The translations under genes and the position numbers were made by a program. A DNA stretch of 64,000 nt from an uncultured Lachnospiraceae bacterium (lineage in GTDB: Bacteria; Bacillota; Clostridia; Lachnospirales; Lachnospiraceae): positions 1-64,000 of the forward strand of contig CALWES010000005.1 in the NCBI GenBank assembly GCA_944377405.1, written 5' to 3'. Of this stretch, positions 1 through 64,000 are shown one piece after another; positions within the stretch are counted from its first letter, which is position 1; each line of letters opens with the position of its first letter. Under the pieces are notes generated by a model. That model did not search any database. It had not been told where the DNA came from and was given only the letters and a program-made list of their open reading frames with translations.

Positions 1-1226
1 ACGTCCGCGCCGCCTACGGTGACGCTGCCGCTGTCCACATCCCAGAACCGGGGGATCAGGCTGGCGGCGGTGGTCTTGCCCCCGCCGGAGGGTCCCACCA
101 GAGCCACCACTTCACCGGGCCGGACAGAAAAACTCACATCCTCCAGCGCGGGCCGGTCCGCGCCGGGGTAGGTGAAGGTCACATGGTCAAAGGCCACGGC
201 GTCACTGGCTGGCCTTTTTTGGACCTTCGGCTCCTCCATGGGCTGCTGGCTCAGGATCTCGTCCAGGCGGCCGATGGCCTCGTCGGCCTCCATCACCGCC
301 TCGCTCATATACATGATGCGGTTGATCATCTGACCGCAGGCGGGGGCAAACAGGGCATAGAAGATCAGGTTCACCAGCGCGGTACGCACATCCCCGCCGG
401 AGGCGATGAGCAGCGCCGCCGGGATCAGCAGGGCAAAGGCCCCGTTGATGAAGGTAAGGAAACAGGTCTGGCCCGTCCGGCAGCTCATGGCGTACTGGCT
501 GGCCAGATCGCTGTAATCCTGGATGGCGGCATAGAAGGCCTTAAAGGAGTAAACGGTCTGCTGGAACATCTTCACCACAGGGATGCCCCGGACATATTCC
601 ACCGCCTCGCCGCTCATGCGCTCGATCTCCTGTTGATAGCGGTGGAAAAATCCTGCGTTTTTGCCGCCCATCATCAGGCACATGGACAGCAGTGCCAGCA
701 CCATGGTGAGCAGACATAAAAGGCCCATCCGCCAGTCAAAAAGGAACAGTACGACGATGGCGGCAACAGGTGTTACTGCCGTTGCGGCCAGATCGGGGAG
801 CTTGTGGGCCAGCAGGTCTTCAGTGAGCCCGGCGTTGTCGTCGATGAGCTTCCGCAGCCGCCCCGACTGGTTCCCGGTGAAAAAGCCCAGGGGAAGCTTC
901 AGCACATGGGTCATGGCGGCGCGCCGGATGTTCCGGGCGGTGCGGAAGGCCGCGATATGGGTGGACATAAGGGCGGCAAAGTACAGCAGAATGCTGCCGG
1001 TGGCAGTCCACACCGCCATCCAGCCCCAGTGGCCCAGATCCCCGGCTCCGTGCAGACTGGGCCAGGCAGACAGCACGCTTCTGGCCACCAGCCAGACACA
1101 CAGATATGGCGCCAGCCCCAGCACCGCCGATAGGGCGGACAGGATACAGCCCAGGATCGTCAGGTTTTTGTGCCTGCCTGCATAACCCAGGATGCGGGCA
1201 AGGCTGCTTGGTTTCTTTTGCTTCAA
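1..1226 (-). CDS. ABC exporter, fused permease-ATPase (partial, C-terminus off window)
   Basis: Translating the minus strand from a TTG at 1226 gives one open frame to the window edge. A strong AAGGAGG (1234-1240) sits 7 bases before the TTG and decides this start. The first ~320 residues are a six-helix exporter domain; an ATPase domain follows, with the Walker A motif GPSGGGKTT near positions 70-100. The rest of the ATPase (signature, Walker B) lies outside the window. Single-chain half-exporters of this kind work as dimers, often with a second half-transporter encoded next door, which would be off the left edge. It lies 60 bases downstream of a TetR gene and has its own candidate promoter. 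The substrate cannot be read from the sequence; siderophore, peptide or drug are all possible. Confidence 0.85.
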
Positions 1227-1246
1227 AGTGATTCCTCCTTATCAAA

Positions 1247-1274
1247 TAGTTAGCTATCACTAACTCATATCCAA
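1247..1274 (-). promoter_or_regulatory. Candidate promoter with GTTAG-N6-CTAAC operator before the ABC exporter
   Basis: Read on the minus strand, TTGGAT (1269-1274) and TAACTA (1247-1252) are 16 bases apart. The inverted repeat GTTAG-N6-CTAAC at 1249-1264 covers the -10 box. The same element covers the -10 of the P-type ATPase operon (4501-4516). DtxR-family metal regulators recognise TTAG...CTAA-type repeats, so metal control is a reasonable guess, but the regulator is not identified. The -10 is weak. Confidence 0.45.
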
Positions 1275-1286
1275 AAAAGATAGGGG

Positions 1287-1904
1287 TTATCCCCCCATCA
1301 ATTTCAGCCATCCGGCGGTGTAAAATTCCCGGAGCTGATCCACGTCCCGCAGAGACTGCTCCCGGGGCATATCGTGGATCACGATCTCGAAGATGCCATT
1401 GAACATTCCGCTGGCGACGATATGGCACAGGGACTTGTCCAACGCGGGAATATCCTTCCCCAGGTGGCGGAGAACCTCCATGTACTGGAGAGTGTACTCT
1501 ACCTCCACCTCAACCATGTTGTGGACAAAGTGCTCGTAACTGGTGCCTTCCGAGCGGGTGAGGAGCAGCTTCACCGGTTCCCGGTTGGCACAGATATAGT
1601 CCACCATCCAGTCCAGATAGGTTGCTGATTCTACCCCCATATGAGAGGGCTGCTCCTCCTCGGGCAGCTCAGCAAAGGTGATCTGGGCTTCCATGAACTT
1701 GCCCATAAGAGCAGCGGCATGGGGCTCCACCAGGGCGTTGAACAAGGCCTCCTTGCTGGAAAAATACCCGTAGAAGGCCCCAGTGGTTACTCCGGCATTT
1801 TTTACGATCTGCCGCAGAGAGGCCCCCTGAAAGCCCTTGTCCAGAAACTCCACCAAAGCGGCTTCCTGAATTTTTTCCAGAGTGGCGCTAGATTTATCTT
1901 CCAT
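1287..1904 (-). CDS. TetR/AcrR family transcriptional regulator
   Basis: 205-residue one-domain repressor. The N-terminal helix-turn-helix spans about residues 10-55 (IQEAALVEFLDKGF, VTTGAFYGYFSSKEAL), the usual TetR signature, followed by an all-helical ligand-binding domain that I cannot assign to a ligand. I chose ATG 1904, not the in-frame codon at 1970, because AAGGAG lies 8 bases before it. The gene has a good promoter with a palindromic operator at the transcription start (1925-1970), so self-repression is likely. It precedes the ABC exporter by 60 bases and probably controls it. Confidence 0.88.
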   Translation of the reverse strand: MEDKSSATLEKIQEAALVEFLDKGFQGASLRQIVKNAGVTTGAFYGYFSSKEALFNALVEPHAAALMGKFMEAQITFAELPEEEQPSHMGVESATYLDWMVDYICANREPVKLLLTRSEGTSYEHFVHNMVEVEVEYTLQYMEVLRHLGKDIPALDKSLCHIVASGMFNGIFEIVIHDMPREQSLRDVDQLREFYTAGWLKLMGG

Positions 1905-1924
1905 GGAAATACTCCTTGTAACGA

Positions 1925-1970
1925 TGTTATATAACAATGTTATGATATGGCGGATGGTTTCATTTGTCAA
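1925..1970 (-). promoter_or_regulatory. Promoter and operator of the TetR gene at 1904
   Basis: On the minus strand TTGACA (1965-1970), a 17-base spacer and TATCAT (1942-1947) form a near-consensus promoter. Just downstream lies the perfect 12-base palindrome TGTTATATAACA (1925-1936), embedded in two 13-base near-copies, ATAACATTGTTAT and ATAACATCGTTAC. Its place at the start site and before the TetR start codon fits an autorepression operator. Confidence 0.65.
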
Positions 1971-1980
1971 GAGAAAAATG

Positions 1981-2005
1981 AAAAAGCCCGGCGCGCTGCG
2001 CCGGG
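1981..2005 (-). terminator. Intrinsic terminator of the P-type ATPase gene
   Basis: CCCGGCGC (1987-1994) pairs with GCGCCGGG (1998-2005) around a 3-base loop; on the minus strand the stem is followed by five T. It begins 7 bases after the ATPase stop codon. Confidence 0.85.
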
Positions 2006-2012
2006 TTGGAAG

Positions 2013-4100
2013 TTATTTTGTTTTTGACAGGGGCAGGGCACTCATGCTATGGAGGCTCACGGCCAGGGTAGATAGGTTATGAAGCAGGGCAGAGGTGGCT
2101 GGAGGCAGCGCGCCTGCCGCGCCAAGGCCGATGAGGGCCCCGTTGAAGCCGATGACGAAGCGGTAGTTATTCTGGACGCGGCTCATGAGGGCCATGGCCA
2201 GCTGCCGCAGACGCACCAGTTCCCACAGACTGTCGGCGGCGATGGTGATGTCGGCGATCTCCCTTGCGATGGCCGCCCCATCGCTGATGGCAATGCCGGC
2301 GTCCGCCTCGGAGAGGGCAGGGGAATCATTGATACCGTCCCCTACCATGAGAACGGTGTGGCCCTTCCGCCGCAGGGCAGCCACATATTCCGCCTTGTCT
2401 GCCGGAAGTACTCCAGCCTTAAAATCATCCACTCCCAACTGCTCCGCAATAGCGGCGGCGGTGCGGGGACTGTCCCCGGTGAGCATGACGGCATTCTGAA
2501 TCCCCAGTCCCCGGAGAGCGGAGAGCACGTCTCCCGCCTCTTCCCGCAGGGGGTCGGAGATGCAGATCACGGCGGAGAGCACCCCGGCGATGGCCAGATA
2601 AAGCTGGGAGCACTCCGTGGGCAGGGAATCGAATTTGCCCTGCTCTTCTTCCGGGATTACGCACTTTTCGTCCTCAAAGATAAAGTGGGCGCTGCCGATG
2701 CGTACCTGCTTTCCGTCAATCGAGCTGGCGATGCCATGAGCCACCAGGTACTCTACCTTGGCGTGGCGCTCCTCATGGTGCAGGCCACGGCGGCGGGCTT
2801 CCTCCACCACGGCGTTGGCCATGGAGTGGGGGAAGTGCTCCTCCAGGCAGGCGGCCAGACGGAGCATTTCCTCCTCATCATTTCCGTTGAAAGGAACGAG
2901 CTTCGCCACCTGGGGACAGGCATGGGTGAGGGTGCCGGTTTTGTCAAAGACAATGGTGTCAGCCTTTGCCACCGCTTCCAGGAATCTGCCGCCTTTTACG
3001 GTGATGTGATCCCGTCCTGCCTCCCGCATGGCAGAGAGCACCGCCAGGGGCATAGCCAGCTTCAGGGCGCAGGAAAAATCCACCATCAGCACCGACAAAG
3101 CCCGGGCTATGTTCCGGGTGAGGGCAAGACTCAGGAGACTCCCGGCAAAGGTGTAGGGCACCAGCTTATCCGCCAGGCCGGAGGCCCTGACTTCAGCAGA
3201 GGATTTCATCTGCTCAGACCGCTGGATCATCTCTACGATCTGGTCATATCGGCCTTGGCCGGAGGCCTGGCGTACCTCCAGGACGCATTCCCCCTCTTCT
3301 ACTATGGTGCCGGCATATACAGCACCGCCGGGTCTCTTGGCTACGGGAACGGATTCGCCGGTAAGAGAGGCCTGGTTGACGGTGATTTCTCCCTCAGCCA
3401 CCAGGCCGTCAAGTGGGATAATTCCTCCGGCCCGGACCAGTATCCGGTCGCCGGGACATACCTGTCTGATGGGGACGAGCACCTCTCCGGCTTCTGCTTT
3501 CAGCCATACCCGGTCTACATGGAGGGAGAGGCTCTCCGCCAAATCGGCCACGGATTTCTTCCTCGTCCAGTCCTCCAGCAGCTCCCCGATCTCCAACAGG
3601 AACATCACCATGCCTGCAGTGCCGAAGTCCCGGCGGCCCACAGAGATGCCGATGGACAGGGCATCCAGCAGTTCCACCTTGATTTTCCGCCGTTCCAGGC
3701 ATCGGAGCCCCTTATGGAGGAAGGGTACCATATGCCAGATCACCCGGGCTGCCCGCAGAGGGGCGGGCAGGAACAGAGCGGCGGTTCCCTTCATCAGCAC
3801 CTTACCTGTCAGCTTCTCCTGGAATTCCCGGTTCAGGGCTCGGGTGCTGTGGTCCGGAAGGGTGACAGAGGACTCCGCCCCGGCCCAGGTGAACGCGCCG
3901 AGAGCGGAAAGAACGGTCTCCCGTTCCCCGGTATAGGTCACGATGACGCAGCCGGTGCGTTCGTGAACGACAGCCTCTTTTGACCAGGGCTGATTTTTCA
4001 GCCAGGTTTCCAACAGGTCAGCCTGCCGGAGGGTCATATTTTTCTGCCGGAGCCTCAGACGCATCCGGCCCCGGATCTCATGTACGATAGTCGCTTTCAT
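2013..4100 (-). CDS. P1B-type heavy-metal-translocating ATPase without a CPC motif
   Basis: 695-residue inner-membrane cation pump. Visible P-type hallmarks are the TGES actuator loop, the phosphorylation motif DKTGT (Asp386) and the hinge GDGINDSPAL. Instead of CPC or SPC, the transmembrane metal-binding segment reads SCALKLAMP (around residues 338-346). The N-terminus (about residues 1-75) looks like a degenerate heavy-metal-associated domain without a CxxC. GAGGAGAGA precedes ATG 4100. It is transcribed after the DUF6110-type gene, with a hairpin between them. That pairing resembles the mycobacterial CtpC/PacL arrangement of a P1B pump with a small membrane partner. The metal is unknown; Mn, Fe or Zn export is a guess from the missing CPC motif and the operator at 4501. 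Confidence 0.9.
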   Translation of the reverse strand: MKATIVHEIRGRMRLRLRQKNMTLRQADLLETWLKNQPWSKEAVVHERTGCVIVTYTGERETVLSALGAFTWAGAESSVTLPDHSTRALNREFQEKLTGKVLMKGTAALFLPAPLRAARVIWHMVPFLHKGLRCLERRKIKVELLDALSIGISVGRRDFGTAGMVMFLLEIGELLEDWTRKKSVADLAESLSLHVDRVWLKAEAGEVLVPIRQVCPGDRILVRAGGIIPLDGLVAEGEITVNQASLTGESVPVAKRPGGAVYAGTIVEEGECVLEVRQASGQGRYDQIVEMIQRSEQMKSSAEVRASGLADKLVPYTFAGSLLSLALTRNIARALSVLMVDFSCALKLAMPLAVLSAMREAGRDHITVKGGRFLEAVAKADTIVFDKTGTLTHACPQVAKLVPFNGNDEEEMLRLAACLEEHFPHSMANAVVEEARRRGLHHEERHAKVEYLVAHGIASSIDGKQVRIGSAHFIFEDEKCVIPEEEQGKFDSLPTECSQLYLAIAGVLSAVICISDPLREEAGDVLSALRGLGIQNAVMLTGDSPRTAAAIAEQLGVDDFKAGVLPADKAEYVAALRRKGHTVLMVGDGINDSPALSEADAGIAISDGAAIAREIADITIAADSLWELVRLRQLAMALMSRVQNNYRFVIGFNGALIGLGAAGALPPATSALLHNLSTLAVSLHSMSALPLSKTK

Positions 4101-4119
4101 TACAAATCTCTCCTCATGG

Positions 4120-4143
4120 AAAAAGGAGCCGCTTTCCGGCTCC
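4120..4143 (-). terminator. Attenuator-like hairpin between the DUF6110-type gene and the ATPase gene
   Basis: GGAGCCG (4125-4131) and CGGCTCC (4137-4143) form a 7-base-pair stem with a 5-base loop; on the minus strand five T follow. It sits in the 56-base gap, so partial termination could leave the small membrane protein more abundant than the pump. Confidence 0.6.
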
Positions 4144-4156
4144 CTTCCGCAGTTTC

Positions 4157-4420
4157 TTAAGCCTCCGGCCCCTCCACCTGGGTATCGGCTTCCCTGGCAG
4201 CCCGTACCTCGTTGATGCCCTTGGCGGCGGCCAGGATGTCGGCGGTGTTCTCCTGAAGGCCGGTGACCGTCTCCATCACACTATCTTTCATCCGCAGGCC
4301 GGCGGCGGTAATGTGAGTATAGGCTTTCTTGGCATCCTTGCTGGTGAGAAGCTTCACACCGGCGGAGCCGAATAGAGCGCCGCCTACGAAGCAGGCCAGT
4401 CTGACATAATGCTTCATCAT
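4157..4420 (-). CDS. Small membrane-anchored DUF6110-type protein, partner of the P-type ATPase
   Basis: 87 residues. A glycine-rich hydrophobic N-terminal segment (CFVGGALFGSAGVKLL, residues 11-26) is followed by the conserved-looking stretch SKDAKKAYTH and an amphipathic, acidic C-terminus. I recognise the pattern as the clostridial DUF6110 family, found beside metal ATPases. The arrangement recalls DUF1490/PacL proteins of mycobacteria, which scaffold or assist metal pumps, but the Asp/His metal motif of PacL is absent from this tail (ADTQVEGPEA). Start ATG 4420 follows GGAAG by 8 bases. First gene of a two-gene operon. Confidence 0.7.
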   Translation of the reverse strand: MMKHYVRLACFVGGALFGSAGVKLLTSKDAKKAYTHITAAGLRMKDSVMETVTGLQENTADILAAAKGINEVRAAREADTQVEGPEA

Positions 4421-4500
4421 GAGAAATTCTTCCTTTCTGCGGTGTACTCATCTGTGGTTGTAGTCTATGAACCCGCAGATGTAAATCACCATCTCTGATA

Positions 4501-4532
4501 GTTAGTATATGCTAACCACAGGGACCTGTCAA
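4501..4532 (-). promoter_or_regulatory. Promoter and operator of the DUF6110 / P-type ATPase operon
   Basis: On the minus strand TTGACA (4527-4532), 17 bases, TATACT (4504-4509). The near-palindrome GTTAG-TATATG-CTAAC (4501-4516 on the plus strand) covers the -10 box, so a bound protein would block RNA polymerase. The half-sites match those at 1249-1264. The rest of 4421-4733 holds a long leader for this operon and the rfbH promoter; I see nothing else in it. Confidence 0.7.
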
Positions 4533-4606
4533 GAGCCGCACCGGCATTGAATTACCCTTTTCGACGCAATCCTTTTGGTTCCGCACTTATATTTTATCCT
4601 CCGAGG

Positions 4607-4635
4607 TTTATCTTTTGCCCCGGATATGATATGAT
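4607..4635 (+). promoter_or_regulatory. Candidate promoter of the rfbH operon
   Basis: TTTATC (4607-4612), a 17-base spacer and TATGAT (4630-4635); an overlapping TATGAT lies at 4625-4630. The -10 is good and the -35 weak. It would give a leader of about 90 bases before rfbH. Confidence 0.4.
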
Positions 4636-4733
4636 GGACTACAAATCGGATAAGGGAAACGGCGCTCGGGAGGCTCTCCGGAGCGCCGATTTCAGGCATA
4701 TCGGAGTGCGGAACGCAGGAGAGGAAACAGAAA

Positions 4734-6107
4734 ATGAACGAAATGGATTACAGGGAATTTTTCGGAGATATGAACGAGCAGCAGGCCCATGAAGCCATAC
4801 TGAAGCTTACGGCAGCCTATTGCGACAGATATCACAACACGGAAAAGGACAAGCCTTACCGGGAGGGAGACAGGATCCCCTATGCCTCCAGAGTCTATGA
4901 CCATGAGGAGATGGTGAACCTGGTGGACTCCGCCCTGGAGTTCTGGCTGACCACGGGAAGATATGCCAGAGAATTTGAAAAGAAGTTTGCAGAGTACGAA
5001 AACGTGCGCTTTGCAAGCCTGGTGAATTCCGGGTCTTCGGCGAACCTTCTGGCCTTCATGACCCTGACCTCCCCCCTTCTGGGAGAGCGGCGGATCAGGC
5101 GGGGAGATGAGGTGATCACCGTGGCGGCGGGCTTCCCCACCACCGTGACCCCGATCCTGAATTACGGAGCGGTCCCGGTCTTCGTGGATGTGACCATCCC
5201 CCAGTATAACGTGGACGTGACAAAGCTGGAGGGAGCCCTTTCCGACAGGACCAAGGCGGTGATGCTGGCCCATACCCTGGGAAATCCCTTCGATCTCGAA
5301 GCTGTGAAGGCCTTCTGTAAGAAGCACGGCCTCTGGCTCATCGAGGATAACTGCGACGCTCTGGGAAGCCGCTATTTCCTGGAGGACCGGTGGCAGCTTA
5401 CGGGAGCTGTAGGAGATATCGGAACCTCCTCCTTCTATCCGCCCCATCACATGACCATGGGAGAGGGCGGCGCCACCTATACCAGCGATCCCCTTCTGCA
5501 CAAGATCATGAGGAGCATCCGGGACTGGGGCAGGGACTGCGTCTGCGAGTCCGGCCAGGACAACCGCTGCGGACACCGTTTCTCCGGCCAGTTCGGAGAA
5601 CTGCCCTTCGGCTATGACCATAAATACGTATACTCGCATTTCGGATATAACCTGCAGGCCACGGATATGCAGGCGGCGGTGGGCTGCGCCCAGCTGAAGA
5701 AGTTCCCCACCTTTGTGGAGAAGCGGAAGGCCAACTGGAAGGTGCTTTACGAGAACCTGAAGGATGTGTCTGACAGGCTGATCCTGCCGGAGGCTGCGGA
5801 GCATTCCGACCCCAGCTGGTTCGGCTTCTGCATGACGGTGGCGGATGGCATCGACAGGACGAAGGTCATCAACTACGTGGAGGACCACGGCGTTCAGACC
5901 CGGCTCCTCTTTGCAGGAAACATGGTAAAGCAGCCCTGCTTCGACGGCTTCAGGGGAGACGACAGGATCTACCGGGTAAGCGGCCCCCTGACGGAGACGG
6001 ACCGGATCATGACCAACACCTTCTGGATCGGCGTCTATCCGGGCATGACGGAGGACCGGCTCCTGTATATGGCAAAGACCGTAAAGGAAGCACTGCGGCA
6101 GCAGTAA
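4734..6107 (+). CDS. rfbH: RfbH-type CDP-4-keto-6-deoxyglucose 3-dehydratase (E1)
   Basis: 457 residues of the DegT/DnrJ/EryC1/StrS fold, PMP-dependent. The lysine that normally holds PLP is replaced by histidine (SFYPPHHMTMGEGG, His238), the hallmark of the E1 dehydratases of 3,6-dideoxyhexose synthesis. A cysteine cluster (GRDCVCESGQDNRC) matches the [2Fe-2S] segment of that family. The reaction removes the 3-hydroxyl of CDP-4-keto-6-deoxyglucose, with electrons from a reductase (E3). No E3, RfbF or RfbG partner gene is in the window, which is odd. GGAGAGG precedes ATG 4734. First gene of a surface-glycan operon (licD and a glycosyltransferase follow). Confidence 0.88.
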   Translation: MNEMDYREFFGDMNEQQAHEAILKLTAAYCDRYHNTEKDKPYREGDRIPYASRVYDHEEMVNLVDSALEFWLTTGRYAREFEKKFAEYENVRFASLVNSGSSANLLAFMTLTSPLLGERRIRRGDEVITVAAGFPTTVTPILNYGAVPVFVDVTIPQYNVDVTKLEGALSDRTKAVMLAHTLGNPFDLEAVKAFCKKHGLWLIEDNCDALGSRYFLEDRWQLTGAVGDIGTSSFYPPHHMTMGEGGATYTSDPLLHKIMRSIRDWGRDCVCESGQDNRCGHRFSGQFGELPFGYDHKYVYSHFGYNLQATDMQAAVGCAQLKKFPTFVEKRKANWKVLYENLKDVSDRLILPEAAEHSDPSWFGFCMTVADGIDRTKVINYVEDHGVQTRLLFAGNMVKQPCFDGFRGDDRIYRVSGPLTETDRIMTNTFWIGVYPGMTEDRLLYMAKTVKEALRQQ

Positions 6108-6155
6108 GGAAGAAGCGGCCCGGGAACGGGCCCCTTAAGCAGCGAGGAGAAGGAA

Positions 6156-7010
6156 ATGACTCCTGATTATAATAAGGAAACACTGAAAAAGGCGCAGCAG
6201 GCCTCCCTGGAGATCCTGCTGGCGGTGGACCGGATCTGCCGGGAAAACGGCATCCGGTATCTGCTGGATGCCGGCACCCTTCTGGGAGCGGTGCGGCATC
6301 AGGGCTTTATCCCCTGGGACGACGACATCGACATCGCCATGACCAGGAAGGATTACGAGGCCTTAAAGAGGCTGTTGCGAAGCGGAAAGAAGCTCCTTCC
6401 GGAGAACATGGAGCTGATCCTTCCGGATGAATACAGGAACGGCAGAGCCTTTTACGATTTTACTCCCAGGATCATCTATAAGAACTCCCGGCGCCACGGG
6501 GACAGCCGGGAGATGGATTACTACGAGGGGAAGCTCAACCATCTGTGGGTGGATATCTTCATCCTGGACAACATCCCCGACAGCCCCCTTCTGGACCGGT
6601 GGGTCCGCTTTCGGCAGAAGGTGATCTACGGCCTTTCCATGCCGAAGCGCTGGAGGCTGGACCTTGGAAAATACAGCCCCTCGGACCGGCTGAAGGTGAG
6701 CCTCCTGAAGGCGGCAGGGAGATTTTTCCCCATGAGGAAGCTCTTTTCCATGCAGGAGAGGCTCTCCAGAAAATATGAGAAAAGGCATACAAAAAATCTG
6801 TACTACAGCAACTACCAGCCGGACTTCCTGCAGGATACCGTAAAGCGGGAATGGAGTGAGGAGGTCACGGAGCTGCCCTTTGAAGGACATATGCTGATGG
6901 CCCCTGCAGGCTATGACCAGGTCCTTCGGGAGATCTACGGGGACTATATGCAGCTTCCCCCGGAGGAGAGCCGGGTGCCCTCCCATTCCGACGGCCTGGA
7001 GGTTTTCTAA
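6156..7010 (+). CDS. LicD family phosphotransferase
   Basis: 284 residues. The N-terminal core shows the LicD pattern: YLLDAGTLLGAVRHQGF then WDDDIDIAM (about residues 55-63), the acidic metal/nucleotide site. LicD proteins transfer phosphocholine or related phospho-alcohols onto cell-surface glycans, or, in fukutin-like members, sugar-phosphate groups. The substrate here cannot be read. It is cytoplasmic, with no signal peptide. Start ATG 6156 follows GAGAAGGA. Lies 48 bases after rfbH in the same direction and before a glycosyltransferase, which supports a role in decorating a surface polymer. Confidence 0.88.
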   Translation: MTPDYNKETLKKAQQASLEILLAVDRICRENGIRYLLDAGTLLGAVRHQGFIPWDDDIDIAMTRKDYEALKRLLRSGKKLLPENMELILPDEYRNGRAFYDFTPRIIYKNSRRHGDSREMDYYEGKLNHLWVDIFILDNIPDSPLLDRWVRFRQKVIYGLSMPKRWRLDLGKYSPSDRLKVSLLKAAGRFFPMRKLFSMQERLSRKYEKRHTKNLYYSNYQPDFLQDTVKREWSEEVTELPFEGHMLMAPAGYDQVLREIYGDYMQLPPEESRVPSHSDGLEVF

Positions 7011-7055
7011 GGGGAAGGCGCAGCTGCAGGAAGAGAACAGGGAGAACAGAAAAGC

Positions 7056-8009
7056 GTGGAACAGGTAAGCGTCATCGTCTCTGTGTACAACGAGGAACAG
7101 GGACTGGAACAGTTTTATAGGGAAACGAAGGGATGGCTGGAGAAGCTTCCCGGAGACTACGAGATCCTCTTTGTGGACGACGGAAGCAGCGACGGAAGCG
7201 GGGAGATCCTCCGCAGGCTGGCTGAGGAGGACCGGGACCATGTGCGGGTAATCGCATTTTCCAGGAATTTCGGCCACGAGGCGGCCATGACCGCCGGTCT
7301 GGACTACGCCGCAGGGGACTATCTCATCTTTATGGATGCGGACCTTCAGCATCCTCCGGCCTGCATTCCGGAGATCATGGAGCAGTTCCGGGAGGGCTGT
7401 GAGATCGTCAGCATGGTCCGCACGGAGAACCGGACCGCAGGACTGATCAAGAACATCACCTCCGATGCCTTTTACCGGCTTATTAACCGGATGTCGGATA
7501 TGCATCTGGAGCCGGGAGCTTCGGATTTCTTTGCTCTGGACCGGAGAGCGGCGGAGGTCCTTCGGAGGAATTACCGGGAAAAGGTCCGCTTCCTCCGGGG
7601 CTACGTACAGAACATCGGCTTCCGGAAGGCGGCCCTGCCCTATGAGGCGGCTCCCAGGGTGGCGGGGAAGAGCCATTACAGTCTGCGGAAGCTGTGGCGT
7701 TTTTCCGTGGACACCATCATCTGCTTTTCCAATCTGCCCCTGAAGCTGGGGATCTACGCGGGGCTTTTTTCCGCCCTTCTGGGGGTGATCCTGATCCTTT
7801 ACACCCTGTTTACCAGAGGAGGCGCCCCCAGCGGCTATGCCACCATCGTGATCCTGCTATGTTTCATGTTTGCCATGCTGTTTGTGGTGGTGGGGATCAT
7901 CGGCGAGTATATCTCCGTGATCTTCAGCGAGCTGAAGGATCGGCCGATCTATATCATAAAGGATATGCAAAACAGAAAGGAGCTCTCTGAAAAGAGAAAA
8001 GAGGATTGA
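7056..8009 (+). CDS. Family 2 glycosyltransferase, polyprenyl-phosphate type
   Basis: 317 residues starting at GTG 7056 after GGGAGA. The GT2 fold is clear: VSVIVSVYNEEQGLEQF at the start, FVDDGSSDGS, and the metal-binding FMDADLQHP (around residue 93). Two C-terminal membrane segments (about residues 232-256 and 264-290) match the GtrB/ArnC/DPM1-like group, which makes polyprenyl-phosphate-linked sugars for transfer outside the membrane. Ends 3 bases before the HAD gene. The sugar is unknown; linkage to the RfbH product is inference. Confidence 0.88.
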   Translation: MEQVSVIVSVYNEEQGLEQFYRETKGWLEKLPGDYEILFVDDGSSDGSGEILRRLAEEDRDHVRVIAFSRNFGHEAAMTAGLDYAAGDYLIFMDADLQHPPACIPEIMEQFREGCEIVSMVRTENRTAGLIKNITSDAFYRLINRMSDMHLEPGASDFFALDRRAAEVLRRNYREKVRFLRGYVQNIGFRKAALPYEAAPRVAGKSHYSLRKLWRFSVDTIICFSNLPLKLGIYAGLFSALLGVILILYTLFTRGGAPSGYATIVILLCFMFAMLFVVVGIIGEYISVIFSELKDRPIYIIKDMQNRKELSEKRKED

Positions 8010-8012
8010 TTT

Positions 8013-8846
8013 ATGGAACCTTATGACATCAGGCTTCTGGCATTGGATCTGGATGGGACCCTGACCAACAGCCAGAAGGAGATCAGCGGAAAAAACAAGA
8101 TCGCCCTGTACCAGGCGGAAAAGCAGGGGGTCCGGGTGGCCCTGGCCTCCGGAAGGCCGGCCCTGGGAATCCGGCGCCTTGCGGACGAGCTGTGGCTGTC
8201 CAAGCGGCGGGGCTTCATCATGGCATATAACGGCGGCGAGATCGTGGACTGCGAAACGGGGAAGATCATTTTCCGGAAGACCCTGAAACGGGAGCTGGTC
8301 CCGGAGATCTGCGCCCTGGGCAGAGAGCTGGGGCTCCATCTCATCAGCTACAACGACAATGAGATCATTTCCGAACGGCCTGAGGGGCACTATGTGCAGA
8401 AGGAGGCCTTCTGCTGCAGGACGAAGATCTGCAGGGCAGAACGGCTGGAGGAGGCCCTGGAGCAGGATCCCGTTAAGTTCATCGCTGCCGATGAGCCGGA
8501 TTTCCTCCGGGAGGTGCTTCCCATCTTCCGGGAGCGCTTCGGCGGGGATGTGAACCTGTTCTTTTCAGAGCCCTATTTTATGGAGATCGTGCCGAAGGAG
8601 ATCGAAAAGTCCTTCGGACTCAGCAGGATCGCCGAGTATCTTGGCATCACGAAGGATCAGATCATGGCCATGGGAGACGGATACAACGACATCCCCATGA
8701 TGCAGTATGCCGGGCTTTCCGTAGCCATGAAGAACGGATGCCGGGAGACCCGGGAGGCGGCGGATTTTGTGACCGTCACCAACGACGAGGATGGAGTGGC
8801 CCAGGCCATCGAACACTTCATCCTGGGAAAGGAGAAGCATGCATAA
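8013..8846 (+). CDS. Cof-type HAD-superfamily phosphatase
   Basis: 277 residues. HAD motif I is LALDLDGTLTN (residues 8-18), motif II lies around VALASGRP, and motif IV is MGDGYNDIPMM near the C-terminus; the cap is the Cof/YidA type. Such enzymes dephosphorylate small sugar phosphates or flavin intermediates; specificity is not readable. It is translationally linked to its neighbours: 3 bases after the glycosyltransferase and overlapping the next gene by 8. Confidence 0.88.
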   Translation: MEPYDIRLLALDLDGTLTNSQKEISGKNKIALYQAEKQGVRVALASGRPALGIRRLADELWLSKRRGFIMAYNGGEIVDCETGKIIFRKTLKRELVPEICALGRELGLHLISYNDNEIISERPEGHYVQKEAFCCRTKICRAERLEEALEQDPVKFIAADEPDFLREVLPIFRERFGGDVNLFFSEPYFMEIVPKEIEKSFGLSRIAEYLGITKDQIMAMGDGYNDIPMMQYAGLSVAMKNGCRETREAADFVTVTNDEDGVAQAIEHFILGKEKHA

Positions 8847-9687
8847 GGACCTGACGCTGGAAAAAAGGATCCGGGCCGAGCTCTACGGCTATGACGGCAC
8901 CATGGGGATCTATATCGACGACCTTCAGGGCCACGTGGTGGCCATCAACGAGAAGGAGCGCTACGAGACCGCCAGCTGCTGCAAAATGTTTATCCTGGCA
9001 GCCCTCTTTGACAAGATTGAAAAGGGAGAGGCTTCCCTGACGGATATGCTGACCCTCTCGGAGCAGTATGTGATAAACGGAAGCGGCGTTCTGTCCTCTT
9101 TGGAGCTTGGGAGCCGTCTGAGCGTGGGCAATACCGCCACCCTCATGATCATCGTAAGCGACAACATCGCCACCAACATGCTCATCGACTATCTGGGCCT
9201 CGCCTATATTAACGAGGTCATAGAAAAGCTGGGCCTTCAGGATTCCAGGCTCCACAATCCCATTGACTTTGAAAAATACAGCAGGCTGGGCACCACCACT
9301 CCGGCGGACTATGCCTCCCTCTGGGTGCGGATCGCAAAGCGGGAGCTCATCAGCAAAAGGGCTTCGGAGGAGATGCTGGCCATCTGCAGAAAGCAGCAGT
9401 ACCATTCCATGCTGACCGGAAAATTCCCCTGCTATTACATGGACGAGGATAACTATGGGGCCCCGGAGAATCAGCTGATCTGGGTGGCCTCCAAGTCCGG
9501 AAGCATGAACGCCTGCCGGAATGACGGCGGCATCATCCATACTCCCTACGGAGAATATGTCATCGTGCTGATGAATAAGGAGTTCTCGGATATCTCCTAT
9601 CACAACGATCATCCGGCCTACACCTACGGAAGCGCCGTATCCAGACTGGTCTTCGACCAGTACCTGGCCCTTTGCGGACATTTATAA
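8839..9687 (+). CDS. Class A beta-lactamase-fold serine hydrolase, apparently cytoplasmic
   Basis: 282 residues with the three active-site boxes of penicillin-recognising enzymes: S46-C-C-K49, S107-D-N109 and K219-S-G221. I place the start at ATG 8839 (GGAGAAGC before it), overlapping the HAD gene. That start leaves no signal peptide or membrane anchor, unlike true beta-lactamases. Related proteins include esterases and peptidases acting on D-amino-acid peptides. Because the next gene is an NlpC/P60 protein, also without export signal, a role in recycling wall peptides inside the cell is a fair inference, but the substrate is unknown. Confidence 0.8.
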   Translation: MHKDLTLEKRIRAELYGYDGTMGIYIDDLQGHVVAINEKERYETASCCKMFILAALFDKIEKGEASLTDMLTLSEQYVINGSGVLSSLELGSRLSVGNTATLMIIVSDNIATNMLIDYLGLAYINEVIEKLGLQDSRLHNPIDFEKYSRLGTTTPADYASLWVRIAKRELISKRASEEMLAICRKQQYHSMLTGKFPCYYMDEDNYGAPENQLIWVASKSGSMNACRNDGGIIHTPYGEYVIVLMNKEFSDISYHNDHPAYTYGSAVSRLVFDQYLALCGHL

Positions 9688-9733
9688 AAAGAAAAAGGGA
9701 GCCTCCGGGCTCCTGAGGATAGAGGAAGGATCT

Positions 9734-10933
9734 ATGAAAACATCCATTGAACGCCATGAAACGGAGCTGATCCCGGCTTTGATCCAGCAGCCCCTGCAGC
9801 AGGTCTTTGACAGGCCGGCAGTCTTCCGGCAGATCCCGGAAACGGAGGATGTGCTGCTCCACGGACAGCTGGTGCGGGTGACGGAGGTCTGCCCCGACGA
9901 AAGCTATGACGATAGGGAGATCTATACCGTGGCCCGTTTCGGCCGTTTCTTCCATTATGTAACGGATTATGGCTATGAGGGATACATTGCCGACGGGGAG
10001 GAGCGGATCCAGACGGAGACCTACCTTTCCGAATTCCAGACTTCCCAGGATATGGGAGCCATGGACGCGGAGCGCCTGGAGAACCTCTGGGGGCAGTATG
10101 CAGGGATCTGCGAAAAGTACCTGGAGGCCTACCGGGAGGTGGAGGAAAAGGGCTACGGGAACATCTACAATAAGCATGCTGGCCTTAAGACCGTCTGGGC
10201 AGGCTGTGCGGACCTTCTGGAGAAGCCGGACATCACCGATACCGTATGCCGGCGCATGACCCTCTACCGGGGAGCAAAGCTCTACGTACCGGAGGACCAG
10301 GAGGGAGTCAAAGAGGGATGGACCCGGGTCTATCCCGCCACGGCCATGTTCTTTGGGGAGGAGGGCTTCGAGGAAGAAGAGGAGGCCTATGACGGCGCCT
10401 TCTATATCCGGAGCAGCGCCCTTTGCCCGCCCTTTGAGCTGGTGGATGTGGACTATGACGAAGAGACCCGCATGGAGGACTGCGCCGTCTACGGAAGGGT
10501 CCGCCCCCTGGATGAGGAGGCCTTCCGAAGGAACGTGACGGAGACTGCAAAGCTGTATCTGGGGACCCAGTACCGCTGGGCAGGGAAGACGGTGGCGGGC
10601 ATCGACTGCTCCGGCCTCTGCTCCATGGCCTATATGCTCAACGGCGTATATATCTTCCGGGACGCCAGGATGGAGGAGGGCTATCCGGTCCATGAGATCG
10701 TCTCCGGAGAAGAATGGCAGGCAGACAGAAAAAAAGCCCTGGCCCGTATGAAGCCAGGGGATCTGATCTATTATAAGGGACATATCACCATGTACCTGGG
10801 AGAGGGAAAATACATCCACTCCACCGGAAAGGCAGGCTCCGACGGGGTCGTGATCAACTCCTTCCATGAGGAGGACCTGGATTACCGCAGGGACCTGGCG
10901 GAAGAGGTACTGGCAGTGGGCAGTATCTTTTAA
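9734..10933 (+). CDS. NlpC/P60 (C40) peptidase with N-terminal SH3-like region
   Basis: 399 residues. The last ~135 are an NlpC/P60 domain with Cys292 (GIDCSGLC), His350 (GHITMYLG) and His362 (YIHSTG) as a plausible catalytic triad. The first ~260 residues look like SH3b-type domains. The layout resembles YkfC-type gamma-D-glutamyl-diamino-acid endopeptidases used in muropeptide recycling. No signal peptide is seen, again pointing to a cytoplasmic enzyme. AGAGGAAGG precedes ATG 9734. It is the last gene of the operon and converges with the phospholipase gene, stop to stop in 6 bases, with no terminator between. Confidence 0.85.
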   Translation: MKTSIERHETELIPALIQQPLQQVFDRPAVFRQIPETEDVLLHGQLVRVTEVCPDESYDDREIYTVARFGRFFHYVTDYGYEGYIADGEERIQTETYLSEFQTSQDMGAMDAERLENLWGQYAGICEKYLEAYREVEEKGYGNIYNKHAGLKTVWAGCADLLEKPDITDTVCRRMTLYRGAKLYVPEDQEGVKEGWTRVYPATAMFFGEEGFEEEEEAYDGAFYIRSSALCPPFELVDVDYDEETRMEDCAVYGRVRPLDEEAFRRNVTETAKLYLGTQYRWAGKTVAGIDCSGLCSMAYMLNGVYIFRDARMEEGYPVHEIVSGEEWQADRKKALARMKPGDLIYYKGHITMYLGEGKYIHSTGKAGSDGVVINSFHEEDLDYRRDLAEEVLAVGSIF

Positions 10934-10939
10934 GGGAAC

Positions 10940-11926
10940 TTATCCTACAGGAAGCCCGCTGTGGAAGCTGTAATTTCCAAGGGCCGTCAGGAGGGGCCTT
11001 ATGTCCTCCTCGGACCAGGGAACGGGCTTTTCCAGCAGGAGCTCGAACTGGTAGTAGCAGTCCCGGCACTTCATGAGGCACTGATGAAACAGGTCCGTAA
11101 AGGACTGGGTGGACACCAGGCTCCGGTCCCAGGGGTTGGCCCAGGGCTCGTGGTCCGAATTCAGGGCCCAGCGCATGTCGCTGATGCTGTCGGTGACCAG
11201 CTTGTTGGCGAGGACCGGGTGCCTTCCCAGGATGGTTTCCAGACGGTTGATCTTCCTCTTTTTTCGCTCTTCTGGATCAGAGAGAGTCTTACAGCCGAAC
11301 TGGGTGGCCCAGATGGAACGGGAGACGATCCCCCGGGAGACGGTGAAGCGCTTATCATAAATGGGAGGATAATAGGCCTCCGTAATGACCTTGCTCAAAA
11401 AGTCCGAAAGGAAGAACTTCTCTGAGGGCGTCAGCAGGATGCTGGCGGCCTGATTGAACTCCGAGGGCTTTTTTTGTTTGTAGCGCAAAAGCAGGATGGC
11501 GTCGATATCGTTCTCCAGCTGACAGTGGAGGCTCTGGGTCAGGGTCTTGGCGCTGCCCTTTATTTTCGGGTTATGGCCGATCCTGGCATAGACATAGGGA
11601 TGGACGATGGAGTCCCCGATGTAATGGCACATGTAGCCGGCGGCATAGGCCACGGCCTGCTCCCGCTTCTGGGGGGATTCCACCCTGGAGATGGACAGCA
11701 AGAGGCAGCGGAAGAAGTTCTCGATGTGGGCCTCGTGCATGAACACGCCGATGTTGCGGTGGTTCCTGTGCCGGGCCAGGGGAACGTTATAAAAGAAGAT
11801 ATCCGGCCCCTGGAGCCCCAGCTGGAAGATAAAGCGGTGGCGGCTCACCATGTCCTGAAAATCTCCGGGAAGAAAGTCATGGAGGGCCTTCATTCCCATA
11901 ATATAATGTGTTGTAAATCCGGGCAT
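10940..11926 (-). CDS. Zinc-dependent phospholipase C family protein
   Basis: 328 residues. The start (MPGFTTHYIMG) and the motifs LQGPDIFFY, NIGVFMHEAH, AYAAGYMCHYIGDSIVHPYV match the bacterial zinc-dependent phospholipase C / S1-P1 fold, with many histidine and aspartate ligands in the N-terminal half. No signal peptide is present, unlike secreted clostridial alpha-toxins, so a housekeeping cytoplasmic hydrolase is more likely. GGGAG lies 8 bases before ATG 11926. Monocistronic. Confidence 0.82.
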   Translation of the reverse strand: MPGFTTHYIMGMKALHDFLPGDFQDMVSRHRFIFQLGLQGPDIFFYNVPLARHRNHRNIGVFMHEAHIENFFRCLLLSISRVESPQKREQAVAYAAGYMCHYIGDSIVHPYVYARIGHNPKIKGSAKTLTQSLHCQLENDIDAILLLRYKQKKPSEFNQAASILLTPSEKFFLSDFLSKVITEAYYPPIYDKRFTVSRGIVSRSIWATQFGCKTLSDPEERKKRKINRLETILGRHPVLANKLVTDSISDMRWALNSDHEPWANPWDRSLVSTQSFTDLFHQCLMKCRDCYYQFELLLEKPVPWSEEDIRPLLTALGNYSFHSGLPVG

Positions 11927-11980
11927 AAAACACTCCCTGATGAGGACCGGGACAAACGCCCCGGCGTCTCTTACAAATAT

Positions 11981-12030
11981 CTGACAATTTCAAGCTAATC
12001 TTAGCATAATGCGGTTTTTTATGCTATAGT
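11981..12030 (+). promoter_or_regulatory. Candidate promoters of the L,D-transpeptidase gene
   Basis: Two overlapping candidates: CTGACA (11981-11986), 18 bases, CATAAT (12005-12010); and TTAGCA (12001-12006), 18 bases, TATAGT (12025-12030). I cannot choose between them. Confidence 0.4.
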
Positions 12031-12062
12031 TACATTGAGTTTTTGAAATGGAGGACGGAAAA

Positions 12063-12845
12063 ATGTTCAGAAGATATATCGGAGCCGGAGCAGCTGCCGC
12101 TGCAGTCCTTTTTGCAGGGCTTATGCTGCCCTTTAACGGCACGGTCCGGGCGGAGGCGGCGGAAACGGAAGCCGCAGGCTGCCAGGTAGAACGGCTGGCA
12201 CTGCCGGAGGATGCGGACCGGCTGGTGGTAGTGGAGGCAGAGGGCTTAAAGGCCACGGTCACCATGTATGAGAAAACAGAGAGCCTTTCTTCCGAGGGCA
12301 CCGGGGAGATCGGGCCCGGGGTCCCGGCACCGGAGACAAAGACGGTCTGGAAGGAGATCGTAAGTACCTCCGAGGGCCTGATCGGAAGAAAGGGCATGGG
12401 GAAGACCCGGGAGGGAGACGAGAAGACTCCCGCGGGCCTTTACAAGATGAACACCCCCTTCGGAACGGAGCCGAAGCAGGAGGGCTTCCCGGAGAACTAC
12501 CTTCAGGTGGACAGCCGCTACTACTGGAACGGAGACTCCCAGTCAGACCGCTATAACAAGCTTGTGAACACGGATGAATACACTGCCTTTGACCGGGGAA
12601 AATCCGAGCACCTGAGCACCTACGGCGGCGTGGCTTACCACTACTGCATCGATACGGGTTACAATCCGGAGGGAACCCCCTATAAGGGATCCGCCCTGTT
12701 CCTTCACTGCTCTGCAGGAAAGAACACGGGAGGCTGTATCGCCATCCCGGAGGCTGCCATGACGGAGATCCTGCGGCATTATCAGGAGGGAAGCACCTAT
12801 ATCCTTCTGGACAGCCTTGGAAATTTTGAACAGTATTACGGCTAA
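12063..12845 (+). CDS. Exported L,D-transpeptidase (YkuD family)
   Basis: 260 residues. A signal peptide is evident (positively charged start, then AAAAAVLFAGLMLPF, ending near RAEAAE). The C-terminal YkuD domain ends with the catalytic motif LHCSAGKNTGGCIAIP, where the cysteine of GGC is the nucleophile and the upstream histidine its partner. The family forms 3-3 cross-links in peptidoglycan or attaches proteins to it. ATG 12063 is preferred over 12048 because GGAGG lies 8 bases before it. Monocistronic, followed by a strong hairpin. Confidence 0.88.
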   Translation: MFRRYIGAGAAAAAVLFAGLMLPFNGTVRAEAAETEAAGCQVERLALPEDADRLVVVEAEGLKATVTMYEKTESLSSEGTGEIGPGVPAPETKTVWKEIVSTSEGLIGRKGMGKTREGDEKTPAGLYKMNTPFGTEPKQEGFPENYLQVDSRYYWNGDSQSDRYNKLVNTDEYTAFDRGKSEHLSTYGGVAYHYCIDTGYNPEGTPYKGSALFLHCSAGKNTGGCIAIPEAAMTEILRHYQEGSTYILLDSLGNFEQYYG

Positions 12846-12887
12846 GGACATCAGAGCCGAACATCAGATAAGAGCCGAAACAAAAAA

Positions 12888-12911
12888 GGATCCCGGAGCC
12901 CGGGATCCTTT
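12888..12911 (+). terminator. Terminator after the L,D-transpeptidase gene
   Basis: GGATCCCGG (12888-12896) pairs with CCGGGATCC (12900-12908) around AGC; TTT follows and six A precede, so it may work in both directions. Confidence 0.7.
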
Positions 12912-12937
12912 GAAAAAACTTCCTTAAAATGGGAGGA

Positions 12938-12963
12938 GCCCCAATAACCGAAGCTATTGGGGC
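12938..12963. repeat. Unexplained 9-bp hairpin upstream of ispE
   Basis: GCCCCAATA (12938-12946) and TATTGGGGC (12955-12963) enclose an 8-base loop. No T run follows. It may be part of the ispE leader or an operator. Confidence 0.5.
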
Positions 12964-13094
12964 AAGTATTATGAAAAAATCTTATTAGCACTGCAGTAAC
13001 AGTATCTGCTGTTTACGATTATGAGTATAGAAAGTAAACGTGTCGAAACTATGTGCAGGAAGTAAAAAAAAATTAAAGGAATTGTGAACGGGAT

Positions 13095-14003
13095 ATGAAC
13101 ACGGAATGGATCCGACTGGAAGCACATGCGAAAATCAATCTGAGCCTGGATGTACTGCGGAAGCGGGAGGATGGCTATCATGAAGTCCGGATGATCATGC
13201 AGTCCCTGGGGCTCTGCGATGAGGTCTGGATGCGGGCCTGTCCGGAGGACAGGATCAGTCTGTCTCCCTATGGGGGAGAGGCCTGCCCAGGGGTTCCCTA
13301 TGACGAAAAAAACCTGATGTATCAGGCGGCAGCCCTGATGAAGGAACGCTTCGGCATCAAGGAGGGCGTTGAGCTTCAGCTTCTGAAGCGGATCCCCTCT
13401 GCGGCCGGCCTTGCAGGAGGCTCTGCAGACGCGGCTGCCGTGATCCTTGGCATGAATGAGCTCTTCGACATCCATGCCGGCTTCCCCCTGCTCAGTGAGG
13501 TGGGGCTTTCCGTCGGCGCAGACGTTCCCTACTGCCTTATGGGGGGCACGGCCCTTGCAGAGGGGATCGGGGAACGGCTGACAAAGCTTCCCCCGGCTCC
13601 CATGTGCCAGGTGCTCCTGGTAAAACCGGAGGCGGGGATCTCCACCAGAGAAGTGTATGAGAGCCTCCGGGTGAATGAGCGCCCGGCAGAGGCCCATCCG
13701 GATATCGACGGGGTGATGTCCGCCCTGCAGGGAAAAAATTTCAAAAAGCTTGCGGCACGCATGGGAAACATCCTGGAGCTTGCGGCCCTTCCCATGGTCC
13801 CGGAGATCGAGACCATCCGAAAGGCCCTGTTATCCATGGGGGCGATGGCGGCTCTGATGAGCGGCAGCGGTCCCACGGTCTTTGGCCTGTATACGGATGC
13901 AGACTCCAGACATCAGGCGGCGGAGGCCTTCCGGGAGGGCAGCTTCCGGGGTCTTGCAAAGGATGTGATCGAAACGGAATTCTACCGCTTTACGGCACTG
14001 TGA
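13095..14003 (+). CDS. ispE: 4-diphosphocytidyl-2-C-methyl-D-erythritol kinase
   Basis: 302 residues, normal length for IspE. The start (LEAHAKINLSLDVLRKREDGYHEV) and the GHMP ATP-binding motif SAAGLAGGSADAAA (about residues 102-115) are diagnostic. It phosphorylates CDP-methylerythritol at the 2-hydroxyl in the MEP pathway of isoprenoid synthesis, in the cytoplasm, supplying undecaprenyl carriers among others. It is followed by a terminator and the GntR gene. Confidence 0.95.
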   Translation: MNTEWIRLEAHAKINLSLDVLRKREDGYHEVRMIMQSLGLCDEVWMRACPEDRISLSPYGGEACPGVPYDEKNLMYQAAALMKERFGIKEGVELQLLKRIPSAAGLAGGSADAAAVILGMNELFDIHAGFPLLSEVGLSVGADVPYCLMGGTALAEGIGERLTKLPPAPMCQVLLVKPEAGISTREVYESLRVNERPAEAHPDIDGVMSALQGKNFKKLAARMGNILELAALPMVPEIETIRKALLSMGAMAALMSGSGPTVFGLYTDADSRHQAAEAFREGSFRGLAKDVIETEFYRFTAL

Positions 14004-14011
14004 TCGGAAAG

Positions 14012-14057
14012 GTACAGTTTCTCAGGAAAATGCTCTTGCGAAATTGTACTTTTTTTT
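14012..14057 (+). terminator. Terminator after ispE
   Basis: GTACAGTTTC (14012-14021) pairs with GAAATTGTAC (14040-14049) with one mismatch around an 18-base loop; eight T follow (14050-14057). The 3' arm overlaps the promoter of the GntR gene. Confidence 0.7.
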
Positions 14058-14064
14058 ATACAAT
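14036..14064 (+). promoter_or_regulatory. Promoter of the GntR regulator
   Basis: TTGCGA (14036-14041), 17 bases, TACAAT (14059-14064). The spacer includes the T run of the ispE terminator. Confidence 0.6.
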
Positions 14065-14099
14065 ATACGGGTGAGAAGAAATCATGGGAAGGACATGAC

Positions 14100-14804
14100 A
14101 TGGGAACAAATTTTACAGTCAAATTTAATGAATATATGCCCCTGCGGGATCTGGTGTTCACCACCCTGCGGCAGGCCATCCTGAAGGGAGAGCTGCTTCC
14201 CGGGGAACGCCTGATGGAGATCCAGCTGGCGGAGAAGATGGGCGTCAGCCGTACCCCCATCCGGGAGGCCATCCGGAAGCTGGAGCGGGAAGGACTGGTG
14301 ATCATGGTGCCCAGGAAGGGTGCCGAAGTGGCAGGGATCTCCGAGAAGATGCTCCGGGATGTGCTGGAGGTGCGCATGACCCTTGAGAAGCTGGCCCTGC
14401 GCCTTGCCTTCAAGCGGCAGGGAACGGATCTCATCGAGAAGCTGGAGGCGGCGGAACAGACCTTCCAGGACGCCATCGAGGGGGAAAAGCTCATCGATAT
14501 GGCGGAGGCTGACGAGCATTTCCATTTCCTGATCTATGAAGCAGCGGACAACGATAAGCTCCGGGAGCTTCTCAACAGCCTGAAGGAGAACATGTACCGC
14601 TACAGACTGGAGTACCTGAAGGATGAGAATTACCGCAGATCCCTGATGGAGGAGCATAACGCCATCATCGAGGCCTTCAGGGCGAACGACCTGGAGAAGG
14701 GCCTGGAGGTGACGGACACCCACATCGCGAATCAGGAACGGGCCGTGATCGGCCGGGTCCGTCAGGAAAACCTGGAGCGGGAGAAAAAGCCGAAAAAGAA
14801 ATAA
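14100..14804 (+). CDS. GntR family regulator, FadR/FCD subgroup
   Basis: 234 residues. The N-terminal winged helix-turn-helix (residues ~15-80) has the GntR signature LREAILKGE-like stretch, then MGVSRTPIREAIRKLEREGL. The C-terminal all-helical FCD domain (VRMTLEKLALRLA, EADEHFHFLIYEAADN) usually binds a carboxylic acid with a metal. The effector is not known. GGAAGG lies before ATG 14100. It follows ispE but has its own promoter; nothing nearby is clearly its target. Confidence 0.88.
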   Translation: MGTNFTVKFNEYMPLRDLVFTTLRQAILKGELLPGERLMEIQLAEKMGVSRTPIREAIRKLEREGLVIMVPRKGAEVAGISEKMLRDVLEVRMTLEKLALRLAFKRQGTDLIEKLEAAEQTFQDAIEGEKLIDMAEADEHFHFLIYEAADNDKLRELLNSLKENMYRYRLEYLKDENYRRSLMEEHNAIIEAFRANDLEKGLEVTDTHIANQERAVIGRVRQENLEREKKPKKK

Positions 14805-14851
14805 GCTGATCTCCGGAATTCTGAAAAAAATATAAAATTTCTGAAAACGTA

Positions 14852-14895
14852 TTGACGAGTGACATGGTGTCATCTAAAATGTGACATGATGTCAC
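14852..14895 (+). promoter_or_regulatory. Promoter with two tandem TetR operators, RND operon
   Basis: TTGACG (14852-14857), 17 bases, TAAAAT (14875-14880). One operator, GTGACATGGTGTCAT (14859-14873), fills the spacer; a second, the perfect 15-base palindrome GTGACATGATGTCAC (14881-14895), lies at the start site. The two are 22 bases apart centre to centre, two helix turns, which suits cooperative binding by the TetR protein encoded next. Confidence 0.8.
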
Positions 14896-14955
14896 TTTTT
14901 GTTTGGGAAATTCCTGCCCAGACATGGAAAATATAGCAGGAAAGAAGGAAGAAAA

Positions 14956-15582
14956 ATGCCTACGGAACGATTTTTGAAGCTTCCGGAAGAAAAAAAGGAG
15001 AAGATCCTGGAGGCACTGATCCGGGAATTCTGCGACGAACCCCTGGAATCCGTCTCCATCAACCGGATCATAAGAGATGCGGGGATCAGCCGCGGCAGCT
15101 TCTATACCTATTTTGAAGACAAGCAGGACGCCCTCTCCTATATCGGAATGGAGCTGCGGCGCGGAAATGACGAGTCCCTGAAAAACTGCATCTGTTTAGC
15201 GGAGGGAGATTTTTTCAGGGCCCTGGAACTGTTCATTCAGGAGGCCTGGAGCTATCTGAAAAAAAACAACATCTGTTCCCTGCAGAAAAATGTGGCCATG
15301 CAGGCGAACGCCAATCCGCTTTATGTGCTGGAGGAACTGTCCTCCGAGGGGAAGGAATCCCGTTTTACGGAGCTTTCAAACTGGATATATGACCATGTGG
15401 ACCGGTCAAAGCTGAAGGTGGCGGATCAAAGGGAGTTCCAATCTCTTCTGGTGGTCTGCTATATCAACATCATGGTAACAGCCATTGAGCTGTGTATGAG
15501 ACCGGGACAGGAAGAGGAGCTTTTAAAAATGCATAACATCAGGATGAGATTTTTGCAGGAAGGAGTTTTAAACCATGAGTAA
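14956..15582 (+). CDS. TetR family repressor of the RND efflux operon
   Basis: 208 residues. The helix-turn-helix is clear (VSINRIIRDAGISRGSFYTYFEDKQ written across residues ~33-58). The C-terminal domain is the variable ligand sensor. ATG 14956 follows AGAAGGAAG. The stop overlaps the adaptor gene by 8 bases, so regulator and pump are co-translated. Twin palindromes in its promoter strongly suggest it represses the whole operon until a pump substrate binds. Confidence 0.9.
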   Translation: MPTERFLKLPEEKKEKILEALIREFCDEPLESVSINRIIRDAGISRGSFYTYFEDKQDALSYIGMELRRGNDESLKNCICLAEGDFFRALELFIQEAWSYLKKNNICSLQKNVAMQANANPLYVLEELSSEGKESRFTELSNWIYDHVDRSKLKVADQREFQSLLVVCYINIMVTAIELCMRPGQEEELLKMHNIRMRFLQEGVLNHE

Positions 15583-16801
15583 GGAAAATTCCGGAGAAAA
15601 GAATACAGGAAGAAAGGTCTGGCGGGGGCTTCTGGTGCTCTGCGCCCTTGCCCTGGCAGGAGGAGCCGCCTACAGGCTCACAAGGCCTGAGGAGGCGGTG
15701 GAGACCACGCCGCTGCCTACGGTCTCCGTGACCAGGCCTGAGATCGCAAGCATCGGCATCGAGACCAGTCTGATCGGCCAGATGGTGCCGGGGGACCTCT
15801 ATTATGTAACCCCGAAGGCAGCCGGAGAGATCCGGGAGATCTATGTGGAGCAGGGGGACTTCGTGGAGGAAGGTGACCCTATCTGCGAGATCGACAATCA
15901 GAAGCAGATCGACGCCGCAAAGATCAGCCTGGACAGCGCCCAGGTATCCGTGGATACCTATCAGGACAGCGTGGCTACCGCAAAGACCAACCTGGACCGG
16001 ATGGCAGCCCTGCTGAATACGGGAGATATCTCCAGCCAGACCTACGAGCAGACAAAGGCAGCCTATGACCAGGCCGCGGCAGGCCTGGAGGGGGCAAAGC
16101 TCCAGCTGGAGGCTGCACAGCTGCAGTATGATACCCAGGTGGAATACGCCACCGTAACGGCTCCGGTCAGCGGAAAGATCGAATCGGAGAGCATGGAGAT
16201 CAACGCCCTGGCTGCCCAGAGCACCCAGCTTTGCGTGATCTCCGGAGACAGCGCCAAGAAGGTCCAGTTCGGGGTAACGGACCGGCTCCTTCCTGCCTTC
16301 AGCCTGGGGGAGACCATCCGGGTGGAAAAGCAGGGGGAGACCTATGAGGGCACCATCAGCAGCATCTCCACCATGGTGAGCGCAGCCAGCGGGCTTTATC
16401 CCCTGGAGGCTACGGTGGCTGATAACGGAGCCATCCCCGCAGGAGCCAGCGTAAAGGTCTATTTTACCTCGGAAAAGGCGGAGGACGTGCTGACGGTCCC
16501 CACCGACGCCATCTATTATGATGGAGGAAAGAACTATGTCTATACCGTAAGCGAGATCTCAAAGGAGGAGCTCTCCGATACCGGATCCGGCACCGTGGCA
16601 ACCGTCATGGAGGGAAATACTCCGGCTGAGGTCCATAAGATCGAGGTGGAGACAGGACTTTCCGACGGAGAGCGGACGGAGATCCGCTCCGGCATCAGCC
16701 AGGAGGATACGGTGATCCTCACCTGGACGAACCAGCTTTATGAGGGAGCCCAGGTCCAGGTGCTTTCAGCAGGGGCAGAATCCGAAGCCTCCGAGGAATA
16801 A
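15575..16801 (+). CDS. RND efflux periplasmic-adaptor-like (membrane fusion) protein
   Basis: 408 residues. One N-terminal membrane segment (residues ~14-32), then a lipoyl/barrel-sandwich half (GEIREIYVEQGDFVEEGDPICEID broken over residues ~88-110), a helical hairpin (about 110-185, rich in Ala/Gln with the sequence AKISLDSAQVSVDTYQDS), a second lipoyl half (VTAPVSGKIES) and beta-barrel domains. It links the RND pump to its outer partner. In a single-membrane cell it would bridge pump and wall-spanning TolC-like protein. Overlaps the repressor gene by 8 bases and ends 12 before the pump gene. Confidence 0.9.
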   Translation: MSKENSGEKNTGRKVWRGLLVLCALALAGGAAYRLTRPEEAVETTPLPTVSVTRPEIASIGIETSLIGQMVPGDLYYVTPKAAGEIREIYVEQGDFVEEGDPICEIDNQKQIDAAKISLDSAQVSVDTYQDSVATAKTNLDRMAALLNTGDISSQTYEQTKAAYDQAAAGLEGAKLQLEAAQLQYDTQVEYATVTAPVSGKIESESMEINALAAQSTQLCVISGDSAKKVQFGVTDRLLPAFSLGETIRVEKQGETYEGTISSISTMVSAASGLYPLEATVADNGAIPAGASVKVYFTSEKAEDVLTVPTDAIYYDGGKNYVYTVSEISKEELSDTGSGTVATVMEGNTPAEVHKIEVETGLSDGERTEIRSGISQEDTVILTWTNQLYEGAQVQVLSAGAESEASEE

Positions 16802-16813
16802 GGAGGCGGGCAG

Positions 16814-19800
16814 ATGAAGATAACAAGATTTGTGCTGAAAAGACCGGTAACGACCCTTTTGGGGGTCCTGTGCCTGATCTTCTTCGGCTTGATGTCCCTG
16901 ATCTCCGCAAGGCTTGAGCTGACCCCGGAGATCAACATGCCCATGCTGGTGGTCACCACCGTCTACCCGGGAGCAGGCCCGGAGGATGTGAACGAGCTGA
17001 TCACAAAGCCCATAGAGGAGCAGGTCAATACCCTCAGCGGTATCGATACCATGACCTCCCAGTCCTCGGACAACTATTCCATGGTCCTGCTGCAGTACGA
17101 ATACGGCACAGACATGGACAACGCTTATTCCGACCTGAGGAAGCGCCTGGACCTGGTGCTTTCCAGCCTGCCGGAGGACGCAGAGGAGCCCACCATCCTG
17201 GAAATGGATGTGAATTCCATGGCTTCCGTGTATCTGAGCGTCAACAACAAGGCAGTCAACAACGTCTACAACTACGTGGATAAAAATATCGTTCCGGAGC
17301 TGGAAAAGCTCTCCGCCGTAGCTTCCGTGGACCTTTCCGGAGGCACCAAGGACTATATCAGTATCCAGCTGATCCCGGAGAAGCTGTCCCAGTACCATCT
17401 GGACATCAGCACCGTGGCCCAGCTGGTGGGCTCTGCATCCTTCACCTATCCGGCAGGAAGCACCGGGGTGGGCAGCACGGACCTGAACGTGTCCGCAGGC
17501 GTGGAGTACAAGACGCCGGAAAGCCTGAAGCAGATCCCCATCTCCCTGGGGAACGGCAACGTGATCTATCTGGAGGACATTGCAGTGGTCTCCCAGAAGC
17601 AGGAGGACCCGGAGGCCATCGGACGGTATAACGGCCAGGACACGGTAGTCCTTGCCATCAACAGAAACCAGAAGTATACGGCGGTGGACGTATCCAATCA
17701 GGTAATGGATACCCTCTCTGAGATTCAGCAGCAGGACCCCAACCTGGAGGTCACGGTGGTAAACGACAGCGCCGATCAGATCCGGAGCTCTCTTGAGTCC
17801 GTCATGTCCACCATGGTCATGGCGGTGCTGATCTCCACGGTGATCCTGTTCCTCTTCTTCGGAGATATCAAGGGATCCCTGATCGTAGCCACCTCCATCC
17901 CCATTTCCATCCTGGCGGCCCTTGTAATGATGTGGGCCATGGGGTATTCCCTGAACGTCATCACCTTAAGCTCACTGGTACTGGGCGTCGGCATGATGGT
18001 GGATAACTCCATCGTTATCCTGGAGGCCTGCTTCAGAGCCATGGGTGAGGAGCCCCGGCGGGAGTTCGGAAGCTATGTCAGCGCCGCCCTGAAGGGGGCA
18101 AAGACCGTGGGTGCCTCCGTTCTGGGTTCCACCCTTACCACCTGTGTCGTTTTCCTGCCTCTGGGCTTTCTGAGCGGCCTTTCCGGCCAGTTCTTCCAGC
18201 CCCTGGGTATGACCATCGTCTTCTGTATGGCGGCCTCCTTCTTCTCCGCCATCATGATCGTTCCCCTGTGCTTCGTTTACTACAGGCCCCAGGAGAACGC
18301 AAAGGCGGCAGCCTACCGGGTGATCCGGGATATGCAGAACGGCTACAGGCATCTGATGGAAAAGATCCTGCCCAGGAAGAAGACCGTCATGGCTGTGACC
18401 GTGGCACTGCTGGCCTTCTCCTTTGTGCTGGCCAGCCAGCTTAAGACAGTGCTGATGCCGGAGATCGATGAGGGCACCGTCAACATCAGCATCGACATGA
18501 AGCCTAACCTGACCCTTGCGGAGCAGGACGAGACTTACCGGCAGATCGAAGCGGTGGTGACGGCGGATCCGGACCTGGATTCCTATATGCTCTCCTCCGG
18601 CGGAAGCCTTCTTTCCTCCGGCGGCAGCGCCTCCATGACGGCCTATCTGAAGTCAGACCGGCAGAAGACCACCGATGAGGCGGTAAGGCTCTGGAAGGAT
18701 CAGCTCCAGGCCATTGATAACTGTGACATTACGGTGGAGGCTTATTCCACCACCAGCATGATGAATACCGGAAATAATTTTGATCTGACCCTTGTGGACT
18801 CCGATTACGACTCCCTGAAGGAGGCAGCCGACAGGATCACGGAGGGCCTGATCAACGATCCTAGGGTGACCAGGGTGAACTCCTCCCTGGCCAACGCTTC
18901 TCCCCTGATCAAGGTTGACATCGATCCCATTGCAGCGGGAGCGGAGGGCCTGGTTCCGGCCCAGGTGGCAGCAGGCCTGAACCTGATGCTCAGCGGCACG
19001 GAAGCAGATACCATGGATGTGGATGGAGATGAGCTTTCCGTCCGGGTGGAATATCCCAAGGAGGAGTTCCAGGACATCAACCAGGTGGAGAACATCCTCC
19101 TGAGCTCTGCCACGGGGCAGGGGGTACTCCTTAAGGATATCGCGGAGATCCGCTTCGAGGACAGCCCCAAGAGCCTGACCCGTGTGGACAAGCAGTATCA
19201 GGCGCAGATCACCGCAGATTATACGGATCTGGCAGATCAGAGCACCTATCAGGCTCTCTATGATACCTATGTGGTGCCGAACCTGACCAATGGCGTCTCC
19301 CTGGAGGAGAATGCCATGACGGAGATGATGAATGAGGAGTTCGGAAACCTGTTCATGGCCCTGGCCATTGCAGTATTCCTGGTATTCGTGGTTATGGCAG
19401 CCCAGTTTGAATCCCCCAGATTCTCCCTCATGGTCATGACGACGATCCCCTTTGCCCTGATCGGATCCTTCCTGCTGCTGTGGCTCTTCGACGCACCCAT
19501 CTCCATGCCTTCCCTCATCGGTTTCCTGATGCTCATCGGTACCGTGGTGAATAACGGTATCCTGTATGTGGACACGGCAAACCAGTACCGGGAGAAGATG
19601 CCCTTTAAGACGGCAGTCATTGAGGCGGGAGCCACGAGACTTCGTCCCATCCTCATGACGACCCTGACCACTGTGGTATCCATGGTGCCCATGGCGGTAG
19701 GCTACGGAGACTCCGGTGAGCTGATGCAGGGCCTTGCCCTGGTGGCAGTGGGAGGCCTGACGGCTTCTACCATCATGGCCCTTCTGGTGCTTCCGGTGTA

Positions 19801-19873
19801 CTATATCCTGATGGACAGGAAGAAGCAGAAGAAGCTTCAGTCCGTGGATGTGGGCCGCTATGAGTTTGACTGA
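16814..19873 (+). CDS. RND family efflux pump (HAE-type, AcrB-like)
   Basis: 1019 residues, the usual size. It starts MKITRFVLKRPVTTLLGVL, with the first helix, and has the two large extracytoplasmic loops and 12 helices typical of the family. In helix 4 the AcrB Asp-Asp proton pair reads VDNS (Asp397-Asn398), so only the first Asp is kept, as in many Gram-positive homologues. Substrates are probably amphipathic compounds. Proton-driven and in the cytoplasmic membrane. Follows the adaptor gene by 12 bases. Confidence 0.92.
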   Translation: MKITRFVLKRPVTTLLGVLCLIFFGLMSLISARLELTPEINMPMLVVTTVYPGAGPEDVNELITKPIEEQVNTLSGIDTMTSQSSDNYSMVLLQYEYGTDMDNAYSDLRKRLDLVLSSLPEDAEEPTILEMDVNSMASVYLSVNNKAVNNVYNYVDKNIVPELEKLSAVASVDLSGGTKDYISIQLIPEKLSQYHLDISTVAQLVGSASFTYPAGSTGVGSTDLNVSAGVEYKTPESLKQIPISLGNGNVIYLEDIAVVSQKQEDPEAIGRYNGQDTVVLAINRNQKYTAVDVSNQVMDTLSEIQQQDPNLEVTVVNDSADQIRSSLESVMSTMVMAVLISTVILFLFFGDIKGSLIVATSIPISILAALVMMWAMGYSLNVITLSSLVLGVGMMVDNSIVILEACFRAMGEEPRREFGSYVSAALKGAKTVGASVLGSTLTTCVVFLPLGFLSGLSGQFFQPLGMTIVFCMAASFFSAIMIVPLCFVYYRPQENAKAAAYRVIRDMQNGYRHLMEKILPRKKTVMAVTVALLAFSFVLASQLKTVLMPEIDEGTVNISIDMKPNLTLAEQDETYRQIEAVVTADPDLDSYMLSSGGSLLSSGGSASMTAYLKSDRQKTTDEAVRLWKDQLQAIDNCDITVEAYSTTSMMNTGNNFDLTLVDSDYDSLKEAADRITEGLINDPRVTRVNSSLANASPLIKVDIDPIAAGAEGLVPAQVAAGLNLMLSGTEADTMDVDGDELSVRVEYPKEEFQDINQVENILLSSATGQGVLLKDIAEIRFEDSPKSLTRVDKQYQAQITADYTDLADQSTYQALYDTYVVPNLTNGVSLEENAMTEMMNEEFGNLFMALAIAVFLVFVVMAAQFESPRFSLMVMTTIPFALIGSFLLLWLFDAPISMPSLIGFLMLIGTVVNNGILYVDTANQYREKMPFKTAVIEAGATRLRPILMTTLTTVVSMVPMAVGYGDSGELMQGLALVAVGGLTASTIMALLVLPVYYILMDRKKQKKLQSVDVGRYEFD

Positions 19874-19904
19874 CGCATCCCGGAAACCGTAAGGTAAACG
19901 TAAG

Positions 19905-19933
19905 TTGAAGCCCTGATTGGAGGATCTTATAAT
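19905..19933 (+). promoter_or_regulatory. Internal promoter for the TolC-family genes
   Basis: TTGAAG (19905-19910), 17 bases, TATAAT (19928-19933), right after the pump gene. A terminator-like hairpin starts at the next base. Confidence 0.65.
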
Positions 19934-19975
19934 AAAAACAGGGAGCAGAGCGGAGGCTTTGTCTCCCCTGTTTTT
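19934..19975 (+). terminator. Leader terminator/attenuator before the first TolC-family gene
   Basis: AAAAACAGGGAG (19934-19945) pairs with CTCCCCTGTTTTT (19963-19975), with one bulged C and a 17-base loop, ending in five T. It ends the pump transcript, or attenuates the transcript from the promoter at 19905. Confidence 0.6.
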
Positions 19976-20018
19976 GAAGAACCGGTCAATTGACACAGGG
20001 AAAGATAAGGACAGATAT

Positions 20019-21182
20019 ATGATGAAACGAAAAAGAAGAAAAGGGATGGCACTGCTGCTCCTTACGGCCCTCTGCATTTCCGCAGAAGGCATGAGCGCCA
20101 TGGCCTCCCCGGAGTTTGCCCGGAGCCAGGAGGAATGGGCGAGCCTTTCGGATAACCGCCTGGAGTGGGAGGAGATCCCGGCCCTTGTAAATGAATACAA
20201 CGCCACGGTGCTGAACAATCGGAAGGCCTACCAGAAGGACTCCGGCCAGAACGCGGAGGAGATCCGGGACGCCCTGCTGGAGGCGGCGGACGACATGGAG
20301 TCCCTGGCCATAGATGCTGAGGCGGAAGAGGGGGGCGCCATGATTGGCGCAAACTATCGCAGCCAGGCAGCCTCCCTCCGGCAGCAGGCGGAAAGCAATG
20401 TCTCCGACAGCCAGGTGATCCTCTGGCAGTATGAGCAGGTGGAGGACACCATTGCCCAGACCGTCCGGGAGAGCTTTATCGCATACTATCAGGCCATAGC
20501 CCAGAAGGAAGCGGATCAGGCAAAGATCGGCTATCTGGAGGAGTCCCTGGCCTCCGCCCAGAACCGGAAGAACGTGGGGATGGGGACGGAGCTGGAAGTT
20601 CTGACGGCAAAGGAAGCTCTGCAGAACGGCCAGGCAGCCCTGACCTCCGCCGACGCGAAAATAAACGCCGAAAAGAAAAAACTGCAGGTACTCTGCGGCT
20701 GGGAATATACGTCAGATGCAGAGATCGGAGCTCTTCCGGACTTCGACATGGAGGAGATCGGCCGGATCGACCTTGAGGCAGATACGGAAAAGGCCCTCTC
20801 CAATAACTGGCAGCTGCGGATCGACGAGCGGAAGCTCCAGAACGCACCGGACGCCACTCTGCGGGATCAGTACACCAAGACGGTAGACAATGACAGGCAG
20901 CAGATCAAGGCCTCCGTCAGATCGGCCTACGACACCCTGGTGCAGGCGAAGCGGACCTATGACACCGGGGCAGAGCAGCTGAACTTAAGCCGCCAGAACC
21001 TGGAAAAGAGCAGCCGCCAGCTGTCCCTTGGGGTGATCAGCCGGATGGAGTACCGGACGGCGGAGAATGAGACCACGGGCCTGGAGCATACCCAGAGGCT
21101 GAATGAGATCGCCGTGTTCTCCGCATGGACGGCCTACCAGGGTGCCGTAAACGGCCTTGCCTCCACGGGAAGCGCGCAGTAA
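20019..21182 (+). CDS. TolC-family protein 1 of the RND system
   Basis: 388 residues. A signal peptide follows a basic start (KRKRRKG, then MALLLLTALCISAEG, cleavage near AMA-SPE). The rest is helical and rich in Gln/Ala/Glu with the TolC-type repeats, e.g. NVGMGTELEVLTAKEALQN and LSLGVISRMEYRTAENE, one in each half. TolC proteins form trimeric channels in outer membranes; clostridia lack one, so this protein may form a conduit through the wall. Start ATG 20019 follows AAGGA; an upstream in-frame ATG at 19917 overlaps the promoter and is rejected. Confidence 0.82.
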   Translation: MMKRKRRKGMALLLLTALCISAEGMSAMASPEFARSQEEWASLSDNRLEWEEIPALVNEYNATVLNNRKAYQKDSGQNAEEIRDALLEAADDMESLAIDAEAEEGGAMIGANYRSQAASLRQQAESNVSDSQVILWQYEQVEDTIAQTVRESFIAYYQAIAQKEADQAKIGYLEESLASAQNRKNVGMGTELEVLTAKEALQNGQAALTSADAKINAEKKKLQVLCGWEYTSDAEIGALPDFDMEEIGRIDLEADTEKALSNNWQLRIDERKLQNAPDATLRDQYTKTVDNDRQQIKASVRSAYDTLVQAKRTYDTGAEQLNLSRQNLEKSSRQLSLGVISRMEYRTAENETTGLEHTQRLNEIAVFSAWTAYQGAVNGLASTGSAQ

Positions 21183-21195
21183 GAAGGCGACGGAT

Positions 21196-22503
21196 ATGAA
21201 ACAGAGAAACTTTGATCAGAAATACACAGGCCAGAGCCGGCGGAAACGGGCCCGAAGGGGTACCTGTCTGCTGCTCCTTACGGCCCTTGTGACTGCCTGG
21301 GCGGCACCTGCCTACGGCATGCCCCCCTACGACCATATCCCGGAGGGCTGCTCCGAGGAGACCTGGAACCGGATGCAGGACGATCTGGTGGAGTGGGATG
21401 AGATCGGGGATCTGGTGCAATATTACAACCCCACCTATACAGCAGCCTTTGACGTTGCGAACGAAAGTGCAGTGATGCTGTCCGGGGCTTACTCTTCCTT
21501 TGTAAAGGACATGCAGGAGACCCTGGAGACCACGGATACGACCATCGACGGCCTGAGAGAACAGCAGAAACAGCTTCTGGGACTTCCCGCAGGAACGGTT
21601 GTGACCCCTGCTACGGAGACGACTCCGGAAGTAACAAAGGAACAGGCTCTGGCTCAGCTGGAGAAGGGCCTGGAGCAGGCGAAGGACGGACGCAGCCAGA
21701 TCGCATCCGGGATCCGGAAGACCTCTGATACCGTTAACAATACCCCGAAGCGGATCGAGCGGCAGCTGATGCCGGTAAAAAAGAGCATGACCTTCGCCAT
21801 GGAGGGCGTTGTCATCAGCTATGAGCAGCTGAAGATCAACCGGGAGATGGTGGCAGCCCAGGTAAAGCTCTATGAGACCGTGTACGCCACGCAGCAGAGC
21901 ATGGAGCAGCAGGGCCTTGCCACAAGCTATGACGTGCTTGCCGCAAAGAACAGCCTGGAGCAGGCCAGGGCTTCCCTCACGCAGATCGATTCCGGCATGG
22001 AGACGGTCCGCCGTTCCATAGGGCTCCAGCTGGGCTGGGACGCAGCAGGCCTGCCGGAGATCGGAGAGGTGCCGGAACCGGAGGTGGACTTTGTGGATAC
22101 CACCAATCCGGACGCGGACAAGACGGCGGCCATCATGCATAACAGTGAGGTCCGGGCAGCGGGGAAGCCGGCTTACAGCTCCAGCTACGGCTATGAGCTC
22201 CGGGACAGGACGGAAAACGAAAAGACCGGGATGCTGGTGGCAAAGATGGACACCCTGTACGCGGACATGAAAGAAAAGAAGGCCCTCTTTACGGCGGCGG
22301 AAACGACCCTGGAGAAGGCAAGGCTCACAAAGGAGTCCGCGGAAAGGCGTTATGAGCTGGGAATGCTTGGCCGCAGCGAGTACGAGGCCCAGGAGCTGGC
22401 CTATATCAGCTACGAGGCTTCCTATAAGCTGGCAAAGCTGAACCTTTTCCAGTCCATCAACACCTATCAGTGGGCTGTGGACGGTGTGGTCACCCTTGAC
22501 TGA
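21196..22503 (+). CDS. TolC-family protein 2 of the RND system
   Basis: 436 residues, paralogous in layout to the preceding gene. Basic start (RRKRARRG), signal segment TCLLLLTALVTAWAAPAYG, then long helices with MEQQGLATSYDVLAAKNSLEQ and YELGMLGRSEYEAQE at the two repeat positions. It carries an insert around residues 130-155 (TPATETTPEVTKEQA). Two different TolC-like proteins beside one pump could form a mixed channel or serve alternately. I start it at ATG 21196, 13 bases after the previous stop. Confidence 0.8.
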   Translation: MKQRNFDQKYTGQSRRKRARRGTCLLLLTALVTAWAAPAYGMPPYDHIPEGCSEETWNRMQDDLVEWDEIGDLVQYYNPTYTAAFDVANESAVMLSGAYSSFVKDMQETLETTDTTIDGLREQQKQLLGLPAGTVVTPATETTPEVTKEQALAQLEKGLEQAKDGRSQIASGIRKTSDTVNNTPKRIERQLMPVKKSMTFAMEGVVISYEQLKINREMVAAQVKLYETVYATQQSMEQQGLATSYDVLAAKNSLEQARASLTQIDSGMETVRRSIGLQLGWDAAGLPEIGEVPEPEVDFVDTTNPDADKTAAIMHNSEVRAAGKPAYSSSYGYELRDRTENEKTGMLVAKMDTLYADMKEKKALFTAAETTLEKARLTKESAERRYELGMLGRSEYEAQELAYISYEASYKLAKLNLFQSINTYQWAVDGVVTLD

Positions 22504-22550
22504 GACCCCTGATTCCCGGGAACACCGGAGCGGAAATTGAAGAGGAATTG

Positions 22551-22584
22551 AGGCGCGTCAGCCCTTGCGGGCGGGCGCGCCTTT
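22551..22584 (+). terminator. Terminator of the RND operon
   Basis: GGCGCG (22552-22557) pairs with CGCGCC (22576-22581), with an inner GCCC-TTGC-GGGC stem, followed by TTT. The recA promoter probably overlaps or follows it; a TATGAT lies at 22590. Confidence 0.6.
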
Positions 22585-22653
22585 GTGCTATGATATGGTA
22601 TATTCAAAAGGATGTTCGATAAAAAGAAAGATCAAGAAGAGGAAAACTGTCAA

Positions 22654-23691
22654 ATGGCAATCAACAAGGATGACAAGATGCGGGCGCTGGATGCCGCGAT
22701 CAAACAGATCCAGAGAGATTTCGGCGAAGGCGCCGTTATGAAGCTGGGAGATTCCAGCCGCAATATGAACATTGAGACCATACCCACGGGTTCCCTGAGC
22801 CTGGATATTGCCCTGGGCCTGGGCGGCGTTCCCAGAGGTAGGGTGATCGAGATCTACGGTCCGGAGTCCTCCGGTAAGACCACGGTGGCACTGCACATGG
22901 TGGCCGAGGTACAGAAGCGGGGCGGCATCGCAGGCTTCATCGACGCGGAGCATGCCCTTGACCCGGTATATGCAGGGAACATCGGTGTGGACATCGACAA
23001 CCTTTACATTTCCCAGCCGGATAACGGTGAACAGGCCCTGGAGATCGCAGACACCATGGTGCGCAGCGGCGCCGTGGACATCATCATCATCGACTCCGTG
23101 GCAGCCCTGGTCCCCAAGAAGGAGATCGAGGGAGAGATGGGAGACTCCGTTGTGGGCCTTCAGGCAAGGCTTATGTCCCAGGCCCTGAGAAAGCTGACGG
23201 GCGTTATCGCAAAGTCCAACTGCATCGTTGTGTTCATCAACCAGCTGCGTGAAAAGGTGGGCGTCATGTTCGGTAACCCGGAGACCACCACCGGCGGCCG
23301 GGCTCTGAAGTTCTATGCCTCCGTCCGGATGGATGTCCGCAGGGTGGAGACCATCAAGCAGGGCACGGAAGCAGTGGGCAACCACGTAAAGGTAAAGATC
23401 GTCAAGAACAAGATCGCACCGCCCTTTAAGGAGGCAGAGTTCGATATCATGTACGGTAAGGGCATCTCCAAGGAGGGGGATGTGCTGGATCTGGCAGTCC
23501 GGGAAGGACTGGTGGAAAAGAGCGGAGCCTGGTTTGCCTACGGCGGAGAGAAGATCGGCCAGGGCCGGGAGAACGCAAAGCTCTATCTGGCGGAGCATCC
23601 GGAGGTATTTGCAGACCTGGACCACAAGATCCGGGTGGCAAAGGGACTCCTGCCTTCCGAGGACGAGGCCGGGGAGACGGAAGAAGAATAA
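22654..23691 (+). CDS. recA: RecA recombinase
   Basis: 345 residues. Diagnostic stretches are [22 protein letters not shown], Walker [10 protein letters not shown], the DNA-binding loop region and [17 protein letters not shown]. RecA forms filaments on single-stranded DNA for repair and recombination and triggers LexA cleavage. I start at ATG 22654 (GAGGA upstream), as RecA proteins normally begin just before this helix; the in-frame ATG at 22612 has no spaced ribosome binding site. I do not see a clear LexA box upstream. Followed by recX. Confidence 0.97.
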
Positions 23692-23781
23692 GGACCGGCT
23701 CCACCGGAGCGGCATACAGGAACGGATCACAGTAGGGGCGCGTCCCATGGGGGAAGCGCCCTTTGTATTTGGAGAGAAGGC

Positions 23782-24423
23782 ATGTATTACATTTCAGAGA
23801 TCAGGGAGTATGACAAAAAAAGGAAGAAGCTCATTCTGAACGACGGGGAGGAAGTGCTGCTGCTTTATCACTCGGAGCTTAAGGAGGCCCGGCTTTCCGA
23901 AGGGGATACCATCCGGGAGGAGGAGTGGGACAGGCTCCTGCAGGAGGTCCTGATTCCCAGGGGGAAAAAGAAGGCCCTTTACTACCTGAAGGACAGCGAC
24001 AAGAGCCGGTCCCAGGTCCGGGAAAAACTCCGGCAGGGCTTTTACCCGGCGGAGGCCGTGGAAGCTGTGATGGACTTTCTGGAGCAGCATCATTTCGTGG
24101 ATGACCGCCGCTTTGCGGAGCAGTATATCCTGTCCGCAAAGGGGAAAAAGTCCGGAAGGGAGATCCTGTACAAGCTTCTGGAAAAGGGGGTCCCGGAGCA
24201 GGCGGCACGGGAGCTTCTGGAGGAACTGATCCCAGGGCAGGAGGAGGCGGAGGCCTGCAGGAAGGCCCTTAAGAGCCGCCTGGGGGGAAAGAACGCTCCG
24301 GACCGGCTTCAGGAGCTTCCCTATCAGGAAAAACAGAAGATCTGCGCGGCCCTTTACCGCAGGGGCTTTTCCCGGGAAGCGGTGGAACAGGCTTTTGCCT
24401 CCTTTTTTGAAAATGAGGCCTGA
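23782..24423 (+). CDS. recX: RecX family regulator of RecA
   Basis: 213 residues. Three-helix repeat units are visible (ALYYLKDSDKSRSQVREKL, HHFVDDRRFAEQYI, GRKSGREI-like KSGREILYKLL), as in RecX. It binds the RecA filament and limits its activity. It lies 90 bases after recA; the gap has a GGGCGC...GCGCCC hairpin (about 23734-23761) ending in TTT, which may reduce recX expression as in other bacteria. Confidence 0.92.
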   Translation: MYYISEIREYDKKRKKLILNDGEEVLLLYHSELKEARLSEGDTIREEEWDRLLQEVLIPRGKKKALYYLKDSDKSRSQVREKLRQGFYPAEAVEAVMDFLEQHHFVDDRRFAEQYILSAKGKKSGREILYKLLEKGVPEQAARELLEELIPGQEEAEACRKALKSRLGGKNAPDRLQELPYQEKQKICAALYRRGFSREAVEQAFASFFENEA

Positions 24424-24436
24424 TTTTCTGCAAAGT

Positions 24437-24450
24437 GGATTTTAAAATCC
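24437..24450. repeat. Perfect 14-base palindrome upstream of the lactonase gene
   Basis: GGATTTTAAAATCC at 24437-24450, upstream of a possible -10 (TAAAAT, 24462-24467). It may be an operator; nothing confirms it. Confidence 0.4.
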
Positions 24451-24512
24451 CGGATTTGTGGTAAAATGGCAGTATCTTATTTCAGAACGAAAAACGACAG
24501 GGGGAACATACT

Positions 24513-25565
24513 ATGACAGGGAAATATATGGCGTACGTTGGTTCCTACTCCTATCTTGGAAAGGAAAAGGGAATCACCTGCTATGATGTGGATCTGGAAC
24601 GGGGGCATTTTACGGAACGCTGCGAGGTGGAGGTGGACAATCCCTCCTATCTGATCAATTCCCATTCGCTGGACCGGCTGTATTCCATTGCGGATGAGGG
24701 CGTGGTAGCCTTCCGGATTCTGCCGAACGGTACGCTGCAGAGACTGAACAGCGTAAGGATCAATGGCCTGAGGGGTTGCCATCTGAGCATCAGCCCCCAT
24801 GACAAATATATCTGCGTATCCGGCTATCACGATGGAAAAACGACGATCCTGTCCATCAATCCGGACGGGTCCGTAGGACGGATCAAATACGAGTACTATG
24901 ACAGCGGCTACGGAAGCGTGGCTGAGCGGAACTTCCGTCCCCACATGACCTGCACCCGATTCACGCCGGATGTCAAGTATATCATGAGCTGCGATTCCGG
25001 GATCGACCAGGTGAAGATCTTCAAATACAATCCCCTGGACGAGATGCTGAGACAGGTGGATGCCATCCGCTGCGAGCGGGGGTCCTCTCCCAGATTTTTC
25101 CGGTTCAGCCCGGACGGCAGGTTCATGTATCTGATCTATGAGATCAAGAACGTGATTGAGGTATATACCTACGACCCCGGAGACAGGGCGCCCTCCTTTG
25201 AGAAGATCCAGACCATCGGCACCACCAGCGGACTGGGAGACGAGAGCATGAATGCCGCCTGTGCGGTACGGCTCACCAGTGACGGAAAGCATGTGCTGGT
25301 CTCCAATGCGGGAGAGAATACCGTAACCATGTTCGACCGGGACACGGAGACAGGACTTCTGAAGTTCCGTTCCTCCATGCCCATCAGCGGAGATTATCCG
25401 AAGGATATCAGCATCTTCCCGGACGGCAGGCACCTGGCAGTGGCAAATCATCAGTCCAACGAGATATCCTTCTTCAAGCTGGACTTTGAGAAGGGTCTTC
25501 TGGTTATGAGCGACCGGAGCATCCAGGTCAATCAGCCCAACTGCATTCGTTTCGTAAAGCTTTAA
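24513..25565 (+). CDS. Lactonase-type seven-bladed beta-propeller (6-phosphogluconolactonase-like)
   Basis: 350 residues. Repeating blade motifs (LSISPHDKYICVSGYHDGK, FRFSPDGRFMYLIYE, VRLTSDGKHVLVSNAG, ISIFPDGRHLAVANHQSN) are typical of the YbhE/Pgl lactonase family. Known members hydrolyse 6-phosphogluconolactone, others act on muconolactone-like substrates; no pentose-phosphate gene is adjacent, so the substrate stays open. No signal peptide. GGGGAAC precedes ATG 24513. Monocistronic between recX and perR. Confidence 0.82.
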   Translation: MTGKYMAYVGSYSYLGKEKGITCYDVDLERGHFTERCEVEVDNPSYLINSHSLDRLYSIADEGVVAFRILPNGTLQRLNSVRINGLRGCHLSISPHDKYICVSGYHDGKTTILSINPDGSVGRIKYEYYDSGYGSVAERNFRPHMTCTRFTPDVKYIMSCDSGIDQVKIFKYNPLDEMLRQVDAIRCERGSSPRFFRFSPDGRFMYLIYEIKNVIEVYTYDPGDRAPSFEKIQTIGTTSGLGDESMNAACAVRLTSDGKHVLVSNAGENTVTMFDRDTETGLLKFRSSMPISGDYPKDISIFPDGRHLAVANHQSNEISFFKLDFEKGLLVMSDRSIQVNQPNCIRFVKL

Positions 25566-25593
25566 AAATCAATCCAAAAAATAGAAAAAGCAG

Positions 25594-25647
25594 TTGACAA
25601 TCGTCAGCTGCTTTGCTATTATATCAATAACAGTAATGATTACTGTT
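25594..25647 (+). promoter_or_regulatory. perR promoter with 19-base palindromic operator
   Basis: TTGACA (25594-25599), 17 bases, TATTAT (25617-25622) is close to consensus. The perfect palindrome AACAGTAAT-G-ATTACTGTT (25629-25647) starts at the predicted transcription start. Its size and 9-1-9 form match Fur/PerR boxes, so PerR probably represses itself and the rubrerythrin downstream. Confidence 0.8.
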
Positions 25648-25678
25648 TCTGAAAAGCAGATTGATAACGGAGCCTTAT

Positions 25679-26080
25679 ATGAAAACAGTAAAGTATTCGA
25701 GACAGAGGGAGGCAATCCGGGAATTCCTTATGGGAAATACATCCCATCCCACGGCGGATGAGGTGTATGCGGCAATTCGCAGGCAGTTTCCGAGCATCAG
25801 TCTCGGAACGGTTTACCGGAATCTGAACCTGCTTTCCGAAAGTGGAGAGATCAAAAAACTCAGTTATACAACAGGGCCGGACCACTTCGACTATGACACC
25901 TCCAGGCATTATCACTTTGTCTGCAGGGAATGCGGACGGGTCTATGACATGCCCCTGGAGAGTATAGAAGCAGTGAACCGGGCGGCGGAGGAGTACGCTC
26001 CGGGAGCCGTGGATTCCCATGAACTGGTATTCTACGGAGTATGCAACGCCTGCCTGGGGAGAGGGACCATCAGCGCCTGA
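25679..26080 (+). CDS. perR: PerR-type peroxide sensor, Fur family
   Basis: 133 residues. N-terminal winged helix (SHPTADEVYAAIRRQFP, LGTVYRNLNLL) and C-terminal dimer domain. All five PerR regulatory-metal ligands align: His23, Asp71, His77, His79 and Asp90. Asp71 rather than Glu is the PerR mark, allowing histidine oxidation by peroxide. Two CxxC pairs (Cys82/85 and VCNAC near the end) hold structural zinc. ATG 25679 has GGAG 6 bases upstream; an in-frame TTG at 25661 is less likely. It is followed by rubrerythrin, a typical PerR target. Confidence 0.92.
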   Translation: MKTVKYSRQREAIREFLMGNTSHPTADEVYAAIRRQFPSISLGTVYRNLNLLSESGEIKKLSYTTGPDHFDYDTSRHYHFVCRECGRVYDMPLESIEAVNRAAEEYAPGAVDSHELVFYGVCNACLGRGTISA

Positions 26081-26110
26081 TCCAAAGGAACACCTGGAAC
26101 CAAACAGCGT

Positions 26111-26132
26111 ATAAATGTGGCAACACATTTAT
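26111..26132 (+). other. Intercistronic hairpin with GCAA tetraloop
   Basis: ATAAATGTG (26111-26119) and CACATTTAT (26124-26132) enclose GCAA, a GNRA tetraloop. No T run follows, so it is more likely an mRNA stability or processing element between perR and rubrerythrin than a terminator. Confidence 0.55.
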
Positions 26133-26182
26133 CCATACAACGAAGCAGAAAAAATAACTTTTTAAAAAAGGAGAAAAAACTT

Positions 26183-26728
26183 ATGAAGACTTGGGTTTGC
26201 ACAGTTTGTGGTTATGTAGCACAGGGCGAGAATCCGCCGGCAGAGTGCCCGGTTTGCCATGCACCGGCATCAAAGTTCAAATTACAGGAAGAGGACGGCA
26301 TGACCTGGGCTGCAGAGCACGTTGTAGGCGTAGCATCTGACGCTCCGGAAGACATCAAGGCTGACCTGAGAGCAAACTTCGAAGGCGAGTGCACCGAGGT
26401 AGGAATGTATCTGGCAATGGCAAGAGTTGCCCACAGAGAGGGTTATCCGGAGATCGGTGAGTACTGGAGAAGAGCTGCCCTTGAGGAAGCAGAGCACGCT
26501 GCAAAGTTTGCTGAGCTTCTGGGCGAGGTACTGACCGACAGCACCAAGAAGAACCTGGAGATGAGAGTTGCAGCTGAGAACGGCGCAACCGCAGGAAAGA
26601 CCGATCTGGCAAAGAGAGCAAAGGCTCTGAACCTTGATGCGATCCACGACACCGTGCATGAAATGGCAAGGGATGAGGCCCGCCATGGAAAGGCATTTGC
26701 AGGACTTCTTAAGAGATACTTTGGTTAA
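26183..26728 (+). CDS. Reverse rubrerythrin (N-terminal rubredoxin, C-terminal diiron domain)
   Basis: 181 residues. The rubredoxin domain comes first ([19 protein letters not shown]: Cys pairs within residues 5-24), then the four-helix diiron domain with [26 protein letters not shown] and [11 protein letters not shown]. This order is the reverse of classic rubrerythrin and matches the clostridial protein that reduces hydrogen peroxide and oxygen with NADH through a reductase. AAAGGAG precedes ATG 26183. Probably transcribed with perR and derepressed by peroxide. Codon choice is more AT-rich than in most neighbours. Confidence 0.92.
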
Positions 26729-26729
26729 G

Positions 26730-26886
26730 CTACAAGCCATGCAAGGCTGAAATAAAATCGGCGCCGGGAGGGAAATGCTTGCATTTCCAACCCGGCGTCA
26801 TTTTTTTCAGCCTTATACGGCGACAGCCGTCCAGCGAGATGCAGCCGCGAAGCGGCGGAATCGAGATGGTGGCATGGCTTGTGTAG
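26730..26886. repeat. 157-base cloverleaf-like inverted repeat after rubrerythrin
   Basis: Starts 2 bases after the stop codon. CTACAAGCCATGC (26730-26742) pairs with GCATGGCTTG-TG-TAG (26872-26886), 13 pairs with a 2-base bulge. Inside are three hairpins: AAGGCTGAAA/TTTCAGCCTT (26743-26752 with 26805-26814), ACGGC-GACA-GCCGT (26817-26830) and GCCGC-GAA-GCGGC (26844-26856), the last flanked by direct repeats CGAGATG. The first arm contains the rubrerythrin terminator. It could be a small non-coding mobile repeat or a structured RNA. Confidence 0.6.
26762..26807 (+). terminator. Terminator of the perR-rubrerythrin transcript
   Basis: CGCCGGG (26762-26768) and CCCGGCG (26791-26797) with an inner GGAAATG-CTTG-CATTTCC stem; seven T follow (26801-26807). 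Confidence 0.85.
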
Positions 26887-26899
26887 ACACCGAAAGGCG

Positions 26900-26923
26900 G
26901 CGGAGACGTCCGCTCCTTTTTTT
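26900..26923 (+). terminator. Second terminator-like hairpin downstream
   Basis: GCGGA (26900-26904), loop GACG, TCCGC (26909-26913), then TCC and seven T. No gene on the plus strand needs it, so it may end a short RNA starting near 26815 or act as a backup. Confidence 0.5.
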
Positions 26924-26967
26924 GTAGGATGGAAAAGGACGATACTTGCGCACCGTCCTCTCGATTA

Positions 26968-27180
26968 TCAATATTTTCTCTTAGCGTCATGTTTCGCTTT
27001 ACCAGCCATAGCGCCAACAACCGCGCCAGCAGGGCCACCTATAATACCACCAATAACTCCGCCGGTTATAATAGATTTTGCACCTGCATTGGCTTCCCTG
27101 CGCTGCTGTTTTTCATAAGCACGGGGGCCTCCTGCTGAAGCCATTTTTACTAAGTAATCATTACTAGGACCTAATGACAT
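26968..27180 (-). CDS. Small glycine-zipper protein
   Basis: 70 residues. The middle (GGVIGGIIGGPAGAVVGAMAG, residues ~40-60) is a GxxxG glycine-zipper segment, able to insert in or associate with membranes; both flanks are charged. The excellent site AAGGAGG before ATG 27180 shows it is a real gene and decides the strand over an open frame on the other side. 37 bases after the lipoprotein gene, likely one operon. I do not recognise a function. Confidence 0.7.
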   Translation of the reverse strand: MSLGPSNDYLVKMASAGGPRAYEKQQRREANAGAKSIITGGVIGGIIGGPAGAVVGAMAGKAKHDAKRKY

Positions 27181-27217
27181 TTTGATATCCTCCTTATATA
27201 ATATATTTTTTGAAAAT

Positions 27218-27667
27218 TTAATACCCTCCTAAAAATCCGTTTTCCGGAGTCCAGTTCCCGGCATCCCAGTTATCTTCCAGTTCCTGATAGAAGTCGTAGG
27301 AATCCGGATCGTTCTCCTTTAAATATTCCTCGAATCCACTATCTCCTTCGGTTTCACCGAAAAATCCGTTCTCTGGATCCCAGTTCCCGGAATTCCAGTT
27401 GTCTTCCAACGTTTGATAGCTGTTGTAGGAATCCGGATCGTTTTCTTTTAAAAATTCCTCAAAATCGCTGTCTGCTTCCTCGTGCCGCTGATAGGAGTTG
27501 GAACTATAGCTTGATGCCGCCCTTGATACAGCTTCTGTTGCCTCTGTTGCTTCCTGGACGGTTGTTACTACTTTTTCAGTGGTTTCCGGTTCAGAAGCTC
27601 CGCTGCCACAGGCTGTGGCCATAAGAGAAACAGATGCAAGAAGTAAGACGATATAAGATCTTTTCAT
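27218..27667 (-). CDS. Lipoprotein with a duplicated 40-residue unit
   Basis: 149 residues. The signal peptide ends in a lipobox-like SLMATAC (Cys near residue 20), followed by a Ser/Thr/Glu-rich linker. Two near-copies of a unit follow: DFEEFLKENDPDSYNSYQ...NWNSGNWDPENGFFG and GFEEYLKENDPDSYDFYQ...NWDAGNWTPENGFLG. The duplication is also plain in the DNA (about 27237-27350 and 27364-27470), so it is recent. GGGAGG before ATG 27667 decides the start. It is probably displayed on the outer face of the membrane; no family is recognised. In an AT-rich stretch. Confidence 0.75.
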   Translation of the reverse strand: MKRSYIVLLLASVSLMATACGSGASEPETTEKVVTTVQEATEATEAVSRAASSYSSNSYQRHEEADSDFEEFLKENDPDSYNSYQTLEDNWNSGNWDPENGFFGETEGDSGFEEYLKENDPDSYDFYQELEDNWDAGNWTPENGFLGGY

Positions 27668-27807
27668 AAAATTTATAACCTCCCTTCTTTCTATAAAACA
27701 TATACATATTTTGGGAAAAAACAATGCGCTGGCTGCATAGTGTTTTGGGAAGAATATGACCTGTTATGGAGCCATCAAGAAGCTAAACCGAGAAAAGATG
27801 GCTCGTC

Positions 27808-27843
27808 ATGTCGGAATAAATGTCGGAATAAATGTCGGAATAA
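27808..27843. repeat. Three perfect tandem copies of a 12-base repeat
   Basis: ATGTCGGAATAA occurs three times without a mismatch at 27808-27819, 27820-27831 and 27832-27843. Each copy reads as Met-Ser-Glu-stop. It lies between the lipoprotein promoter region and the MATE terminator; no function is known. Confidence 0.85.
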
Positions 27844-27874
27844 AAAACAGGGCCATCCAGAAAAGGATGGCCCT
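27842..27874 (-). terminator. Terminator of the DUF3791-DUF3990-MATE operon
   Basis: AGGGCCATCC (27849-27858) pairs with GGATGGCCCT (27865-27874) around AGAAAA; read on the minus strand a T run (27847-27842) follows. 22 bases after the MATE stop. Confidence 0.85.
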
Positions 27875-27895
27875 GCTGCTTTTATAAGCATATCT

Positions 27896-29293
27896 TTATC
27901 GCGCCAGCACTCCGTTCTCCAGCCACTTCTCCCGCAGCAGACGGATCAGGAACAGAATGCCCCTGAAGCACAGCTCGCCGCACATGGCGATCCAGACGCC
28001 GGTAAGCCCCAGATGAGGTGCAAGCAAAGCAGCGGTAGTGATCCGCACGCCCCACATGCTCACCAGATTCAGGATGCTTGGGATCAGCGTGTCTCCGGCA
28101 CCCCGCATGACGCCGGCGGCTGCAATGGAAACCGCATAAAGGGGCTCTGCAAAGGCTTCGATCCGAAGAACTTTGACACCCAGCTCCTGTACCTCCGGAT
28201 CCGGCGTCAGGAGACGGAACACAAAGGGGGCCAGGAAGAACATGAGGACACCCATAATGGACATGAGAAATACAGCCAGTCCCACAGAGAGTCGGGCGAA
28301 TTGCCGGGCCTGCTGCTTGTCCTTTGCCCCAAGGCTCTGGCCCACCAGTGTGGTGGCCGCCGTGGCGATACCGAAGCCGGGCATGTAGCACAGGCTTTCC
28401 GCGGTGACAGCCAGGGAATTTGCCGCAATGGAGATGGTGCCAAGGGGGGAGACGATCCTGGTAGAAGCGATCTGGGCACCGGAAAGGATCGTACGCTCAA
28501 AGGCCATGGGCAGGGCAATCCGGGCTGCAGTGATGGAACATTCCCTGGTAAGCCGCCAGCTGCCGGCCCCTTCCTGCCGGATCAGCCGCAGCTTCGGTGA
28601 CCGGACGCAGGCTGCAAAGAGCATCAGGCTCGCCGTTACCCACTCTGCCAGAGCCGTTCCCAGGGCCGCTCCCGCAACCCCCATATCCGCCCGGGGAATG
28701 GTGATCCCCAGCTCCGGCATATGGATGGAGGGGAAGATCAGGAACCAGTTGAAGATCACGTCAAATCCGCACATCATGGCATTCAGCATACTGGGGGTGC
28801 GCATGTTCCCGCTGCACTGCAGCATACTGCTTGTGAGCTGCCGTATCTGGACGGCAGGAAGAGCGGTGGCGTAGATGAGAAAGTAGCTGGTGGCATCCTT
28901 CAGGATGTCCGCCTCGCCCCCAAGCCATACAGGCAGGCGGGAGCTGATGGCAACGCCGATGGCTGCCAGCAGGAGTCCCATGAGCAGTGTGGTGATCAGA
29001 GACTGGCGGAAAACATTTTTCGCCTCGGCTTCCTTTTTTGCGCCGATCATGTGGGCCACCTGAACGGAATAACCGGTGGCGGCGGAAATGCAGAAACCGT
29101 TCATCAGCCAGGTGGTAGTGGATACCAGGCCGATGGAGGCGGAGGCCTGAGCCCCCATGCTTCCCACCATGGCAGCGTCGATGTACTGCATGGCGATGGA
29201 GCTGATCTGTGCCAGAATGGCCGGTATACTGAGGGCGATGACCTGCTTCAGCTGTTCATTTCTGTTTTGCAGATATGGAAAGATCCCTGTCAT
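27896..29293 (-). CDS. MATE family efflux transporter 1
   Basis: 465 residues, about 12 membrane helices, with MATE signatures in both halves: IPAILAQISSIAMQYIDAAMVGSMG near the start (split over residues 18-42) and IATAATTLVGQSLGAKDKQQA in the second half. It exports organic cations or other small molecules with Na+ or H+. It is the last gene of a tight four-gene operon: only 3 bases separate it from the small-protein gene, with AAAAGG as ribosome binding site. Why an exporter is coupled to a DUF3791/DUF3990 module is unclear. Confidence 0.92.
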   Translation of the reverse strand: MTGIFPYLQNRNEQLKQVIALSIPAILAQISSIAMQYIDAAMVGSMGAQASASIGLVSTTTWLMNGFCISAATGYSVQVAHMIGAKKEAEAKNVFRQSLITTLLMGLLLAAIGVAISSRLPVWLGGEADILKDATSYFLIYATALPAVQIRQLTSSMLQCSGNMRTPSMLNAMMCGFDVIFNWFLIFPSIHMPELGITIPRADMGVAGAALGTALAEWVTASLMLFAACVRSPKLRLIRQEGAGSWRLTRECSITAARIALPMAFERTILSGAQIASTRIVSPLGTISIAANSLAVTAESLCYMPGFGIATAATTLVGQSLGAKDKQQARQFARLSVGLAVFLMSIMGVLMFFLAPFVFRLLTPDPEVQELGVKVLRIEAFAEPLYAVSIAAAGVMRGAGDTLIPSILNLVSMWGVRITTAALLAPHLGLTGVWIAMCGELCFRGILFLIRLLREKWLENGVLAR

Positions 29294-29296
29294 AAG

Positions 29297-29506
29297 CTAA
29301 ACCTTTTGGTACTCTGAAATAAGTTCCTCTGTCAGATAATCATCACTCATGCAATGAAGATCAGATACACCTTCGCTCATGAAACGATAGGTTTCCGAGT
29401 GATAAAAGAATTCCAGTGCATCACTTAAAGAAATATGCTCTTTTTTCGAGAAATTTTCAATGAGCCGGACATATTTTTTTTGCAGCAGGATAGGATTGGC
29501 GGTCAA
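29297..29506 (-). CDS. Small helical protein of the DUF3791/DUF3990 module
   Basis: 69 residues, acidic and helical (LLQKKYVRLIENFSKKE, LSDALEFFYHSETY, ISDLHCMSDD-like GVSDLHCMSDDYL). I have seen such short proteins next to DUF3990 genes; the exact family is uncertain, perhaps DUF3791-related. Its start overlaps the DUF3990 stop by 4 bases and it ends 3 bases before MATE, so it is translated from the same mRNA. Possible antitoxin or accessory of the ADP-ribosyltransferase-like protein. Confidence 0.65.
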   Translation of the reverse strand: MTANPILLQKKYVRLIENFSKKEHISLSDALEFFYHSETYRFMSEGVSDLHCMSDDYLTEELISEYQKV

Positions 29507-29976
29507 AGCTTTTCACTCCCTTCATAATGCAGATACTCATCCAGAGCTTTTTGAGTTCGAAAACATATTTGCAAATTTGGCTTTTCATAACGCAAGCGTC
29601 GAAGTGCTTCTGCTTTATCAATGAGGTGATCAAAATACAGCTCGACTGTATTGAAAACCTTATCATTAGCCACGCCGCCGACAACGATATCGTAATTGCT
29701 GGAGTCATTGCCGGTCCGGCAGCTCAGGATGAAATCGAGCCAGTCCTCAGAGTAAGAATCAAAAATCAAAGCCTCAAGTTCCTGATAAGCCCTTTCATCA
29801 AAGCGGTAACGGGAAACGATGCCATCTTTGCCCCGGCGCTTGAATTTTTCACACCACTTTACCGCCTGTTCATAAATGGGCGTTGTATAAAAACCGCGTC
29901 CAAAATCAACATTTGCCCGGGAGTGTGTTAGATCTGGAGTTGGGATGTCCAGATAAGAGCCGTGATATAAAATCAT
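29503..29976 (-). CDS. DUF3990 protein, ADP-ribosyltransferase-like fold
   Basis: 157 residues. Motifs of the family are visible: YHGS (His5), DFGRGFYTT (Tyr30), and YDIVVGGVANDKVFNTVELY (split around residues 95-114). His followed by Tyr at this spacing recalls the H-Y-E class of ADP-ribosyltransferases; the third catalytic residue (perhaps Glu112) is uncertain. Proteins of this kind are often toxins or modify host or phage targets, but no activity is shown here. It overlaps both neighbours by 4 bases. The stretch is more AT-rich than the flanks, compatible with acquisition by transfer. Confidence 0.72.
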   Translation of the reverse strand: MILYHGSYLDIPTPDLTHSRANVDFGRGFYTTPIYEQAVKWCEKFKRRGKDGIVSRYRFDERAYQELEALIFDSYSEDWLDFILSCRTGNDSSNYDIVVGGVANDKVFNTVELYFDHLIDKAEALRRLRYEKPNLQICFRTQKALDEYLHYEGSEKL

Positions 29977-30212
29977 AGTTGGATACCCCTTTCTTTCATG
30001 AGGCTGATAATGTCATCTACGATGTAATCCTTGCTTTGCGTATGAAGGATGTCATATTCCGGTATGATGTAATCATCCAGAATGCTGCTTTCTTCTGTCA
30101 GGGCACGGTAAACTTCTTCTCCATGCTTTCCCAGCCGGATCGCGATATTTTCTATGCAGAATACGACAAACTCCAGTTCTGCGGTATTTTTGATCTTAGC
30201 GCTGTCTGACAT
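29973..30212 (-). CDS. DUF3791 protein
   Basis: 79 residues. The pattern FVVFCIENIAIRLG, VYRALTE, ILDDYIIPEYDILHTQSKDYIVDDI (read across residues 11-70) matches the DUF3791 family, which occurs in front of DUF3990. AGGAGG precedes ATG 30212, and the promoter with a palindrome lies just upstream. First gene of the operon, hence a candidate antitoxin and autoregulator, though it has no obvious DNA-binding motif. Confidence 0.75.
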   Translation of the reverse strand: MSDSAKIKNTAELEFVVFCIENIAIRLGKHGEEVYRALTEESSILDDYIIPEYDILHTQSKDYIVDDIISLMKERGIQL

Positions 30213-30229
30213 GGTATTCCTCCTGATGA

Positions 30230-30271
30230 TTGAGATAACTCAACTATACGGCGATTGCCGGTTGATTGCAA
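30230..30271 (-). promoter_or_regulatory. Promoter and operator of the DUF3791-DUF3990-MATE operon
   Basis: On the minus strand TTGCAA (30266-30271), 17 bases, TATAGT (30243-30248). The inverted repeat TTGAG-ATAA-CTCAA (30230-30243) begins at the predicted start site, as expected for a repressor site. Confidence 0.65.
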
Positions 30272-30318
30272 GCAGTTACGTTACAAATTCCAGGAATAAA
30301 GCCCGAAGCGGTTGGGCA

Positions 30319-30378
30319 TTGACATTTTCCCCGCCTTGCTATAAGATAAATAAGATTATAAGGGCCGCTTACAGCGGC
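30319..30378 (+). promoter_or_regulatory. SCIFF promoter and leader hairpin
   Basis: TTGACA (30319-30324), 17 bases, TAAGAT (30342-30347); a TATAAG at 30340 is the alternative -10. In the leader GCCGCT-TAC-AGCGGC (30364-30378) forms a short hairpin that may protect the mRNA. Confidence 0.6.
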
Positions 30379-30413
30379 ATCGCTATAAAATAAAAAGATT
30401 GGAGAGAAAAGCT

Positions 30414-30563
30414 ATGGAAAGAATCAAGACCATCGAGACTCGTAATCTGTGCGAAAGCGTATGCAGCGGCGGATGCGGTGAGTGCCAGACCTCCTGCCAG
30501 TCAGCATGCAAGACAAGCTGCGGAGTTGCAAACCAGCCTTGCGAGAACAAGAACCGTAAGTAA
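30414..30563 (+). CDS. scfA: SCIFF ranthipeptide precursor with eight cysteines
   Basis: 49 residues. The core CGECQTSCQSACKTSC is the almost invariant centre of SCIFF (six cysteines in forty-five residues). The canonical six are Cys21, 24, 28, 32, 36 and 43; two more, Cys13 and Cys17, lie in the leader-side stretch NLCESVCSGGC. The residue after Cys36 is Gly37 where many SCIFF peptides have Thr. Ribosome binding site GGAGAG before ATG 30414. The peptide is modified by the radical SAM enzyme encoded next, forming thioether cross-links; its role in the cell is poorly known, with quorum sensing or metabolic control proposed for clostridia. Confidence 0.95.
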   Translation: MERIKTIETRNLCESVCSGGCGECQTSCQSACKTSCGVANQPCENKNRK

Positions 30564-30583
30564 TTACGAAACAAATGATTTGG

Positions 30584-30611
30584 CGCCGCCTGGAACAAGG
30601 CGGCGTTTTTT
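30584..30611 (+). terminator. Attenuator between SCIFF precursor and maturase
   Basis: CGCCGCC (30584-30590) pairs with GGCGGCG (30599-30605) around an 8-base loop, then six T. As no promoter follows before the maturase start, read-through must supply maturase mRNA, giving much more precursor than enzyme. Confidence 0.85.
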
Positions 30612-30637
30612 CGTCAATCAAGCATTCGGAGGAAAAC

Positions 30638-32014
30638 ATGCATCATCAGTATAAATTGAATGGCTACAACATCGTTCTGGATACCTGCAGCGGTGCGGTC
30701 CACCTGGTGGACGACGTGGCCTATGACATCATCGGCCTTTACCAGGACCATACCCCGGAGGAGATCACCCGGATCATCCTGGAGAAGTACCCGGACCGGG
30801 AGGACGTGACCCCGGAGGAGATCGCAGCCTGCATCGAGGACGTTACATCCCTGAAGGAGCATAAGCAGCTCTTTACCCCGGATACCTATGAGCCAATTGC
30901 GGGAGAATACAAGAACCGCAGCAACGTGGTGAAGGCCCTCTGCCTTCACGTGGCCCATACCTGCAACTTAAACTGCAGCTACTGCTTTGCAAGCCAGGGC
31001 AAGTATCACGGAGACCGGGCCCTTATGACCCTTGAGGTGGGGAAGCGGGCCATCGATTTTCTGATCGAGCATTCCGGAGACCGGAGAAATCTGGAAGTGG
31101 ATTTCTTCGGCGGAGAGCCCCTTATGAACTGGGAGATGGTGAAGCAGCTGGTGGCCTATGCCAGAAGCATCGAGAAGGAGCACGGGAAGAACTTCCGTTT
31201 CACCCTGACCACCAACGGCGTGCTGCTGGACGACGAGGTTATCGACTTCTGTAATAAAGAGATGCACAACGTGGTGCTGTCCCTGGATGGCCGCAAGGAG
31301 GTCCATGACCGTTTCCGGAAGGACTATGCGGGACACGGCAGCTATGACGTGATCGTGCCCAAGTTCCAGCGCTTTGTGGAAAAGCGGGGAGACAAGAGCT
31401 ACTACATGCGGGGAACCTTCACCCATTACAATACGGACTTTACCAATGACATCTTCCATATGGCGGATCTGGGCTTTACGGAGCTCAGCATGGAGCCGGT
31501 GGTCTGCGACCCCTCCGATCCCTGCGCCCTGACGGAGGAGGATATGCCGGTGCTCTTTGAGCAGTACGAGATCCTGGCAAAGGAGATGCTCCGCCGCCAC
31601 AGAGAGGGCCATCCCTTTACCTTCTATCACTACATCCTGGACCTGAAGAACGGCCCCTGCATCTATAAGCGTATCACCGGCTGCGGAAGCGGTACGGAAT
31701 ACATGGCAGTGACCCCCTGGGGAGAGCTTTTCCCCTGTCATCAGTTCGTGGGAGACAATGCCTACAGCCTGGGAAATATCTGGGATGGGGTCACCAACAC
31801 GGAGGTCCAGGAGAAGTTCCGTTCCTGCAACGCCTACTCCAGACCGGAATGCAAGGACTGCTGGGCACGGCTTTACTGCTCCGGAGGCTGCGCTGCCAAC
31901 AGCTACCATGCCACCGGATCCATCCAGGGCGTATACAAATACGGCTGCGAGCTCTTCAAGAAGCGGATCGAATGCGCCATCATGCTGCAGGCAGCCCTCA
32001 GCGCGGAGGAATAA
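30638..32014 (+). CDS. scfB: SCIFF maturase, radical SAM/SPASM thioether-forming enzyme
   Basis: 458 residues. N-terminal peptide-recognition region (residues ~1-90), then the SAM cluster motif C109-NLN-C113-SY-C116, a TIM-barrel with FFGGEPLMNW, and a C-terminal SPASM domain (CGSGTEYMAVTPWGELFPCHQF, CKDCWARLYCSGGC split over ~residues 350-430) that holds two auxiliary [4Fe-4S] clusters. It abstracts a hydrogen from the precursor and joins a cysteine sulphur to carbon. GGAGG precedes ATG 30638. Directly downstream of its substrate gene. Confidence 0.95.
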   Translation: MHHQYKLNGYNIVLDTCSGAVHLVDDVAYDIIGLYQDHTPEEITRIILEKYPDREDVTPEEIAACIEDVTSLKEHKQLFTPDTYEPIAGEYKNRSNVVKALCLHVAHTCNLNCSYCFASQGKYHGDRALMTLEVGKRAIDFLIEHSGDRRNLEVDFFGGEPLMNWEMVKQLVAYARSIEKEHGKNFRFTLTTNGVLLDDEVIDFCNKEMHNVVLSLDGRKEVHDRFRKDYAGHGSYDVIVPKFQRFVEKRGDKSYYMRGTFTHYNTDFTNDIFHMADLGFTELSMEPVVCDPSDPCALTEEDMPVLFEQYEILAKEMLRRHREGHPFTFYHYILDLKNGPCIYKRITGCGSGTEYMAVTPWGELFPCHQFVGDNAYSLGNIWDGVTNTEVQEKFRSCNAYSRPECKDCWARLYCSGGCAANSYHATGSIQGVYKYGCELFKKRIECAIMLQAALSAEE

Positions 32015-32019
32015 AAGGA

Positions 32020-33375
32020 ATGAAAACGCCGATCTGGGATTTTGTCCGCAGCTATGGGGACAGCGGGATCCAGCGCCTGCATATGCCGGGACATAAGGGC
32101 AGAGGCCCCCTTGGATTTGAACGTTTTGATATCACGGAGATCACCGGGGCGGACGACCTGTCGGCCCCGGATGGGATCATAGAAGAAAGCGAGAGGTATG
32201 CCGGAGAGCTGTTTGACAGCCGGCATACCTTTTACAGTACCGGAGGAAGCTCCCAGTGCATCAAGGCCATGCTTTACCTGGCCCTGCTCCACAGGAAGCC
32301 GGGGACGGATCTCAGGATCCTGGCGGGCCGGAATGCCCACAAGGCCTTTATCCAGGGCTGCGGTCTTCTGGGGCTGGAGCCGGTATGGCTGTGGCCGGAG
32401 AAAAGGGACAGCCTCTGTGCCTGCGAGATCTCTCCGGAGGGCCTGCGGAAGGCCCTGGAACAGGAAAAAACGCCGCCCCTTGCGGTTTACATCACAGCTC
32501 CGGACTACCTGGGAGGAAGCCCGGACATGGGAGCCCTGGCACAGGTGTGCCGGGAGGCGGGGGTCCCCCTGCTGGTGGACAATGCCCACGGCGCCTACCT
32601 CCGCTTCCTTCCGGAGACGCTTAAGAAGAAGGGATTTCGTCATCCCCTGGAGCTTGGGGCCTCCATGTGCACGGACTCCGCCCACAAGACCCTGCCGGTC
32701 CTGACGGGCGGGGCTTATCTTCATATTGCAAAGGGGGCAGAGGCTCCCTATGAGGCGGAGGCAAGACAGGCTCTGGCCCTCTTCGGGTCCTCCAGTCCCT
32801 CCTATCTGATCCTTTCCTCCCTGGACGCCTGCAACGGGGCCCTGGCGGGGAAGCTTCCGGATCAGATTTCTGCCTGCGCGGAGGCCCTTACGGAACTGAA
32901 GGAGGAGATTCTTGCCCGGGGGATCCCGGTGCGGCCGGGAGAGCCCCTGAAGCTTACGGTGGATGCAGCCGCCATGGGACATGGGGGAGAAGAGCTGGCA
33001 GACCTCCTTCGGGAGCAGGGTGTGGAACCGGAGTTTGCGGACCGGGACTTTCTGGTGCTTATGTTCTCCGGGGATACGGAGGAGGCCGCCTTCCGGGCAG
33101 TCCGGAAAGCCCTTTTGGGGATCGTCCCCGGCAAGGCCAGGCCCCATCTTTCCCTGCCGGAGGGAGGACAGGCGGTCATGAGTCTTCGGGAGGCCATGCT
33201 GGCGCCCCAGGAGACGGTCCCCGTAAGCCTTGCGGCAGGCCGGATCTGCGGCGGCATCACCGTTTCCTGTCCCCCTGCCATTCCCCTTGTGGTGCCGGGG
33301 GAGCTGATTTCGCAGGAGGCTGCGGAAAGGCTCCTGCAGTACGGCCATGAGAGAATCCCGGTGTTCTTACCTTAA
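32020..33375 (+). CDS. PLP enzyme of the Orn/Lys/Arg decarboxylase fold
   Basis: 451 residues. N-terminal HMPGHKG and the PLP site DSAHKTLPVLTGG (Lys223), with Asp187 and His190 in VDNAHGAY, identify the group I decarboxylase family; it is shorter than biosynthetic arginine decarboxylases, like Firmicute YaaO/SpeA homologues. The product could be a polyamine precursor (agmatine or cadaverine), but specificity is not readable. Starts 5 bases after the maturase stop, with GGAGGA as binding site, so it is co-transcribed with the SCIFF genes. Followed by a separate promoter. Confidence 0.85.
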   Translation: MKTPIWDFVRSYGDSGIQRLHMPGHKGRGPLGFERFDITEITGADDLSAPDGIIEESERYAGELFDSRHTFYSTGGSSQCIKAMLYLALLHRKPGTDLRILAGRNAHKAFIQGCGLLGLEPVWLWPEKRDSLCACEISPEGLRKALEQEKTPPLAVYITAPDYLGGSPDMGALAQVCREAGVPLLVDNAHGAYLRFLPETLKKKGFRHPLELGASMCTDSAHKTLPVLTGGAYLHIAKGAEAPYEAEARQALALFGSSSPSYLILSSLDACNGALAGKLPDQISACAEALTELKEEILARGIPVRPGEPLKLTVDAAAMGHGGEELADLLREQGVEPEFADRDFLVLMFSGDTEEAAFRAVRKALLGIVPGKARPHLSLPEGGQAVMSLREAMLAPQETVPVSLAAGRICGGITVSCPPAIPLVVPGELISQEAAERLLQYGHERIPVFLP

Positions 33376-33390
33376 ACCTTCCGGAAGCCC

Positions 33391-33442
33391 TTGCAAAAGG
33401 AAGCCGGTCTGTATTACAATGGGATCAGGCAGACCTGTCTGC
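33391..33442 (+). promoter_or_regulatory. Rubrerythrin promoter and operator
   Basis: TTGCAA (33391-33396), 18 bases, TACAAT (33415-33420). The inverted repeat GCAGAC-CT-GTCTGC (33429-33442) lies at the start site. It differs from the PerR palindrome at 25629. Confidence 0.6.
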
Positions 33443-33472
33443 AAATAAAAGATCACAGGAGGTATTTTGAAA

Positions 33473-34012
33473 ATGGGAAACAAGTATGCAGGAACCAGGA
33501 CGGAGAAGAACCTTCAGGAGGCCTTTGCCGGTGAGTCCATGGCAAGGAACAAGTACACCTTCTACGCATCCAAGGCGAAAAAGGCCGGATACGAGCAGAT
33601 GGCAGCCCTCTACCTGGAGACCGCAGCCAACGAGAAGGAGCATGCCGAGCTCTGGTTCAAGGAGCTTCATGACATTTCAGATCCTGCTGAGAATCTGAAG
33701 GACGCTGCTGCCGGCGAGAACTACGAGTGGACGGATATGTATGCCCGCATGGCAAGAGAGGCCGAGGAGGAGGGCTTCCCGGAGCTTGCGGCAAAGTTCC
33801 GTATGGTTGCTTCCGTGGAGGCGCATCATGAGGCCCGCTATAAGGAGCTTCTGAAGAAGTACACAGAAGGAACCACCTTCAAGAACGACGTTCCGATCCT
33901 CTGGAAGTGCCGGAACTGCGGCTATGTTTTCGAGGGAACCGAGGCACCGGAGAAGTGCCCCTGCTGTGACCACCCGAAGGCATATTTTGAGAGATTGTGC
34001 GAAAACTATTAA
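33473..34012 (+). CDS. Rubrerythrin (classic order)
   Basis: 179 residues. N-terminal diiron four-helix domain ([44 protein letters not shown]) and C-terminal rubredoxin ([23 protein letters not shown]). Reduces hydrogen peroxide to water in anaerobes. ATG 33473 is 10 bases after AGGAGG; a TTG at 33467 is only 4 bases away and less likely. Monocistronic, own promoter and terminator. Confidence 0.93.
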
Positions 34013-34050
34013 GCTGATTCTTTTCCTTCGGGAAAGGACGGGTTCCCGGT

Positions 34051-34101
34051 GCTGCCTCATCAGACGGTCGGAAGACCGAAGATGCGGCAGCATCTTTTTT
34101 T
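34051..34101 (+). terminator. Terminator of rubrerythrin
   Basis: GCTGCC (34051-34056) pairs with GGCAGC (34086-34091), with inner CATC/GATG and CGGTC-GGAA-GACCG stems; seven T follow (34095-34101). Confidence 0.85.
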
Positions 34102-34135
34102 ATTGAAAATTAAGTTTTCTTAAGAAGCTTCCGGC

Positions 34136-34164
34136 TTGCAATTAGAGCGCCTTTAGAGTATGAT
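34136..34164 (+). promoter_or_regulatory. lepB promoter, possibly giving a leaderless mRNA
   Basis: TTGCAA (34136-34141), 17 bases, TATGAT (34159-34164). The lepB ATG at 34174 is only 10 bases after the -10, about where transcription should begin, and no Shine-Dalgarno sequence precedes it. Confidence 0.65.
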
Positions 34165-34173
34165 TATGTCATT

Positions 34174-34914
34174 ATGGGTGAAGAAAAATTTAGAGCTGAA
34201 CAGGAAGAAAAAAAAGAAGAAAAGCCCGTAAAGAACCGTTTTTTATCGGAGCTTTTCAGCTGGCTTCAGGTCATTGTGATGGCGGCGGTCATCGCCTTTG
34301 TCCTGACCAATTTCATCATTGCTAATTCAGAGGTGCCTACGGGCTCCATGATCCCCACCATCAACGAGCATGACAGGGTCATCGGCTCCAGACTGAGTTA
34401 TACCTTCGGAGAACCGGAGCGGGGCGACATCGCCATCTTCAAATTCGGCTGGATCTGCGAGCACTGTAAGAGTGCCATGGGAGAGGGAACGGCCCCTGAG
34501 ACCTGCCCCCTCTGCGGAGAGACCATCTCAAGGCCAAAGACCCTCTACTACGTAAAGCGGGTGATCGGGGTGCCCGGAGACGAGATCGACATCCGCCAGG
34601 GCGGCACCGTCAGGGCTTCGGACCTTACGGAGATCCCCCCGGGATTCGTGGACGGACCCTCGGATGACGCGGAGCTTGTGACGGCAGAGGTCTATGTCAA
34701 CGGTGAGAAGCTGGAGGAGCCCTATCTGGCAGAGCCCATGCTCTACACCGGAGACCTGCACTATGAGGTGCCGGAGGACTGCTATTTCATGATGGGAGAC
34801 AACCGGAACAACTCCCAGGATGCCCGCTACTGGCAGAATCCCTACATCAGCGAGGACAAGATGGTGGCCAAGGTCCTACTCAGATATTTCCCGGATCCGG
34901 GACTGTTGAAGTAA
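34174..34914 (+). CDS. lepB: Signal peptidase I with a Cys4 insertion
   Basis: 246 residues. Charged N-terminus, one membrane helix (~31-50), then the catalytic Ser58 (SEVPTGSMIPT) and Lys128 (YYVKRVIGVPGD), and the GDNRNNSQDAR box near residue 208. Between the Ser and Lys regions is a stretch with Cys95-EH-Cys98 and Cys111-PL-Cys114, a likely zinc-ribbon on the outer face, not part of ordinary LepB. It cleaves signal peptides of exported proteins. ATG 34174 has no ribosome binding site and no other start is suitable. The FKBP lipoprotein gene follows after 31 bases. Confidence 0.92.
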   Translation: MGEEKFRAEQEEKKEEKPVKNRFLSELFSWLQVIVMAAVIAFVLTNFIIANSEVPTGSMIPTINEHDRVIGSRLSYTFGEPERGDIAIFKFGWICEHCKSAMGEGTAPETCPLCGETISRPKTLYYVKRVIGVPGDEIDIRQGGTVRASDLTEIPPGFVDGPSDDAELVTAEVYVNGEKLEEPYLAEPMLYTGDLHYEVPEDCYFMMGDNRNNSQDARYWQNPYISEDKMVAKVLLRYFPDPGLLK

Positions 34915-34945
34915 AAAAAGAAAAGGATATATAAGAGGAGTTATT

Positions 34946-36139
34946 ATGAAAAAGAAAACCCTGAAGACTGCGGCACTTCTGGCTGCTGCGGCTGTATTTG
35001 CTCTTTCCGCCTGCGGAAAGGATCAGGAGGAGAGCACCGCTGCGGAGAGTGAGACTGCCGCTGAAGCAGAGAGCGACAGCACAGATCCCCTGAACAATTC
35101 CGAGGACGCAGAGGCCATCGCCAACATGACGGCGGAACGCCCCGCTTCCCTGGGAACGGTGGAGCTGGGAGAATATAAGGGAGTGGAGATCTCCACCTAT
35201 CCCCCTTATGTGATCACGGATGAGGATGTGGACAGCCACATCGAGTACTCTGTCCTCCCCAACTACATGGCTTCCGTGGACGAACCGGCGGAGATCGGCG
35301 ACACGGTGAACATCGACTACGTGGGCAAGAAGGACGGAGTGGCCTTTGACGGCGGCACTGCCGAGGGCACGGACTTAAGCCTTGGCTCAGGCACCTTTAT
35401 CGACGGCTTTGAAGAGGGCCTTGTGGGCCATAAGAAGGGCGAGGAGGTCCAGCTGAACCTGACCTTCCCGGAGAACTATGGAAATGCAGACCTGGCAGGG
35501 GCAGACGTTACCTTTGATGTGACCATCAACGACGTAAAGCGGATCCCGGAGCTTACCGACGGCCTGGCAGCAGAGATCGATCCGGAGTGCACCACGGCGG
35601 AGCAGTACCGCCAGAAGATCAAGGACAGCCTCCAGCAGAACGAGGATATCCTGGAGCAGCAGAACCTTTCCTACCTGGCAGTTTCCAAGGTGATCGAGCA
35701 GTCTGATGTACAGGCCTCCGAGGAAGCCATCGACTGGAAGATCTCCGACATGATCCTGACCTATGATGAGCTCTATCAGCAGTACTACGGCTTCGGCCTT
35801 GCGGACATGATCGCCCTGCAGGGCATGAGTCTGGATGATTTCCGGGAGAATATGCGGACCTCTGCAGAGCAGGAGGTGAACATCCTCCTGGTTTCCGAGG
35901 CCATCGCAGCCCAGGAAAACATTACGGCGGACGACGCGTCCATCCAGAAGTTCGCAGAGGACTACGGCATGACCACAGAGGACCTGAGAGCCCAGTATTC
36001 CGAGGAGGAGCTCAAGGAGATCGTGACCCAGCAGATGGTTATGGACTATCTGGTGGAGAACGCCAACATTACCTATACGGACGATACAGCTGGTGAAACA
36101 GCAACGACCGGAGCGGAGACCGAAGCTTCGGCCGAGTAA
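34946..36139 (+). CDS. Lipoprotein with FKBP and trigger-factor C-terminal domains
   Basis: 397 residues. Lipobox FALSAC at the end of the signal peptide (Cys near 24), an acidic linker, an FKBP-type prolyl isomerase domain (IGDTVNIDYVGKKDG, IDGFEEGLVGHKKGEEV), then a helical domain like the trigger-factor chaperone arm (residues ~200-370). Unlike ribosomal trigger factor it is exported, so it may fold secreted proteins outside the membrane, in the place PrsA holds elsewhere. GAGGAG precedes the start. Likely one operon with lepB, which fits a joint export role. Confidence 0.88.
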   Translation: MKKKTLKTAALLAAAAVFALSACGKDQEESTAAESETAAEAESDSTDPLNNSEDAEAIANMTAERPASLGTVELGEYKGVEISTYPPYVITDEDVDSHIEYSVLPNYMASVDEPAEIGDTVNIDYVGKKDGVAFDGGTAEGTDLSLGSGTFIDGFEEGLVGHKKGEEVQLNLTFPENYGNADLAGADVTFDVTINDVKRIPELTDGLAAEIDPECTTAEQYRQKIKDSLQQNEDILEQQNLSYLAVSKVIEQSDVQASEEAIDWKISDMILTYDELYQQYYGFGLADMIALQGMSLDDFRENMRTSAEQEVNILLVSEAIAAQENITADDASIQKFAEDYGMTTEDLRAQYSEEELKEIVTQQMVMDYLVENANITYTDDTAGETATTGAETEASAE

Positions 36140-36147
36140 TACAGCAT

Positions 36148-36177
36148 GGGCTGCCAGGTTCTGATGGCAGCCCTTTT
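36148..36177 (+). terminator. Terminator of the lepB operon
   Basis: GGGCTGCCA (36148-36156) pairs with TGGCAGCCC (36165-36173) around 8 bases; four T follow. Confidence 0.8.
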
Positions 36178-36233
36178 GCTGTGACGGATAAAAAAGAAAA
36201 AGCTGCGCGCAGACTGCGCGGGAAAGAGGAACT

Positions 36234-37256
36234 ATGGTCATTACACAGACGCCCTTCCGCATGTCCTTTTTCGGAGGGGGAACGGATTTTCCTGACTTTT
36301 ACAGGGAGCACGGGGGAGCGGTGATCTCCACCACCTTTGATAAATACTGCTATGTCAGCGTGCGGCATCTTCCGCGTTTTTTTGACTATACCAACGAGCT
36401 GATCTATTCAAAGATCGAACGGGTGGGCCACAGGGCGGACATCCAGCATCCGGCCATCCGCAACGCCATGGAGATGATGGACATGCATGAGCTGCGCCTG
36501 ACCTATGACGCGGACCTTCCCGCCAGAAGCGGCCTGGGCACCTCCAGCTCCTTTGCGGTGGGCATGCTGAATGCCTTTTATGCCCTGAAGGGAAAATATG
36601 CGGATAAGCGCAGGCTGGCGGATGAGGCGATCCGTCTGGAGCGGGAGCTCTGCGGAGAGAGCGGCGGCGTCCAGGACCAGATCGCAGCGGCCTTCGGCGG
36701 CCTGAACCGGATCGACTTCAGTGCCGAGGGCTACCAGGTGAATCCCATCATCATAAGCCCGGAACGGAAGAAGGAGCTGAATCGGAACCTGCTGTTATTC
36801 TTCACCGGCTTTTCCAGATTTTCCTCCGATATCCAGGAGGGCACGAAAAAGGCCATGCGGGATAAGACCGCGGAGCTTCTGGAGATGTATGCCCTGGTGG
36901 ATGAGGCAGAGCAGATCCTGGTCAATCAGAACCGGAGCCTCAGTGAATTCGGCAGACTGCTCCATCACACCTGGGAGCTGAAGCGGGGCATTGCCGGAGG
37001 TATCACCACCGGCTCCATCGACGCCATGTACAAAAAGGGCATGGAGGCAGGCGCCCTGGGAGGAAAGCTCCTGGGAGCAGGAGGAGGCGGATTCCTGCTC
37101 TTCTATGTGGAGCCGGATCATCAGGCGGCGGTAAGAGCGGCCATGGAGGACCTTCTCTACATTCCCTTTGAGTTTGAAAACAACGGAACCTCCGTGATCC
37201 ATTACGCCCCGGAGGCCTATGAGCCCCGGACAGGAAAAGAGACTGAAGAAGATTAA
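36234..37256 (+). CDS. GHMP kinase, HddA-like sugar kinase
   Basis: 340 residues. The start (TQTPFRMSFFGGGTDFPDFY) and the ATP loop LPARSGLGTSSSFAVGMLNAF (split around residues 95-115), with GAGGGGFLLF near the C-terminus, match the D-glycero-alpha-D-manno-heptose-7-phosphate kinase group. It phosphorylates a sugar for nucleotide-sugar synthesis. No partner heptose genes (gmhA, gmhB, hddC) are in the window, so other sugars are possible. First gene of an operon with rpiB, pepT and a flippase. Confidence 0.82.
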   Translation: MVITQTPFRMSFFGGGTDFPDFYREHGGAVISTTFDKYCYVSVRHLPRFFDYTNELIYSKIERVGHRADIQHPAIRNAMEMMDMHELRLTYDADLPARSGLGTSSSFAVGMLNAFYALKGKYADKRRLADEAIRLERELCGESGGVQDQIAAAFGGLNRIDFSAEGYQVNPIIISPERKKELNRNLLLFFTGFSRFSSDIQEGTKKAMRDKTAELLEMYALVDEAEQILVNQNRSLSEFGRLLHHTWELKRGIAGGITTGSIDAMYKKGMEAGALGGKLLGAGGGGFLLFYVEPDHQAAVRAAMEDLLYIPFEFENNGTSVIHYAPEAYEPRTGKETEED

Positions 37257-37297
37257 CATCCGGGCAGGGTCCGGATCAGAGAAAAGGAGACATACAG

Positions 37298-37759
37298 ATG
37301 AAGATCGCAATGGGAAACGACCATGCAGCCGTGGAAATGAAGCAGGAGATCATGGCATATCTCCGGGAAAAGGGATATGAGGTACTGAATCTGGGAACGG
37401 ACAGCAGCGAAAGCTGCGACTATCCTCTCTACGGGGAGAAGGTAGGACAGGCCGTGGCCAGCGGAGAAGCAGACCTTGGCATTGCCATCTGCGGCACCGG
37501 CATCGGGATCTCCCTGGCAGCCAACAAGGTACCGGGGATCCGGGCAGCCGTTTGCTCCGAGCCTTACAGCGCAAAGCTCTCCCGTATGCATAACGACACC
37601 AATGTCCTTTGCTTCGGAGCCAGGGTCGTTGGTACGGAGCTCGCCAAGATGATCGTGGATGAGTGGCTGTCTGCAGAGTTTCTGGGAGGCCGCCATCAGA
37701 GACGGGTGGATATGATCATGGCCATTGAAAAGGAAGCGAAAGGAGCTATGGAGAGATGA
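37298..37759 (+). CDS. rpiB: Ribose-5-phosphate isomerase B
   Basis: 153 residues, standard length. Hallmarks are MGNDHAAVEMKQEI at the start and the catalytic loop ICGTGIGISLAANKVPGIRAA (read across residues ~67-88), with Cys68 as the base. Interconverts ribose 5-phosphate and ribulose 5-phosphate; some RpiB enzymes act on other aldose phosphates. The stop overlaps pepT by 4 bases. Confidence 0.92.
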   Translation: MKIAMGNDHAAVEMKQEIMAYLREKGYEVLNLGTDSSESCDYPLYGEKVGQAVASGEADLGIAICGTGIGISLAANKVPGIRAAVCSEPYSAKLSRMHNDTNVLCFGARVVGTELAKMIVDEWLSAEFLGGRHQRRVDMIMAIEKEAKGAMER

Positions 37760-38979
37760 TGAAGGTACAGGACAGATTTTTAAAATACATTTCCTTTGAC
37801 ACACAGTCAGATGACAGGAGCGAGACCTCTCCTTCCACGGAGAAGCAGCTGCTTCTGGCAAAGGAGCTGCTTGCAGAGCTTCAGGAGCTGGGAGCCTCCG
37901 GGGCTGAGCTGGATGAAAACGGTTACGTTTACGCCACGATCCCGGCCTCCGAAGGCAGCGAGGGAAGACCGGTGTTGGCCCTGGTGGCCCACATGGATAC
38001 GGCCCTTGACATGTCCGGAAAGGACGTAAAGGCCCGGATCATCGAGAACTACGACGGAAAGGACATCCTGCTGAATCAGGAGCTTTCCATCGTGACGAAG
38101 ACAGAGGATTTTCCGGCCCTTAAGAAGTACGTGGGCCAGGATCTGATCGTAACGGACGGCACCACCCTCCTTGGAGCAGACGACAAGGCGGGCATCGCGG
38201 AGATCATGACCGCAGCGGAGCTGATGCTGGCAGGACAGATCCGCCACCCGGAGGTACGGATCGTATTCACCCCCGACGAGGAGATCGGCCGGGGCGTGGA
38301 GCATATCAATATGGAGAAGGTTAGGGCCAGCTACGGCTACACCGTGGACGGCGAGGAGATCGGACAGCTGGAGTACGAGAACTTCAACGCAGCCTCAGCG
38401 GAGGTGACGGTCCACGGTGTGTGCGTTCATACCGGTTCCGCCTTCGGTATCATGAAGAATGCCCTTCTGATCGGAATGGAGTACCAGAGCCTCCTTCCCG
38501 TATTTGAGAATCCTGCCTCCACGGAGGGCAGGATGGGCTTCTATCATCTCAATGAGATGGAGGGCAAGGTGGAGACCGCAAAGCTGTCCTACATCCTGAG
38601 GGATCATGACGCCGGAAAGCTGAAGGAGAAGATGGAGCTGATGAAGAAGGCGGCCGCCTTCCTGAACGAAAAGTACGGGGAGGGCACCGTGGAGATCAGC
38701 TTTAAGGACTCCTACCGGAATATGTATGAGAAGATCGTTCCGGAGCATGAGGAGCTGATCAGCTATGCCAGGGATGCGATCCTGGCAGCAGGGGTGACCC
38801 CCATCGAGGATCCCATCCGGGGCGGTACCGACGGCGCCACCTTATCCTATATGGGGCTTCCCTGTCCGAACCTGGGCACCGGCGGACACGCCTGCCATGG
38901 ACGCCATGAATTCATTCCGATCCAGTCCATGGAGAAGTCCGTGGAGATCCTGAAGAACCTGGTGGAGAAATTCGCCTGA
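37756..38979 (+). CDS. pepT: Peptidase T, tripeptide aminopeptidase
   Basis: 407 residues of the M20 family. Zinc ligands appear in ALVAHMDTA (His/Asp), GADDKAGIAE (Asp), TPDEEIGRG (Glu) and GHACHGRHEF (His). The dimer domain has VCVHTGSAFG where most PepT have VHPG. It releases the first residue from tripeptides in the cytoplasm. Overlaps rpiB by 4 bases and the flippase gene by 1. A link to glycan genes is not obvious. Confidence 0.92.
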   Translation: MMKVQDRFLKYISFDTQSDDRSETSPSTEKQLLLAKELLAELQELGASGAELDENGYVYATIPASEGSEGRPVLALVAHMDTALDMSGKDVKARIIENYDGKDILLNQELSIVTKTEDFPALKKYVGQDLIVTDGTTLLGADDKAGIAEIMTAAELMLAGQIRHPEVRIVFTPDEEIGRGVEHINMEKVRASYGYTVDGEEIGQLEYENFNAASAEVTVHGVCVHTGSAFGIMKNALLIGMEYQSLLPVFENPASTEGRMGFYHLNEMEGKVETAKLSYILRDHDAGKLKEKMELMKKAAAFLNEKYGEGTVEISFKDSYRNMYEKIVPEHEELISYARDAILAAGVTPIEDPIRGGTDGATLSYMGLPCPNLGTGGHACHGRHEFIPIQSMEKSVEILKNLVEKFA

Positions 38980-40592
38980 TGAAGCAGCAGAGAGCATCCT
39001 CCAATTTCCTCCTCCAGGGAAGCATCCTGGCGGCGGCGGGACTGATCGTGCGGCTGATCGGACTGCTTTACAAGATCCCCATGACCAGGATCCTGGGGGA
39101 TGAAGGAATCGGATATTATAACACGGCTTATGAGATCTATAACATCGGCCTGATCCTGTCCTCCTACAGCCTGCCTCTGGCAGTTTCCAAGCTCATTGCC
39201 CAGAAGGAGCAGGAGGACAGACCGGGAGACGCGGCCCGGGTCTTTAACTGCGGCATTGCCGTGGGTGTATTTTCAGGAGGCCTTATGACGGCCCTCCTGA
39301 TTTTCGGGGCCAACTGGATCGCCACCGGGATCTTCAACAGCCCGGGAAGCGCCCTGCCCCTTCGGGTCATGGCTCCTACGATCCTGGTGTTTGCGGTGAT
39401 GGGCGTGTTCCGGGGTTATTTCCAGGGCCACGGAAACATGATCCCCACCTCCGTCTCCCAGGTGATCGAGCAGGTGGTCCATGCAGGCGTCAGCATCTGG
39501 GCATCCTATGACTTTATGCGGCGCTTCGCCCAGAGCGGGAACCCGGCCTCCTACGGAGCGGCGGGAGGTACCCTGGGAACCCTGGCAGGGGCTCTGGCAG
39601 CCTTTTTGCTGCTGGCCTTCCTGATGTTCCAGGAACGGGGGAATTACCGGATCGCAAGGAAGATCGGATCCGTCCAGGGCTACGGGGAGATCATGCGGCT
39701 TCTGCTGCTAACCTTCGCTCCCATTATCCTGAGCCAGTTTGTGTATCAGCTGAGCGGCTCCGTGGATAACTCCATGTTTGGACTGATCATGGGTGGAAAG
39801 GGCCTGGATGAGAGCCAGAGGCTGTCTCTTCTGGGGATCTACGGAGGAAAGTACCGGCTTCTGACCAACGTTCCCGTTGCCATCGCCTCCTCCCTGGGGG
39901 CTTCCATGATCCCCAGCATCGTCATCTCCCGGGTACGGGGAGAGCAGCAGGAGGTCCGGCAGAAGATCTACATGACCATCAAATTCAACATGCTCATTGC
40001 CATTCCCTGTGCGGCAGGCATGTTTTTCCTGGCCTCTCCGGTGATGCAGCTGGTATTCGGAGACGGCAGGGCCATGACGGCCCGGCTCCTTATGCTGGGA
40101 GCTTCGGCGGTGATCTTTTTCTCCCTGTCCACCGTGACCAATGCGGTGCTTCAGGGGATAGATCAGATGCGGAAATCCGTGACCCATTCCGCCATCTCCC
40201 TGGTGATCCATGCAGGGCTCGTTTATGTGATGCTGGAGAAGCTGGAGCTGGGGGTATACGGACTTGTGATCGGAAATGTGACCTTTGCCCTGGTGGTCTG
40301 CATCCTGAACTGGATCGCCATCGGCAGGGCCCTGGACTATCGTCAGGAGGTCAGGACCACCTTCCTGCTTCCCTTTCTGGCGTCCCTGATCATGGGTGTT
40401 CTGGCCCTTCTGATCTACAGAGGCCTTTATTACCTGCTTCCCTCCAATACGGTCTGTGTGCTTGCGGCTGCGGCCCTGGCGGTGCTGATCTACGGAGTGC
40501 TGCTTCTGAAACTGAAGGCGGTAACGGAGCCGGAGCTTCGACGGATGCCCTTTGGAGGCCTGCTGCTGAAGCTCTCCCGGATCCTGCCATAA
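38979..40592 (+). CDS. SpoVB/MurJ-like lipid-linked glycan flippase
   Basis: 537 residues, about 14 membrane helices. The N-terminus (GSILAAAGLIVRLIGLLYKIP, residues ~14-34, then GIGYYNTAYEIYNIGL) is typical of the SpoVB branch of the MVF/MATE-like polysaccharide exporters. It likely flips lipid II or another undecaprenyl-linked glycan. ATG overlaps the last base of pepT. Sporulation and vegetative homologues cannot be told apart by sequence alone. Confidence 0.88.
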   Translation: MKQQRASSNFLLQGSILAAAGLIVRLIGLLYKIPMTRILGDEGIGYYNTAYEIYNIGLILSSYSLPLAVSKLIAQKEQEDRPGDAARVFNCGIAVGVFSGGLMTALLIFGANWIATGIFNSPGSALPLRVMAPTILVFAVMGVFRGYFQGHGNMIPTSVSQVIEQVVHAGVSIWASYDFMRRFAQSGNPASYGAAGGTLGTLAGALAAFLLLAFLMFQERGNYRIARKIGSVQGYGEIMRLLLLTFAPIILSQFVYQLSGSVDNSMFGLIMGGKGLDESQRLSLLGIYGGKYRLLTNVPVAIASSLGASMIPSIVISRVRGEQQEVRQKIYMTIKFNMLIAIPCAAGMFFLASPVMQLVFGDGRAMTARLLMLGASAVIFFSLSTVTNAVLQGIDQMRKSVTHSAISLVIHAGLVYVMLEKLELGVYGLVIGNVTFALVVCILNWIAIGRALDYRQEVRTTFLLPFLASLIMGVLALLIYRGLYYLLPSNTVCVLAAAALAVLIYGVLLLKLKAVTEPELRRMPFGGLLLKLSRILP

Positions 40593-40643
40593 GATAAATT
40601 TCATAACATGAAACGCAATGACTTGCCATAAAGGAGGTGCGGC

Positions 40644-43175
40644 ATGCATACACTGAAACTTAGAGATAACTTTTACTGGACCGGCATCGTTGACGCAGAT
40701 CTCAGGGTATTTGACATCGTCATGTATACGGAATTCGGAACCACCTATAATTCCTATATCCTGAAGGCAGGCGACAAGACGGTCCTCTTTGAGACCGCAA
40801 AGGAGAAGTTTGCCGACGAATACTTTGCGGAGCTTTCGGAGCTGACGGAGCTTTCCGCCATCGACTATCTGGTGGTGGACCATACGGAGCCGGATCATGC
40901 CGGCAGCATCCAGCGCCTTCTGGAATACAATCCGGGTCTTAAGATCCTTGGATCCGCCTGCGCCCTGGGCTTCCTGCGGGAGATCGTAAACCGGGACTTC
41001 GTGGGGATCCCTGTGTCCGACGGACAGGAGATGAAGATCGGCGACCGGACCCTGCGCTTCCTTTCTGTACCGAATCTGCACTGGCCGGATACCATCTATA
41101 CCTACATCGAGGAGGACCAGATCCTTGTGACCTGCGATTCCTTCGGCTCCCATTACGCCTGCGAGGACGTGCTCCTGAGCAAGGTCACGAAGTGGGATGA
41201 CTATATGAAGGCCACGAAGTATTACTTCGACAACATCATCGGACCCTTCAAGCCCTTTATGCAGAAGGCCCTCAAGAAGCTGGAGGGTATGGAGATCTCC
41301 ATGATCTGTACGGGACACGGACCCGTGATCGATGAGAAGGTGGATTTCATCCTGAATACTTACCGGGAGTGGAGCAGAACCGACTCTCCGAATCCCAGGA
41401 AGACCGTGATCATGCCCTACGTCAGCGCCTACGGTTATACCAGAAGCCTGGCAGAGAAGATCGCAGAGGGAATCCGGGACAGCGGAGACGTGGATGTGCG
41501 GCTTTACGACATGGTGGAAGCGGACCAGGGAAAGGTCCTGGAGGAATTGGGCTATGCCGACGGTATCCTGCTGGGATCCCCCACCATTGTGGGAGAGGCC
41601 TTAAAGCCCATCTGGGATCTGACCACCTCCATGTTCGCCGAGACCCACGGAAAAAAACTGGCGGGAGCCTTCGGCAGCTACGGCTGGAGCGGCGAGGCGG
41701 TCCCCCATCTGACGGAGCGGCTCCGGCAGCTGCGGATGCGGGTGGTGGATGGCTTCCGGGTACGCTTCAAGCCGGATGACAACAAGCTGCAGGACGCCTA
41801 TGATTACGGATATGACTTCGGCTGCACCCTTCTGGAGAAGGAAAATCCCAGAAAGCAGAAGGGCGGCCGCAGGCTGGTAAAATGCCTGGTCTGCGGAGCT
41901 ATCTTCGACGCTTCCCTGGAGATCTGTCCGGTCTGCGGCGTCGGAAAGGAGAACTTCGTGGAGGTGGAGGCAGAGGAGAATACCTTCACCAACAATACGG
42001 AGGAGTTCTATGTGATCCTTGGAAACGGAGCCGCGGGCTTCCATGCGGCGAAGGCCATCCGGGAACGGGACAAGACCGGTACCGTGATCATGATCTCCAA
42101 CGAGCCCTGGCCGAGCTATAACCGGCCCATGCTGACAAAGTCCATTCTGTCGGGCCTTCAGGCGGAGCAGATCCAGATCGAGCCTGGGACCTGGTATGAG
42201 GAGAAGGGGATCTATCAGATCCTGGGCAGGGAAGTGAAGAAGATCGACACGGAGCACCATAAGATCCTTCTGGATGACGGCAACAGCTACCACTATACAA
42301 AGCTGATCTATGCCCTGGGCTCCGAGTGCTTTATCCCGCCCATTCCGGGAACGGGCAAGGCAGGGGTATATGCCATCCGCCGGCTTTCCGATACGGAGAA
42401 GGTGGCGGAACGGCTGAAGAAGGCAAAGCATGCGGCAGTCATCGGAGGCGGTGTGCTGGGTCTTGAGGCCGCCTGGGAACTGCGGAAGACAGGCTGTGAG
42501 GTGACGGTACTGGAGATGGCGCCGGTGCTCATGGGCCGTCAGCTGGACGCAGCGGCAGGAGATATGCTGAAGGAGATCAGCGAGGCCCAGGGCGTCCAGA
42601 TCCGCACCGGTGTCCAGATCGAGGCCATCGAAGGCGGAGCCGAAGCGGAGGGCGTAAGACTTTCCGACGGCAGCGTCATTCCTGCGGAACTGGTGGTGAT
42701 CTCTGCCGGTGTCCGGGCCAATATCGCCCTGGCAAAGGAAGCGGGGATCCAGACAGACCGGTCCGTCGTGGTGAATGAGAAGATGGAGACCAGCCTTCCG
42801 GACATTTATGCCTGCGGAGACTGCGCCCAGTATGAGGGCGTGAACCTGGGCCTCTGGCCCCAGGCAGTGGAAGAGGGCGCTGTGGCGGGAGCCCAGGCAG
42901 CAGGAGACACTTCCGTGACCTACAAGCCTGTGTCCGGGGCCCTCAGCTTCAACGGCATGAAGACTGCCCTCTTTGCAGCAGGGGACAACGGAAAGCAGCC
43001 GGATCTGATCTATAAGACGGCGGAATACCGGGATCCCTCCAGGAAACAGTACCAGAAGTACTACTTCCGGAACAACCGTCTCTGCGGCGTGATCCTTCTG
43101 GGAGATACCAGCCGCATGGCGGAGATGACAGAGGCCCTGGAGCAGCATAAGACCTACCAGGAGATCATAAAGTAA
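40644..43175 (+). CDS. Fused flavodiiron - rubredoxin - NAD(P)H oxidoreductase (class F type)
   Basis: 843 residues. Order: metallo-beta-lactamase diiron domain with H80-T-E82-P-D84-H85; flavodoxin domain (~250-390, PYVSAYGYTRSLAEKI); short-spacer rubredoxin with Cys414, 417, 428 and 431 (only 10 residues between pairs); FAD/NAD oxidoreductase (YVILGNGAAGFHAAKAI, then GGGVLGLEAAWEL, and ACGDCAQY). One chain carries electrons from NAD(P)H to oxygen (or NO), making water. Such all-in-one enzymes are known in C. difficile and a few anaerobes. Strong GGAGGT before ATG 40644. Monocistronic. Confidence 0.93.
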   Translation: MHTLKLRDNFYWTGIVDADLRVFDIVMYTEFGTTYNSYILKAGDKTVLFETAKEKFADEYFAELSELTELSAIDYLVVDHTEPDHAGSIQRLLEYNPGLKILGSACALGFLREIVNRDFVGIPVSDGQEMKIGDRTLRFLSVPNLHWPDTIYTYIEEDQILVTCDSFGSHYACEDVLLSKVTKWDDYMKATKYYFDNIIGPFKPFMQKALKKLEGMEISMICTGHGPVIDEKVDFILNTYREWSRTDSPNPRKTVIMPYVSAYGYTRSLAEKIAEGIRDSGDVDVRLYDMVEADQGKVLEELGYADGILLGSPTIVGEALKPIWDLTTSMFAETHGKKLAGAFGSYGWSGEAVPHLTERLRQLRMRVVDGFRVRFKPDDNKLQDAYDYGYDFGCTLLEKENPRKQKGGRRLVKCLVCGAIFDASLEICPVCGVGKENFVEVEAEENTFTNNTEEFYVILGNGAAGFHAAKAIRERDKTGTVIMISNEPWPSYNRPMLTKSILSGLQAEQIQIEPGTWYEEKGIYQILGREVKKIDTEHHKILLDDGNSYHYTKLIYALGSECFIPPIPGTGKAGVYAIRRLSDTEKVAERLKKAKHAAVIGGGVLGLEAAWELRKTGCEVTVLEMAPVLMGRQLDAAAGDMLKEISEAQGVQIRTGVQIEAIEGGAEAEGVRLSDGSVIPAELVVISAGVRANIALAKEAGIQTDRSVVVNEKMETSLPDIYACGDCAQYEGVNLGLWPQAVEEGAVAGAQAAGDTSVTYKPVSGALSFNGMKTALFAAGDNGKQPDLIYKTAEYRDPSRKQYQKYYFRNNRLCGVILLGDTSRMAEMTEALEQHKTYQEIIK

Positions 43176-43220
43176 AAGGGATCTTTGGGATCCGTAACAG
43201 GATCTGTAATATGAAATAAA

Positions 43221-43262
43221 AAAGCGGAGCAGCAGGGCTGAATGCCTTGTTACTCCGCTTTT
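43221..43262. terminator. Bidirectional terminator between the flavodiiron gene and queT
   Basis: AAAGCGGAG (43221-43229) pairs with CTCCGCTTT (43253-43261), with an inner CAGGGC/GCCTTG stem. A-rich on the left and T-rich on the right, so it serves both converging genes. Confidence 0.85.
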
Positions 43263-43294
43263 ACTGTAAAAAACATCAAAATTATATCAGCGAC

Positions 43295-43819
43295 TTACAT
43301 CACCTGCCGGGGCCGGAACAAGAGCGTACCGTACTTTTCCAGGACACCCATCAGCACGGAACCCAGCACACCCACTGCCAGGATCTCTCCGATGCCTACC
43401 GTCAGCATCATGAAGGGCACCAGTTCTGCAGCGCCGTAGGCATACTTCAGAACAAAGGGGATGATCAGGGCATTGCTTAAGATGGGGGGCAGCAGAGCCA
43501 GCTGCTTCCCGTGGGGCAGAGCCTGCTTTCCGATCCACCAGGTTCCTGCAGCGCCGATCAGAGTGGCCAGAGTTCCGAAGATGATATCCGGAAGAGGTGC
43601 GCCGCCGATGAAGTTTGCCAGCAGGCAGCCGATGGTCACGCCGGGAATGCCTGCAGCCGTAAATAAGGGCAGTACGCAGAGCATCTCGCTGATACGGAAC
43701 TGGATCGGCCCGAAAGCGATGGGCTGGAAGGGCAGAAACAGTGCCAGGTAGAGGGCCGCGATCACTGCAGCCTGGGTGAGGAACAGGGTGTTCCCCGTGG
43801 TGTTGCTTGTGTTTTTCAT
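43295..43819 (-). CDS. queT: QueT family ECF substrate-binding membrane protein
   Basis: 174 residues, five or six membrane helices. The pattern FGPIQFRISEMLCVLPLF and IGCLLANFIGG is the QueT (DUF988) family, S components of energy-coupling-factor transporters for queuosine precursors. The shared ECF ATPases and T component are not in the window. AAAGGAGAC precedes the ATG. Its leader (43820-43938) looks structured, which suits control by preQ1 or another tRNA-base precursor. Confidence 0.88.
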   Translation of the reverse strand: MKNTSNTTGNTLFLTQAAVIAALYLALFLPFQPIAFGPIQFRISEMLCVLPLFTAAGIPGVTIGCLLANFIGGAPLPDIIFGTLATLIGAAGTWWIGKQALPHGKQLALLPPILSNALIIPFVLKYAYGAAELVPFMMLTVGIGEILAVGVLGSVLMGVLEKYGTLLFRPRQVM

Positions 43820-43938
43820 ATTCAGTTGTCTCCTTTAGTTTTGTTTTTCGTCAGGAAGGTCTCGAACTGACGGGTCTGATTTTGTGGATACAGGCCAAAG
43901 GCTGGGTCTCTCCTTTGCCGCGCCACGACCTTGGTGCG
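43820..43938 (-). promoter_or_regulatory. Structured leader of queT, candidate riboswitch
   Basis: About 119 bases between the predicted start site and ATG. Minus-strand hairpins: CGCACCA/TGGCGCG (43932-43938 with 43919-43925, one mismatch), CAAAGG/CCTTTG (43912-43917 with 43896-43901, 10-base loop) and CGTCAG/CTGACG (43867-43872 with 43849-43854). An A-rich stretch then precedes the AAAGGAG. An extra AAAGGAGA sits in hairpin 2. I could not match it to preQ1-I or preQ1-II; preQ1-III is the class to test. Confidence 0.5.
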
Positions 43939-43944
43939 GGGGAT

Positions 43945-43973
43945 AGTGTAGCATAAAGCAGCGGAAAATGCAA
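43945..43973 (-). promoter_or_regulatory. queT promoter
   Basis: On the minus strand TTGCAT (43968-43973), 17 bases, TACACT (43945-43950). The remaining 43974-44158 holds a possible -10 (TATACT, 44122-44127) for the next gene and nothing else I can identify. Confidence 0.65.
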
Positions 43974-44158
43974 TGGATATGCAGCGGGCGGTTTGACGGT
44001 AGCCTAGCGGGACAAATCAGCGGGGCAGTCCGACGGGCATGGCAGACCGGAATAGAATGAATTTACAGAAAGCTTACGCGCTCTTTACCGGAAACAGATA
44101 GAAAAATATCATCGACAACATTATACTGGGAAAAGAATGACAGACAGGGAGGTGCGGC

Positions 44159-45016
44159 ATGCGGGGAGACTATCATACACATTCCATTTTTGACGACGGG
44201 AAAAACACGCTTCTGGAAATGGCGGAGGCTGCGGAGGAAAAGGGCCTGTTATATTTTGGCTTTTCCGGCCATGCCAGCCAGAGCTTTGATGAGAGCTTCT
44301 GCATCAAGAGAAACAGGTTCCGGGAATATCTCCGGGAGGCAAGGGATATCCAGGCTTTGTTTGAACAGGAAGGCCGCAGGACGGAGATCCTGGTGGGCGT
44401 GGAGCAGGACCTCTTCAGTGAGCCTGCAAGGGGCCTGGACTATACCATCGGTTCCGTTCATTTTCTGAAGCAGGAGGGGGATTACCTTTGCATCGATGAG
44501 AGTCCGGAAAAACTGGAATGGATCGTTTCGGAATATTTTGGAGGCAACTGGTACCGTATGACGGATGCCTACTTTGATCTGGTGGCAAAGCTTCCGGAGA
44601 AAACAGGCTGCGACATCATCGGCCACTTTGATCTGGTGACGAAGTTCAATGAAGGAAACCGCTTTTTCGACGAGACAGACCCCCGCTATCTGCGGAGGGC
44701 AGGAGAAGTGCTGGAGTATCTGGTACAGCAGAGCATGGTGCTGGAAGTGAATACCGGGGCCATGGCAAGGGGTTACCGGAACACCCCCTATCCGAGGGAG
44801 GGCCTTCTGGGGCTCCTGTATGTTCTGGGTGGGGAGATCATGATCAATTCCGACGCTCACAGCCGGGAGGGCATCTGCTTCGGTTTTGATGAGGCTTGCC
44901 AGGCAGCCCGGTCCGCAGGCTTTACCTGTACGAACCTGCTGACCCGGAACGGATTTGCCCGGATCGGCCTTGGCTGTTTTGAAGAACCCAGGCTTCGGGC
45001 ACTTATGTGGACATAA
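44159..45016 (+). CDS. PHP-family phosphatase, histidinol-phosphatase type
   Basis: 285 residues. Metal-binding motifs of the PHP fold: DYHTHSIFDDGK at the start, GFSGHAS, GVEQDLFS, IGHFDLVTKF, and INSDAHSREGICFGFDEA near the end. HisJ/HisK-type enzymes remove phosphate from histidinol phosphate in histidine synthesis. No other his gene is nearby, so another phosphoester substrate is possible. GGGAGGT precedes ATG 44159. Possibly co-transcribed with the following ATPase gene. Confidence 0.85.
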   Translation: MRGDYHTHSIFDDGKNTLLEMAEAAEEKGLLYFGFSGHASQSFDESFCIKRNRFREYLREARDIQALFEQEGRRTEILVGVEQDLFSEPARGLDYTIGSVHFLKQEGDYLCIDESPEKLEWIVSEYFGGNWYRMTDAYFDLVAKLPEKTGCDIIGHFDLVTKFNEGNRFFDETDPRYLRRAGEVLEYLVQQSMVLEVNTGAMARGYRNTPYPREGLLGLLYVLGGEIMINSDAHSREGICFGFDEACQAARSAGFTCTNLLTRNGFARIGLGCFEEPRLRALMWT

Positions 45017-45045
45017 ATGAAAAAAGAATAGATTCAGGAGGCGCC

Positions 45046-46419
45046 ATGATCAAATATTATGTGCTGGACACAAATGTACTGCTGCAGTCTCCAAAGGCCA
45101 TGTTTGCCTTTGCAGACAACTATGTGATACTGCCTTTGGTAGTACTGGAGGAGCTGGATGCCATCAAGAAGGCGGAAGGAGAACTGGGGGCCAATGCCCG
45201 GACAGCCATCCGGCTGCTGGAGGAACTGCGGCTGCAGGGAGACTTGAGGAATGGCGTTCCGTTGGAAAACGGCGGTATGATTTTTGTGGAAACCAACTGC
45301 AAGGATGTGGAGCTGCCTCTGGACCTTCCGGAAAACAAGGCGGACAACAGGATCCTTCGGGTCCTGAAAGGGATCTCGGAAAAAGGGACCTATGAGACCG
45401 TGCTGGTTACGAAGGATCTGCTTTTGCGGATCAAGGCCCAGATCATGGGGATTAGGGCGGAGGACTTCGCAGCAGAGCAGGTACACCGGCAGGAAGAACA
45501 GTACCAGGGAAGAAGCAGGGTCTATGCGCCGGAGGCACTGTTCAAGGACTTTAAGAAAAAGGGGATCCCGGTAGAAGCGGTCTATCAGGTAAATGAGGCT
45601 GGAGAGGCAGTCAGACCGGAATTGTTCGAAAACGAATTCGTCCTTCTGGTATCCGATCAGAGTGAAAAAAAGACCCAGCTGGGAAGAGTGGAACAGGGTA
45701 TGATCCGGAAGCTGGAATATCGGAAAAGCACCCCGTATGGCATCAGCCCGAGAAATGCGGGCCAGTACTTCCTGCAGGAAGCCCTGATGCAGCCGGCAGA
45801 GAAGGCACCTCTTGTGATCGTGAAAGGAATGGCGGGAACCAGCAAGACCTTTTATTCTCTGGCGGTGGGTCTTGAAAAGCTGCACAACCACCCCACGGGA
45901 GAATATCGCCGGATCCTCATCTGCCGGCCCAATGCCCAGTTTGATGAGGACATCGGCTTTCTTCCCGGAGACGAGCAGGAAAAGATCTCTCCCCTGATGC
46001 GGCCGGTGATCGATAACCTGGAACAGCTGATCGATTCCAGCAAGGAGGAGCGCTATCAGGATGAGGAGGAACTGAGGGATAAGATCGATGAGATATTCGA
46101 ACGGGGTATCATTCAGACGGAAGCCCTGAACTTTATCCGGGGACGTTCTATCGTTAAAACCTATCTGATCATAGACGAGGCACAGAACATGACTCCGAAT
46201 CAGGTCAAGGGGATCATTACCAGAGCGGGAGAAGGAACCAAGATTATCCTTCTGGGAGACCCTAATCAGATCGATCGAAGCTTCCTGGATGAGCGGACCA
46301 ACGGCCTGAGCTATGCGGCAGAGCATATGAAGGGAAGTCCCCTCTGCTGGCAGATCACCATGTCCGCCGAGGAATGTGAGCGGTCTGCTCTGGCAATGGA
46401 TGCCCTGGGAAGGCTGTAA
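45046..46419 (+). CDS. PIN-PhoH fusion ATPase (PhoH2-like)
   Basis: 457 residues. N-terminal PIN nuclease domain (YYVLDTNVLLQ, Asp8; VLEELDAIK) and C-terminal PhoH ATPase with Walker A GMAGTSKT (about residues 261-268) and Walker B IIDEAQNM. In studied homologues the pair acts as an RNA helicase/ribonuclease; toxin-like use is known in some bacteria, but no antitoxin lies here. The ATG at 45046 has AGGAGG 6 bases before it. Confidence 0.9.
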   Translation: MIKYYVLDTNVLLQSPKAMFAFADNYVILPLVVLEELDAIKKAEGELGANARTAIRLLEELRLQGDLRNGVPLENGGMIFVETNCKDVELPLDLPENKADNRILRVLKGISEKGTYETVLVTKDLLLRIKAQIMGIRAEDFAAEQVHRQEEQYQGRSRVYAPEALFKDFKKKGIPVEAVYQVNEAGEAVRPELFENEFVLLVSDQSEKKTQLGRVEQGMIRKLEYRKSTPYGISPRNAGQYFLQEALMQPAEKAPLVIVKGMAGTSKTFYSLAVGLEKLHNHPTGEYRRILICRPNAQFDEDIGFLPGDEQEKISPLMRPVIDNLEQLIDSSKEERYQDEEELRDKIDEIFERGIIQTEALNFIRGRSIVKTYLIIDEAQNMTPNQVKGIITRAGEGTKIILLGDPNQIDRSFLDERTNGLSYAAEHMKGSPLCWQITMSAEECERSALAMDALGRL

Positions 46420-46438
46420 GGAGAAGGACAGGAAAACG

Positions 46439-46480
46439 AATGGATGCGGTTAGCGGTACCGCATCCATTTTCCTTTTTTA
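46439..46480. terminator. Terminator shared by the PhoH and MATE 2 genes
   Basis: AATGGATGCGG (46439-46449) pairs with CCGCATCCATT (46459-46469), 11 perfect pairs; TTTCCTTTTTT follows. The right arm encodes the last residues of the MATE 2 protein, so the hairpin is partly coding. Confidence 0.8.
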
Positions 46481-47814
46481 TAATAGATGATAAACAGGAT
46501 CGAGGTAATGGTCCAGGTCAGGGGATAGGAGAAGACGATCCGGGAGACCCCAGGGTTCAGGACCCCCACCGCAAGCACCCATATCACCCGGAGGATGCAG
46601 ACCCCGAAGCAGGTCAGGATCATGGGCATCAGGGCGTCGCCGCAGCCGCGGCAGGCGCCGGAGAGGATCTCGATACAGATATAGGTGATATAGGCGGGGG
46701 ATACGATCCGGATCATGCCCATGCAGATGTCGATTACCGCAGCGTCACTGGTAAAGAGCCGCAGGATGATATGGCCGCCGGATACCACCAGGATACTGAA
46801 GAAGATGCTGGTTACCGCCGCCATAGCCAGGCAGACCCGGACGCTCTTCTTCACCCGGTCCAGCTTGCCTGCTCCGAAATTCTGCCCTGCAAAGGTGGTT
46901 ATGGCGATGCCGTAAGCGCTCATGATCATCCAGAAAAAGCTGTCCACCTTGCCGTAGGCAGTCCAGGCGGCGACGGTGTCGGTGCCGTAGCCGTTGATGG
47001 CAGCCTGGATCACCAGGTTGGAGATGGAATACATGGCGGACTGAAGTCCAGCGGGAAGTCCGATATACAGGATGGTGGAAAGGAGCTGGTTGTGGATGCG
47101 GATCCTGGGGATCTGCACCCGGTAGGATTCCTTGGTCCGCAGCAGCACAAAGAGGGTCATGACCGCAGACAGCACCTGGGACAGGACCGTGGCGATTCCC
47201 ACGCCAGCCACCGCCATATCCAGGACCACCACGAAGAAAAGGTCCAGGACGATGTTGATGCCGCAGGAGGCAATGAGGAAATAAAGGGGGCGGCGGGAAT
47301 CTCCGATGGCCCGGAGGATGCCGGCTCCCATGTTGTAGATCATGGAGGGGATCATGCCGAGAAAATAGATCCGCATGTAGGTGATGGAGTCCGCCATGAT
47401 ATCCTCAGGAGTATCCAGGAGCCGCAGGGTCCCGGCGGCGGAAACAAGGCCCAGGACCATCATCAGGGCGCCGCCCAGGATGGCAAGGGCCATGGAGGTG
47501 TGGACCGCCAGCTGCAGCCGCTTATGGTCACCGGAGCCGTAATACTGGGAGATCACCACCCCGGCGCCGGAGGAAAGCCCCACGAAGAAGCCCACCAGGA
47601 GATTGATGATGGTGGAGGCGGGACCGCCTACTGCGGCCAGGGCCTCCTTTCCCACAAAATTACCTACGATCACCGCGTCGGTGGTGTTGTACAGCTGCTG
47701 AAAAAAGGTCCCGAAAAGGATCGGGAAAAAGAAGATCAGAAGCTGCTTCCAGATAACGCCCTCCGTGATCTGATTGATGGCCTGACCAGTTGTTTCTTCC
47801 CGTACTTCCTTCAT
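46450..47814 (-). CDS. MATE family efflux transporter 2
   Basis: 454 residues, 12 helices. Signatures include FFQQLYNTTDAVIVGNFVGKEALAAVGGPAS (split over residues ~37-68) and FAGQNFGAGKLDRVKKSVR in the second half. This branch of MATE proteins exports drugs or metabolites; the substrate is unknown. GGGAGGAAGAG precedes the ATG. Unlike MATE 1 it stands alone. AGATCT repeats lie upstream. Confidence 0.92.
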   Translation of the reverse strand: MKEVREETTGQAINQITEGVIWKQLLIFFFPILFGTFFQQLYNTTDAVIVGNFVGKEALAAVGGPASTIINLLVGFFVGLSSGAGVVISQYYGSGDHKRLQLAVHTSMALAILGGALMMVLGLVSAAGTLRLLDTPEDIMADSITYMRIYFLGMIPSMIYNMGAGILRAIGDSRRPLYFLIASCGINIVLDLFFVVVLDMAVAGVGIATVLSQVLSAVMTLFVLLRTKESYRVQIPRIRIHNQLLSTILYIGLPAGLQSAMYSISNLVIQAAINGYGTDTVAAWTAYGKVDSFFWMIMSAYGIAITTFAGQNFGAGKLDRVKKSVRVCLAMAAVTSIFFSILVVSGGHIILRLFTSDAAVIDICMGMIRIVSPAYITYICIEILSGACRGCGDALMPMILTCFGVCILRVIWVLAVGVLNPGVSRIVFSYPLTWTITSILFIIYYKKGKWMRYR

Positions 47815-47829
47815 GTCTCTTCCTCCCTG

Positions 47830-47877
47830 TCTTAAGATCTGCCCCCGGGATCTATCTTAAGATCTACCCTGAGATCT
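47830..47877. repeat. AGATCT direct repeats upstream of MATE 2
   Basis: CTTAAGATCT occurs at 47831-47840 and 47856-47865 (25 bases apart), and a third AGATCT at 47872-47877. Repeats at this spacing could bind a regulator of MATE 2. Confidence 0.4.
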
Positions 47878-47900
47878 GTCCTATGATCCCTAGTGTAGCA

Positions 47901-47932
47901 CGGAAGTCCCGCCTTTAAAAGCGGGACTTCCG
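47901..47932. repeat. Perfect 12-bp hairpin between divergent genes
   Basis: CGGAAGTCCCGC (47901-47912) pairs with GCGGGACTTCCG (47921-47932) around CTTTAAAA. The flanking genes diverge, so it terminates neither of them. Confidence 0.7.
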
Positions 47933-47965
47933 ATTTTCAGGACACATCCGTGATAAAAATTTAAT

Positions 47966-47994
47966 TTGTCTATCTGCCGGAAATAGGGTATACT
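47966..47994 (+). promoter_or_regulatory. Promoter of the udp-deoB operon
   Basis: TTGTCT (47966-47971), 17 bases, TATACT (47989-47994), 58 bases before udp. Confidence 0.65.
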
Positions 47995-48052
47995 TGCCGT
48001 AACAGTTTCAGAAAAAAAGCCGGCAGAAAACGGCGGAAAGAGAGGCAGAAGG

Positions 48053-48868
48053 ATGGCATTGGCATATAATCATGATAACCGGGAATTTCACATCCATGTG
48101 GCGCCGGGGGAGGTGGGCAGGTACGTGATCCTGCCGGGAGACCCGGGCAGATGCGAGAAGATCGCAAAATACCTGGATGAGCCGAAGCTTGTGGCCCGGA
48201 ACCGGGAATATGTGACCTACACCGGTACCCTGGAAGGCGTTCCGGTCAGCGTGACCTCCACAGGCATCGGAGGCCCCTCTGCGGCGATCGCCATGGAGGA
48301 GCTGATCCACTGCGGAGCCGACACCTTTATCCGGGTGGGCACCTCAGGGGGCATGCAGAAGGAAGTCATGGGCGGCGATGTCTGCATTGCCACGGGTGCC
48401 ATTCGCTTCGAGGGCACCAGTCATGAATATGCGCCGCCGGAGTGGCCCGCCACAGCCACCTTTGAGGTGGTCCGGGCCCTTAAGGACGGTGCGGACCGGC
48501 TGGGGATCCCCAACCACGTGGGCGTAGTGCAGTGCAAGGACAGCTTTTACGGCCAGCACAGCCCTGAGTCCATGCCGGTGGACAGCCTCCTGAAGGAAAA
48601 ATGGGAGGCCTGGAAGCGCCTCGGCTGCCTTTGCTCGGAGATGGAATCGGCGGCCCTCTTTACCGTGGCTGCCGCCAGGGGCGTCCGGGCAGGCTCCGTG
48701 ATGCTGGTGATCGCAAACCAGACGAGACGGGAGCTGGGCCTTGAGGATCCCCAGGTCTATGACACGGAGATCCCCATCCGGGTGGCCATCGAAGCCATCC
48801 GGGATCTGATCGCCCAGGATGGGAATAGACAGGACAAAGACAGTCAGGACAGGACCAGACAGGATTAA
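48053..48868 (+). CDS. udp: Uridine phosphorylase
   Basis: 271 residues. Motifs of the nucleoside phosphorylase family: [37 protein letters not shown] and [11 protein letters not shown]. It splits uridine (and perhaps deoxyuridine) with phosphate into uracil and ribose 1-phosphate, the substrate of the next enzyme. The last ~16 residues ([14 protein letters not shown]) are a low-complexity tail encoded by GACAGGA-type repeats. AGGCAGAAGG precedes ATG 48053. Confidence 0.92.
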
Positions 48869-48887
48869 GGACAAAAGGACGGGAATC

Positions 48888-50090
48888 ATGACAGACAGGA
48901 TCAAAAGAGTTTTTTTAATCGTACTTGACAGCTGCGGCTGCGGCTATGAGCCGGACGCAGAGCTTTTCGGGGATGTGGGGGCCAATACCCTGGCCAGCAT
49001 CCGTAAATCAGATAAATTCCACTGCCCCAACATGGAGCGGCTGGGCCTTTTCCATATCGACGGCTTCTCTCCGGAGCCCGGAGATGATTATCAGGGAGCG
49101 CCGGAGGGCGTTTACGGAAGGCTCCAGGAGCGGTCCATGGGAAAGGACACCACCGTGGGCCACTGGGAGATCGCAGGCATCATCTCCCCGAAGCCCCTTC
49201 CCACCTATCCGGAGGGCTTCCCGGAGGAGGTGATCCGGCAGTTTGAGGAAAAGACCGGAAGAAAGGTGATCTGCAACAAGCCCTACTCCGGGACCGAGGT
49301 CATCAAGGACTACGGAGAGGAGCACATGAAGACCGGAGCCCTGATCGTCTATACCTCAGCGGATTCCGTTTTCCAGATCGCGGCAAACGAGGCGGTGGTA
49401 CCGGTGGAGCAGCTCTATAAATATTGCCGTATCGCAAGGGAGATGCTTAAGGGAGAGCACGGCGTAGGCCGGGTGATCGCCCGCCCCTTTGAGGGGACCT
49501 GCCGGGAGAACTTCAAACGGACCCCCAGACGGCACGACTTCTCCATCCTGCCTCCCGGTGTTACCATGCTGGACCTTCTGCAGCAGAAGGGCCTGGCTTC
49601 CATCGGCATCGGAAAGATCCGGGATATCTTTGCAGGCCGGGGTGTAGACGACAATGGCCTCACCACGCCTACCGTGTCCAATGCAGACGGCATGGAGAAG
49701 ACCATGGGCCTTCTGGCAGAGGACTTCAGGGGCCTTGCCTTCGTAAACCTGGTGGAGACGGACATGACCTACGGCCACAGAAGGGACGTGGACGGTTATG
49801 CCAACGCCATTACGGAGTTTGACCGCTGGCTGGGAGACTTCATCCCGAAGATGGAGGAGGGCGATGTCCTGATGATCACGGCGGACCATGGCTGCGATCC
49901 GGGCTTTAAGGGAACGGATCATACCAGGGAGTATATTCCCTTCCTGGCCTGCGGCAAGCAGCTGAAGCAGAACGTGGACCTGGGGACCAGGGTCGGCTTT
50001 ACGGATATCGCAAGAACCATCCTGGACCTCTTTGATGTGGAGGCCGACGGGATCCCGGGAGAGAGCTTTAAGAAGGAAATCCTTTCATAA
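48888..50090 (+). CDS. deoB: Phosphopentomutase
   Basis: 400 residues of the alkaline phosphatase fold. Metal and phosphate motifs: LIVLDSCGCGYEPD, GKDTTVGHWEIAG with the catalytic Thr, and ITADHGCDPGFKGTDHTREYIP (split around residues 325-345). It converts (deoxy)ribose 1-phosphate to the 5-phosphate. I start at ATG 48888 with GGGA upstream. 19 bases after udp: a nucleoside catabolic pair. The glycosyltransferase gene begins only 3 bases after its stop. Confidence 0.95.
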   Translation: MTDRIKRVFLIVLDSCGCGYEPDAELFGDVGANTLASIRKSDKFHCPNMERLGLFHIDGFSPEPGDDYQGAPEGVYGRLQERSMGKDTTVGHWEIAGIISPKPLPTYPEGFPEEVIRQFEEKTGRKVICNKPYSGTEVIKDYGEEHMKTGALIVYTSADSVFQIAANEAVVPVEQLYKYCRIAREMLKGEHGVGRVIARPFEGTCRENFKRTPRRHDFSILPPGVTMLDLLQQKGLASIGIGKIRDIFAGRGVDDNGLTTPTVSNADGMEKTMGLLAEDFRGLAFVNLVETDMTYGHRRDVDGYANAITEFDRWLGDFIPKMEEGDVLMITADHGCDPGFKGTDHTREYIPFLACGKQLKQNVDLGTRVGFTDIARTILDLFDVEADGIPGESFKKEILS

Positions 50091-50093
50091 ATC

Positions 50094-51146
50094 ATGAAGA
50101 AAGCAACGGTAGTCATACCAAATTATAACGGAAAAAACTTCTTGTATCCGTGTATGGAAGCCCTTCGCAGGCAGACATATACGGATTTTGAAGTATTGAT
50201 CGTGGATAACGGTTCCTCCGACGGCTCTCCGGAGCTGATCCGGGAGATGGAGGGGAGCTTTCCCTTTCCCGTAAAGGGGATCTTCCTTTCGGAGAACACG
50301 GGCTTTTCCGGGGCGGTGAACGCCGGCATCGGCGCCGCCTCAGGGGAATACGTGGTCCTTCTGAACAACGATACGGAGGCAGAGCCCGGTTACCTGGAGG
50401 CCCTTTGCCGGGAGCTGAATGCAGACCGGGAGGGCAGGGTCTTTGCCGTTACCCCGAAGATGATACAGCTTTACCACAAGGACCTGCTGGATGATGCAGG
50501 GGACGGCTATAACCTCCTGGGCTGGGGCTTCCAGCGGGGCGTGGGGCAGCCTGTCACCGCAAAGGCCTATAACCGCCGGCGGCAGGTCTTTTCCGCCTGC
50601 GCCGGAGCGGCGGCCTACCGCAGGGAGCTTCTGCTGAAGCTGGCCCTGCCCGGTACCTCCCGGGACCCGGAGTGCTTCGATCTGCAGCACTTTGCCTATC
50701 TGGAGGATATCGACCTGAGCTACCGGGCCCGGATCAGGGGCTACCGGATCCTTTACTGCCCGGAGGCAGAGGTGTACCACGTGGGAAGCGGCACCTCCGG
50801 TTCCCGGTATAACGCCTTCAAGGTCCGCCTTGCGGCAAGGAACAACGTTTATCTGAATTATAAAAATATGCCTCTGCTGCAGCTTCTGATCAACCTGCCG
50901 GGGATCCTCCTGGGAGTCCTGATCAAGCAGCTGTTTTTCCTGCGGATCGGCTTTGGAAAGGAATACGGAAAGGGATTTCTGGAGGGGCTCCGGACCCTGC
51001 CTGCCTGCAGGAAGGTGCCCTTTTCCTGGAAAAATCTGCCTCATTATGCAGCCATCGAGCTGAGGCTGCTTGCGGATACCTTTTCCTATGCAGGGGATTT
51101 CCTTCGCAGGAGACTTCAGAAAAAAGAGGAGCAGGAGAGATCATGA
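50094..51146 (+). CDS. Family 2 glycosyltransferase, rhamnosyltransferase-like
   Basis: 350 residues. GT2 start ATVVIPNYNGKNFLYPCMEAL, then VDNGSSDGS, LLNNDTEAE (DxD-type site near residue 88) and EDIDLSYRARIRGY. The C-terminus has a hydrophobic, possibly membrane-associated stretch (LLINLPGILLGVLIKQLFFL broken near residues 264-283). It likely builds a rhamnan-like surface polysaccharide. The gene follows deoB by 3 bases and overlaps the next gene by 4. Confidence 0.88.
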   Translation: MKKATVVIPNYNGKNFLYPCMEALRRQTYTDFEVLIVDNGSSDGSPELIREMEGSFPFPVKGIFLSENTGFSGAVNAGIGAASGEYVVLLNNDTEAEPGYLEALCRELNADREGRVFAVTPKMIQLYHKDLLDDAGDGYNLLGWGFQRGVGQPVTAKAYNRRRQVFSACAGAAAYRRELLLKLALPGTSRDPECFDLQHFAYLEDIDLSYRARIRGYRILYCPEAEVYHVGSGTSGSRYNAFKVRLAARNNVYLNYKNMPLLQLLINLPGILLGVLIKQLFFLRIGFGKEYGKGFLEGLRTLPACRKVPFSWKNLPHYAAIELRLLADTFSYAGDFLRRRLQKKEEQERS

Positions 51147-53599
51147 AATACAGAATCGATGTTATGCGTCTTCGGGAAGGGACCATGACCTTAAACGGCT
51201 GGGCCATTCCAAAGGGACGGAAGGAAAAGAATTATACGGAGATCCCTTCGGAACAGAGCAGTGGAAAAAGGGCCGGCGGGCTTCAGTTTTCCGTGACGGA
51301 CAGGGGCGGCAACCGGCTTCCTCTGCAGTATGTGCCCATGCTCCGGGAGGACGTGGCCCAGATCTATAAAAGCGATCCCATGTGCGGCTTTGACCTGCAG
51401 TTTCCCTATGAACGGGGAGGCTCCTATTTCCTGACCATAGAAGCGGCAGGGGAACGGGTCCGGATCCCAGTGAATGAGGAAGTGATCGCAAAAAGGAATT
51501 CCGTAGCCCACAGAAAGAAGGAAAAGCTTCTGGCCCTCTGCAATACGGAGACCCTGAAGGTGGCCTGGGACTTTTACCGGGAGAACGGCCTTCGGGCCCT
51601 GTGGAAGAAGTCCCTGCACAAGATCCAGGGGATCGAGGAGGACTACGACTACGGAGAATGGTACGAAAAGACCAGGGTCACCGAGGAGACACTGGAGCGG
51701 CAGCGGGAGACCTGGAAGGAGCTCTTTCCAGAGGGAGATGAACCTCTTTTCAGCATCGTGATCCCAGCCTACCATACACCGGAAAAATACCTGCGGATGC
51801 TCTGCGATTCCCTGCAGGCCCAGACCTATCCCCGATTTGAGGTCATCCTTGCGGACGGCTCGGAGGAGGCGGACCGCAGCGTTCAGAAGGTGCTGGAGGA
51901 ATATGCCGCAGCGGATCAGCGCTTTCGCTATGAGCCCCTTTACCGGAACCTGGGGATCGCGGAAAATACCAACGCAGCCCTGGAGCTTGCAAAGGGCGAC
52001 TACATCGTCCTCTGCGATCATGACGACGAGCTGACGCCGGACGCCCTTTACGAGGCGGCAAAGGCCATTGCGGACCATCCCGCCGCAGAGTTCCTTTACA
52101 CGGACGAGGACAAGATCGATTTTGACGGGAAGGCTCTCTTTGAGCCCCATTTCAAAGCAGACTACGATCCGGACCTTCTCCGGAGCGTCAACTATATCTG
52201 TCATCTAAGCATCCTGAAAAAAGAGCTTCTGCAGAGGGTCCGGAAAAAACATCCGGAGGGACTGGCCTTTGACCCGGCCTATGACGGGGCCCAGGACTAC
52301 GACTTCTTTCTGCGCTGCACCGAGGAGGCCACCAGGGAGGAGCGGGAGGCCCTGATTCAGGGAGAGGAGCTTCCGGGCCATGCCGGAGAGGAGCTTAAGG
52401 CCGGACGCTTTACTTCTGAGCGGGTGCTTCATATCCCGAAGGTCTGCTATCACTGGCGCTGCCATAAGAACAGCACCTCCTCCAATCCGGAATCAAAGCT
52501 TTATGCCTTTGAGGCAGGAAAGCGGGCGGTACTGGCCCATGAGAAGCGGCTTGGGATCCGGGCAGAGAAGGTGACGGACGGAGTCACCTACGGCTTCTAC
52601 CGTACCATTTTCCCGAAGTCCGGGGAGAAGATCTCCGTTATCATCCCAAACAAGGACCATATCAGGGATCTGGACCTCTGCATCCGTTCCATAATCCAGC
52701 GTTCGGAACACAGGGAGCTGGAATTCATCGTTGTGGAGAATAACTCCACGGAGCCGGAGACCTTTTCCTATTATGAGAAGATCGAGGGAAATCCCGGGTA
52801 TTTTCTGGAGGGGTCTGAAGGAGAACAGCCGGACATCTCCCGGATCACCCTCCATGTGATCCGCTGGGAGAGGGAATTCAACTACTCTGCCATCAATAAT
52901 TTCGGCGTGGAGTCCGCCACGGGAGAGTATCTCCTCTTCCTGAACAACGACGTGGAGCTTCTGGCCCCGGAGACCCTGACGGATATGCTGGGGTATGCGG
53001 AGCGGCCGGATGTGGGCATCGTGGGAGCAAGGCTCCTTTACGAGGACGACACGGTGCAGCACGGCGGCATCGTGGTGGGCTTCGGCGGCATCGCCGGAGG
53101 CTGCTTCATCGGCCTTCACGAAAAGGAAAACAGCTATATGCACCGGATGATGTGCGCCCAGGATTACAGCGCCGTAACGGCAGCCTGCATGATGACGAAG
53201 CGGGAGGTGTTCCGCAGGGCAGGAGGCTTTACGGAGGATCTGGCGGTGGCCTTCAACGACGTGGACTTCTGCATGAAGGTGCGGGCCCTGGGGCTTCTCT
53301 GCGTCTATGATCCCTATGCGGTGCTCCACCACTACGAATCCAAGTCCAGAGGCCTGGAGGATACCCCGGAGAAGGTAAAGCGCTTTAACGGGGAGATCGC
53401 CGTATTTGCCAGCCGCTGGCCGGAGATCCTGCAGAAGGGGGATCCCTATTACAATCCCAACCTGACCTTGAGGAAATCCAATTTTGCCCTGCGGGACCTG
53501 ACAAAGGAGAAGATCGGGGAGCCCTATAAGCTGGAGCTGGATGTGGAAAAACAGCTTAAGGAAGTGGAACGGGCAAAAAGAAATTTTTACAAAACTTAA
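51143..53599 (+). CDS. Large glycosyltransferase with two GT2 domains
   Basis: 818 residues. A ~200-residue N-terminal region of unknown function precedes GT2 domain 1 (FSIVIPAYHTPEKYL, near residue 203; LCDHDDEL as metal site) and GT2 domain 2 (ISVIIPNKDHIRDL, near 497; FLNNDVELL; GGFTEDLAVAFNDVDFC). Two transferase centres in one chain suggest it adds two sugars in turn or polymerises a disaccharide. Cytoplasmic. Overlaps the preceding gene by 4 bases. Confidence 0.88.
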   Translation: MKYRIDVMRLREGTMTLNGWAIPKGRKEKNYTEIPSEQSSGKRAGGLQFSVTDRGGNRLPLQYVPMLREDVAQIYKSDPMCGFDLQFPYERGGSYFLTIEAAGERVRIPVNEEVIAKRNSVAHRKKEKLLALCNTETLKVAWDFYRENGLRALWKKSLHKIQGIEEDYDYGEWYEKTRVTEETLERQRETWKELFPEGDEPLFSIVIPAYHTPEKYLRMLCDSLQAQTYPRFEVILADGSEEADRSVQKVLEEYAAADQRFRYEPLYRNLGIAENTNAALELAKGDYIVLCDHDDELTPDALYEAAKAIADHPAAEFLYTDEDKIDFDGKALFEPHFKADYDPDLLRSVNYICHLSILKKELLQRVRKKHPEGLAFDPAYDGAQDYDFFLRCTEEATREEREALIQGEELPGHAGEELKAGRFTSERVLHIPKVCYHWRCHKNSTSSNPESKLYAFEAGKRAVLAHEKRLGIRAEKVTDGVTYGFYRTIFPKSGEKISVIIPNKDHIRDLDLCIRSIIQRSEHRELEFIVVENNSTEPETFSYYEKIEGNPGYFLEGSEGEQPDISRITLHVIRWEREFNYSAINNFGVESATGEYLLFLNNDVELLAPETLTDMLGYAERPDVGIVGARLLYEDDTVQHGGIVVGFGGIAGGCFIGLHEKENSYMHRMMCAQDYSAVTAACMMTKREVFRRAGGFTEDLAVAFNDVDFCMKVRALGLLCVYDPYAVLHHYESKSRGLEDTPEKVKRFNGEIAVFASRWPEILQKGDPYYNPNLTLRKSNFALRDLTKEKIGEPYKLELDVEKQLKEVERAKRNFYKT

Positions 53600-53633
53600 A
53601 CCTTTTGTAATAGCCATATGAGGGGGAGTGCGC

Positions 53634-53667
53634 TATAATAAGACGATAATGGCTGCATTCCGCAGCC
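53634..53667 (+). promoter_or_regulatory. Candidate -10 and leader hairpin before the sugar transferase
   Basis: TATAAT (53634-53639) without a good -35, followed by the hairpin GGCTGC-ATTCC-GCAGCC (53651-53667). An extra promoter here is possible but weakly supported. Confidence 0.35.
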
Positions 53668-53692
53668 GGCGGGCCGTAAAGCAGAAGGAAAA

Positions 53693-55108
53693 ATGATCAA
53701 GAACAATCAGACAAAACTGAATTTCATGCATGTGGTGCTGGATGCGGTCATCACGGCGGTCTCCTATCTGATCGCCTGGTATCTGATCCTGGGAAGAAGC
53801 ACCACACCGGGAAGGGCCCTTCCTCTGGAAGTCTATGCATCGGCCCTGATCATCATCATCCCGGTCTATCTGCTCCTTTATGCGGCCTTTAACCTGTACT
53901 CGCCAAAACGGGTACAGTCCAGGCGGTACGAGCTGGCAAATATCTGCCGGGCGAACATCGTAGGCCTGATGATCTTTACCTTCGTCCTCTTCGGCGGACG
54001 AAACTTCAGGAGTCTTGGACCTTATCTGGATAACTTCTCCGCCAGGATGATCATTGCCTTCTTCGGCATCAACATCCTGCTGATGACCCTGGTCCGGAAT
54101 CTGGTCAGGACCCTGCTCCGGGACATCCGGGCAAAGGGCTTCAACCAGAAGCACATCCTGCTGGTGGGCTTTTCCGGAGCGGCGGACGGCTTTATCGAGC
54201 GGGTACGCCAGAACCCGGAATGGGGATACCACATTTACGGGATCCTGGACGACGACCTGGAAAAGGGAAGCACCTACAAGGGCGTCCGGGTCCTGGGGGA
54301 GCTGACGGAGCTTCGGGGGATTCTTTCGGAGAACCAGCTGGATGAGATCGCAGTGACCCTGCCCCTGGAAAAATACGAATACCTGAAACCTGTGGTGAAT
54401 GTCTGTGAAAAATCCGGCGTTCATACGAAGTTCATACCGGATTATCTCAACATCATTCCCACAACACCCTATATGGAGGACCTGGAGGGGCTGCCTGTCA
54501 TCAACATCCGGCATGTGCCCCTGACCCAGCCCTTCAACATGATCGTCAAACGGGCCATGGATATCCTGGGGGCCCTCTGTGCCCTGATCCTGTTCAGCCC
54601 CGTGATGATCGCAGTGGCCATCATCATCCGCTGTACCAGCAAGGGCCCGGTGATCTTCACCCAGGAACGGGTGGGGCTTCATAACAAGCCCTTCAAGATG
54701 TACAAGTTCCGCTCCATGTACGAGCAGAAGCCGGATGAGGAGATGACGAAATGGACCACCAAGGGGGATCCCCGGATCACCCCCATCGGACATTTTATCC
54801 GGGGAACGAATCTGGATGAGACCCCGCAGCTCTTTAACGTGCTGATGGGAGACATGAGCCTGGTGGGACCGAGACCGGAGCGGCCCCAGTTTGTGGAGAA
54901 GTTCCGGGAGGAGATCCCCAGGTACATGATCAAGCACCAGGTACGGCCGGGTATGACCGGCTGGGCCCAGGTTAACGGCTACCGGGGAGACACCTCCATA
55001 CAGAAGCGGATCGAATACGACCTTTATTATATTGAGAACTGGACCCTGGGACTGGACATCAAGATCCTGTTCATGACGATTTACAAGGGCTTCAAAAATG
55101 CATATTGA
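53693..55108 (+). CDS. Undecaprenyl-phosphate sugar-1-phosphate transferase (WcaJ/CpsE type)
   Basis: 471 residues. Four N-terminal membrane helices, a Rossmann-like middle (HILLVGFSGAADGFIERVR), a fifth helix (~285-310) and the catalytic C-terminus with QERVGLHNKPFKMYKFRSMY, GPRPERPQFVEKF and RPGMTGWAQVNGYRG. It transfers a hexose 1-phosphate to undecaprenyl phosphate and starts synthesis of a surface polysaccharide. AAGGAAAA precedes ATG 53693. The LCP gene follows after 23 bases and probably attaches the finished polymer. Confidence 0.93.
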   Translation: MIKNNQTKLNFMHVVLDAVITAVSYLIAWYLILGRSTTPGRALPLEVYASALIIIIPVYLLLYAAFNLYSPKRVQSRRYELANICRANIVGLMIFTFVLFGGRNFRSLGPYLDNFSARMIIAFFGINILLMTLVRNLVRTLLRDIRAKGFNQKHILLVGFSGAADGFIERVRQNPEWGYHIYGILDDDLEKGSTYKGVRVLGELTELRGILSENQLDEIAVTLPLEKYEYLKPVVNVCEKSGVHTKFIPDYLNIIPTTPYMEDLEGLPVINIRHVPLTQPFNMIVKRAMDILGALCALILFSPVMIAVAIIIRCTSKGPVIFTQERVGLHNKPFKMYKFRSMYEQKPDEEMTKWTTKGDPRITPIGHFIRGTNLDETPQLFNVLMGDMSLVGPRPERPQFVEKFREEIPRYMIKHQVRPGMTGWAQVNGYRGDTSIQKRIEYDLYYIENWTLGLDIKILFMTIYKGFKNAY

Positions 55109-55131
55109 TCTGTGCGAAAAAGGAAAAACAT

Positions 55132-57342
55132 ATGAGCATTGAAGACGGATACACGAAAAAAGGAAGAAAGGCCGCCCGTAACGGCGGGGGCAGGGGCGCG
55201 GACCCAAGGCCCAGGCGGGAGAACCGCAGAAGGCCTCCGGAGGAAGATTTTCTGGACGAAGACTACCGGGATGAGGATTATCTGGACGAGGATTTCCTGG
55301 ACGAGGACTATCAGGATGAGGATTTTCCGGAGGGAGATTTTCCCGAGGAGGATCTGACGGAGGACCTGGACCTGTTTGACGATGTGGATCTGGACCAGGA
55401 AGGAGCCATCCAGGAGGATTCCAGCATTGCCGGGGATCCCGGTATGGAGGACAAGATCTTCGGCCAGGCCATGTCCGATAAGCGGGACCGGAACGGAGGC
55501 TCCGGAAGGAAGGCCCCCAGGGAGCTGAATACCGCCGGAAGCACCGTAGACCAGAAGCGCCTTAAGCGGGAGCAGGAGCAGAAGAAGAAATCCAGAGTCA
55601 GGAAGATCATCTTCTGGACCGTGCTGGAGCTCTTTACTCTGTGCCTGATTTTCGGCTATGGATTCGTGATCCGGACCTTCAGCCGTATGCCCCACCCGGA
55701 GGTGAACCGGGCAGCCATCGAGAACGAGAACCTTTCCATGGAAAAGAAAAAGGAAATGGAAGGCTACTGGAATTTCTATGTATTCGGTGTGGACGGAAGG
55801 AACAGTGCCGTCGGCAAGGGTCTGAACTCCGATGTCATTATGCTGGCCAGCATCAACCAGGATACGGGAGATATCAAGCTGGTATCCATTTTCCGGGATA
55901 CCTACCTGAATATCAGCGAAAAGAACCAGTATAACAAAATCAACCAGGCTTATGCCCAGGGCGGACCGGAGCAGGCCATTGCAGCCCTCAACAAGAACCT
56001 GGACCTGAACGTGACCAACTACGTGACCTTCAACTGGGAGGCGGTGGCCCACGGCATCAACATCCTTGGGGGCGTGGATGACATCGACATCTCCAAGGCA
56101 GAGCTCTACTATATCAATGCCTACATCACCGAGACGGTAAAGGCTACGGGTATCGGCTCCCACCAGCTGACCCATACGGGCCCTCAGCACCTGGACGGCA
56201 TTCAGGCAGTGTCTTATGCGAGACTCCGTCTCATGGACTCCGACTTTGCAAGGACGGAGCGCCAGAGGGAGATCATTGAGGCCTGCTTCAAGAAGGCCAA
56301 GACCGCTGACTTTGCAGTCCTGAACAACATCCTGGTGGACTGCTTCCCCATGGTGGCCATCGATATCCCCCTGAGCGATCTGGTGCGGATGGCCCAGAGC
56401 ATTACCAAGTATAACATCGCAGACACCGGCGGATTCCCCTGGTCAAGAGGCGACGCAAACATTCCCAAGAAGGGTGCCTGCGTCATCCCCACAAGCCTGG
56501 AATCCAACGTCAAGATGCTTCATGAATTCCTCTTTGGGGACGAGGACTATCAGCCCTCCGACGCGGTGCTCCGCTACTCCGAGAAGATCAAGGAGGACTC
56601 AAGCCTCTATAAGGAAGGAAAGCCCGTGGAATCCGTAGGAACGGACAACGGCGTGATCCAGAAGCCGAAGACTACGGCAGCGGATGAGGATGAAGACGAG
56701 AAGGAGACCACGAAGGATCGGGACAAGGATAAGACCTACGAGACCGACGAGGATGGAAACCGGATCTATGAGACCGATGAGGACGGGGAGACCATTTATC
56801 CCACGGATGAAGACGGTAAGCCCATAAAGCCCAGCGAAAGCAGCCAGGCCTCCACAAGGCCCACAAGGCCCACCTCTCTGATGGAGGGAGACGAGGAGAC
56901 CACAGAGGGAGATGCCGGCTCTGAGATCGTGGACGATGAGGGTAATGTGCTCGGCACTTCTCCGGTTCCGGGACAGAGTGGAAGCAGCAGCCATAACAGG
57001 CCTACCTCCACTGTCGATCCTACGGGAGGAAACACACCTGGAGGAAACACACCGGGAAGCAACACACCTGGCGGAAGCCACAGTACCAATCCTACGAGCT
57101 CTACCAGGCCTTCAACGGTTACCCCTGCAGAGACTACTGCGGCAAGACCTACGGAGGTGATCCCGGATGAGCCTCAGACCGTAGCACCTTCTCCGGGCGG
57201 AGCAGAGGTGGTATCTCCCACGAAGCCTGCGCCTACGGTAGACAACTCCGGTCCGGGAGCAGTCTCTCCGGCACCGGGAGGCAGCAGCTCTCAGGGAGGC
57301 CTTACGCCTGAGGGACAGCCGGTGGCAGGACCTGGCGTATAA
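55132..57342 (+). CDS. LytR-CpsA-Psr family protein with acidic head and repetitive tail
   Basis: 736 residues. Cytoplasmic head with acidic repeats (DEDYRDEDYLDEDFLDEDY, residues ~42-60), one membrane helix (~160-182), then the LCP domain (~215-460: NSDVIMLASINQDTGD, SIFRDTYLNI, SYARLRLMDSDFARTERQR). LCP proteins move undecaprenyl-linked polymers onto peptidoglycan. The tail first repeats YETDEDGxxI-type units, then is Thr/Pro/Gly-rich (GGNTPGGNTPGSNTPGG), likely spanning the wall. AAAGGA before ATG 55132 decides the start. Long head and tail make it about twice the usual LCP size. Confidence 0.92.
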   Translation: MSIEDGYTKKGRKAARNGGGRGADPRPRRENRRRPPEEDFLDEDYRDEDYLDEDFLDEDYQDEDFPEGDFPEEDLTEDLDLFDDVDLDQEGAIQEDSSIAGDPGMEDKIFGQAMSDKRDRNGGSGRKAPRELNTAGSTVDQKRLKREQEQKKKSRVRKIIFWTVLELFTLCLIFGYGFVIRTFSRMPHPEVNRAAIENENLSMEKKKEMEGYWNFYVFGVDGRNSAVGKGLNSDVIMLASINQDTGDIKLVSIFRDTYLNISEKNQYNKINQAYAQGGPEQAIAALNKNLDLNVTNYVTFNWEAVAHGINILGGVDDIDISKAELYYINAYITETVKATGIGSHQLTHTGPQHLDGIQAVSYARLRLMDSDFARTERQREIIEACFKKAKTADFAVLNNILVDCFPMVAIDIPLSDLVRMAQSITKYNIADTGGFPWSRGDANIPKKGACVIPTSLESNVKMLHEFLFGDEDYQPSDAVLRYSEKIKEDSSLYKEGKPVESVGTDNGVIQKPKTTAADEDEDEKETTKDRDKDKTYETDEDGNRIYETDEDGETIYPTDEDGKPIKPSESSQASTRPTRPTSLMEGDEETTEGDAGSEIVDDEGNVLGTSPVPGQSGSSSHNRPTSTVDPTGGNTPGGNTPGSNTPGGSHSTNPTSSTRPSTVTPAETTAARPTEVIPDEPQTVAPSPGGAEVVSPTKPAPTVDNSGPGAVSPAPGGSSSQGGLTPEGQPVAGPGV

Positions 57343-57388
57343 TCGAATATCACTGCGGAGGGGGGAGCCCCTTTGGCAGTCCGGACAG

Positions 57389-57424
57389 GGCCGGATGAGA
57401 CAGCGTGTCTGTCCTCCGGCCTTT
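57389..57424 (+). terminator. Terminator after the LCP gene
   Basis: GGCCGG (57389-57394) with CCGGCC (57416-57421), inner GACAG-CGTGT-CTGTC; only three T follow, so it may be leaky. Confidence 0.6.
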
Positions 57425-57466
57425 CCTGTGCCCTGATTTCTAAAAAAAATATAAAATCTCCCAAAA

Positions 57467-57496
57467 TTGTGAAACTGGACACAATTTATACATATT
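57467..57496 (+). promoter_or_regulatory. Candidate htrA promoter with TTGTG/CACAA repeat
   Basis: TTGTGA (57467-57472) and TACATA (57489-57494) are 16 bases apart. The inverted repeat TTGTG-N8-CACAA (57467-57484) overlaps the -35 and may be a stress-regulator site. Confidence 0.4.
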
Positions 57497-57571
57497 AAAG
57501 GTGTTTAATGTGTAGCGTAACAAAGAGATACAGAAAGAACTGAGCGATCAGAGACATGGAGGAATAAATCT

Positions 57572-58948
57572 ATGAAAGCAAAAAAGGTACTGGCAGTTGC
57601 ACTGAGCGCCGTACTTTTCGGCGCACTGGCAGGTGGAACCATGGTAGGCATCAATGTTATGGCGGAGAATGTGATCCCGGGCCTGTCACAGCTTGAAGAG
57701 ATACAGGAAAGCAGCCCGGAAACAGCTCCGGAAGCAGGGGAGACGGAGACCCAGCCGGCTTCCGAAAGCGGGAAGGAGACAGGATCTCAGACGGCAGCGG
57801 ATGTGCTGGATGTATCGGACATCGTTGAAGAGGCCATGCCCTCTGTAGTCAGCATTACCAACAAGATGGTGATCCAGCAGCAGGGCTACGGCAGTATCTT
57901 CGATTACTTCTATGGCGGCGGCGTACCACAGGAATATATGGCGGAGGCAGCGGGCTCCGGTGTCATTGTAAAGCAGACGGGGGACGAGCTTCTGATCGTG
58001 ACCAACAACCACGTAGTGGAGGATGCGAGTGAGATCTCCGTTACCTTCATCGACGGAGAAACCGTGGATGCAGCCATCAAGGGCACCGATTCCACCATGG
58101 ACCTGGCCATCGTGGCAGTAAAGCTGTCGGATATGCCGGAGGGCACCATGGACAAGATCAAGGTGGCCAGCCTGCATGACACGGAAGACCTGAAGCCGGG
58201 CCAGGGCGTCATCGCCATCGGTAATGCCCTTGGTTTCGGGCAGTCCGTAACCGTTGGCTATATTTCCGCCCTGGACCGTGAGATCACAACGGAGGAAGGA
58301 ACGAACTCCAACCTGATCCAGGTAGACGCGGCCATCAACCCCGGAAACTCCGGCGGAGCCCTTCTGAACATGGAGGGAGAGCTCATTGGCATCAATGTAG
58401 CCAAGGTGGCAGACTCCAAGGTAGAGGGCGTTGGCTATGCCATCCCCATCTATAAAGCCATGAACGTCATCGACAACCTGTCCAACGCAAAGACCAAGGT
58501 GGCCATCCCGGAGGACCAGCAGGGACGTCTGGGGGTCTATGTGAACACCGTGGACGCACAGGTCTCAAAGGCCCTGAACATGCCGGAGGGCGTGCTGGTA
58601 GTGGGCTTTGACAACGAGGACGGAAAGACCTCCGCAGCAGAGGAAGCCGGCATCAAGATGAACGATATCATCACGAAGTTCGACGGACAGGGGGTAAGCA
58701 CCGCAGAGGAACTTACGGGACTGGTGAAGTACTATGAAGCAGGCTCCACCGTTACCGTAACGGTACAGCGCCTGGAGGACGGAAGCTACAAGGAGCAGGA
58801 GATCCAGGTAACACTGGGAGCCAACCCGGATGCAAATGCCCAGACTCAGCCGGAAAGCCAGGAGGATGAGCAGATGCAGGGTGCGGATAACCCCAACGGA
58901 GATATCTACGACCTCTTCCGGAACTTCCTGGAGCAGTACCAGAACTAA
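57572..58948 (+). CDS. htrA: Membrane-anchored HtrA-type serine protease with PDZ domain
   Basis: 458 residues. N-terminal anchor (~5-30), a Ser/Glu/Thr linker, a trypsin-like domain with the triad His147 (VTNNHVV), Asp177 (TMDLAIV) and Ser260 (NPGNSGGALL), then one PDZ domain (~320-420, VEGFDNEDG-like VVGFDNEDGKTS and IITKFDGQGV) and an acidic Gln/Pro tail. It degrades misfolded exported proteins. GGAGGAATAA precedes ATG 57572. Own promoter region; own terminator. Confidence 0.93.
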   Translation: MKAKKVLAVALSAVLFGALAGGTMVGINVMAENVIPGLSQLEEIQESSPETAPEAGETETQPASESGKETGSQTAADVLDVSDIVEEAMPSVVSITNKMVIQQQGYGSIFDYFYGGGVPQEYMAEAAGSGVIVKQTGDELLIVTNNHVVEDASEISVTFIDGETVDAAIKGTDSTMDLAIVAVKLSDMPEGTMDKIKVASLHDTEDLKPGQGVIAIGNALGFGQSVTVGYISALDREITTEEGTNSNLIQVDAAINPGNSGGALLNMEGELIGINVAKVADSKVEGVGYAIPIYKAMNVIDNLSNAKTKVAIPEDQQGRLGVYVNTVDAQVSKALNMPEGVLVVGFDNEDGKTSAAEEAGIKMNDIITKFDGQGVSTAEELTGLVKYYEAGSTVTVTVQRLEDGSYKEQEIQVTLGANPDANAQTQPESQEDEQMQGADNPNGDIYDLFRNFLEQYQN

Positions 58949-59001
58949 AACAGGACGGGCAGATGCCTGTCAGGAAAAAATAACAAATTTGTAAGAGAAG
59001 G

Positions 59002-59041
59002 ATCGGCTGTTTTATGTTATACTTTGAAACAGCCGATTTTT
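59002..59041 (+). terminator. Terminator of htrA
   Basis: ATCGGCTGTTT (59002-59012) pairs perfectly with AAACAGCCGAT (59027-59037); T continues to 59041. A TATACT (59018-59023) in the loop might be a -10 for the next gene. Confidence 0.8.
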
Positions 59042-59101
59042 CGATATCAGTCGGTAACGGCCTGAAAATAAATAAGCGAACATGACTTCGGAGGAGATCT
59101 T

Positions 59102-59740
59102 ATGATAAAGAAAAAAGCAGCAGCCCTTTTTGCAGCAGCCATCCTGTCCGCAGCAGCCCTGGCAGGCTGTGCTCCCACAGAGCAGACGGTGGTACAGAGA
59201 GGACCGGACTTCAGCGAGACGGAGAACGTGGCCCTGGACTTCGTTCAGCTCCATAACGACACCCTGGAGTGCTTCGGGGGAGCCGAGGAGAACCCCTATG
59301 TATATATCCTGGATGTAAACGTATCCGGAGACAACGATGCAAAGACCATCAGCATCGATGCTGTCTGCATGGACGACACCACCAAGGAGGAAGCGGAGCA
59401 GTTTGCGGCAGCAGCCCTTCGCCATGCCAATGATTCGGCGGTGATCCAGTCCACGGAGTATGAGGTGAGCTCCCAGGAGAGCTTCGGCAACCTCTTTGAC
59501 AAGTACGCTCTGACCCTCACCGTAAGACCTGAGAGCACCAAGGACGATCCTTCCACCTATCTGGTGAACCTGCAGCTTGCAGCAGGGGATGAGATCCCCC
59601 TGAATCCTGACATCGAGACCTACGAGGAGGAATGGCAGGAGGGGCTGGACCGCTATATGGAGCAGGAAGCGAACCAGCCCGTGAAGCTGTCCGGAGACCC
59701 GGAGGAAAGCGGAGCGGAAGCGACTTCAGAAGCAGAGTAA
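59102..59740 (+). CDS. Lipoprotein of unknown function
   Basis: 212 residues. A typical lipoprotein signal (KKKAAALFAAAILSAAALAGC, Cys near residue 22 in lipobox LAGC) precedes an acidic alpha/beta-looking domain (LDFVQLHNDTLECFGG, YVYILDVNVSGDND) and a short Glu/Ser-rich tail. No known family is recognised. GGAGGA lies before ATG 59102. The cdaR gene starts 22 bases after its stop with no terminator between, so read-through is possible. Confidence 0.75.
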   Translation: MIKKKAAALFAAAILSAAALAGCAPTEQTVVQRGPDFSETENVALDFVQLHNDTLECFGGAEENPYVYILDVNVSGDNDAKTISIDAVCMDDTTKEEAEQFAAAALRHANDSAVIQSTEYEVSSQESFGNLFDKYALTLTVRPESTKDDPSTYLVNLQLAAGDEIPLNPDIETYEEEWQEGLDRYMEQEANQPVKLSGDPEESGAEATSEAE

Positions 59741-59762
59741 AGAATAAAAGCGGGATGTTCGT

Positions 59763-60887
59763 ATGCTGGATGTAGCACTGGCAAGAAAACTGATTGAAAG
59801 AGTAACGGAATACACATCTTACAATGTGAATATCATGGATGAAAACGGGGTGATTATTGCCAGCCGGAATCCGGAACGTATCGGAAGTTTCCATGAGGCT
59901 GCCTATCAGGTTCTTCATGGCAAAAAAGACATTATCAACGTCGAGTTTGATGATGAGTATCCGGGAGTGCTGCGGGGGATCAATATGGTAATCGATATTG
60001 ACGGCGAGCGGGAAGGTGTAGTGGGCGTGACCGGAGATCCGGAGGAGATCCGTCCTGTCGCATTGATCATGAAGATGGCGATTGAAACCATGATCAAATA
60101 CGAAAACCAAAAACTTCAGTCCCTGCGAAGACAGACCAGGAAGGAACGGTTTGCGGAAATCCTGACCCATGAGGAAAAACCGGACCCGAATTATATCCGC
60201 GAACTGGCAAAGGAACTGAAGTACAGAGAAGATCTTATCCGGATCCCGATTCTTTGCCAGCCATCCAGGCCGCGGTTTCTTGGCAGTTTGCTGGAAAAGA
60301 TCAAAAACAGCGATTCCCACAGTAGCGAAGATATCAGTTTTATCCTGGAGGATAAATACATTTTGATCTTTAAAACGCTGGCTCCTTCGGTGGCAAACAA
60401 TTTTTCCGATTACAAATATATCATTGCAGACTATCTGAGAAACGCCCTGCGCTGGCTGCGGGAAGAGGAACTTGGATGTCGTTTTTTCGTGGGGACCTTT
60501 CAGAATAATCTTACCCAGTACTACTATGCCTACAGGCATTGCCGCTGGCTTTTGGAAAATATCCGGACAGAACATTCCACGGTTTACTTTTACGACCATG
60601 TAGGACAGTATATGCAAAGGCTGATCCAGAAGAATGAACTGCAGCAGATATTCAATGTATTCGGAGGAAATCTGACGGCCGATTTCAAAAAAGATTACTG
60701 TACATTGATTGGGAGCTTACTGGAAAATGATTTCAATATAACAACGGCTGCAAAGCAGACTTTTATGCATAAAAACACATTCGTTTACCGTTACAATAAA
60801 ATCAGGGATATGCTCAACGTGAATCCCCAGGCTTCCTCTTGGGAAAAATGGCTGTTGCTGTATCTGTACTTTTATTTGAATCCGTAA
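59763..60887 (+). CDS. cdaR: CdaR-type regulator of glycerate/sugar-acid use
   Basis: 374 residues. N-terminal sensor domain (LDVALARKLIERVTEYTSYNVNIMD, GIIASRNPERIG-like VIIASRNPERIGSFHEAAY) of the sugar-diacid recognition family; C-terminal PucR-type helix-turn-helix (NDFNITTAAKQTFMHKNTFVYRYNKI, split around residues 320-346). In E. coli CdaR activates glucarate, galactarate and glycerate genes in response to glycerate. The neighbours, GntP permease and glycerate kinase, make the same role likely here. Confidence 0.9.
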   Translation: MLDVALARKLIERVTEYTSYNVNIMDENGVIIASRNPERIGSFHEAAYQVLHGKKDIINVEFDDEYPGVLRGINMVIDIDGEREGVVGVTGDPEEIRPVALIMKMAIETMIKYENQKLQSLRRQTRKERFAEILTHEEKPDPNYIRELAKELKYREDLIRIPILCQPSRPRFLGSLLEKIKNSDSHSSEDISFILEDKYILIFKTLAPSVANNFSDYKYIIADYLRNALRWLREEELGCRFFVGTFQNNLTQYYYAYRHCRWLLENIRTEHSTVYFYDHVGQYMQRLIQKNELQQIFNVFGGNLTADFKKDYCTLIGSLLENDFNITTAAKQTFMHKNTFVYRYNKIRDMLNVNPQASSWEKWLLLYLYFYLNP

Positions 60888-60906
60888 ATAAAAAACGAAC
60901 ATATGA

Positions 60907-60925
60907 TTTGTGTTTGGAACACAAA
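60907..60925 (+). promoter_or_regulatory. Palindromic operator upstream of gntP
   Basis: TTTGTGTT-TGG-AACACAAA, a perfect 8-3-8 palindrome, 92 bases before the permease start. It partly overlaps a TATGAT (60902-60907). Candidate site for CdaR. Confidence 0.6.
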
Positions 60926-60966
60926 AAATGTCTCGGAATTTATGCACCCGTATCCTGCAATTTAAA

Positions 60967-61010
60967 GGACCTTCTTGTTAAGATAGAGTATATCTTAAAA
61001 AAGGAGGTCC
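60967..61010 (+). promoter_or_regulatory. Hairpin that sequesters the gntP ribosome binding site
   Basis: TTAAGATA (60978-60985) and TATCTTAA (60991-60998) form an 8-bp stem with a 5-base loop; GGACCT (60967-60972) and AGGTCC (61005-61010) extend it beyond an internal loop. The Shine-Dalgarno AAGGAGG (61001-61007) is partly inside the outer stem, so translation may be kept low until the hairpin opens. Confidence 0.65.
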
Positions 61011-61016
61011 TGTTTT

Positions 61017-62408
61017 ATGACCGGTTTTCCACTTATTATTGCTTTTGTAATTGCCATAATTGTTATGATCATAGCGATCTCGAAATTCAAGATCCATCCG
61101 TTTTTGGCGATCATGACGATTTCCCTGATCCTGGGACTTGTGGCGGGCATCCCGCTTACGGATCAGACCGCAGCAGACGGAACCGTGACCCAGGGACTTG
61201 CCAACGTGATCGGAGCCGGATTCTCGGGAACCTTTACGAGCATCGGTATCGTGATTATCCTGGGAGCTCTGATCGGAACCATTCTGGAAAAAACGGGAGC
61301 CGCTCTGAAGCTTGCGGATATGGTGATTCATCTGGTTGGAAAAAATCATCCGGAGCTTGCTATTGAGCTTATGGGATGGGTTGTTTCCATACCGGTATTC
61401 TGCGATTCCGGTTTTGTTATCCTGAATCCCATCCGTAAGGCCCTTGTAAATCGTACTGGAGTATCTTCTGTGGCCATGACTGTGGCACTGTCCAGCGGCC
61501 TGTATATTTCCCATGTATTCATTCCGCCTACCCCGGGTCCTATTGCGGCAGCTTCGACCCTTGGAATTGGAAATAATATGCTGCTTGTTATGGGTATGGG
61601 AGCTCTCTGCTCTATCTTCCCGCTGATCGCAGGTTATTTCTATGCCACCTATATCGGAAAAAAGGTGACTTCAGATGATGAAGCCAATGCCAGCGATGTG
61701 AAAAAAACATATGAGGAACTGGTGGCAGAATACGGACATCTTCCAAACGGCCTGAATGCCCTGGCCCCCATTATCGTTCCAATCATCCTTATGGGACTAA
61801 GCTCAATAGCCTCAATGGCAGGCTGGACTGGTGCAGTGAGTGAGCTTCTGCAGTTCCTTGGTACGCCTATTATTGCACTGGCAGTTGGAACCGTCTTCGG
61901 CGTGTTCCAGCTTGCAACGGCGCAGCAGCTTGGCAGTTTCTATAAACTGACGGACGATACATTAAAAACTGTAGGACCGATCCTTTTCGTTACGGCAGCA
62001 GGAGGTGTACTGGGTAAGGTGATCGCCTCTACGGATCTGGTCAACTATATCACTCAGAACGCGACTCTTCTGGAGACCATCGGTATTTTCTTCCCGTTTA
62101 TTCTGGCAGCGATTCTCAAGACAGCCCAGGGATCTTCTACAGTCGCTCTTACTACGACTGCAGGTATCGTAGCTCCGATCCTTCCGGTATTAGGGCTGGA
62201 TTCACCGGTGCGGACAGCTCTTACGGTTATGGCGATTGGCGCAGGTGCTATGACGGTATCTCACGCTAATGACTCCTATTTCTGGGTGGTAACGAATTTT
62301 GGCGCCATGACGCCGGAAAAGGGTTACAAGACCCAAACCACTGCCACGCTGATTCTTGGCGTTTCCAGCATGGTGGAGATATTTATTCTTTCTCTAATCC
62401 TGCATTGA
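61017..62408 (+). CDS. GntP family gluconate/glycerate-type permease
   Basis: 463 residues, about 12-14 helices. Family motifs: KIHPFLAIMTISLILGLVAGIP (split over residues ~24-45), PVFCDSGFVILNPI, HVFIPPTPGPIAAA and SHANDSYFWVV. GntP proteins import gluconate or related acids with H+. Between CdaR and glycerate kinase the most likely substrate is glycerate or a sugar acid that yields it. Start ATG 61017, 9 bases after AAGGAGG. Confidence 0.92.
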   Translation: MTGFPLIIAFVIAIIVMIIAISKFKIHPFLAIMTISLILGLVAGIPLTDQTAADGTVTQGLANVIGAGFSGTFTSIGIVIILGALIGTILEKTGAALKLADMVIHLVGKNHPELAIELMGWVVSIPVFCDSGFVILNPIRKALVNRTGVSSVAMTVALSSGLYISHVFIPPTPGPIAAASTLGIGNNMLLVMGMGALCSIFPLIAGYFYATYIGKKVTSDDEANASDVKKTYEELVAEYGHLPNGLNALAPIIVPIILMGLSSIASMAGWTGAVSELLQFLGTPIIALAVGTVFGVFQLATAQQLGSFYKLTDDTLKTVGPILFVTAAGGVLGKVIASTDLVNYITQNATLLETIGIFFPFILAAILKTAQGSSTVALTTTAGIVAPILPVLGLDSPVRTALTVMAIGAGAMTVSHANDSYFWVVTNFGAMTPEKGYKTQTTATLILGVSSMVEIFILSLILH

Positions 62409-62426
62409 TAAGGGGGAAACAGCATA

Positions 62427-63569
62427 ATGAAGTTTCTGTTTGCATCAGACTCCTTCAAAGGAACTCTTTCCTCCCAACGGACTGGAGAGCTTTTGACCCA
62501 GGCTGCCCGGGAAATCTTTCCGGACTGCAGCTGCGATAGTATCGAGGTGGCGGACGGCGGAGAAGGAACCACGGATGCTATACTGGCAGCAGTCAGGGGA
62601 GAAAGGATAGAAGTATGTGTCCAGGGTCCCCTGTGGGAGGAAGTCCGGGCTTTTTACGGAAAGATAGACAACTGTCGGGCCGTTATGGAGATGGCGGAGG
62701 CTTCCGGCTTGCCTTTGGTGCCGGAGGGAAAAAGGGATCCGGAACGAACAACTTCCTATGGAACGGGAGAACTGATCCGGGATGCCCTTGAGAAGGGCTT
62801 TCGGGATATTTCCATTGCCATTGGAGGGTCCGCCACCAACGATGGAGGTATCGGCTGCATGAAAGCACTGGGAGTTCGCTTCCTGGACGAAAATGGTGCG
62901 GAGCTTAATGGATGCGGAGCAGATTTGATAAACATACGGAGTATTGATGTCTCCGGCTTGGATCCCAGGATCGCAGAGTGCCGTTTTACAGTCATGTGCG
63001 ATGTAAAAAATCCCCTTTGTGGAAAAGATGGTGCCACCTATACCTTTGGGAAACAAAAAGGTGGAACTCCGGAAAAACTGCAGAGGCTGGAAGCCGGGAT
63101 GTGCAATTACAGAAATATTCTGCAAAAGCAATTCGGAATCAATATGGATGAAGTGCCGGGAGCAGGGGCTGCCGGCGGGCTGGGTGCGTCCCTGATGGTC
63201 TTTCTGCATGGAAGACTAAGATCCGGGATCGAGACAGTCCTGGACCTGGTGGGTTTTGATCAGAAACTGCAGGGCGTCTCTCTGGTGGTGACCGGAGAAG
63301 GCGCGGTGGACTGGCAGTCTGTTTTCGGAAAAGTAATGCAGGGTGTCGGAATGCGCTGCAAAAAAGCCGGGATCCCGGCAGTGGCGATTGTAGGCAGCAT
63401 GGGAAATGGTGCTGAAGACATTTTTGCATGTGGCATTCAATCCATCATGACCACGGTAAATGCACCAATGGTTCTGGACGAGGCACTTGGCAGAGCTGAA
63501 GAATTGTATCTGAGTGCCGCCCGCAGATTGTTTCGGCTTCTGAAGGCCGGCATGGAGATTGCGGAATAA
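62427..63569 (+). CDS. Glycerate kinase
   Basis: 380 residues of the GarK/GlxK family. Motifs: ASDSFKGTLSS at the start, VADGGEGTTDAI, AIGGSATNDGGIGCMKALG and VTGEGAVDWQSVFGK. It phosphorylates D-glycerate, giving 2-phosphoglycerate in most members of this family, which enters lower glycolysis. 18 bases after the permease gene; the two form an operon. Confidence 0.95.
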   Translation: MKFLFASDSFKGTLSSQRTGELLTQAAREIFPDCSCDSIEVADGGEGTTDAILAAVRGERIEVCVQGPLWEEVRAFYGKIDNCRAVMEMAEASGLPLVPEGKRDPERTTSYGTGELIRDALEKGFRDISIAIGGSATNDGGIGCMKALGVRFLDENGAELNGCGADLINIRSIDVSGLDPRIAECRFTVMCDVKNPLCGKDGATYTFGKQKGGTPEKLQRLEAGMCNYRNILQKQFGINMDEVPGAGAAGGLGASLMVFLHGRLRSGIETVLDLVGFDQKLQGVSLVVTGEGAVDWQSVFGKVMQGVGMRCKKAGIPAVAIVGSMGNGAEDIFACGIQSIMTTVNAPMVLDEALGRAEELYLSAARRLFRLLKAGMEIAE

Positions 63570-63588
63570 AAATTTATAAGACGAAAAG

Positions 63589-63641
63589 AACCGGTCTTCC
63601 ATAGATCAGAAGAAAATTCTGAGTCTTGGAAGGCCGGTTTT
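63589..63641 (+). terminator. Terminator of the glycerate operon
   Basis: AACCGGTCTTCC (63589-63600) pairs with GGAAGGCCGGTT (63628-63639), one G-T pair, with an inner CAGAA-GAAAA-TTCTG hairpin; TT follows. It can also serve the converging kinase gene. Confidence 0.75.
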
Positions 63642-63674
63642 ATGTTGCCTGAATTTTTGTACAAAAAATGATTT

Positions 63675-64000
63675 TTACTCCAGAAGCTCCGGCTCCTTCT
63701 GCCGGATATAGGACTCCAGGGTGTTCCGGTCGATCAGGGCGGGAACCACTCCCTCCCGGGTGATGCTGAAGCCTGCGGCGTAGCCGGCGATGCGGATGGA
63801 GCGGTCCAGGTCATAGCCGTAAAGGAGATAGGAACTCAGGGCGGCGATGAAGGCGTCGCCGGCTCCCGTGTTGTCGATGGCTGCAAAGTCCATGGCGGGA
63901 TAGTATTTTTCCTGGGTCCCGGTCTTCAGGAAGCAGCCCTCGGCCCCCAGGGTCACGATGACGATCCGGACGCCCTGGCGGAGGAAATAGTCCGCCTTTT
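63675..64000 (-). CDS. PfkB-family carbohydrate kinase (partial, N-terminus off window)
   Basis: Only the last ~108 residues are present. The reading frame enters at the window edge (KADYFLRQGVRIVIVTLG), so the apparent GTG start at 63956 is internal. The PfkB signature 2, DNTGAGDAFIAALSSYLL with the catalytic Asp of GAGD, is clear. The substrate (ribose, fructose, nucleoside or other) cannot be told from this part. Minus strand, converging on the glycerate operon. Confidence 0.88.
   Translation of the reverse strand, partial: KADYFLRQGVRIVIVTLGAEGCFLKTGTQEKYYPAMDFAAIDNTGAGDAFIAALSSYLLYGYDLDRSIRIAGYAAGFSITREGVVPALIDRNTLESYIRQKEPELLE

Follow-up and report, generated by a model that had tools for sequence, protein, structure and literature searches.

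A SCIFF precursor peptide with a glycine at residue 37 is encoded in a 64,000-nucleotide stretch of DNA (the window) from an uncultured Lachnospiraceae bacterium, and Thr37 is one of the two residues reported as the acceptor of the thioether cross-link in CteA of C. thermocellum. This raises the question of whether the peptide is a genuine SCIFF precursor and whether its cross-link has to differ from that of CteA. In gut Clostridia, SCIFF peptides belong to the most widespread peptide natural products, and their structure is disputed (Thr34 or Thr37); their function is barely known, with a role in quorum sensing and sporulation described for C. beijerinckii. The best explanation of the data as a whole, to which a probability of about 0.75 is assigned, is that the gene encodes a functional SCIFF (ranthipeptide) precursor of a distinct Gly37-Val/Ile38-Ala39 subtype, with a bond that is most likely formed between Cys32 and Thr34.

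The precursor gene scfA (positions 30414..30563, forward strand) is an open reading frame whose 49-residue translation is MERIKTIETRNLCESVCSGGCGECQTSCQSACKTSCGVANQPCENKNRK, followed by a stop codon. In profile searches its product scores 77.6 bits with TIGR03973 (cut-off 50) and 75.7 bits with PF13165 (cut-off 27). It has eight cysteines (residues 13, 17, 21, 24, 28, 32, 36 and 43) and a glycine as residue 37 (codon 30522..30524, forward strand; threonine in the other subtype), which agrees with the first-pass annotation, where Gly37 and the presence of Cys13 and Cys17 beyond the standard six cysteines had been noted. The six standard cysteines (21, 24, 28, 32, 36 and 43) have the CGEC...C...C...C...C spacing of SCIFF peptides, within about the last 45 residues. 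The same annotation had left room for an alignment to reveal a shifted numbering, and no shift is found: Cys32 is the fourth of the standard six, and in the Thr37-type relatives Thr37 comes directly after Cys36. This is in agreement with the mention of 'Cys32, the fourth cysteine' and of 'Cys21' of CteA in PMC8326336, when the two peptides are compared by description. A shifted numbering is therefore ruled out as the source of Gly37, since the other subtype has its threonine in the same place. A sequencing oddity is also ruled out, because a near-identical peptide is found in a congener (G018) and Gly37 occurs across many genomes, and the peptide is not a chance frame, because Gly37 peptides of this kind recur next to a maturase in many other genomes. 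The window peptide truly belongs to the SCIFF family and is ordinary in itself. A PDB search with the precursor gave no match. A promoter-like site at 30319-30347 was dismissed, as shuffled sequence yields about as many such sites in the scan. A DUF3990 and DUF3791 gene pair (29503-30212, reverse strand) is divergent from scfA.

The maturase gene scfB (30638..32014, forward strand) starts 74 bases after scfA and encodes a radical SAM/SPASM protein of 458 residues, which scores 772 bits with TIGR03974 (cut-off 425). Its nearest solved relative is CteB (PDB entry: 5wgg), of which ScfB is a full-length homologue, with residues 1 to 452 aligned (E 9e-167), and it therefore has the recognition, radical SAM and SPASM domains. 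The cysteines of the radical SAM CX3CX2C motif (109, 113 and 116) are conserved, as are the seven cysteines of the SPASM region (341, 349, 367, 405, 408, 414 and 418). In the gap between scfA and scfB there is a terminator-like hairpin followed by a T run (30582..30612, forward strand; 10 pairs, 7 of them GC), and a similar element is found in this gap at 108/133 Gly37 loci versus 21/55 Thr37 loci. The hairpin is probably a leaky terminator, yielding more precursor than enzyme, and such a putative terminator would often be part of the Gly37 cassette.

The first-pass annotation started from Thr37 as the cross-linked residue of CteA and held that the bond of the window peptide must differ. This premise corresponds to the in vitro result, as both earlier in vitro studies reported a Cys32-Thr37 bond, whereas on co-expression of CteA and CteB in E. 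coli the bond is formed between Cys32 and the gamma carbon of Thr34, according to the reviews PMC8172795 and PMC8326336; the discrepancy with the in-cell result is described as unresolved (PMC8326336). A Cys-Thr S-Cgamma bond is also reported in PMC11002830. In a ranthipeptide, the cysteine thioether is attached to a carbon of the acceptor other than its alpha carbon. The donor Cys32 and the acceptor Thr34 of this revised assignment are both present in the window peptide (Cys32-Lys33-Thr34 codons, 30507..30515, forward strand). Since the CteA bond is reported to have been reassigned to Cys32-Thr34 and the window peptide has Thr34, Gly37 alone forces no new chemistry. Thr34, which had also been named as a possible alternative acceptor, was thus rightly considered, but the claim that the cross-link must differ is not supported, as this residue is present and invariant. 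It is proposed that the leader (about residues 1-18) is bound by ScfB via its RiPP recognition element and that ScfB most likely forms the thioether from Cys32 to the Thr34 gamma carbon, the position of the bond being assigned here as in CteA made in cells. Gly37 would be neutral for this chemistry, and residue 37 would mark the subtype, having diverged a single time along with the maturase.

The conservation of the core was assessed in 177 deduplicated precursor-maturase pairs. Cys32, Thr34, Ser35 and Cys36 are invariant in 177/177 pairs. Thr34 was demanded by the fetch patterns of many of these loci, the loci fetched by HMM and most of those confirmed by tblastn being free of this demand. 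Residue 37 is glycine in 125 pairs, threonine in 52 and nothing else, and Ala39 accompanies Gly37 in 125/125 precursors. In a class-wide check sample of 123 transcribed rows, collected with a pattern in which positions 34, 35 and 37-39 were left free, Thr34 and Ser35 are always present (123/123), with threonine as residue 37 in 108 and glycine in 15. On the maturase tree, precursor residue 37 changes once, with support 100, versus about 45 changes when the labels are shuffled; these shuffles show only that the residue-37 label is clustered. Many near-fixed columns separate the maturases of the two types; among them are 108 and 112, which lie next to cysteines of the cluster in the radical SAM motif region, as well as 328, 330 and 332. 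As judged from the sequences, Gly37 is a clade trait that defines one maturase clade. The first-pass annotation had asked whether Gly37 and the extra cysteines are such traits; this holds for Gly37, with its one change on the tree, and Cys13 is common in the clade, but Cys17 is rare. As the peptide is a genuine SCIFF and Gly37 a clade feature, the puzzle of the missing Thr37 is mostly answered.

The Gly37 type is also widespread. In a sample of 291 genomes of the class Clostridia, 195 have the Thr37 pattern and 53 have the Gly37 pattern; two loci of the Gly37 group (L173 and L179) are chance matches in other frames and were discounted, which leaves about 51/291, the chance count being taken from the loci inspected. 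In the family sample, SCIFF is found in 272/299 genomes, and of 24 matches to the Gly37 pattern five are by chance in other frames (L148, L157, L159, L161 and L165), leaving 19. We read the Gly37 type as an undescribed, widespread and overlooked SCIFF subtype with a candidate third component. The apparent novelty lies in the whole that the subtype forms, with its precursor signature, maturase clade, gene context and candidate PLP partner, and in the evidence from natural variation that it offers for Thr34.

Because Thr34 is invariant in both subtypes and Thr37 is not, natural variation favours Thr34 over Thr37 as the acceptor. A large and lasting clade that lacks Thr37 and never lacks Thr34 is a natural experiment favouring the revised structure; with Thr37 indispensable as acceptor, the existence of such a clade would be difficult to account for. 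The argument draws on variation and does not prove the chemistry. The invariance of Thr34 could instead reflect recognition, as most of the core is also invariant. The literature search found no mass spectrometry on any Gly37-type peptide. An unlikely alternative is that the bond is truly Cys32-Thr37 in the Thr37 types and that the Gly37 maturases have moved it to Thr34, Ser35 or the alpha carbon of Gly37. The agreement of both in vitro studies on Thr37 and the separation of the Gly37 maturases as a clade, with their many near-fixed differences, are consistent with such a move. Against it stand the contrasting conservation of the two threonines and the in-cell assignment of the CteA bond to the gamma carbon of Thr34; in addition, SCIFF maturases group with enzymes that form bonds to beta or gamma carbons, and glycine has neither.

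The codons of Cys13 (30450..30452, forward strand) and Cys17 (30462..30464, forward strand) both precede that of Cys21. Cys13 occurs in 76/125 Gly37 precursors versus 0/52 Thr37 precursors, and Cys17 at four loci of the set (the window genome, its congener G018, L143 and L195). In the structure of CteB with residues 1-21 of CteA, the leader lies on the recognition domain and Cys21 is near the auxiliary cluster (PMC8326336), a placement that would put the extra cysteines in the leader; they would probably lie outside the rings of the mature core. In the recognition domain of the maturase, Cys17 (30686-30688) and Cys65 (30830-30832) are found in many Gly37-type maturases and in none of the Thr37 types. 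That the extra leader cysteines have a function of their own, for example as a disulfide or metal ligand of Cys13 with maturase Cys17, or in added rings, is doubtful, and is judged somewhat less probable than a displaced bond. Such a function would fit the occurrence of maturase Cys17, which is present in 88% of the Gly37 pairs with leader Cys13, in 22% of those without it and in 0% of the Thr37 types, and the C13-X3-C17-X3-C21 series of the window genome, which prolongs the CX3C spacing of the core. However, Cys13 changes only about three times on the tree, so that its association with maturase Cys17, with two to three independent pairs, is inseparable from shared ancestry; equally strong associations are seen at other maturase columns, and Cys13 lies in the leader. 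The coupling of these two cysteines is suggestive yet is not claimed here, in view of just two to three independent contrasts.

The candidate third component is encoded five bases past the scfB stop (32020..33375, forward strand). This protein of 451 residues resembles the PLP-dependent Orn/Lys/Arg decarboxylases, with an OKR_DC_1 domain (PF01276; 117.8 bits, cut-off 27) and the PLP-binding SxHK motif in the form SAHKT, and is a full-length relative of the Orn/Lys/Arg decarboxylase family protein of PDB entry 2x3l (E 3e-22). The PLP lysine motif is kept in 17/17 of the decarboxylase-like neighbour genes found by BLAST. Such a gene is beside scfAB at 59/73 named Gly37 loci and, in a second Gly37 set with wider flanks (20 further loci and seven congeners), at 18/27, versus 0/36 Thr37 loci at which the maturase was detected (flanks of about 5 kb); the Fisher p of the latter comparison is 2e-9, for loci that are non-independent through clade membership. 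The neighbourhood of the Thr37 types is of another kind, with a SecD/SecF-family gene near scfB in 29/40 loci and with YajC and TGT also recurrent, and this secDF/yajC neighbourhood is not shared by the Gly37 cassette. Because Gly37 is a single clade, the link of the decarboxylase-like gene to residue 37 counts as one evolutionary event. In the genus of the window, SCIFF and its maturase are found in exactly the same 8/25 genomes (of G000-G024), and the decarboxylase-like gene is found in 7/8 of the SCIFF-bearing versus 0/17 of the SCIFF-less genomes (p 2e-5); as the SCIFF lineages of the genus branch off at three different places in the maturase tree, this co-occurrence is probably not one event.

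The Gly37 cassette usually travels with this decarboxylase-like PLP gene, whose product is probably a partner in the pathway. It is tentatively suggested that Gly37 SCIFF is made by a three-gene ranthipeptide pathway, in which the PLP enzyme may act on the peptide or supply a partner (a decarboxylated amine or a modified residue), giving a product unlike that of CteA. A literature search found no paper tying SCIFF to a decarboxylase. If true, function and product could be tested directly by way of a PLP partner gene specific to the subtype. It is a serious possibility, although short of probable, that the gene plays no part in the SCIFF pathway and stands there by chance or as a hitch-hiker. 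Orn/Lys/Arg-decarboxylase-like genes are common in Bacillota, and roughly one in three unselected Gly37 loci is without the gene, as would suit a chance neighbour. A mere neighbour is harder to reconcile with its being the sole frequent neighbour at the Gly37 loci, where the other flanking genes vary, with its flanking scfAB on one side or the other, usually in the same orientation and in many cases no more than tens of bases from scfB, and with its restriction to the SCIFF-bearing genomes of the genus.

When compared with the characterised SCIFF systems, CteA/CteB (thermocellin, C. thermocellum) and Tte1186a/Tte1186, the window shares the precursor architecture, the core spacing, Cys32 and Thr34. 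It differs in having Gly37-Val38-Ala39 (Thr37 there), two extra leader cysteines, a maturase outside the Thr37 group and an adjacent decarboxylase-like gene. Other Gly37 SCIFF systems, such as those of Faecalibacterium prausnitzii (L101), Neglectibacter timonensis (L089) and many Oscillospiraceae, have the same Gly37-Ala39 core and maturase clade and, in most, the same adjacent decarboxylase-like gene, but Cys17 is absent in nearly all and Cys13 in some. Freyrasin (PapA/PapB) shares the ranthipeptide logic, the Cys-rich repeats and the X3 spacing and differs in its six Cys-X3-Asp bonds to beta carbons; PapB belongs to a different maturase family, and ScfB of the window scores 277 against the PapB-family cut-off of 340.

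SCIFF, near-universal in the family, is absent from 17/25 species of the window's genus, and the eight species that have it carry three different maturase lineages, a pattern that points to the cassette having been lost or gained repeatedly. At three loci (L160 in G139, L171 in G325 and L195 in G479), one open frame contains two full tandem SCIFF units (leader-core-leader-core); these are apparently double precursors that are processed by one maturase.
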